From a virus, in IMG/VR virus record IMGVR_UViG_3300009326_000014, positions 1 through 22,240 of that record: DNA of 22,240 nucleotides; one strand, given 5' to 3'. This document shows, piece by piece, positions 1 through 22,240 of the stretch. Position 1 is the first letter of the stretch. The number at the start of each line of letters is the position of its first letter. Position numbers and translations under genes: made by a program. The notes below the pieces were generated by a model. That model ran no database searches. It was not told the origin of the DNA and saw only the letters and a program-made list of their open reading frames with translations.

Positions 1-1093
1 AGCTAAATTCGGCTGAGCACCGGGCAATAATCGAGCCGTTGCACTGGCCCATGTCGCCGTCGTAAATTTCGAGATCAAGGACATAGGTCTGGCAATCTTC
101 AGGTGCACACCCCGGCCAATTTTGTGCGCTGGTATCAGGCTGCACGCCACCGCAGGTGCCAACACATAGTGGATCTTCCGTCTCCTTGTTGTACACATTG
201 GCGATGTATGAGGCTTGCCCATCCACGGGCGTCCAACTAAAGCTGATCGATCCATCCTCGTTGCACTGGACCGAGAGGTCGCAGTCGTCGGAGCTGGACG
301 ACGAGGAAGTGGACGACGAGGAGGATTCGCTGGACTCGGACGACGAGGACGAGGCGGAGTCGCTGGACTCGGACGACGAGGAAGACGGGCAATCGCAGCA
401 GCCTTCGTAGCGATTTAAGGCCCAGGACGTTGTCTGCGGAACCAGGCAGTGGGCCTCGATGTTGAGGGTAATTGTCCGCGTGTAGACGGCGATTTGCCCG
501 TTGACGCACTCGATTGCCTCCTGGACGAATTGGAACGGATCGCATTCAGGCGGAGGCGGCGGAGGCGGCGGTGGATCGCTGCTGGATTCGGAGTGAGAGG
601 GCTCGGACGACGACTCGGAGGACTCGGAGGACTCGGACGACGAGTCGGAGGACGACTCGGAAGACGAGGAGGAGGAGGACGATTCTTCTTCGGGATCTTC
701 AATGAACCACCATCGCCGGCCGTACTTGCCGGCCTGCTTGTAGAGGAAGACGCGGGTGCCTTCTGGCACCCAGCCGCCCTCTTTGTTCTTGGCAATGCAG
801 TATTTGTCGGTCCAGGGATAGTAGCTGACCGCCTGCAGGCCCGGCGTTTCGGTGAAATGCCAATCCTCGAATCGCACGACGAACGTGTCGGCTTCGGAGC
901 TTTTCCGCGGGTAGACGCGATGCTTCGCGTTTGTGGTGGTGATTCCGGTCCGTAGCAAGCGCCCGGGCGAGGATTCGCGCGTGAGCTGCTGCAGGCGCGT
1001 GTTGAGGTTCTGCTGTTGGTTGTGCAGACGTCGAACCGCGTCGGCGATCGCCGACATCGATCGATCGTCGAATTGGTGCAGTTCGGTGGTCAT
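1..1093 (-). CDS. Ser/Glu-rich linker protein, probable host-contact fibre (3' end outside window)
   Basis: 364 residues are visible before the left edge; the frame is open throughout. Residues 1-40 form a coiled helix (SAIADAVRRLHNQQQNLNTR, LQQLTRE). Residues 50-135 are a compact domain with EADTFVVRFEDWHFTETPG and GTRVFLYKQAGKYGRRWWFI. A Ser/Glu/Asp tract (~138-173) and nine prolines (174-182) lead to a Cys-rich module (CDPFQF...CVNGQIAV...HCLV...GCCDCP). A second Ser tract (~237-268) leads to a fibronectin-III-like module (DGSISFSWTPVDGQASYIAN, VYNKETEDPLC) with further cysteines. Modular domains on acidic flexible linkers suit a tail-tip adhesin. The start codon and a C-rich leader come from the 108-bp repeat; no ribosome site is visible. 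Confidence 0.8.
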   Translation of the reverse strand, partial: MTTELHQFDDRSMSAIADAVRRLHNQQQNLNTRLQQLTRESSPGRLLRTGITTTNAKHRVYPRKSSEADTFVVRFEDWHFTETPGLQAVSYYPWTDKYCIAKNKEGGWVPEGTRVFLYKQAGKYGRRWWFIEDPEEESSSSSSSSESSSDSSSESSESSESSSEPSHSESSSDPPPPPPPPPECDPFQFVQEAIECVNGQIAVYTRTITLNIEAHCLVPQTTSWALNRYEGCCDCPSSSSSESSDSASSSSSESSESSSSSTSSSSSSDDCDLSVQCNEDGSISFSWTPVDGQASYIANVYNKETEDPLCVGTCGGVQPDTSAQNWPGCAPEDCQTYVLDLEIYDGDMGQCNGSIIARCSAEFS

Positions 1094-1197
1094 GGGGGGA
1101 AAGAGGTTTCAGGTGTCAGTGTTCAGGTTTCAGGTAAGAAATCGCAGGTCAGGTCTTCCTGAACACTGAAACCTGAAACCTATCGTCACACTTCGCT
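1090..1197. repeat. 108-bp palindromic repeat, copy A
   Basis: Identical to 8559-8666. Inverted arms at 1105-1127 and 1158-1180. On the minus strand it supplies the TGA of the beta-helix gene (1186-1188) at its beginning and the ATG of the Ser-rich gene (1091-1093) at its end. Confidence 0.93.
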
Positions 1198-2292
1198 CGT
1201 CTCGTACTCGCACGGATGATCGGGCGTGGTCCAGTTGGTGACCGTCACCGTGTTCTTGTCCCACTTGAGCGTACTGTCTGGGTTCAGTTTCAGATTGGTG
1301 ACGGTGCGGGTGATCGTGGTGTCGGTCAGATCCAGCTCGCCGCCATCGGCGTTGGCCGTCGTGATCGTGCCGCTGCTGTTGGCCGTGACGGTGCCGCCGT
1401 AGACGTTCACGGTAGTGACGGTCTGGTCCCCTTCGGTTTGGGCTGTACCGCCGTAGACGGTCAACGTGGTCAGGGCGGCCCGAATCACCGCGCTTCCGCC
1501 GGACTGGTATACGGTGGTGACCGTGGCCCCCTCGCCGATCCACACGCTGGCGGCTCCGGAGATACGCACGGTGGCGGCGGTGGCCGTTTCGCCGTTGCGC
1601 CATGCCAGGCCCACATAGCCACCTTCGCAGATCAATGTGGTAATGGCGGTACCAATCAGATATAACCCGCGGTTCCCGGTGGATGGCGTGGCCGTCTTGG
1701 TGACCAGTGGACTAACGGCGGCGGAAGTCAGATCGATGTAGGCCGCGCCGCTGCCGGAGAATTTGAAGTAGGACGGGTTGATCCGCAGGAAGTTGTTCTC
1801 GTCCGCCATGTCGTTGCTGTACCCGTCGTGGACGATGAAATCCCCCAACGCCAACGCGGACAGCGAATCCAGCCCGTCCGTGATCGCCTGCGAGCTGCTG
1901 GCCGGTACCGACACGTGATCGCCGGCCTTGGGGATGGCCGTGTACGTCACATAGTTCGCGGCCTTCGTATCCGGATCCACCGAATCGGTCAGCCGCACGT
2001 AGACGGTGTTGAAGCCAAGCGTATCGTTGTCGCCCCAATCCCACTGGCCGGCGGTCAGCGCTCCGGCCGTGCCCTCGGTCATGTTGGTGCCGTCTTCCTG
2101 GACGTTATCGGGATCTTCGAGGCTCGGATCCCCGCCGCCGGAGGCTTCCAGGTAATACTCGCTGGTCCCGGATCCGGACAGGGTCCACTTGTAGCCGGCC
2201 GATCGAATCGTGATGGCCTTCCAGTTATCCGGCTCCGAAAGATCGCCGGCGGCGCCGGAAGTGCCGCCGACCCAGGTTTTGTTTGCGGGCAT
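1186..2292 (-). CDS. Beta-helix-like tail fibre or adhesin
   Basis: 368 aa; AAGGA about 10 nt before the ATG. The N-terminus (MPANKTWVGGTSGAAGDLSE, PDNWKAITIRSAGYK) resembles the 'W.GG....DWNTAANW.....P..GD.V.' start of repeat proteins, and KAGDHVSVPASSSQAITDGL is the capping turn. From residue ~190 a Thr/Val/Gly ladder follows (ITTLICEGGYVGLAW, ATVTTVYQSGGSAVIRAALT, TLTVYGGTAQTEGDQTVTTV, NVYGGTVTANSSGTITTANA), consistent with a parallel beta-helix. It probably contributes to receptor binding. The final SEV and stop codon lie in the 108-bp repeat, so the original C-terminus may be altered. Confidence 0.8.
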   Translation of the reverse strand: MPANKTWVGGTSGAAGDLSEPDNWKAITIRSAGYKWTLSGSGTSEYYLEASGGGDPSLEDPDNVQEDGTNMTEGTAGALTAGQWDWGDNDTLGFNTVYVRLTDSVDPDTKAANYVTYTAIPKAGDHVSVPASSSQAITDGLDSLSALALGDFIVHDGYSNDMADENNFLRINPSYFKFSGSGAAYIDLTSAAVSPLVTKTATPSTGNRGLYLIGTAITTLICEGGYVGLAWRNGETATAATVRISGAASVWIGEGATVTTVYQSGGSAVIRAALTTLTVYGGTAQTEGDQTVTTVNVYGGTVTANSSGTITTANADGGELDLTDTTITRTVTNLKLNPDSTLKWDKNTVTVTNWTTPDHPCEYETSEV

Positions 2293-2316
2293 GGTTGGAG
2301 AGTCCTTAGTGTTTGG

Positions 2317-3336
2317 TTACGTGAAGATTCCGGCGAATGGGGCGAGTCGCTGAAACATGACCTCTGAATAATGAACCGGGCGATACGTGAGGACCACGGG
2401 GCTACGCCCCCCTCTCTTGATCGGCTGGCCGTCGCCATCAAAAAAGACCGGATCCATGATCGGCATCTGGTCGAAATCCAGGATCCGTTGGGTCGGTGGT
2501 TCGCCCTCCAACTCGTCGGACGCCGAAATGATGCCGCCCCGCCCGTCCGGATCTCCGGCCATCGCTCGGCGATCGATCCCTCGATCGTAAATCTTGAGTA
2601 ACCAGCCTTCAGGATTGACGTCGATCCAAATCTGCAACTCCAGGTAGTCGATCGCGTTGTGCGTGCGCATCTCGACCGAAAAATCGCGGATCTTGCCTTG
2701 ATGCTTGGGGACGGTCTGCTTCAGCCCGCGGTAGTCGAACTGAACCTTCTTCTTGTTGATCACGTTGGTGACCAGGCTGTTGCAGTCGAACCACGCCAAA
2801 TTCTTCTTGACGCGAATCACCTTGCGTCCATGATCGGCTTCCGGGGCTGGGTCGAAGCGAGTCATGGCCGAGTTGAGGACCGGGCCGACCATGCCCTTCG
2901 GCCAACACTGCGCCGACATGCCGACGAAGCCGCTGATGTACTCGGCCTGTTCGACAGGCTTGGTGTATTGGACCGTGTTGACGCTGATATCCGCTCGCCA
3001 GTCCAGCGGGTTGTCGGACGGTTTGCCGTTCTCGTCTTTCTTCTCGTCGTTGTCGTCCGGGACGGCGTAGTGGAGGGTGGCGGTCCAGACGTACGTCGAG
3101 CCCAACTCGCGCGCCGGCACGATCCGCCTCAAGACGGCCAGCATTGAGACGTCGTTTGCGTACGCGTACAGATCGCCGAACATGGCGATGTTTGCGACGA
3201 CGTACGCCAGAGCTTGCTGCGCCTGGTCGTTGGGATCGTCGGTAAACAGACGCCAGACGGCCGTGTACTCAGGCTTGAAATCCTGGTAACTGCCCGTGGC
3301 GCCGTTCCAATGCAGTTGGTGCTGGTAGAAGGCCAT
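2317..3336 (-). CDS. Distal tail region protein, unrecognised family
   Basis: 339 aa, first gene after the tape measure. It begins MAFYQHQLHWNGATGSYQDF. It shows alternating beta segments (STYVWTATLHYAVPD, WRADISVNTVQYTKPVEQAE, KVQFDYRGLKQTVPKHQGKI, FSVEMRTHNAIDYLELQIWI, EGWLLKIYDRGIDRRAMAGD) and ends VVLTYRPVHYSEVMFQRLAP with FAGIFT. No membrane segment, signal peptide or catalytic motif is visible. Position suggests a distal tail or baseplate hub protein, although no Dit or Tal signature is recognised. The ribosome site is poor, because a REP element sits directly upstream. Confidence 0.7.
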   Translation of the reverse strand: MAFYQHQLHWNGATGSYQDFKPEYTAVWRLFTDDPNDQAQQALAYVVANIAMFGDLYAYANDVSMLAVLRRIVPARELGSTYVWTATLHYAVPDDNDEKKDENGKPSDNPLDWRADISVNTVQYTKPVEQAEYISGFVGMSAQCWPKGMVGPVLNSAMTRFDPAPEADHGRKVIRVKKNLAWFDCNSLVTNVINKKKVQFDYRGLKQTVPKHQGKIRDFSVEMRTHNAIDYLELQIWIDVNPEGWLLKIYDRGIDRRAMAGDPDGRGGIISASDELEGEPPTQRILDFDQMPIMDPVFFDGDGQPIKRGGRSPVVLTYRPVHYSEVMFQRLAPFAGIFT

Positions 3337-3344
3337 GGTTTGTT

Positions 3345-3391
3345 GTACCGGCTTCAGCCGGCTGTTTCCGCCTGAAGGCGGGACTACGAAC
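3345..3391. repeat. REP-like double hairpin, copy 3
   Basis: Plus strand GTACCGGCTTCAGCCGGCTG, then TTTCCGCCTGAAGGCGGGACTACGAAC's core. It is the same two-hairpin element as at 12262 and 16102 but reversed, with a base change in the end (GGGACTAC). It separates the tape measure stop from the next gene. Confidence 0.8.
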
Positions 3392-4872
3392 TAGATCCGG
3401 TGAGTCGTCACCTTGACGGGCTCTTTGGTGTTCGCGGCAATGGCGGCCAGGTGCGCATTTGCCCTGACCTGTTCGCGGTGAATTTTTTGCTGAAGCATCT
3501 GCTGCTGGCGCGCTTGCCGGAGCGCCGCGGACACTGCGCTGACGCCTTGCGTGGTGCCCACCTGCAGGGCCGCGGTACCTGGCGTCTTGGTCACCGGCGG
3601 GGTCGGTTCGGGATGTGGCTTCAGATCGTCGACGGCTTCCTTGGCCCGCTCGATGGCTCGCTTGACGTCCGCAAGGAATTTGTCTCCGGGCCGGCTTTTC
3701 CAAAGCTCTTTGGCTTTTTCAAAGTTTTCGCCAGACGACTTCCATAGTTGATCGGTGAAGGCTTTATGAGCGGCTGCCATCACCCCCGCCTTCTGTGATA
3801 CTCGCCGCATTGCTGCGCTCGTTTCGTCGATCTCGCCTGCCCAGCCGATCTTTGCGGCCATGGGGCGGATCAAATCTAGCGTATCCTGCACCATGTTGAT
3901 GATACGGTCGAATGCCTCTCGAAAGGCGCCAATCATCACGTCGCGAACCGAAGACGAGATAGCCGCCAACGCCTGCACGCCTGCGGCCAGAAACCTAAAT
4001 CCGCTTCTGAGCTTTTGCACGGCATTCATGACGCCGGCGATCACGTTGGTTACCATGTCCATGCCGCGGGTGATCATGTCGGCGGCGGCGCCCCCTTCGG
4101 TTCCAACCTCGAGGAGCCTTTCGGCCAACACGGTCACGATCGGGGCGGCGGCGACGGCGACACGTCGAAGGAGCCCATTCAACAAGGTTCTTGTTTGTCT
4201 GATTGCGGCGTTGGCCTGCAAAACCTTATCGACATCGATTTGCGAAACGGTGTTGCCCAGTTGGTCCGATTCGTTGGCCAACGATCGGATTCCGTCAGCG
4301 CCCTGGCGGAGCAGCGGCAATATCTTGAAAGCGTCGCCGCCGAATATTTCGTCAGCCAGAAAGCCGCGGGTTGCCTGGTTCTTGATACCCGCAAGAGCCT
4401 CGCCGATCGTCGCCAGCCGCTCCGTCAACGGCATATCGGCGAGCTTTCGCCCGTCCAGATTCAGTTGGCGGAGGGCCTCGGCGGCGGGGCCTATACCGTC
4501 GCGAATGGTCTCCCCAAGACGGATATTAAGCTCTTCGATGGCGCCGGTCAGATCGTCGCGATCGATGTTCAGCTTGTCGGCCGCGTACTGCATACGCGAC
4601 AGCTCGTCGACCGCGGCGCCCGTCTGCACGCTCAGCTTGCCCAGCGCGGCAATGGCGTCCCATTGCGGCTTGGTCGCAGCGGCCAACGAAACGGCTAGGC
4701 CGGCGGCGACCCCGGCCACCGCGGCAAAGGCTTTGGCAACACCTATTGCCACGGCCTTGACGCGCACGCCAAACTTGCGCACGTGCCCGACAGCGCCATC
4801 GAAGTCCCGCTGCAGCGACGCGGTATGAGCGCTCAGCTTGATATTCAGATTGGCGATCGTGCGTTTGGCCAC
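3391..4872 (-). CDS. Tail tape measure protein
   Basis: 493 aa from a GTG (AAGG about 10 nt upstream). It is Ala-rich and largely helical, with a hydrophobic stretch AFAAVAGVAAGLAVSLAAAT (residues ~48-67) and the recognised tape-measure segment WDAIAALGKLSVQTGAAVDE, LSRMQYAADK, IEELNIRLGETIRDG, PLTERLATIGEALAGIKNQA, FGGDAFKILPLLRQG. A second hydrophobic zone is LLRRVAVAAAPIVTVLAERL. The C-terminus has a Pro-rich hinge and a helical QARQQQMLQQKIHREQVRAN. It sets tail length; at roughly 0.15 nm per residue the tail would be about 70-75 nm, short for a siphophage. Confidence 0.92.
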   Translation of the reverse strand: MAKRTIANLNIKLSAHTASLQRDFDGAVGHVRKFGVRVKAVAIGVAKAFAAVAGVAAGLAVSLAAATKPQWDAIAALGKLSVQTGAAVDELSRMQYAADKLNIDRDDLTGAIEELNIRLGETIRDGIGPAAEALRQLNLDGRKLADMPLTERLATIGEALAGIKNQATRGFLADEIFGGDAFKILPLLRQGADGIRSLANESDQLGNTVSQIDVDKVLQANAAIRQTRTLLNGLLRRVAVAAAPIVTVLAERLLEVGTEGGAAADMITRGMDMVTNVIAGVMNAVQKLRSGFRFLAAGVQALAAISSSVRDVMIGAFREAFDRIINMVQDTLDLIRPMAAKIGWAGEIDETSAAMRRVSQKAGVMAAAHKAFTDQLWKSSGENFEKAKELWKSRPGDKFLADVKRAIERAKEAVDDLKPHPEPTPPVTKTPGTAALQVGTTQGVSAVSAALRQARQQQMLQQKIHREQVRANAHLAAIAANTKEPVKVTTHRI

Positions 4873-4887
4873 GACAGAAGACCTTGG

Positions 4888-4915
4888 AGCTTAGGGCTTA
4901 GAGCTTAGAGCTCGT
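4888..4915. repeat. GAGCTTAG simple repeat
   Basis: Plus strand GGAGCTTAGGGCTTAGAGCT and onward: four GCTTAG/GCT-type units in tandem. It encodes the end of the SEC-C gene and sits just before the tape measure start, another repeat at a gene seam. Confidence 0.55.
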
Positions 4916-5079
4916 TTGAGTCGCACGTTGTACAAGCGGCGTCGCTTGGGCAGGCAACAGCGTTTGTATTTGCGGCCGGATCCGCACCGGCAGGAAGAGT
5001 TGCGAAGCGATCGGACGGTGCGGGCTGCCTTGGCGAGACCGCGTCGCAGCTTGTCAGCGTCGAGTTGAATGGGGATCAT
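4891..5079 (-). CDS. SEC-C zinc-motif small protein
   Basis: 62 aa, start coupled to the GT fusion stop by ATGA. The N-terminal helix (MIPIQLDADKLRRGLAKAAR) is basic. Residues ~27-45 (RNSSCRCGSGRKYKRCCLPK) form a SEC-C motif, 'CxCGSGxKYKxCC', the zinc-binding tail of SecA that contacts SecB and ribosomes. Here it is nearly the whole protein. Its final residues (ALSSKP and stop) come from an AGCTCTA-type repeat. Between the tail chaperone and the tape measure one often finds a small gene of unknown role; a zinc-dependent adaptor for the chaperone or tape measure is an inference only. Confidence 0.8.
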   Translation of the reverse strand: MIPIQLDADKLRRGLAKAARTVRSLRNSSCRCGSGRKYKRCCLPKRRRLYNVRLKRALSSKP

Positions 5080-5842
5080 TGAGTTCTCTCCTGAACACTG
5101 ACACCTGACACCTGACACCTCTCCCGTTCCCACTCGGCCCACTTCCGCTGGTGCTCTTCGAGGACCTGACGATGGGCGTCGAAATCGAAGTCCTCGAGGG
5201 GACCGGCGAAGTAGGGCCAAGTGAGCTGGGGGAGAGTGGCGGATTCGGGCAGAAACTCGAGATTTGCGTATGTACACGAAACCGCGTTCCGCCAGTCCGC
5301 CCGCTCCTCGCCCCACGGTTCCAACTCGTAATACGCCTGCCAATCGGAGAATTGGTCCCAAGTCAACGGCGCGTCGGCGTCGGTCCCGGTAAAGAGCTGA
5401 TCGGGATGCGGGCACTGCAGCGCTAAACAGAGCCGGAAGGCAAATCGGCGAGTTGGGGACCGGTCGAGTCTGTTTTTTTTTGCTCCACCTCGTTGTCGTC
5501 GTCCGGACCCAGGTTGTTCAGTTGGGTCGCCGGGCCCAGCAGCTCGCTGCACGCCCCGATCTCGCCCGACAACCAGTGCAGGCGCAGCGGCGTCGCAAAT
5601 TGCAGATTGCCTTGATCGTCGACGATCGAACGTGACAGCAGCTCCAGCCCGAAAACGTAGCCGGCTTTCTTGTCCAGTACGTTGCCCTGGTCGTCTTTGT
5701 CGAGCGTTTCGGAGAGCTCGACGATGTCCAGCTTGTCCGGGCCGGACAGCCGCTGCAGGCGGACATCGCAGCCCCACGCCTTGCACGGCACGTCGAGGTG
5801 CGTGGGCCGGCCCTGGGTGATCTGTTCGAAGGTTGCGGTCAT
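5076..5842 (-). CDS. Tail assembly chaperone, -1 frameshift (GT-type) fusion
   Basis: Slipping back one base on AAAAAAA (zero-frame CAA AAA AAA) gives a 255-aa fusion: 123 residues of the G-type domain, then NRLDRSPTRRFAFRLCLALQ and onward. The new C-terminal part has the recognised gpT-type signature LTWDQFSDWQAYYELEPWGE, ERADWRNAVSCTYANLEF, like the 'L...L..W..Y...EPFG..R.D.R.A......AN' motif of tail chaperone extensions. Without frameshifting this conserved region would have no suitable start of its own. The last residues (CQVSGVSVQERTQ) are encoded by a half copy of the TTTCAGG-type repeat. Its TGA overlaps the next ATG (ATGA). Confidence 0.88.
5090..5122. repeat. Half copy of the TTTCAGG-type repeat
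   Basis: The plus strand shows CCTGAACACTGACACCTGAC and continues with two more ACACCTG units. It matches the right arm of the 108-bp element with A-to-C changes. It forms the 3' end of the frameshift product gene. Confidence 0.7.
5423..5842 (-). CDS. Tail assembly chaperone, zero-frame (G-type) product
   Basis: 139 aa when read without frameshifting. Residues ~10-110 form the chaperone N domain (THLDVPCKAWGCDVRLQRLS, GPDKLDIVELSETLDKDDQG, GYVFGLELLSRSIVDDQGNL, LRLHWLSGEIGACSELLGPA). Near residue 120 the codons CAA AAA AAA ACA create an A9 slippery run, after which this frame continues only 16 residues (TDSTGPQLADLPSGSV). In siphophages the G-type protein coats the tape measure and recruits tail-tube subunits. 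Position directly before the tape measure region supports this. Confidence 0.88.
   Translation of the reverse strand: MTATFEQITQGRPTHLDVPCKAWGCDVRLQRLSGPDKLDIVELSETLDKDDQGNVLDKKAGYVFGLELLSRSIVDDQGNLQFATPLRLHWLSGEIGACSELLGPATQLNNLGPDDDNEVEQKKTDSTGPQLADLPSGSV
5473..5482 (-). promoter_or_regulatory. Programmed -1 frameshift site (A9)
   Basis: Minus strand CAAAAAAAAAC, read in zero frame as CAA AAA AAA ACA. The heptamer A AAA AAA is in the correct phase for tandem slippage to AAC AGA in the -1 frame. A GC-rich region follows and may fold. It is the only A9 run noticed in the coding sequence. Confidence 0.85.
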
Positions 5843-5856
5843 GGTTGCCCCAAATT

Positions 5857-5890
5857 AAAAGACCAAAAGGACGAAAAGGACAGAAACGAC
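5857..5890. repeat. AAAGGAC simple repeat in the chaperone leader
   Basis: The plus strand reads AAAAGACCAAAAGGACGAAA and continues AGGACAG, irregular units of about 8 nt. It fills most of the gap between the two chaperone-like genes. A similar GGAC/AAAGGAC composition encodes the KDGKDQGDGSDG linker of the portal, on the other strand. Confidence 0.45.
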
Positions 5891-5896
5891 CAGGCG

Positions 5897-6298
5897 TCAG
5901 AGCTCCTGGAAGGTGACGACCTGTTGGGCGAGGGAGATGATGGTGTCGTCCGGCAGCGTCAAGAGTCGCAGCAGGCCCTTGCCGCCGGGACACAATAGGC
6001 GGTGGTGATCGATGGGCACCAGACACCGCTGAATCAGTCGGCAGAGCTGCTCCTTGTCGCCCTTTTTCGCGATCGCCAATCTCTTCGGGTCGACCTCTGC
6101 TCGTTCAAACAGCTCTTCCTGTTTGAACAGTTGCTCCGGCTCCATACGCCGGATTCGGACGGCGCCGCCCAGCGCCGGCACCAGAATCTCGTCGAATCGC
6201 GGGCGAGTGTCTGTGACTCGCGGCGCCAGGTAGGGTGGGCTCAATTCGTCGTCGGCCGGCTTGGTGCCGGCCGTCTTAGTCGTCTTTGTTTTGGCCAT
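5897..6298 (-). CDS. Tail assembly chaperone-like protein (first of two)
   Basis: 133 aa from the ATG at 6298, after GAGGAAAC. After a Lys/Thr-rich start, the sequence follows the plan of siphophage tail-chaperone N domains: EILVPALGGAVRIRRMEPEQ, helices around LFKQEELFERAEVDPKRLAI, then KEQLCRLIQRCLVPIDHHRL, and a last helix pair DDTIISLAQQVVTFQEL. The following gene has the same order of elements and carries the frameshift. I therefore infer a duplicated or divergent chaperone, possibly serving a different step. Family membership is not certain because sequence identity between the two is low. Confidence 0.5.
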   Translation of the reverse strand: MAKTKTTKTAGTKPADDELSPPYLAPRVTDTRPRFDEILVPALGGAVRIRRMEPEQLFKQEELFERAEVDPKRLAIAKKGDKEQLCRLIQRCLVPIDHHRLLCPGGKGLLRLLTLPDDTIISLAQQVVTFQEL

Positions 6299-6333
6299 GA
6301 TAAGTGATGTTTCCTCGGAAACTAGATCGAAAA

Positions 6334-6750
6334 TCAGGTGACCGTGATATCGCTGGTCCGTTGGACTTTCACCTCGCAACGCATCGTGGCGTTTGCAGCG
6401 TATTCCTGCTCGCCCACGGCTTTGACCTTGCAGTCGAATTCCTTCGTGATGGGCGTGGAATGCGGCGTCACAAGTTGAACCGAAACCTCATCTCCGCTTT
6501 CGAACAGCGTGGTCCACTTCTCGTGTTCCGTGTCATCTTCCTTGTAGTGCAGCAGGATGGTCATTTCGGACGCCTGCTCGACGCCGAGAATCGGCACCTC
6601 GAAATCGTCGCCCAGCTCGCGGCCCTCGACTTCTTCGCGCGAGCGTTGCGGTGGGGTGGCGGTGATGACGCCTGGGACAACATCGAAGGCTGCACCGTCG
6701 TCGTCCAGTTTGATGACGGAGCCGAGAGCGATTTGTTTGTAGGTGGTCAT
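6334..6750 (-). CDS. Major tail (tube) protein
   Basis: 138 aa from the ATG at 6750 (MTTYKQIALGSVIKLDDDGA). The sequence is beta-rich with TPPQRSREEVEGRELGDDFE, VPILGVEQASEMTILLHYKE, DDTEHEKWTTLFESGDEVSV, EFDCKVKAVGEQEYAANATM and a closing strand, the design of siphophage tail-tube proteins ('...p.r..ie...l.d......pGi...g.i...l.y......y..l'). It polymerises around the tape measure to make the tail tube. Position between the tail terminator group and the tail chaperones agrees. An in-frame start at 6801 exists but lies inside the palindromic leader. The ribosome site is weak. Confidence 0.82.
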   Translation of the reverse strand: MTTYKQIALGSVIKLDDDGAAFDVVPGVITATPPQRSREEVEGRELGDDFEVPILGVEQASEMTILLHYKEDDTEHEKWTTLFESGDEVSVQLVTPHSTPITKEFDCKVKAVGEQEYAANATMRCEVKVQRTSDITVT

Positions 6751-6766
6751 GGAGAGCTCGCTGTCT

Positions 6767-6826
6767 GTAGGACCGGTCTGGAGACCCGTCGCTTTTTGCA
6801 CAGACGGGCCTGGAGACCCGTCCTAC
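6767..6826. repeat. Palindromic repeat in the major tail gene leader
   Basis: GTAGGACCGGTCTGGAGACC... and ...GGCCTGGAGACCCGTCCTAC form imperfect inverted arms around GCTTTTTGCACA. The minus strand carries GACGGGTCTCCAG twice. It ends 17 nt before the major tail protein ATG, so the transcript leader should fold into a stable hairpin. Confidence 0.7.
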
Positions 6827-6859
6827 GTCTGGAAAAAAGATTACGATTTTCGCACCGGC

Positions 6860-6874
6860 GCGCGCGCTTTTTCA
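6860..6874 (-). promoter_or_regulatory. Repeated 15-nt motif, copy 3 (before the major tail gene)
   Basis: Same 15-mer and strand as 16079-16093 and 22083-22097, extended here to TGAAAAAGCGCGCGCGCCGG. It begins 14 nt after the peptidase stop and lies about 110 nt before the major tail protein start. The major tail and capsid proteins are the most abundant virion components, so a shared strong promoter would make sense. Confidence 0.45.
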
Positions 6875-6887
6875 CGATCGGCCGGGG

Positions 6888-7664
6888 CTAGATTGCCAAA
6901 ACGGGGTCTTCTTCGCCGCTGGGGTCAACCACATCGATCAAAGCGTAGGCCCCATAATTGCGGATGGACGAGGCGATCGAGTTCCAGGAATCGATCCCGA
7001 ACCCGCCCCCGTTCCACGCTTCGTCCCAAGAGTTCAGATACAACACGCGGTCGCCTTCGAGCCACTCAAGTGCACAGATCGCATGCCCACGCCGGCCATA
7101 GCAGATCGGCCGCGTGCGAAACAGCGAGGTCGCGAATTCCAGCTTGGACCCGATGTCCAGCCACCGCAACGAACGATAGTTTCGGCTGATGTCCTGATGG
7201 CCGGCCGGCAAGGGCGTCCAGAGCCCCTTGGACCGCGGCCAGTAATCCTGGGGCAAGATCCCCACGGATTGCGATCGGCGTACGTTGTCTCCGATGTTCG
7301 AACCGCGATCGCGCCCACCGCTGGTGAATTGGTACACCGTCCACGGATTCAGCTTGATCCGCTGCAGGCCCGCCAGCTCGCGAACGACCGTAATCGCGCC
7401 GGTGACGCACTCGGCGGCGCACGAGCCGTGCCCGTTTTGGTCGAGTACGTCCCACACCCTTTCGGCCAGGTCCGACCGCCCGTAGTACTTGTGCCATTCG
7501 CTTTCCGGGATGACCGGCAACTGGTCCCGGTACCGGGCCACGCCGGCCAGTTGTCCACACGGTTCACTGCGAGGCAAGCAGCCGGCGGCTTTGCCGCGTG
7601 GCACTCGCAGCGGAGTGGTGCGGCGCTGGCCTCGCAACAGTTTGATTCTCGCTCGTCGTATCAC
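6888..7664 (-). CDS. Papain-like (C1-type) cysteine peptidase
   Basis: 258 aa from a GTG (GTGA overlap with the previous stop). Papain-family residues are present in order: oxyanion Gln and catalytic Cys in DQNGHGSCAAECVTGA (Q76, C82), catalytic His in CYGRRGHAICALEWLEGD (H194), and the supporting Asn in LYLNSWDEAWNGGGFGI (N211). It should be an active endopeptidase. There is no propeptide and no clear signal sequence; the N-terminus is basic (MIRRARIKLLRGQRR). It lies among tail genes, next to the secreted thioredoxin-fold protein. It is unlikely to be the capsid protease because an S78 protease is present. Digestion of a proteinaceous host surface or virion processing are possible roles. 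Confidence 0.85.
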   Translation of the reverse strand: MIRRARIKLLRGQRRTTPLRVPRGKAAGCLPRSEPCGQLAGVARYRDQLPVIPESEWHKYYGRSDLAERVWDVLDQNGHGSCAAECVTGAITVVRELAGLQRIKLNPWTVYQFTSGGRDRGSNIGDNVRRSQSVGILPQDYWPRSKGLWTPLPAGHQDISRNYRSLRWLDIGSKLEFATSLFRTRPICYGRRGHAICALEWLEGDRVLYLNSWDEAWNGGGFGIDSWNSIASSIRNYGAYALIDVVDPSGEEDPVLAI

Positions 7665-8341
7665 CGGTGGTGCTCCAAGATCTCAATCACGTCATCGGCC
7701 GTCGCCGGCAGACCGCCGGCGTACAGGACTTGGCCGGACTCACTGATCACCAGCAGGACAGGCAGCGGAATGTTGTGCTCCGCCAGGTATCCCAAGAACT
7801 TCACCATGGCCGGTACCGGCTGGTCGTGTTCGTCCTTGACGGATCGATCCTTGAACCAGCGGCGGATCTTGTGTTGGTCCAGATAGTCGGCCAGTTTCGC
7901 GCTGCTGATGACAAGGGCCTGGTCGGCAGTCCGCCGGGTCCGATCCTCGATCACAATGCACCACGCCGCCGGCTCCGTTGGATCCGGCGGCGGGGGAGGA
8001 GGGGGCGGTGAATTGCCTCCCAGTTGGACGCGTTCGGCCGCGATTGACTGTTTGACGTCGTGTGGGATGAACACCACCGTAAACACGTCGCCGAGGTCGC
8101 CTTGCCAGGCAAGGATCGATCCTCCGGACTTGAGCAGCGATGCCCGGCCCGGATAGGGCGCGCCGTCCTGCAGGACAAGCCAGCGGCCTTCGACCGTGGT
8201 GCGCACGCAGGCCGCGGCCTTGCCTTCGGTCGGCAAGACCGATAGTTCCACCGTCGCCAGGTTCTGCGCTGTCACGGTGCTGACAACTGTCAACAGCGCG
8301 ATCACACAAGCCCGACGCGCCAGCGAGGGTAAGGTTCTCAT
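7661..8341 (-). CDS. Secreted thioredoxin-fold protein without CxxC
   Basis: 226 aa. Residues 1-25 form a Sec signal peptide (RR, then ACVIALLTVVSTVTA, cleavage expected after VTA). A ~85-residue beta-rich domain follows (WLVLQDGAPYPGRASLLKSG, DVFTVVFIPHDVKQSIAAER), then a run of eight prolines (112-119). The C-terminal ~100 residues look like a thioredoxin fold (AAWCIVIEDRTRRTADQALV, KLADYLDQHKIRRWFKD, VPAMVKFLGYLAEHNIPLPV, LLVISESGQVLYAGGLPATA), including the cis-Pro-like 'LPV' region. No CxxC is present, so it cannot be a dithiol oxidoreductase. It overlaps the cysteine peptidase gene by 4 nt, implying a joint task outside the cytoplasm. Confidence 0.75.
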   Translation of the reverse strand: MRTLPSLARRACVIALLTVVSTVTAQNLATVELSVLPTEGKAAACVRTTVEGRWLVLQDGAPYPGRASLLKSGGSILAWQGDLGDVFTVVFIPHDVKQSIAAERVQLGGNSPPPPPPPPDPTEPAAWCIVIEDRTRRTADQALVISSAKLADYLDQHKIRRWFKDRSVKDEHDQPVPAMVKFLGYLAEHNIPLPVLLVISESGQVLYAGGLPATADDVIEILEHHR

Positions 8342-8547
8342 TGCGGTGTGATCGTCCCGTCGTCAATTTGAGTATCGGGCTTCCGGATCTCGGCCAAGAT
8401 CTTCACGGTCAGCGCGATAATCTCCGGCAAGTACTTGAGCAACACCGCCAAGAACGGACCGATACTCGCCGGCTCGACGTCGATCTTGCCCAGCGGCTGA
8501 GGTTCGGCGCCCGCCGCCAGTGGGGCGGATAGTGTGATGCGAAACAT
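8338..8547 (-). CDS. Small single-helix membrane protein
   Basis: 69 aa from the ATG at 8547, chosen because AAAGGAAA lies 5 nt upstream. An upstream ATG at 8562 belongs to the repeat and has no ribosome site. The N-terminal part is polar (MFRITLSAPLAAGAEPQPLG). Residues ~27-48 form a hydrophobic helix (ASIGPFLAVLLKYLPEIIAL, then TVKILAEI) and the tail is acidic. No family is recognised. Its stop overlaps the start of the secreted thioredoxin-like protein (8338-8341), so these two are probably translated together; a holin or anchoring role is only a guess. Confidence 0.65.
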   Translation of the reverse strand: MFRITLSAPLAAGAEPQPLGKIDVEPASIGPFLAVLLKYLPEIIALTVKILAEIRKPDTQIDDGTITPQ

Positions 8548-8558
8548 CAGGTTTCCTT

Positions 8559-8666
8559 TCATGGGGGGAAAGAGGTTTCAGGTGTCAGTGTTCAGGTTTC
8601 AGGTAAGAAATCGCAGGTCAGGTCTTCCTGAACACTGAAACCTGAAACCTATCGTCACACTTCGCT
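8559..8666. repeat. 108-bp palindromic repeat, copy B
   Basis: Identical over 108 bp to 1090-1197. It contains a 23-nt inverted repeat with one mismatch (8574-8596 and 8627-8649) around a 30-nt loop, made of TTTCAGG/TCAGTGTTCAGG units. On the minus strand it begins AGCGAAGTGTGACGATAGG and ends CCCCCCATGA. Here it is read into by the upstream 48-aa ORF and reaches to just before the next gene. Confidence 0.93.
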
Positions 8667-8764
8667 TCGACCAGGCCGGTCACGTAGGCGCCGACTACGT
8701 CTAACGCCAGAACCGCGCGCACACTGCCAGGTGGAAGCCAAAGCGGTTCGTGTTGGTCCCGCAT
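8618..8764 (-). CDS. Small hydrophobic peptide, 3' end replaced by a repeat
   Basis: 48 aa starting at the ATG that overlaps the tail-terminator stop (TGATG). The peptide starts MRDQHEPLWLPPGSVRAVLA and continues LDVVGAYVTGLVEAK. The 'LPPGSVRA.LAL' box followed by a hydrophobic stretch is a pattern I recall from small membrane peptides of phages in related bacteria. From about residue 33 the codons belong to the 108-bp repeat (8559-8666), which contributes the last 15 or so residues and the stop. The original C-terminus seems to have been replaced. It is too short for routine gene callers; function unknown, perhaps holin-like. Confidence 0.55.
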   Translation of the reverse strand: MRDQHEPLWLPPGSVRAVLALDVVGAYVTGLVEAKCDDRFQVSVFRKT

Positions 8765-9189
8765 CACGATCCCTCCTCGTATCCCACGATTTCCAATTGC
8801 AGGGCGGCCACGTGAAAGCCTTCGTCGTCGTCGAAAATGCCGCGGGGCAAATAGTCGTCGGCGTGGTCTCGGACAAACAGGGCCTGGACGGTGCCGTCGC
8901 CAAACGTGCCGCGGGCCTTGCTGTGCGATCGGAGCTCGTCGGCCGCGTCCAGCACCGCGTCGAGATCTCGCCCGATCACCTCGACGTCGAAGAACTCGCG
9001 AAACGGAGCCGTACCTTCCTCGTCGTCGAGCTCGTCTTCGTCGTCGGTTCCGCCCCGCGAGTACCAGATGTACAGCCCGTCGTAGCTTTCCGGTGTCTTG
9101 TTCTGGTGCATCCGCTCGGCGCCCACGGCGTCGGAGATGTCCGAGTCGTCGAGCAGGTAGGATCGAAGGTCGATTCCGAGGCTTGACAT
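8764..9189 (-). CDS. Tail completion/terminator protein, DUF3168-like
   Basis: 141 aa. It begins with SSLGIDLRSYLLDDSDISDAVG, then RMHQNKTPESYDGLYIWYSR, the usual '...R.YP...PQ...PYV.Y...' part of DUF3168 tail terminators. Next come FREFFDVEVIGRDLDAVLDA, ADELRSHSKA and a closing strand HVAALQLEIVGYEEGS. An acidic insert (GGTDDEDELDDEEGTA) is unusual. The protein caps the tail tube and docks the tail to the neck. Position after the gp10-like gene agrees with HK97 order. Its TGA overlaps the next ATG by one base. Confidence 0.85.
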   Translation of the reverse strand: MSSLGIDLRSYLLDDSDISDAVGAERMHQNKTPESYDGLYIWYSRGGTDDEDELDDEEGTAPFREFFDVEVIGRDLDAVLDAADELRSHSKARGTFGDGTVQALFVRDHADDYLPRGIFDDDEGFHVAALQLEIVGYEEGS

Positions 9190-9203
9190 TTGCGAGTTTC
9201 GAT

Positions 9204-9776
9204 TTACGAACTGGCCGCCAGGCTGGCGGCTTCCTTGTCGACTTCTGCTTCCAGCTTGTCTTGGAACTTCTTCAGGCCGGGCTTTTCGGCCTCCTGGGCG
9301 GCCTTGCGGATCGGATGTTGTCCGCGGGTGCCGGGGTGCTCGACCTTGTACACGATCACGATTCGTCCGCCGGACGATCGAAACGCAAAAGCAAACGGGT
9401 CGTCACTGTCCTCTTTGGGAATCTGATGCGGCTTGATGTCCTCTTCGACAAAATGCACGGGCACCACCTTGCCACGGCCGCTGATTCCGCCTCGGCCCTT
9501 CTTCAGCCCCTTGGTGGCTTTGATCTTCGCGTTCTTCAGTTGCCCGATGATCGACAGCGTCACCACGCCGCCCCGATAGCTCTTGACCTTCTGTGTGAGC
9601 GATCGCTTGAAGATCCCCGTCCGCCGCGGCGCGTTGCGTTTCGCCGCCTTAACAAATGGTGCCCCGCCGGCCCGGGTCGCTTTGCGAACGGGCCCCTTCT
9701 GGATCTTCTGCGGCAACTGCTCCAGCTTCCGGACCGTGGCCGGCAGCCCTTCCAACGTGACGGTTGTAGCGGTCAT
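9204..9776 (-). CDS. Tail/neck protein, HK97 gp10-like
   Basis: 190 aa. The arrangement is typical of the HK97 gp10-like family: a short strand EGLPATVRKLEQLPQKIQKG, then a basic helix and RAGGAPFVKAAKRNAPRRTG with 'K...AP..TG.L..S' (here RNAPRRTGIFKRSLTQKV), and a terminal region HFVEEDIKP, VEHPGTRGQHPIRKAAQEAE with the 'G...HPFLRPA' motif. It is a neck or tail-completion protein needed to join head and tail. Length is slightly above usual because of an inserted Lys/Gly-rich loop (KATKGLKKGRGGISGRG). Confidence 0.88.
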   Translation of the reverse strand: MTATTVTLEGLPATVRKLEQLPQKIQKGPVRKATRAGGAPFVKAAKRNAPRRTGIFKRSLTQKVKSYRGGVVTLSIIGQLKNAKIKATKGLKKGRGGISGRGKVVPVHFVEEDIKPHQIPKEDSDDPFAFAFRSSGGRIVIVYKVEHPGTRGQHPIRKAAQEAEKPGLKKFQDKLEAEVDKEAASLAASS

Positions 9777-9785
9777 GGTCTCGTC

Positions 9786-11009
9786 TCAGTCTAACCAGGC
9801 CAGTTTGGGCCGCCGCCGGTACGCCTTCGGCTTCGCGTCGGTAAAGGTTGGCGGCGGGCTTTCCAGCAGTACGATTCCCGCGTCCTTGGCCTGCTGTTGT
9901 CGCCGCTCCCACGCCGTCTGCGCTTGCTTGGCGCGCCGTCTGGCTTCCCGCCAGCGTGCAATAGCCTGGAGGCTTCTTTGCTCATGGGTCCGCTCGTTCT
10001 CGTCCCACGACTGCACGGTCATGAACCCGCGATCGTCCGCGGCGAGCCCATGGCGCGCGTTGTACCGGTCGAAAGTCTCGATCAAGGTGATCGGCTGCCG
10101 CTCCGTGGTGAGAGGCGATTCGAGCAATCGGTTCCGCCGCGTTTCATTGGTCCAGCGCAGCTTGCCGGCGTAGACGTTGATTTCCAAAACCACCCGATCC
10201 GGCATGCCGTCGGCGTAATCGATCAAAGCGTCCGGAGCGTTTGCCGAGTGCGGCGAGATCAGCGTGACGTTGCCGTTCTCGTCGAAGGCGTACAACTCGC
10301 CGCTCTTGTTGACCAGGCCGGCGTGATCGGCCGGCACGCCGGTCGGATCGCTGCCGGCGTCGGCCAAGACGAACACCGGGGTGCCGCCGCCGCTGGGTAC
10401 CGACGTCGTACCCAGGCAGACGTTGCCGCCAAAATACGCCTTGGCATCGGTGCCCAAAGTGAACGCTTCGAGCTGGCTCAACCCCGACGTGATCGTATCG
10501 AAGCGGATTTGAGCTCCGGCGACCAGGCCTGCCGCAAAAAGCGCGGAGCCCACCGGTAAAGAAGCCCCGCCGCCTGAAAATTCGTTGCCGGCGATCTGTA
10601 GTAGCGCGCCTCGGCTGGCTGCCAGTCCCCCGGCGCCGGTAAGCAGCACCCGTTTATTGTCCGTTCCATCCGACGTATCTGTCTTCAGCGCCGTGTCTGG
10701 ATCGGTTCCCTTCAGCGTGACCACGCTACTAGCTGCGAGCGTTGTAAAGTCTCCGGCCGCCGGTGTCGTCCCGCCAATCGCCCCCGGCGCCGCAAGTCGG
10801 GCTGTCAGATTGGCCGGCGTGATTGCTCGCGCCGTATCCGTCCCAGTCACCGCCTCGGCTTCGGTCGCCAATTCGACCAGGCCGTCGGCGACGGTGGTGG
10901 CAGCGTCGAAGCGCGACTGCATTTCGTCGGCAAAATCGTCGAGCGACTCGATTTCCGTTGGGTCGACCGTGGGGCCGACGCCGATGCCTACGTAAAAGAC
11001 GGCGCTCAT
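9786..11009 (-). CDS. Fibre-like structural protein in the connector region
   Basis: 407 aa. Near the N-terminus (residues ~35-90) is the classic fibre motif VELATEAEAVTGTDTARAIT, PANLTARLAAPGAIGGTTPA and AGDFTTLAAS, found in many phage tail-fibre shafts. The centre is Gly/Ala-rich beta sequence, including GNVCLGTTSVPSGGGTPVFV, LADAGSDPTGVPADHAGLVN and KSGELYAFDENGNVTLISPH, the junction that usually precedes a trimeric tip. The C-terminal ~150 residues are helical and basic (QAIARWREARRRAKQAQTAW) and end in AYRRRPKLAWLD, resembling the 'H...LHKRTREEQIAALEARL' endings of such fibres. It lies between connector and tail-completion genes rather than after the tape measure, so it may be a head or neck fibre. 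Confidence 0.75.
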   Translation of the reverse strand: MSAVFYVGIGVGPTVDPTEIESLDDFADEMQSRFDAATTVADGLVELATEAEAVTGTDTARAITPANLTARLAAPGAIGGTTPAAGDFTTLAASSVVTLKGTDPDTALKTDTSDGTDNKRVLLTGAGGLAASRGALLQIAGNEFSGGGASLPVGSALFAAGLVAGAQIRFDTITSGLSQLEAFTLGTDAKAYFGGNVCLGTTSVPSGGGTPVFVLADAGSDPTGVPADHAGLVNKSGELYAFDENGNVTLISPHSANAPDALIDYADGMPDRVVLEINVYAGKLRWTNETRRNRLLESPLTTERQPITLIETFDRYNARHGLAADDRGFMTVQSWDENERTHEQRSLQAIARWREARRRAKQAQTAWERRQQQAKDAGIVLLESPPPTFTDAKPKAYRRRPKLAWLD

Positions 11010-11012
11010 GGG

Positions 11013-11315
11013 CTATTTCTCCAACGTGATCGAAAGCGTCACATCCGAGCTGCCGGCCCGGATGAACTGCAGGGCGTTGATATTCGCGTTGCCGTTGACG
11101 ACCAGCGTTCCGCCTACGTCGACTTTGTGGCCTAGCGTCGCCGTCGGCGTCTCGCCGCTCCAGCACGCGACTACGGCGTCCGAAAATGGCGAGATGTAGG
11201 CGCGGCGGGCGTCTGCCAGGTCGCTGGCTCCCCAAGAGAAATCAGCGTGCGAAATGGCCTTGGCCGTGCTGCTGACCGTGGCGGACTTGGTGGCGTAGGC
11301 TTTGGTCGTATTCAT
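11013..11315 (-). CDS. Small beta-rich phage structural protein
   Basis: 100 aa; GAGG lies 8 nt before the ATG. The sequence is mostly beta: ATVSSTAKAISHADFSWGAS, ARRAYISPFSDAVVACWSGE, TPTATLGHKVDVGGTLVVNG, INALQFIRAGSSDVTLSITL. The pattern 'A.I....A.V.....G..PTA..G......GTL.V.G...I..L.FIR.G..D.TL..T' is familiar from short phage proteins encoded near head-tail genes. Their function is not established; a minor virion component is likely. It is directly followed by the fibre-like gene, with RBS GGAG formed by its last codons. Confidence 0.72.
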   Translation of the reverse strand: MNTTKAYATKSATVSSTAKAISHADFSWGASDLADARRAYISPFSDAVVACWSGETPTATLGHKVDVGGTLVVNGNANINALQFIRAGSSDVTLSITLEK

Positions 11316-11318
11316 GCG

Positions 11319-11636
11319 TCATACCTCTTCTTTGCAAAGCAGCTCGATGTCCACGCCGGTCTGTTCCGGATCGATCACGGCGCCGATATGCAGCGTTCGG
11401 CTACCCCATTCCAGGTAGTCGGTCGATTGGATCGGCGTGCTGGGATCGCCCCACAGCTCCACGCGGTAGGTCGCCTCGGCAAACAGCTTCTTGGCCCGGA
11501 TCAGTTCCAGGCCGGCAAGCTGCTCGATTGAGCACGGCACGTTGGCCAGCACGGTCGATGGATCGCCCGTCTTCTGCCCGCGCGAGTCGACGGCGGTCGG
11601 TGGGTGCTTGATCGTGACTTGGTGGCGTTTGATCAT
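11319..11636 (-). CDS. Head closure protein (phage head-tail joining family)
   Basis: 105 aa, start coupled to the preceding stop by ATGA. The pattern is that of the head-tail joining family (HK97 gp7/SPP1 gp16-like): HQVTIKHPPTAVDSRGQKTG near the start, VPCSIEQLAGLELIRAKKLF, ATYRVELWGD, then DYLEWGSRTLHIGAVIDPEQ and a short acidic end. It closes the connector after packaging and receives the tail. Length is typical for the family. Confidence 0.87.
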   Translation of the reverse strand: MIKRHQVTIKHPPTAVDSRGQKTGDPSTVLANVPCSIEQLAGLELIRAKKLFAEATYRVELWGDPSTPIQSTDYLEWGSRTLHIGAVIDPEQTGVDIELLCKEEV

Positions 11637-12247
11637 GGGCTGCTGTCGATCGAATAATCCACGAAATCGTCGTAGCGGTACTGCTCGAGGATTGCTTCGG
11701 CGGCCTTGATTTGGCGGTTGTACCGTTGCTCGAAATCCCGTCGCCAGAAGGCTTCGACCAGCAGCAGCAGGGCGGCCTTGAGCAGCTCTTCGCTATCGGC
11801 CAGCTCGGCGGCCGTGTCGGCGTAGCCGGCCACGAAGCGAACCGTGACGGCCTCGGCTTCCTGGTACACCGCGGGCCACACTTGGCCGTACTTCAACGCG
11901 ATCTGCCCCGGTTCCTGGTCGCTCAGCACCTTGTACACGTCGGTCGACAACGTCTGCTCGTCGCCCGCGCTGTCGAAGTACGTGACCGAGGTGACCGACT
12001 GCAGCGGAGCCAGAGGCAGGTTAATTCGTGCAGAAGACGTGGGGCAACGGTCGATATTCAATTCCCAAGTGGCAGTGAGTAGCTGCCGATGGGTATAGGT
12101 CTCGGCGTGCTGGGTCGCCGCCTTGATCAGCCTCGTCAGGTGGTCGTCGTGATGCGTGATCGCCGTCGCGACTTCCACCTGTTTTTTTGCCTCGGCCAGC
12201 GTCAGCGGCTGCTCGGTAGGCTCGGTGATCGGGGACAGGCTGTACAT
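11633..12247 (-). CDS. Head-tail connector protein, gp6-like
   Basis: 204 aa from the ATG at 12247, preceded by AAGGAAACC. It matches the HK97 gp6/SPP1 gp15-type adaptor: EQPLTLAEAKKQVEV, HHDDHLTRLIKAATQHAETY, THRQLLTATWELNIDRCP, the beta segment LPLAPLQSVTSVTYFDSAGD, the YGQVWPAV...AVTVRFVAGYAD motif, and the C-terminal helices LLKAALLLLVEAFWRRDFEQ. These proteins form a ring under the portal. The frame stays open upstream through a REP element, but that extension should not be coding. ATGA overlaps the next gene. Confidence 0.9.
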   Translation of the reverse strand: MYSLSPITEPTEQPLTLAEAKKQVEVATAITHHDDHLTRLIKAATQHAETYTHRQLLTATWELNIDRCPTSSARINLPLAPLQSVTSVTYFDSAGDEQTLSTDVYKVLSDQEPGQIALKYGQVWPAVYQEAEAVTVRFVAGYADTAAELADSEELLKAALLLLVEAFWRRDFEQRYNRQIKAAEAILEQYRYDDFVDYSIDSSP

Positions 12248-12261
12248 GGTTTCCTTGGTTT

Positions 12262-12310
12262 GTAGTACCGCCTTGAGGCGGAAGAGCCGGCTGAAGCCGG
12301 TACTACGAAC
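12262..12310. repeat. REP-like double hairpin, copy 2
   Basis: GTAGTACC...GGTACTAC ends enclose CCGCCTTGAGGCGG and CCGGCTGAAGCCGG hairpins. It fills the gap between the 88-aa membrane protein and the gp6-like connector gene and provides the TAG stop of the former. Confidence 0.85.
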
Positions 12311-12569
12311 TTTCTTCTGGCACTTCCGCGGCGGTCCAGCCGGGATTGAGCTTTTCCGTGTCGATGACCCACCGCCGCATGTCGCCGCGTCGCCATCGAT
12401 CGTCGACTTGGCCGACCAGCTCCGTGAGCTGGCCGCGGATCTCGCGCAGATCTCGGCTGACGTTGGTAGCCCACGTGGCCGCGGTCCAGACCAAGCCAAC
12501 GCAAGAAACAACCACGGCGATCGCCGTGGTGATTCGAACGGCGGAACTTTCGAACAACTGACGGACCAT
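12303..12569 (-). CDS. Single-pass membrane protein with cytoplasmic-type coiled tail
   Basis: 88 aa from the ATG at 12569. Residues ~10-33 form one hydrophobic helix (AVRITTAIAVVVSCVGLVWT and AATWA). A charged amphipathic helix with heptad-like spacing follows (VSRDLREIRGQLTELVGQVD, DRWRRGD), then a Trp-containing C-terminus (NPGWTAAEVPEESS). This plan is shared by small phage lysis-accessory proteins and by haemolysin XhlA-like peptides, but no diagnostic motif is present. The last Ser and the stop (TTCGTAG) come from a REP palindrome. Its location inside the connector genes is unusual for a membrane protein. Confidence 0.65.
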   Translation of the reverse strand: MVRQLFESSAVRITTAIAVVVSCVGLVWTAATWATNVSRDLREIRGQLTELVGQVDDRWRRGDMRRWVIDTEKLNPGWTAAEVPEESS

Positions 12570-12576
12570 CGGGGAG

Positions 12577-12897
12577 CTACTTCTTCCGCTTCTTCCGATC
12601 GCGTAACCGGACGACTTTCCCGGCGGCATCGACGATACGCAACTCGAACCGCTTGACCGCTTGTGGCTTGAAGTACTTGTTGGCGTCGGCAAACAGATCG
12701 ACGACCACGCCAAACTGGCCATTGCCAAGATTGATTCGCTCGTCGGGCTTGACCTTCGTACGCAGTTCGTCAAGCAGTTCGTCGGCCGATTGGTAGTACC
12801 GCGCGCCGATCGCCATTTTCTGCCGGCAGTCTTTCACCAGCTTGACGATGGCCGGCGCCCGGCGTGTCTTCGGCCTGGTCGATGCTCGTTTGGCCAT
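12577..12897 (-). CDS. Basic hypothetical protein in the connector region
   Basis: 106 aa, strongly basic at both ends (MAKRASTRPKTRRAPAIVKL at the start, VVRLRDRKKRKK at the end). The middle, KPDERINLGNGQFGVVVDLF and ADANKYFKPQAVKRFELRIV, has a compact alternating beta pattern. AGGGG lies about 8 nt before the ATG. No family is recognised. The basic tails suggest contact with DNA or with the acidic portal/capsid interior. It is co-transcribed with the capsid and connector genes and the next gene begins 7 nt after its stop. Confidence 0.6.
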   Translation of the reverse strand: MAKRASTRPKTRRAPAIVKLVKDCRQKMAIGARYYQSADELLDELRTKVKPDERINLGNGQFGVVVDLFADANKYFKPQAVKRFELRIVDAAGKVVRLRDRKKRKK

Positions 12898-13085
12898 AGC
12901 GTTGCCCCTGCCCCGAGTCGGAGTTCGTCCAGTCCGTCCAGCGCGTTACGCGTCAGGCGGACGTCGCGTTTTCGAAATCGCCGGGCCGGGGCAAAGCCCG
13001 ACGATCTCTCGAGCGTGGTTGCTGGTGCAAACAACCACGTATCAGGTGTCTCGTCGACGACGCGGCCGTAGATTTTGATGGCCAC
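12834..13085 (-). CDS. Small hypothetical protein overlapping the next gene
   Basis: 83 aa from a GTG preceded by GGGAGGG at about 10 nt. The first ~60 residues (MAIKIYGRVVDETPDTWLFA, PATTLERSSG, RFRKRDVRLTRNALDGLDEL) look like a genuine small basic protein with a beta-strand start. The last ~20 residues (PNEHRPGRRHAGRRPSSSW) lie entirely within the overlap with the next gene and have shadow-like composition. The original stop may therefore have been lost and the reading frame extended into its neighbour. Overlap is about 64 nt, larger than elsewhere in this operon. No family is recognised; position suggests a minor connector protein. Confidence 0.5.
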   Translation of the reverse strand: MAIKIYGRVVDETPDTWLFAPATTLERSSGFAPARRFRKRDVRLTRNALDGLDELRLGAGATLWPNEHRPGRRHAGRRPSSSW

Positions 13086-13171
13086 CGCTCAGTCCCTCCC
13101 ATTCGATAGAGGTCAGAGCCGCGGGCTTGTTCACCAATATGCTATCGGCCGCGTCAAGTCCGAGGCTGCAG

Positions 13172-13603
13172 CTACTTGGTGCCTTCGGCCGGGCTAACCA
13201 AGGCCACGCCGGCGATTGTCCCGGCGGTGGTGTTGTCGACCGGGACCTGGCTTCCGCGGTACTGGATGGCCCAGATGTCGCCAACGGTCGATTCGGTTGT
13301 GGGTGTCACCACCATCCGCACGTACCGATCGCTCGGGCGCTGGATGTCGATGAACAGGTCCTCGTCGCTGGCACCGCCCAGCGTGATTTCCGAGTCTTCC
13401 AGATCGTTGAAAGTGCTGTCATCCGCTGACTGTTCCGCGTGGGCGGTGTTGTCGGCGGCTGGGGTGCCCAGACTGGTCAGGAACAGCACACCGTCCCAAC
13501 CGTCCATATCGACCGACGCGCTTTCGACATCGTCGGTACTGGCCGCCGTGGGATCAGCGACCTTGGTGATCTTGCAGTTTTCGCTCAAAAAGCCGACGTT
13601 CAC
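13172..13603 (-). CDS. Beta-rich phage structural protein (capsid/connector region)
   Basis: 143 aa from a GTG with a good AGGAG site 7 nt upstream. The sequence is acidic, rich in Thr, Val and Asp, and predicted to be mostly beta: ASVDMDGWDGVLFLTSLG, DLFIDIQRPSDRYVRMVVTP, TVGDIWAIQYRGSQVPVDN, ending in AGVALVSPAEGTK. I recall the pattern 'YVR.VV.R.T....G.I.AIQY......P....V....SP.EGTA' from uncharacterised phage proteins encoded shortly after the capsid gene. A decoration or minor head protein is plausible from position and composition. There are no Cys-rich or membrane features. Confidence 0.7.
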   Translation of the reverse strand: MNVGFLSENCKITKVADPTAASTDDVESASVDMDGWDGVLFLTSLGTPAADNTAHAEQSADDSTFNDLEDSEITLGGASDEDLFIDIQRPSDRYVRMVVTPTTESTVGDIWAIQYRGSQVPVDNTTAGTIAGVALVSPAEGTK

Positions 13604-13682
13604 GTTCTAACTCCTCGCGAGTTGGGTTGTGTGGTGCAGGTCTGGTCGCAGTCTCCGGAGCCCGCCGCGTGGCCGTCTCCGG

Positions 13683-13709
13683 GTTCGTAGTACCGGCTTC
13701 AGCCGGCTG
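13683..13709. repeat. REP-like half element
   Basis: The plus strand reads GTTCGTAGTACCGGCTTCAGC and continues CGGCTG, one half of the double-hairpin element seen at 3345, 12262 and 16102. The CCGGCTTCAGCCGG hairpin is intact and the second hairpin is missing. It lies in the 110-bp gap after the HhH protein gene. Confidence 0.75.
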
Positions 13710-13713
13710 TGGG

Positions 13714-14181
13714 TTAGGATTCTTCATCGCTGAGCTCGTCGATGGCCAATCGAATGCGTTCGGCCACCTTCGCGCCGATCCCTTCGGTCTCGGTCAGATC
13801 CTCGGCCTCGGCCACGTCGGCCAGCGTCAGATATCCCTCTTCGGCCAGCGCGTCGACCACTTTGGCCGGGACGTAATCGCCCAGGTGCGAGATAGGCAGC
13901 GTCGCCCACGATGACGCATTGTCATTTACGTCTGTGTTGTCACCGTCGTCGTGTGACGCGCTGCCTTTCGCGGGTTTCTTGGCCTTGGTCGGTTTCTTGA
14001 GCAAGGCCATGCGGCTGCGCCGATTCGGGCCGACGACGTCTTGATCCGCCGGCACGGCGCGATTCGTGAGGATCAGTGCCTCGCCTTCGGCGTCGGTCAC
14101 CTCGATCACGTCTTGCGCCCGCTGCCGGACGAAGCGATTGCCCTCGTCGACGACTCGCGAGCGTTTGAGTTTCACCTTCAT
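13714..14181 (-). CDS. Connector-region protein with C-terminal helix-hairpin-helix
   Basis: 155 aa; AGGAGC precedes the ATG. Residues 1-50 (MKVKLKRSRVV..., VIEVTDAEGEALILTNRAVP) resemble the small proteins often found just after phage capsid genes, with a 'K-V-K-L...G-D-I-I-E-V...A..L...G.A' pattern. A Lys/Pro/Ser-rich and then Asp/Asn-rich linker follows (about 60-90). The C-terminus (VVDALAEEGYLTLADVAEAE, then DLTETEGIGAKVAERIRLAI) has a helix-hairpin-helix-like 'GIG.K.A..I' motif that could bind DNA. It probably belongs to the capsid/connector set; the precise role is unknown. A half REP palindrome lies just downstream. Confidence 0.7.
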   Translation of the reverse strand: MKVKLKRSRVVDEGNRFVRQRAQDVIEVTDAEGEALILTNRAVPADQDVVGPNRRSRMALLKKPTKAKKPAKGSASHDDGDNTDVNDNASSWATLPISHLGDYVPAKVVDALAEEGYLTLADVAEAEDLTETEGIGAKVAERIRLAIDELSDEES

Positions 14182-14190
14182 TCGTAGCTC

Positions 14191-15837
14191 CTAAGCCGGT
14201 TGTGCCAGGTGCTTGACCGGGCAGGCCGTATCCTGCTGGGGTCGCAGCAAGTTGCCGTCGACGCTCCAGTAGGCGATGAACGCTGTCTGGTCATACTCGG
14301 CGTACCGTTCGACCAGCCGCTTCAGTCGCAGTATGCCGGCACGACGAACCTTGTAGTACTCCAGCCTGCCGCCCAAAACCGTCTTTGCGCTGGCCTCGAC
14401 CGTGTCGGCCATCTTCTGGTTGATCTCGAATCCCCACCCTTCGATCGTGTCCGGAGCTCCGACGCGGGCGTTGCTCTGATAGATCGGGTTGCCGTTCTCG
14501 TCCTCGATTAGCCGCACGGCTTCCAGGATGTTGTCGTGAAACATGAACCGGCTGCCGGGTCGCAGCGAGGGGTCGATCGAGTGCTGCAGGCCCACGAAGT
14601 CCGCTCGGTCCAAGGCCGCGGCGGCCGCCGCTTCTTGGCCTTCCGGCGTGCGAGGCACAATGCCGCGGATCCGGGTTTGGCCCGTGGTGCACTCGCTGCT
14701 GGTCTTGCGTCCCAACCGTTCGCCCATCATGCGGCCGAGGATGGCCGCCAAATTGAAAACGCTGTCACGCATCAACGAGAAGGGCACCTTGCACATCTTG
14801 CTGTGCATGTCGAACGCGCCCCATTTCACCTGCTCGAATGCCGGATTGGCTTCGGTGCTATGATCTTGGTTTTCGTCGGCATAGGCGCCTTCGTTGTCGG
14901 TGTCATCGCCAACCGGCCAAGCGATTTCTTCACCGGTTGCCGTGGTGATGGTCTCGGCGACTCGAAGGATTGCGCCGAACTCGATTGCCGCCAGTTCGAT
15001 CGACGTAAGCAACTGGCCCGGTGCAACCAGGTATCCGCCGCTGCCACCGGTCAGGCCACTCAGCGCCCGACCTTCCAGCAAGTCAACGAACGCCTCGGCA
15101 CGCTGATCGTGGTGTTTGGAACGGATGGTCCGCTGGATGGTGCGGATCCCTTCGGTCGGCAGTAACTGCAAACGCAACTCGTTCACGGCAGGGTTGAACT
15201 TCAGCCGCTCGCACGCTTCGTGGTGGCGATCGGCGATCGTGTCGTTGTCGATGCCTCGCATCGCCCAGACCGCGAATGCGAGACCGAGATCTCGCTGTCG
15301 AGCGGCCCACTGCCGGGCGTGGTCGCGATCGTCGAATCCGAGATCGCCGTAAGTCCGGCCCTGGCCGTCGGCCCGATCGTCCAGATTCGTCCGGTTCGGA
15401 TCGTCCCGCAGCGATCGCTCGTTGAACTCTTGGGTTTCCGCGCAACGCGCCGCCACGTCGGCCGCCCGCTGCTCTTCCTCGATCGCCGATCGCACGGCGT
15501 CGTAATCCTTGTTAACGGCTTCCCATTCGTCACGCGTGTTATCAGGCCACAGCTCGACGTCCTGGCCGGCGTCGCGTTTCTTCCTCCGCTCGTTGAACTC
15601 TTTCCCGCTCCTCTGGATTTCCGCGTTTAGCTCGCCGCCTTTCTCCCGCAGTTCCTTCAGGCCCAGGTTTTCCTCTTTGCCGCGGATCGTCACGGCGATT
15701 CCCAGCACGGGAGCCAGGCTCAGCGCGGTCAAGAGCTGTGCAGGATCGGTCAGGCAAAGGATGGCCATCACGGCCACGCAGGCGCAGACGGCCAAGGTGA
15801 TCGGTCGTGTCAGGTGGTACGTCACAGAATTTCGCAT
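14191..15837 (-). CDS. Major capsid protein, HK97 fold, with hydrophobic N-terminus
   Basis: 548 aa from the ATG at 15837, chosen for its GAGAGGA ribosome site. Residues ~55-140 are a charged helical region (NLGLKELREKGGELNAEIQR..., then EWEAVNKDYDAVRSAIEEEQ), typical of the scaffolding delta domain removed by the protease. From ~255 onward the mature shell domain begins: ALSGLTGGSGGYLVAPGQL, a hallmark HK97 N-arm motif, then ILRVAETITTATGEEIAWPV, FDMHSKMCKVPFSLMRDS, and the C-terminal AILRLKRLVERYAEYDQTAF. Oddly, residues ~12-50 are strongly hydrophobic (RPITLAVCACVAVMAILCLT, then ALSLAPVLGIAV), a membrane-segment-like sequence ahead of the delta domain. A GTG at 15693 just after it could be an internal start. 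Confidence 0.93.
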   Translation of the reverse strand: MRNSVTYHLTRPITLAVCACVAVMAILCLTDPAQLLTALSLAPVLGIAVTIRGKEENLGLKELREKGGELNAEIQRSGKEFNERRKKRDAGQDVELWPDNTRDEWEAVNKDYDAVRSAIEEEQRAADVAARCAETQEFNERSLRDDPNRTNLDDRADGQGRTYGDLGFDDRDHARQWAARQRDLGLAFAVWAMRGIDNDTIADRHHEACERLKFNPAVNELRLQLLPTEGIRTIQRTIRSKHHDQRAEAFVDLLEGRALSGLTGGSGGYLVAPGQLLTSIELAAIEFGAILRVAETITTATGEEIAWPVGDDTDNEGAYADENQDHSTEANPAFEQVKWGAFDMHSKMCKVPFSLMRDSVFNLAAILGRMMGERLGRKTSSECTTGQTRIRGIVPRTPEGQEAAAAAALDRADFVGLQHSIDPSLRPGSRFMFHDNILEAVRLIEDENGNPIYQSNARVGAPDTIEGWGFEINQKMADTVEASAKTVLGGRLEYYKVRRAGILRLKRLVERYAEYDQTAFIAYWSVDGNLLRPQQDTACPVKHLAQPA

Positions 15838-16142
15838 TTGGTTGGATCCTCTCGGCCGAGGGCAGCGGTGAAAAAGACACGGCGACCGCCCGCCGGCAGT
15901 GAATTGGTGGACCTTCACAGCCGCAAGCCGTCGCCGTATGGACGCCGATCAGAGCTCGCGCTCAGGTTTTGGAGGTTTCGGAGTCGGCGGCCGGCAATGA
16001 GCGATCGGCGTATGGACGCGCGTCAGTCAGAAAGCCGGCGCCAGGTTCAGAGCCCGATTCTGTCCCCACGACAGGCCGGCGCGCGCTTTTTCAGAAAATC
16101 CGTAGTACCGCCTTTAGGCGGAAGAGCCGGCTCAAGCCGGTA
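15838..16142 (-). other. Untranslated leader of the capsid gene
   Basis: A gap of about 300 bp without a supportable gene. Reading with transcription it holds most of a REP-like palindrome, the 15-nt motif, about 225 bp of ordinary mixed sequence, and a good ribosome site (GAGAGGATCC) just before the capsid ATG. In-frame codons extend upstream to 15918, but no alternative start there has a better ribosome site. I see no RNA gene or second ORF here. Confidence 0.5.
16079..16093 (-). promoter_or_regulatory. Repeated 15-nt motif, copy 2 (before the capsid gene)
   Basis: Identical to the motif at 22083-22097 and on the same strand. It extends to TGAAAAAGCGCGCGCCGG, close to the extended copy 3 (one GC shorter). 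It lies about 240 nt before the capsid start, in a leader without genes. Candidate late promoter or regulator site. Confidence 0.45.
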
Positions 16143-16150
16143 CTACGAAC
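16102..16150. repeat. REP-like double hairpin, copy 1
   Basis: GTAGTACC and GGTACTAC form the ends and enclose two hairpins, CCGCCTTTAGGCGG and CCGGCTCAAGCCGG. It is almost identical to the element at 12262-12310. It supplies the TAG stop for the 58-aa membrane protein. Confidence 0.85.
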
Positions 16151-16319
16151 ACCGCTTCGACCAGCCCGACAGGATCCATTGCCCACACAGCGTCACATAC
16201 GCCCCGTAAGCGACCCACACGGGCATAGGAGCAGCCAAGGCCCACAGTGCGAAACCCAGGCAGATCAGCCCCAGGGCTTCAGTGACGAAAGCGATCGCCA
16301 AGTCGCAGAATCGAGCCAT
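16143..16319 (-). CDS. Small two-helix membrane protein
   Basis: 58 aa from the ATG at 16319. Two hydrophobic segments are visible: DLAIAFVTEALGLICLGFAL with WALAA (about residues 5-28), and PVWVAYGAYVTLCGQWILSG (about 32-51), with a short basic tail SKRCS. This is the size and topology of a small holin or other phage membrane peptide, but nothing identifies it as one. It stands alone between a terminator-like hairpin and the capsid leader, outside the tightly packed blocks on either side. Its last codons and stop (TTCGTAG) come from a REP-like palindrome. A longer in-frame start at 16421 exists, but that extension is basic and low quality. Confidence 0.6.
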   Translation of the reverse strand: MARFCDLAIAFVTEALGLICLGFALWALAAPMPVWVAYGAYVTLCGQWILSGWSKRCS

Positions 16320-16422
16320 TTCCGCCGCCCCAAGAGAAAAGCGGCGTGTTGGTCCGGCAACCAGCACACCGCGGGAGAAAGAAAGATGTCGGATCGTACG
16401 GCCAGCGGTCCTTGACGGCAAG

Positions 16423-16462
16423 GCGGATTGTAATATTTACACGCCGCGCCCCTTGCTAGCAA
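16423..16462 (-). promoter_or_regulatory. Weak promoter-like sequence before the 58-aa membrane protein
   Basis: After the hairpin the minus strand reads TTGCTA, then 17 nt, then TAAATATTAC. The spacing is right for a sigma70-type promoter, but the -10 match is poor. It is the only AT-rich patch in this gap, which makes it a reasonable but weak candidate for transcription of the small gene starting at 16319. Confidence 0.25.
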
Positions 16463-16467
16463 CAGAA

Positions 16468-16518
16468 AACGCCCCCACGCGCCAACCCGGGAGAGTATCA
16501 GGCTTTCGCGCGTGGGGG
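16468..16518 (-). terminator. Candidate factor-independent terminator after the protease gene
   Basis: On the minus strand CCCCCACGCGC (16518-16508) is followed, after a 25-nt loop, by its exact complement GCGCGTGGGGG (16482-16472) and then CGTTTTCTGTT. An 11-bp GC-rich stem with four T is terminator-like, although the T tract is short and the loop long. It would separate the packaging/portal/protease unit from the capsid unit. Confidence 0.5.
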
Positions 16519-16577
16519 GTCTTTCCCCACAGCGACGTGCGTTGCGTTAGTAGTCTTCGGTTCGCCGAGCCGGCCGG

Positions 16578-17264
16578 CTACATCCCAAGTTGCCCCGATC
16601 TCACCTCCGCCAACCGAGCCGTAACCCTCACGGCCTCGGCCTCTCGCTCGGCAAAATCCTTGCCGTCCAGCCCCGACCGCTTCCACCGATCGTGCTCGGC
16701 GCGGATCTCCGCCAGGTCCCTGCCCCGGACGCGGACTCCGGTGGTCGTCGACTGATAGGCCGGGAATACCACCGGCCCCACTTCCCAAAGATTGACCTCT
16801 TCAATCTGGCGGATGTATACTTCCCGATCGTCCCGCTCTTCCTCGATCCAGACCACCCGCTTCACCTCGAAGATAAAGCTGGATCCGGAGACGTCGCCGC
16901 GGCCGATCGGCGTGATCACCTGGTCGCGCGCCATCTGCGTGTCCGGTGGATCCACCGAATAGAACAGGCCCGTCTGATCCGACCGCAAGGCCAGCGTCGC
17001 CGGGTCCGATCGGTTGCGGCCCAGCACGATATTGGCGTCGTGATTAAACAGCGACCGCACGTCGTCCTCCTGGATGGCCCGATCGAAGGCCCCCGCCGCG
17101 ATCCGCTCGTACGTGTCGCGCCACAGCTTGTACTCGGTCCCCGGATCGTCCGGATCGTAATACACCGCACCGTAGCCTTCGATCTTCGGGGTCTTGTCGT
17201 CGCTGCGTGACGCCAGCCGAAGGTTCGATCGATCCGCCGCAAGAACACGTTGTTCCGTTGCCAT
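16578..17264 (-). CDS. Prohead maturation protease, HK97 family (peptidase S78)
   Basis: 228 aa; AAGGA lies about 7 nt before the ATG at 17264. The protease packages inside the prohead and cleaves the capsid protein delta domain and itself. Family landmarks are IEGYGAVYYD near residue 28, RIAAGAFDRAI near 54, the catalytic His in DVRSLFNHD (H75), the catalytic Ser in GRGDVSGSSFIF (probably S129), and the conserved acidic and PA motif EVNLWEVGPVVFPAYQST (E161 a likely third residue). The C-terminal Arg/Glu-rich segment resembles the usual targeting tail. It sits between portal and capsid genes as in HK97. A hairpin with a short T tract follows about 60 bp downstream. Confidence 0.95.
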   Translation of the reverse strand: MATEQRVLAADRSNLRLASRSDDKTPKIEGYGAVYYDPDDPGTEYKLWRDTYERIAAGAFDRAIQEDDVRSLFNHDANIVLGRNRSDPATLALRSDQTGLFYSVDPPDTQMARDQVITPIGRGDVSGSSFIFEVKRVVWIEEERDDREVYIRQIEEVNLWEVGPVVFPAYQSTTTGVRVRGRDLAEIRAEHDRWKRSGLDGKDFAEREAEAVRVTARLAEVRSGQLGM

Positions 17265-17267
17265 TTC

Positions 17268-18992
17268 TTAATCCTTATCACGAGTTAAGTTATCGGTTTG
17301 GTTTCCGAGGAAACGTTCAGCAAAATGGGCCGGCGCCGCCTCCCGGTAGATATCGCACCACGCGGCCATGTCGTCCTCGTTGTCAGCGACCAAACGACAC
17401 TCGCCGTAGAAGTTCGCAAGCACGTCGTACGGCACGTTGCTGCCGCTACCCAGCCCGCAGGCCTCGCACACAGCGCGGACGGGCTCGAATATCTCCTCAC
17501 ACTTGTCGCCGTGCTCCTCCGTGATCGCGGCCAAGAATTCCGCAATCTTTCCCCGTTTCGCCGATTTCTGCGCGTGAATCGTCAGCCGCGTGACCATACG
17601 TGTCACGGCATCGCCGATAAGCGCTCGAAGCGCCTCGATCGTCGCCGCCCGCTGCTGCTCGTCGATCGCCGCCCGCTGCTGCTCGTTCTTGCTGTCCCCG
17701 TCGCTTCCGTCCCCTTGGTCCTTTCCGTCCTTTCCCTTCTCCCCCGCCACGTCCATATTCTTCGGCCGGTAGAACTTCTCGCCCTCGCCGCCGGCGATCG
17801 GGTTCATGTTGAACCACCGTCGCACTTCGTCCCGATTGAAAATCCCCCACTGCACCCCGCGCGTCCCCACGGACATCACCGTGTTGGTGTCCGCCCACAG
17901 CAGCGCCTGGACGTTGTAGTCGATAAAGTGCGTCCGGCGACGACGCTCGTGTTCGGTCAACAACTTGACGTTCGTCTCGGCCTTGATTGCCGTAAGCCAA
18001 TAACTTAACGTCTCGTCGTAGTACGCCCGCTTGGCCGCTTCCTCCGAGTTGTACGAGATCGACTCCTTGGCGCCTAACCGGCTCGGAGCCATCCGGTAGA
18101 ACCGCGCGACGTGTCGGACTTCCTCCTCGTCCTGCTCGGCCATCTGCGCCTGTTCCGGGTTGACCATGGTGGTGTGAAACTTGAATCCGTCGCGCAACAC
18201 CAACGTCTTGAACGCGTTGTCCTTACTGAACTTCTTGTCCGCGATCGCCTCCTCCACCTTCTTTCGCGCCTTATCGGACGCACCAGGTGGCACCTGGAGC
18301 ACGCCCCCAGCGTGCAGCCCATTCGAGAAGAACTTGCTTTGAAACCGTCGACGAGCCAACGCCACCCCGATATTGTGCCGCGCCCGGTTGACCAGGCCGC
18401 ACGCCGTGACCTGGTCGATCGACACGTTCTCGAGCACCAGCACATCGTCCCAAGCAAACGCCTCGAGCCGGCCGTCAATCTCGCTGATCACCCTCAGCCG
18501 GCCGCGGATCTTCTCCATGTACGTCCGATCCGGCAGCAAGTTGTACAGCCCCAACGGTGTCCCGTCCCCAGCTCGGTCAATCCAAATGTAACCCCGCGGC
18601 CACAGCAACGCGTGAACCAAGAACCGCCGCCACAACGACAGCGACGTGACTTCGTCGTTGGCCTTGCCGAGCAAGTTGATTAGGGGATATGCAGGGTGCG
18701 ACCGGTCGACCGACCGCTCCTCGCCGTCGCGTTTGAACACGTCCAAGGGCAGCTTCGACACGTCGCCGCTGATCATCCCCACGGCCTGCCACACGGGCGA
18801 ATACGTCAGCGCCTTATCCACGCCCACCGACTCGCCCGACTCGGTCCCCGTCGTCCAGCCGGCTTCCTCCCAAGCGTCCGGATCCTGCAGCGAGACCGAA
18901 GGATTCTCCAACGATCGATACGCCAGATCCGCCGCCAGGCTCCCCCGCGGCCGAAGATCGTACCCAAACCAACCGGCGATTGTTTTCAGCAT
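17268..18992 (-). CDS. Portal protein, HK97 family
   Basis: 574 aa from the ATG overlapping the terminase stop; a TTG one codon upstream is also possible. It forms the dodecameric ring at the capsid vertex through which DNA is pumped. Family features include an early 'VWQAVGMISGDVSKLPLDVFKR' type segment (residues ~70-90, here preceded by ALTYSP), LLPDRTYMEK, the helix-rich stem with DEEEVRHVARFYRMAPSRLG, and SEEAAKRAYYDETLSYWL, followed by NRDEVRRWFNMNPIAGGE near residue 400. Downstream is a Lys/Gly/Asp-rich linker (GEKGKDGKDQGDGSDGD) encoded by a GGAC/AAAGGAC-like simple repeat. It leads into a ~130-residue C-terminal extension containing duplicated EQQRAA units. The extension is longer than in typical HK97 portals and its role is unknown. 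Confidence 0.95.
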   Translation of the reverse strand: MLKTIAGWFGYDLRPRGSLAADLAYRSLENPSVSLQDPDAWEEAGWTTGTESGESVGVDKALTYSPVWQAVGMISGDVSKLPLDVFKRDGEERSVDRSHPAYPLINLLGKANDEVTSLSLWRRFLVHALLWPRGYIWIDRAGDGTPLGLYNLLPDRTYMEKIRGRLRVISEIDGRLEAFAWDDVLVLENVSIDQVTACGLVNRARHNIGVALARRRFQSKFFSNGLHAGGVLQVPPGASDKARKKVEEAIADKKFSKDNAFKTLVLRDGFKFHTTMVNPEQAQMAEQDEEEVRHVARFYRMAPSRLGAKESISYNSEEAAKRAYYDETLSYWLTAIKAETNVKLLTEHERRRRTHFIDYNVQALLWADTNTVMSVGTRGVQWGIFNRDEVRRWFNMNPIAGGEGEKFYRPKNMDVAGEKGKDGKDQGDGSDGDSKNEQQRAAIDEQQRAATIEALRALIGDAVTRMVTRLTIHAQKSAKRGKIAEFLAAITEEHGDKCEEIFEPVRAVCEACGLGSGSNVPYDVLANFYGECRLVADNEDDMAAWCDIYREAAPAHFAERFLGNQTDNLTRDKD

Positions 18993-20764
18993 CAAATAAA
19001 CTCCACGTCGTGATCGTCGTCGTCGTACCAGGTAGGCCCCTCATCCTCGCCCGCAACCGCGTCCCGGATCGCCATAATCGCAGCCACGGGGCCGTCTATC
19101 GTGCGGTGATCACCGCGCTTCTGCCGTACCGGGCGAATGTTCCCGTTCGCATCCGAATACGCTTTCGTATGCCCCAATTGCCACGTGAAAATCGGGTGCC
19201 CGTTGTGCCGTAACTTCTTCAACGCGATCAGCCGCCCCATGGCCTTCATCGGCGGGCTGAAATGCATGATCTTCTGCGGAAACTCAAACCGAGGCACGCC
19301 CGTGGCTTCGCTCAGCCGCTGCGTCAAGTACTCGGCCTGGAAGAGCGGATCGAAGTAGAACCGCTGGACGTCGAACACACCGAACAGATCGATCAGATCC
19401 TTCAGTACCCGGTCGTAGTCGCACGCATCGCCAGGCGTGAGCGTGATCAGCCCTTTCTCCGACCAGTAGCGATACGGCACCTTCTCGCCCAGCTTCAGCG
19501 CCTCCGCCTCCGGCAGCCAGTAGAACGGCAGCAGCCGGACCAGCTCGTCCTGCTTCTCGTCCGGAAACGCAAACACCGCCGACGTCGTATCGTGATGCGT
19601 CGCCCCGTCCAGCGCCACATAACACGTCTTGCCCCGTAGCTTCGACACGTTGAAAGCCTCGAAGCAATCGATCCTCTTCCGCCCCGCCTTCTTCCTCGCC
19701 GGCTCCCCGGCATCCCAGCGATGAATCCCCCCCAGATCCGAAATCCACGCGTCCTCGGCCGTCTTCCAAATGCCCAGCCGAAGGCGGAGCCAGTCCGGCC
19801 ACTGCGTCGGATCCTGCAACGCGGCCCGGTAGTCGCCGCGGAAGTCCGACAGTTTCAGGATCGCCTTCCGATCTTTGCCCAGGCTTGGATTCGCCTTCAG
19901 CCATACCTTCTCGTCGTGTGGATCGTCGTCTTTGTCGGCGGCGTAAATCCGCCCCAGAAACTGCTCGTCGCGCTGCCGGCCCTCGTTGATAGCCCGCGTC
20001 TTGTCGTGTTGCGTCCGACAGATCGACCCCATGTCGCTGCCGGCCGTCGTGATCGCAAAAAACAATCCCTCGGGCATTGCCGCGAGCATCCACCGCAACG
20101 TGTTCCAGAACTCCCAATCGGTCCACCGGTGCAGCTCGTCCGCCAGACAGTTCCCATTCACGCCGTCGGCGGTCATCGCGTCGGCCGCGGCGATCGACCA
20201 CAGCGAGCCCGTTGCCGGGTACTCGATCACACGATACCCATCCTCTGTCCGCAGCTTCGCAACGCGCTTGAGCTCCGGGCTTGCTTGGCACATCCCCACC
20301 GCGTGCGAGTGGACGATCTTCGCCTGCTTTTTCGACGTGGCCACGCTGAAGTTCTTGGTCGACTGGTTGCCGTCCCCGAACAGAAGATACGCCCCGACCA
20401 GCGCCATCAGGGGAGACTTGCCGTTCTTCTTCGGCACCTCGAGGTACGCCCAGCGAAACCGACGAACAACCCGCTCCCACTCCGACGAGTACCGCACCCA
20501 GCCAAACAACCGTATCAAAAACTCGACCTGCCAATCCAACAGATCGAACGGCTTGCCCCGCCACGCGCCCTCGGTCAACACGGCGTACTTCGAGCCCCAG
20601 TCGATCACGTGCTCGCCGCGCTGAGGCACAAACCAGCAGCCGTTCAACAACGCCCGCTCGTCCGCCTCCTCGCCCTCGCCCTTCCGCAGCCACTTCAGCC
20701 ACCCCTTCCGCCGAGCCTTGTTTTTCAGCTCGATCAGCTTCGTGCTTTGTCGTCGTCGCGCCAC
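18992..20764 (-). CDS. Phage terminase large subunit
   Basis: 590 aa, starting with GTG three nt after the small-subunit stop. This is the ATP-driven DNA packaging motor and headful or cos nuclease. The ATPase domain shows a Walker A-like YLEVPKKNGKS at about residues 108-117, Walker B GNCLADELHRW at about 204-214, and a coupling motif FFAITTAGSD at about 235-244. The C-terminal RNase H-like nuclease shows VALDGATHHDTTSAVFAF (Asp at about 386 and 392), a middle region YFDPLFQAEYLTQRLSE, and a late acidic site RTIDGPVAAIMAI. Length and motif order fit the HK97-type large terminases. Its TGA overlaps the portal ATG by one base (TGATG). Confidence 0.97.
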   Translation of the reverse strand: MARRRQSTKLIELKNKARRKGWLKWLRKGEGEEADERALLNGCWFVPQRGEHVIDWGSKYAVLTEGAWRGKPFDLLDWQVEFLIRLFGWVRYSSEWERVVRRFRWAYLEVPKKNGKSPLMALVGAYLLFGDGNQSTKNFSVATSKKQAKIVHSHAVGMCQASPELKRVAKLRTEDGYRVIEYPATGSLWSIAAADAMTADGVNGNCLADELHRWTDWEFWNTLRWMLAAMPEGLFFAITTAGSDMGSICRTQHDKTRAINEGRQRDEQFLGRIYAADKDDDPHDEKVWLKANPSLGKDRKAILKLSDFRGDYRAALQDPTQWPDWLRLRLGIWKTAEDAWISDLGGIHRWDAGEPARKKAGRKRIDCFEAFNVSKLRGKTCYVALDGATHHDTTSAVFAFPDEKQDELVRLLPFYWLPEAEALKLGEKVPYRYWSEKGLITLTPGDACDYDRVLKDLIDLFGVFDVQRFYFDPLFQAEYLTQRLSEATGVPRFEFPQKIMHFSPPMKAMGRLIALKKLRHNGHPIFTWQLGHTKAYSDANGNIRPVRQKRGDHRTIDGPVAAIMAIRDAVAGEDEGPTWYDDDDHDVEFI

Positions 20765-20767
20765 AGA

Positions 20768-21328
20768 TCATGGCCTCATCGCCTCATCGTCGCGTGTCTT
20801 CTCACTCGCAAAATCCACCAACGGTGAACCCGCCGCCTTGCCCTTGCCCGGCTTCAGCGTCCCGCCGGCATGCGGAGTGAGCCCAAACTTCGCCCACAAC
20901 TTCTGCAGCTTATCCAGCGCGCCGTTCATCGCCCGAACCGCCGGCGTCTCCTGCTCGTACCCACTCTCCGTGCAGAAAATCCATCGATCCGGGTCCTCGG
21001 CGAGCCACAGCTTCTTGCGCTGATACAAGTCCCACTGATCACACAGCGCTTCGAGCGCTTCCAAGTGCAACTGCGTCAGCGACCCCTGCTCGACCAACAG
21101 CGGAGCGATCCGTTCCCAATACTCCCGCCCGTAAGTCCCCAACGTTCCCGGCGCAGTCGGAACATCATTAAGCGGCTTCGATTTCGCACCCTTCGTCGAC
21201 GAACTCCCCCGCGCCGATCGGCGCGGCGTCTTTTTCACCGACTTCCGCGCTGTCTTGGGTTTCGCCGGCTTCTTCGCCGCGGTCTTTGTGCTCACTCGCT
21301 TGGTCGCCAGCGGATACCCCCCCCTCAA
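20768..21328 (-). CDS. Phage terminase small subunit, P27 family
   Basis: 186 aa in this frame from a TTG. The C-terminal two thirds match the P27-type small terminase: a KPLNDVPTAPGTLG lead-in, YGREYWERIAPLLVEQGSLT, LHLEALEALCDQWDLYQR helices, and a final region with ETPAVRAMNGALDKLQKLW and AKFGLTP, the usual 'N...L..L...FGLTP' ending. It recognises viral DNA and loads the large terminase. The N-terminus (about residues 8-50) is a histone-H1-like Lys/Ala/Pro/Ser tail, unusual for the family and probably DNA-binding. The real start is uncertain; the gene may begin at 21419 with a frameshift at the G8 run. The stop is 3 nt before the terminase large subunit start. Confidence 0.85.
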   Translation of the reverse strand: MRGGYPLATKRVSTKTAAKKPAKPKTARKSVKKTPRRSARGSSSTKGAKSKPLNDVPTAPGTLGTYGREYWERIAPLLVEQGSLTQLHLEALEALCDQWDLYQRKKLWLAEDPDRWIFCTESGYEQETPAVRAMNGALDKLQKLWAKFGLTPHAGGTLKPGKGKAAGSPLVDFASEKTRDDEAMRP

Positions 21329-21419
21329 AATTCGCCGAAAAAATATGCGCGATGGCGGCTTGGTCTACGCTCGTCAGGTCGATTAGAAAATCGGCCCCCC
21401 TGGTGCTCATGCTTGTCAT
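21168..21419 (-). CDS. 83-aa ORF; probably the 5' part of the terminase small subunit in another frame
   Basis: It begins at an ATG coupled to the HNH stop (ATGA). The first ~31 residues (MTSMSTRGADFLIDLTSVDQ, then AAIAHIFSANFEG) look like real protein. After a run of eight G (21317-21324 as C on the plus strand) the frame becomes an acidic, featureless sequence, while the +1 frame carries on as the Lys/Ala/Pro-rich N-terminus of the terminase small subunit. Removing one G would fuse the two into ...SANFEGGYPLATKRVST.... The most economical reading is one gene interrupted by a homopolymer indel, or read through by ribosomal slippage. An independent overlapping 83-aa gene remains possible. Confidence 0.5.
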   Translation of the reverse strand: MTSMSTRGADFLIDLTSVDQAAIAHIFSANFEGGVSAGDQASEHKDRGEEAGETQDSAEVGEKDAAPIGAGEFVDEGCEIEAA

Positions 21420-21697
21420 TCGCGTTGCTCGAGCATGGTCTTGGCGCTGTGACAACTGTCGCAAAGTGGCTGCCAGTTTTGTTCATTCCAAAAGAGTTCG
21501 GCGTTGCCGCGGTGTGGTATGACGTGGTCAACGCAAGTCGCCGGCGTCGTGTCGCCTTTCGCCTGGCACGCTCGACAAAGCGGGTGTTCATCGCGGTAGA
21601 TCTTGGCCGCCTGCTGCCATCGCCTGTTGTAACCACGCTTCGCCGCGGATGGCCTGGTCTTTCGTTTAGGCCGCTGGCGTTTGGCTCGCGTAGGCAT
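21416..21697 (-). CDS. HNH endonuclease
   Basis: From the ATG at 21697 this encodes 93 aa (MPTRAKRQRPKRK...). The core is a typical phage HNH nuclease: a CRAC zinc knuckle, then CVDHVIPHRG containing the DH pair, then a spaced asparagine region (NEQNWQPL), then CDSCHSAK with the second CxxC and final His. The four cysteines and DH...N...H are intact, so it should be an active metal-dependent nickase or nuclease. HNH proteins next to TerS/TerL are common in HK97-type phages, where they assist terminase cleavage and packaging. I chose this start because the longer frame upstream runs through the preceding gene and has unlikely composition. Its TGA overlaps the next ATG (ATGA at 21416-21419). 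Confidence 0.9.
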   Translation of the reverse strand: MPTRAKRQRPKRKTRPSAAKRGYNRRWQQAAKIYRDEHPLCRACQAKGDTTPATCVDHVIPHRGNAELFWNEQNWQPLCDSCHSAKTMLEQRE

Positions 21698-22049
21698 TGG
21701 CTTCGCAGATGAGGCAGCGATCCGTGCGGACCAGGTTGCCGCAACTACAGCGCCACGGATCTGCTGTGCGTAAGGTGGCTCGTGTGTCCTGCAGTACCTG
21801 CTTGACGGCGGCAAAGCTACGTTTGAGGACCCGGGCGATCTCTCGGATTGAGCTACCTTCTCGGTGCAGTTGCTTGATAGCCGTGCGCTCCTCGGCCGTG
21901 ATGGGTAGCCGTCGACGCCTTGGCGTGGCTATCTTTCGAGCTCGACGACATACAGTTGCGACGGACACGCCGACCACCTCGGCGATCGTTGCTTGGCTGT
22001 GGCCGGCGGCCAACAGGGCAGCGATTTGTGATCGTTGATCGTCCGGCAT
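21666..22049 (-). CDS. Double helix-turn-helix protein with C-terminal zinc ribbon
   Basis: A 127-aa protein. Residues 5-40 form a resolvase/transposase-type HTH (AALLAAGHSQATIAEVVGVS followed by VATVCRRARKI). Residues 48-85 look like a second HTH (TAEERTAIKQLHREGSSIRE, then IARVLKRSFAAVKQVL). The C-terminus has CSCGNLVRTDRCLIC, a CxC...CxxC zinc-ribbon-like pattern. It is therefore probably a DNA-binding protein. Lying at the head of the packaging operon, it could be a late-gene regulator or an accessory to terminase recognition; neither is shown by sequence alone. No convincing Shine-Dalgarno precedes the ATG. Its 3' end overlaps the HNH gene by about 32 nt, suggesting translational coupling. 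Confidence 0.75.
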   Translation of the reverse strand: MPDDQRSQIAALLAAGHSQATIAEVVGVSVATVCRRARKIATPRRRRLPITAEERTAIKQLHREGSSIREIARVLKRSFAAVKQVLQDTRATLRTADPWRCSCGNLVRTDRCLICEANAYASQTPAA

Positions 22050-22082
22050 GGCAGAGAAAAAGTTTCCGAGATTTTGTGAGAC

Positions 22083-22097
22083 GCGCGCGCTTTTTCA
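22083..22097 (-). promoter_or_regulatory. Repeated 15-nt motif, copy 1 (before the HTH gene)
   Basis: The minus strand reads TGAAAAAGCGCGCGC, 34 nt before the start of the first complete gene. The identical 15-mer occurs twice more on the same strand, before the capsid gene and before the major tail protein gene. Position and orientation suggest a phage promoter or regulator site. No classical -35/-10 pair is evident, so its role is inferred. Confidence 0.45.
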
Positions 22098-22152
22098 TCG
22101 GTTGCGGGGCCGTGAATCTTGAAACGGACAGCAAGTTCCGGGCCGAGGAGTA

Positions 22153-22240
22153 CTACCCAATATCTTGCGCCGTGTCCTTCCGCTTGGGTGCGGTTAGCCG
22201 TTCGGCCGTGTCTCGGAGGTTCGATCTACGGAACCGAAGG
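22153..22240 (-). CDS. Possible 3' end of an upstream gene, cut by the right edge
   Basis: Of the three minus-strand frames entering from the right edge, only this one stays open for long. It gives 28 codons ending in TAG at 22153-22155; the other two meet stops sooner. The visible peptide is basic and polar (LRFRRSNLRDTAERL, then TAPKRKDTAQDIG) and would suit a DNA-binding or small phage protein tail. No domain can be recognised from so little. The 100-bp gap that follows, containing a repeated motif, fits the end of one transcription unit and the start of another. An open frame of this length can occur by chance in GC-rich DNA, so confidence is low. Confidence 0.3.
   Translation of the reverse strand, partial: LRFRRSNLRDTAERLTAPKRKDTAQDIG

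Follow-up and report, generated by a model that had tools for sequence, protein, structure and literature searches.

A three-gene cassette between two tail genes

Are the three overlapping genes between the tail terminator and the major tail protein of this phage a part of its tail, or an independent unit, and what would such a unit do where no peptidoglycan hydrolase is visible? The window analysed here is the whole IMG/VR record IMGVR_UViG_3300009326_000014, a linear fragment of 22,240 bp, in which all late genes lie on the minus strand. The head part runs terS, terL, portal, S78 protease, HK97-type capsid, connector, head completion protein and gp10, followed by TT, the cassette of MEM, TRX and PEP, MTP, chaperones, tape measure and ORF_C/B/A. 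TT (8764..9189, minus strand) is a tail-terminator-like gene with homologues in syntenic relatives, named from its position, and MTP (6334..6801, minus strand) encodes the major tail protein (PHROG 158, E 4.5e-9). The three overlapping genes that the original prediction had placed at 6888-8547 were all confirmed as ORFs on the minus strand. The MEM/TRX and TRX/PEP overlaps are 4 bp each, the codon-position GC of the cassette ORFs (high GC3, low GC2) is that of the structural genes, and none of the three products has an above-cut-off match in Pfam, PHROGs or NCBIfam.

The TT-MTP interval measures 1,962 bp in the window and 4.5 kb in a close relative (G003); TT abuts MTP (gap <=42 bp) in 11 relatives, a count that covers those in which both genes were found and includes some near-duplicates. 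Because the cassette is missing from the slot in these 11 relatives and lies elsewhere in other carriers, it does not belong to the tail module: the predicted location between TT and MTP stood, the membership did not. In these relatives the cassette is likewise not conserved in the tail operon, as a structural component of the virion or tail would be. Judged by gene order, the comparison shows an insertion into the late operon.

The papain-like peptidase and its exported partner

PEP (6888..7664, minus strand) is a putative C1A papain-like cysteine peptidase of 258 aa; its GTG start and the stop of TRX share 4 bp. The catalytic residues Q76 (7437..7439), C82 (7419..7421), H194 (7083..7085) and N211 (7032..7034; all minus strand) are present in that order, in agreement with the predicted intact Q-C-H-N set; C82, H194 and the NSW motif at N211 are invariant in alignment A8. 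With its C1A catalytic residues intact, PEP looks active. By itself the window sequence gave no significant family or structure match, and as a direct query it found no match in genome and viral contigs; a plasmid search returned weak rhizobial C1 peptidase matches alone (21% identity). A profile built from the window and L111 sequences (alignment A4) matched the bacterial cysteine protease 3ois (E 7.7e-6) and cathepsin B (E 6e-5) in the PDB. The AF2 model (pLDDT 35) was unusable for the fold. PEP shares with family C1A (papain, cathepsin B, 3ois) the Q-C-H-N set, the GSC motif and the NSW motif, and its homologues in L111 and LR756511 match Pfam Peptidase_C1 just below the cut-off. It differs from C1A in being very divergent, under all family thresholds, without a signal peptide and phage-encoded with an exported thioredoxin-fold partner. 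Neither a signal peptide nor a hydrophobic N-terminus was seen in a hydrophobicity scan of PEP.

TRX (7661..8341, minus strand; 226 aa, ATG start) comprises a Sec signal peptide, an N-terminal beta region, a Pro-rich linker and a C-terminal thioredoxin fold. The fold was assigned to residues 122-226 (7664..7978, minus strand), a block of the AF2 model with pLDDT 57-92 that matched thioredoxins in Foldseek with probability 1.00, E about 2e-3 and a TM-score of about 0.5-0.6 on the target, while the N-terminal 121 residues were modelled at low confidence. Searched against a structure library of viral proteins, TRX matched uncharacterised proteins from uncultured Caudovirales phages, the best at E 1.3e-7. 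No CxxC motif occurs in TRX of the window or, in the alignment, in its L111, L134 and L146 homologues. The modelled protein thus fits the predicted Sec-exported two-domain protein with a CxxC-less thioredoxin fold, and the missing CxxC disfavours a redox role, which we set aside. In every carrier TRX is marked for export or anchoring, by a signal peptide or a TM segment, and PEP lacks such a signal, so the two proteins, originally cast as peptidase and partner or inhibitor, would start in different compartments.

The putative membrane protein and the repeated leader

MEM (8338..8562, minus strand) encodes 69-74 aa with one hydrophobic helix (LAVLLKYLPEIIALTVKIL). The first ATG gives 74 aa; the likely start is the ATG at 8547 (69 aa), preceded by a Shine-Dalgarno-like AAAGGA and in agreement with the start given originally. 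The hydrophobic stretch of MEM is marginal (KD19 1.76), and a membrane peptide is plausible. The L111 and L134 counterparts have two clear hydrophobic segments each; that of LR756511 falls under the cut. A second small gene beside x106 (12303..12569, minus strand; 88 aa, one TM segment and a coiled coil) is a candidate holin-like gene, with positional counterparts at L111:1386-1661 and L109:8730-9065.

Upstream of MEM lies a 108-nt leader (8559..8666, minus strand) with a strong hairpin of 24-nt arms (8573-8596 / 8627-8650; RNA folding z = -5.4). A second copy, 100% identical and in direct repeat, stands upstream of ORF_A (1090..1197, minus strand), and the repeat is possibly a trace of how the cassette was joined.

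Recurrence of the pair in other phages

Relatives were collected through searches with the capsid protein (MCP), gp10, terminase, tape measure and ORF_C, and not through PEP. Four phages carry TRX and PEP in the same gene order: the window, L111, G019 and LR756511. The pair stands between TT and MTP in the window, between x106 and the connector in L111, upstream of terminase in G019, and at a site of its own in LR756511; in each case it adjoins a hydrophobic or membrane protein, and in 3/4 carriers TRX and PEP overlap by 4 bp. In L111, TRX (2085-2540) and PEP (2583-3311) follow two membrane proteins, and their homology to the window proteins is supported by E 3e-14 for PEP and 2e-5 for TRX. 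The G019 (L134) genes for a protein with two TM segments, a TM-anchored TRX and PEP are joined by two 4-bp overlaps and located upstream of tail-fibre-like and terminase genes. In LR756511 (L146), a huge phage of 595 kb, the exported TRX has two domains and overlaps PEP by 4 bp, and a MEM-like protein with hydrophobic repeats is also encoded. Profile comparisons gave E 1e-7 (LR756511) and 2e-5 (G019) for PEP, and E 1e-5 (LR756511) and 0.06 (G019) for TRX, the assignment of the G019 TRX resting also on gene order and overlap.

Since the homologues stand together and in order in L111, and also in G019 and LR756511, the pair is more than chance, and its presence in four different genome contexts marks it as a genuine unit. 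By sequence comparison, the exported thioredoxin-fold protein and the papain-like protein are a real, conserved and previously unnamed mobile unit. The recurrence of this pair at other genome positions in three further phages is new here. The proposed co-occurrence of all three genes was borne out for TRX and PEP, with the third present only as an adjoining hydrophobic or membrane protein; the membrane proteins of the four carriers are counterparts by position.

Other proteases in the relatives

The close relative G003 has, in the same TT-MTP slot, a trypsin-like protease with a lipoprotein signal and collagen-like GPP repeats (L109:13012-14436, plus strand; Trypsin_2 E 1.1e-13) together with a membrane protein; this protease is non-homologous to the window cassette. 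G018 encodes a trypsin-like S1 protease with a C-terminal TM segment, G014 an M10 matrixin (E 8.4e-15), and G004 an exported thioredoxin that overlaps an exported papain-like protein, followed by a TM plus coiled-coil protein (L136:6482-7425(-)). The papain-like call in G004 was made by eye on a possible Cys-His pair, with no Pfam match, and among the exported thioredoxin proteins a CxxC (CGVC) is found in G004 only. In G018, G014 and G004 the protease genes lie upstream of terminase, which in lambda-type phages is the region of the lysis genes. The available sequence of most relatives contains no protease gene. Similar pairs of secreted proteins with CxxCH (cytochrome c-like) motifs follow the matrixin in G014 (L141:8355-10714(-)) and TRX-PEP-MEM in LR756511 (L146:5109-7685(+)).

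Search for a conventional endolysin

The original remark that no peptidoglycan hydrolase is visible held for the window, and no common one was found in the phage-sized relatives; the huge phage LR756511 has one M23 peptidase domain. Among the matches listed when 198 ORFs of relatives were scanned with Pfam there was no peptidoglycan hydrolase family, and six-frame searches for Amidase_2, SLT, Phage_lysozyme, M15_4 and M23 found none in 22 contigs. As a control, the same ORF pipeline recovered Amidase_2, PG_binding_1 and holins from unrelated phage loci. Amidase_2 occurred in 0/22 relatives and 4/22 unrelated contigs, a difference that is not significant (Fisher p = 0.11). Most contigs are fragments, and a lysin could be encoded beyond the available sequence, none of the genomes being demonstrably complete; with the p value for Amidase_2, this makes the absence of an endolysin suggestive only. 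From the window by itself, a linear fragment of 22 kb, a negative says little. As for the peptidoglycan-degrading enzyme of a holin-endolysin cassette, PEP instead resembles protein peptidases, and the window has no hydrolase family.

A proposed delivery of a protease to the envelope

We propose that MEM-TRX-PEP is a mobile, translationally coupled late cassette by which a protease reaches the host envelope, most likely to serve as the phage's exit system or a part of it, a reading to which we give a probability of roughly 45%. According to this hypothetical scheme, (i) PEP would build up in the cytoplasm, as canonical endolysins do; (ii) membrane failure would free PEP, the holin being MEM and/or the separate TM-plus-coiled-coil protein; (iii) in the periplasm PEP would meet TRX, which may guide, hold or activate it; (iv) PEP would cut envelope proteins or activate host autolysins, and the cell would open. 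The expression timing, the holin role, the substrate and the function of TRX are the parts of this scheme that we infer. Relatives without the C1A pair may use another enzyme in its place: a matrixin, a trypsin-like protease capable of export, or an exported thioredoxin paired with a papain-like protein.

In favour of exit, the signal peptide or TM segment on TRX and its absence from PEP in all carriers follow an endolysin-like compartment logic; other proteases occupy the TT-MTP slot (G003, non-homologous) or stand upstream of terminase (G018, G014, G004); and no common peptidoglycan hydrolase was found in phage-sized contigs. Against it count the M23 domain in LR756511, the weak hydrophobicity of MEM and the absence of proteases from the available stretch of most relatives. 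A protein-cutting protease alone would also not lyse a host with ordinary peptidoglycan unless host autolysins took part. The planctomycete host behind the original proposal is hypothetical, and since cultured planctomycetes do have peptidoglycan (PMC4432640), a protein-only host wall is not to be assumed. We consider it rather doubtful that an uncultured phage lineage has swapped its endolysin for interchangeable envelope proteases (C1A with an exported thioredoxin-fold partner, S1 and M10), and equally doubtful, as part of that same reading, that the MEM/Trx/protease cassette is one version of such a protease-based lysis system.

The closest rival to exit is cargo (a moron), a lysogenic-conversion or fitness module supplying an envelope-acting or secreted protease and its exported partner with no relation to release. 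It would account for an accessory insertion behind a repeat-borne leader, for proteases of several unrelated clans in relatives, for the protease beside CxxCH cytochrome-like secreted proteins in LR756511 and G014, and for the precedent of a Bacteroides siphophage-like prophage in which a C10 papain-fold protease occurs next to the phage's amidase and holin (PMC2873492). We nevertheless regard it as somewhat unlikely, since the C1A peptidases themselves lack an export signal, the cassette genes are co-directional within late operons, and no separate lysin was found in phage-sized contigs.

That PEP and TRX are instead carried on the virion or its tail and breach the next host's surface would agree with the cassette's place among the tail genes of the window and with the signal-less PEP; such a role in entry is improbable, however, because the position is not conserved (the head module in one carrier, upstream of terminase in another), close relatives make tails without the cassette, and virion proteins do not usually have a Sec signal such as that of TRX. 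Envelope takeover or superinfection exclusion, in which TRX and a little PEP modify host receptors or secretion with no part in exit, draws on the exported thioredoxin-fold and heme-motif proteins near the LR756511 cassette, which suggest envelope reprogramming, but it leaves the signal-less peptidase unexplained, has no direct support and is very improbable. Of the undescribed exit or entry system originally proposed, the gene unit and its intact peptidase residues are supported; its placement in the tail module is not.

Relation to known systems and significance

The exit reading likens the cassette to a canonical holin-endolysin(-spanin) module in its small putative membrane protein, signal-less lytic-type enzyme, exported envelope partner and overlapping late genes, and the protease genes upstream of terminase in several relatives add to the likeness to canonical lysis cassettes. 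Unlike those modules, the enzyme is a putative protein peptidase and the exported partner has a predicted thioredoxin fold. The closest functional precedent is PeiP/PeiW (C71), papain-superfamily lysins of methanogen viruses that act on a non-standard wall and lyse pseudomurein-walled archaea (PMC4592898, PMC2989375). PeiP/PeiW and PEP belong to different families, and the substrate is established for PeiP/PeiW alone. We know of no thioredoxin-fold partner of PeiP/PeiW. The G018 S1 protease, which is not in the window, resembles the NCBIfam model of the periplasmic serine protease MarP (E 2.5e-12), though well short of the equivalog cut-off; MarP is an activator of a cell-wall hydrolase. As in the window, a papain-fold protease is found in a siphophage-like genome in the Bacteroides prophage Bfgi2 (C10 protease Bfp3), which differs in having its own amidase and holin and a different peptidase family (PMC2873492).

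Phage exit from hosts with unusual envelopes has been little studied. In a phage group that yielded other proteases and no common endolysin, the cassette is a candidate on which protease-based lysis can be tested directly, and a new place to look for enzymes that act on envelopes.

Further features of the window and its relatives

Between the head completion protein gene and gp10, positions 9786-11315 of the window hold a fibre-like ORF (407 aa) and a 100-aa ORF; the flanking genes of this insert are directly adjacent in L109, L110, L112 and L119. REP-like palindromic elements (GTAGTACCGGCTTCAGCCGGCT) are dispersed in intergenic positions at 3337, 12262, 13682 and 16102 of the window. In the terS-terL interval of a relative, an ORF (L034:465-1958(+)) combines, by eye, a ParB-like N-terminus with a D12-type DNA methyltransferase-like part. 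ORF_A (window 2-1093) has a Ser-rich acidic low-complexity tail, similar in style to those in L109, L110 and other relatives, and glycosyltransferase-like genes lie 3' of ORF_A at L110:9256-12160(+) and L019:6922-9724(-).

Follow-up and report, generated by a model that had tools for sequence, protein, structure and literature searches.

A hydrophobic front ahead of the prodomain of a viral HK97-fold major capsid protein, and its possible role as a temporary membrane anchor

The window, a 22,240-base record from a viral collection (IMG/VR), encodes an HK97-fold major capsid protein in which about 48 extra residues precede the prodomain. Since codon usage, hydrophobicity relative to shuffles, ribosome sites and leader spacing agree, translation of this hydrophobic segment from ATG 15837 is well supported at the level of sequence. 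The reading favored here, and held tentatively, is that the front holds capsid subunits at the membrane as a temporary anchor and is removed together with the prodomain by the S78 protease.

The capsid gene and its predicted product

The head genes lie on the minus strand in the order terminase, portal, S78 protease and major capsid gene (Table 1). Capsid residues 267-534 match Pfam Phage_capsid (PF05065, E 2.4e-38), and the protein matches the PHROGs major head protein family phrog_10 with an E-value of 1.4e-38. A first AlphaFold2 model built from 13 rows was set aside (pLDDT 47.7); the model used was built from 48 rows and has a mean pLDDT of 83.7. In the PDB, Foldseek matched this model to 6tsu, the capsid of a gene transfer agent (E 9e-15), and to 8fqk, HK97 prohead I (E 4e-8). 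The Pfam match together with the AlphaFold2 and Foldseek results identify the window protein as an HK97-fold major capsid protein.

Table 1. Features of the capsid region, in window coordinates except for the last row.
Feature	Position	Strand	Remarks
Major capsid protein gene	14191..15837	-	548 aa, ATG start, coordinates include stop
Hydrophobic N-terminal segment	15691..15837	-	residues 1-49, two peaks
Delta-type prodomain core	15403..15660	-	AlphaFold2 long helices 60-89 and 101-145
Linker with EGRALS	15019..15078	-	residues 254-273, largely low confidence; joins prodomain to capsid fold
GTG allowing ordinary capsid protein	15691..15693	-	pairing -4.2; L014 starts MKVTIRG
Ribosome-binding site GAGAGG for ATG 15837	15848..15853	-	-5.8 kcal/mol, 10-nt spacer
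Leader	15871..16018	-	two CGTCCATACG motifs, stem, T-rich tail
Leader CGTCCATACG motifs	16018-16009 and 15944-15935	-	
Leader stem ACGGCGAC/GTCGCCGT	15937-15930 paired with 15886-15879	-	
Possible 58-aa membrane protein gene	16143..16319	-	between protease and capsid genes
S78 prohead protease gene	16578..17264	-	PF04586, E 8.9e-32
Leaders in relatives	L007 4263-4447; L014 13-195; L082 14405-14571; L083 14421-14587; L009 10713-10931		

The front of the model consists of a helix (residues 10-27), a second helix (32-40) and a strand (47-51) that forms a small beta-hairpin with residues 54-58, the sequence of which is common to the closest relative, L014. In the model a helical prodomain precedes the capsid domain within the same chain, and the core of this prodomain was predicted with pLDDT block means mostly of 88-95, falling to 80 toward the C-terminal end. 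The linker that follows has a pLDDT of 43-63 (blocks 251-270) and contains an E-x-R-A-L-S sequence conserved in many relatives, features from which it is presumed to be the maturation cleavage region. The prodomain of such capsid proteins is normally cut off during shell maturation, and its removal in this case is presumed to be by the S78 protease.

The hydrophobic segment and its start codon

The minus strand from 15837 to 15691, in frame with the capsid protein, reads MRNSVTYHLTRPITLAVCACVAVMAILCLTDPAQLLTALSLAPVLGIAV. The Kyte-Doolittle profile over 17 residues has peaks of 2.88 (residues 13-29) and 2.21 (residues 35-51). Neither the maximum nor a pair of peaks of at least 1.6 was reproduced in any of 5803 stop-free shuffles of the segment, and such a pair occurred in 2 of 933 stop-free 49-codon stretches sampled from the six frames of the window, one being the segment itself. 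The soluble-helix beginning of a prodomain, which is usual though not a strict part of its definition, is missing here as well as in the relatives L009 and L032. The earlier note had described about 40 hydrophobic residues ahead of a delta-type prodomain; its coordinates and length estimate were correct, and the front is real and unlike ordinary prodomains. According to the model, helix 10-27 would suit a membrane; the second hydrophobic stretch, which overlaps strand 47-51, is less sure, being a 9-residue helix plus a strand and not a full membrane helix.

The capsid frame opens at 15918, and the first ATG in it is that at 15837. Ribosome pairing at this codon is similar to that at the protease, portal and terminase genes (-6.0, -5.9 and -5.6, respectively), and pairing at GTG 15693 is weaker, yet not nil. 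Since the CTG codons at 15666 and 15660 pair at -6.0, the ribosome site by itself is not decisive for the window. In the window, L009 and L032, the upstream ATG has the best ribosome site of the ATG, GTG and TTG starts, with pairing of -8.1 in L009 and -7.0 in L032, compared with -2.7 for the ATG at the ordinary place in L032.

The synonymous-codon score of the segment was 0.363, against a mean of 0.337 (sd 0.175) for 79 equal-length gene pieces taken, leave-one-out, from twelve window genes or gene parts, the capsid gene being used minus the segment. Only 1.3% of 158 wrong-frame pieces scored as high as the segment. When scored by the codon usage of the capsid body, the segment reached 0.39 versus -0.14 for the 27 codons before ATG 15837, from which it follows that the change in codon usage falls at this ATG. 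The fronts of L009 (0.40 versus -0.09 upstream) and L032 (0.42 versus -1.06 upstream) are likewise coding-like from the ATG onward, and for each of the three fronts none of 1000 shuffles scored as high. As controls, the in-frame upstream readings of nine relatives without a front scored from -0.74 to 0.21. The highest of these, from L007, was also equalled by none of 1000 shuffles, and its third-position GC of 0.65 is not gene-like.

The leader of the capsid gene

The region ahead of the capsid gene contains two hairpin motifs of the form CGTC(C/T)NNACG, the second of which shares bases with the 5' arm of a long stem; a T-rich tail follows the stem (Table 1). The window motifs lie 181 and 107 nt ahead of ATG 15837, and in relatives the motifs precede the capsid start by 184/106 nt in L007, 182/96 in L014, 166/107 in L082 and, with the motif in the form CGTCTTTACG, 218/94 in L009. 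Counted from GTG 15693, the window distances become 325/251; ATG 15837 is therefore favored, since a start at the GTG would break the conserved leader spacing. One motif was found in L080 and none in L015 or L002. A scan of 1.39 Mb of collected loci, a figure that counts both strands and includes overlapping loci, returned motif pairs 40-140 bases apart only before the capsid genes of five contigs (L007, L009, L014, L082 and L083); the window has such a pair as well. In the stem, 5 of 16 pairs are changed on both sides with pairing kept, L082 and L083 being unalignable there. A search of the window leader against Rfam gave no match at gathering scores. The leader may act, as RNA or DNA, to control capsid expression.

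The earlier note had offered GTG 15693 as an internal start yielding an ordinary capsid protein. The site is usable, but codon usage and leader spacing disfavor it, and in L009 and L032 no ATG or GTG at the ordinary place has as strong a site as the upstream ATG. A false start codon, the main worry of that note, is unlikely.

Relatives with and without a front

The survey sample was chosen by likeness to the window capsid protein and terminase and is silent on HK97 capsids generally; it comprised 70 contigs with a matching capsid frame, 66 of them with an uncut N-terminus, which formed 46 clusters at 90% identity. A peak of at least 1.6 over 19 residues within the first 130 residues of the frame was found in four contigs (the window, L009, L032 and L059). 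The front of L059 (peak 3.04, in frame) was not counted, as it stems from a T-run upstream of the start, outside the gene, leaving genuine hydrophobic fronts in 3 of the 46 clusters. The L080 frame exceeds the scanned stretch, and its start, read separately, is ordinary. Of two scans of genome contigs, one gave no relative and the other only the distant L012 and L013.

The closest relative, L014, is 78% identical to the window protein and starts MKVTIRGKEQDL, without the segment. The ATG AAA of L014 lines up with the two window codons preceding V49, and GTG 15693 is the codon that follows these two. The absence of the front from so close a relative indicates that a head of this kind can be built without it. 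The segment is also absent from L015 and L016 (52%), L082 and L083 (about 40%), L002, L011, L018 and L019. L009, which is 56% identical, has the hydrophobic sequence MDRFLKRSHQILLAVVLVTCVVSLVGQASCSADAVVGAISTLGLGLGISL at the same place as the window segment, and L032, from another clade, is extended by about 102 residues, with three peaks, ahead of the point at which its relatives start. The earlier note would have taken homologues without the segment as refuting its proposal: L014 and most others do lack it, whereas L009 and L032 carry hydrophobic fronts.

Shuffling tests did not support homology among the fronts of the window, L009 and L032 (P 0.42-0.76), which are alike only in composition. 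In a tree built leaving out the columns of the segment, the window and L014 are sisters, joined by L009 and then L015, and L032 pairs with L029, which has no front. At least three changes are required on this tree, either three gains or two gains and one loss. The fronts are unlike in sequence and are present or absent even between close relatives; the hydrophobic front therefore seems to be an optional addition that arose more than once.

Other differences were seen among these loci. The capsid genes of L007 (4448-5266) and L080, relatives with terminases 90% and 71% identical, encode a similar prodomain (about 50% and 47% identical, respectively) but a capsid domain of another kind; it looks as though the part behind the prodomain had been exchanged. 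L008 and L014 share the sample number 3300009431 and carry neighboring parts of the head gene order, and they may be one phage broken between the protease and capsid genes. Between these two genes in L009, positions 10149-10571 hold a reading frame that, judged by eye from its motifs, resembles part of a Dam-type DNA methyltransferase.

A possible membrane anchor

In the proposed mechanism, the capsid protein would be made from ATG 15837 with its hydrophobic front of about 48 residues preceding a prodomain of the ordinary HK97 type. The front comprises one helix that is clearly of membrane length and a weaker hydrophobic stretch after it. New subunits would be held at the inner face of the cytoplasmic membrane by a hairpin anchor with both ends cytoplasmic, and prohead assembly would begin or concentrate there. 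The S78 protease would cut the linker near residue 255-260, so that the whole prodomain and the front leave and the head is freed. The front would leave with the prodomain because the low-confidence linker separates the ordinary prodomain from the capsid domain; since it is on the discarded part, the virion need not be spoiled. Membrane insertion, this topology, nucleation at the membrane and removal by S78 are what we infer, and hydrophobicity alone is insufficient to establish membrane contact of the front.

The distribution of charges in the sequence fits a hairpin whose two ends are cytoplasmic. R2 and R11 precede the first peak, the stretch between the peaks has a single Asp and nothing basic, and the second peak is followed by R52, K54, K61 and R64 interspersed with E55, E56, E62 and E65; in L032 a strongly basic stretch lies ahead of the last two peaks. 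The modeled form of the second stretch tells against a simple anchor, since a single membrane crossing would place the capsid domain outside the cytoplasm.

Other explanations were considered. An unlikely alternative is that the gene yields two products: a membrane-bound long form from ATG 15837, in the minority, which seeds assembly, and an ordinary capsid protein, making up the bulk, from GTG 15693 or a CTG just after it. The usable GTG at the place where relatives start, the pairing at the two CTG codons and the ATG at the ordinary place in L032 would allow this; L009, however, has no well-sited ATG or GTG there, its best start being a TTG (-5.7) with the pairing region pressed against it, and the upstream ATG is the better start in all three. 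It is also doubtful that the helices never meet a membrane and instead pack inside the prohead, either with one another to form an additional scaffold core or onto the portal or protease, leaving after cleavage. The front lies at the prodomain's N-terminus, which in HK97-type heads faces the interior, and unrelated sequences of like composition would suffice for a greasy core, but the first peaks of the fronts (2.88, 2.58 and 2.21 over 17 residues) are above those usual for a soluble helical bundle and the charge pattern matches a membrane topology.

Very unlikely is that GTG 15693 is the true start and the segment an untranslated leader open in frame by chance. The frame is open as far as 15918 in GC-rich DNA and the closest relative starts at this point, but the codon usage of the segment, its hydrophobicity when compared with shuffles, the leader spacing and the similar cases of L009 and L032 all argue against it. 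A captured export or lipoprotein signal, cleaved, in front of the capsid gene is scarcely credible, as its basic start and hydrophobic run are offset by the lack of a cleavage motif common to the window and L009 (judged by eye) and export would take the capsid protein away from the assembly site.

Comparison with known systems

The window protein resembles the HK97 capsid with its delta (scaffold) domain in fold, in the N-terminal helical prodomain, in the S78-type protease gene upstream and in the linker at the presumed cleavage site. It differs by the hydrophobic residues before the prodomain, a front that 43 of the 46 sampled clusters are without.

In two sources, T4 prohead assembly begins at the inner membrane (PMC9958956, PMC3185693), and in a third a start at the cytoplasmic membrane is proposed, with release of the head after proteolysis (PMC5694885). 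Membrane contact of T4 is described as involving the portal and a separate viral chaperone (PMC9958956), the system comprising portal gp20, chaperone gp40 and host YidC. T4 is a precedent for heads begun on a membrane, and such a start is proposed for the window too; in the window, unlike T4, the capsid protein itself would carry the anchor. A 2011 review stated that no phage besides T4 was then known to have membrane-associated proheads (PMC3185693), and in the literature examined prohead membrane contact is well shown only for T4, through the portal. The same review places the major coat protein pVIII of filamentous phage in the inner membrane before assembly (PMC3185693). Holding of the major capsid protein at the membrane before assembly is the likeness, proposed in the case of the window; the membrane helix of pVIII stays in the virion subunit, whereas that of the window would be discarded. 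The fold and virion of pVIII also differ from those of the window capsid.

No report of an N-terminal membrane segment on a capsid protein of the HK97 fold was returned by a literature search based on excerpts and search listings. Where the hydrophobic front belongs to the capsid protein itself, one deletion would suffice to test membrane nucleation, and natural pairs with and without a front are available for comparison in the window and L014 and in L032 and L029. The wider idea, that some tailed phages build HK97-type heads at the membrane by a self-carried, disposable and independently gained anchor, with at its boldest a long form that keeps a lipid patch or vesicle as a core to shape the head, is speculative and improbable.

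Origin of the front and neighboring genes

The earlier note had offered two readings, an anchor removed by the S78 protease and a small membrane gene fused in frame. Removal of an anchor with the prodomain appears the better supported, and the front may have originated when a small membrane gene became fused to the capsid gene. No donor gene was found among viral contigs, phages or PHROGs, or by shuffling tests with the 58-aa frame (Table 1). Residues 1-66 had no relative among 56 candidates from viral contigs; a phage search with residues 1-110 (window, L009) and 1-169 (L032) gave a best E-value of 0.3, to the prodomain; none of the three fronts matched PHROGs; and homology of the fronts to the 58-aa frame was unsupported. 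This frame could itself encode a small membrane protein, judging from its codon score (0.22, equalled in none of 1000 shuffles) and a 19-residue hydrophobicity peak of 2.24; the 92-aa frame that encloses it had no Pfam or PHROG match. Elsewhere in the window, among the tail genes on the minus strand, a frame at 4891-5415 ends in a SEC-C zinc-binding motif (PF02810, E 1.9e-5).
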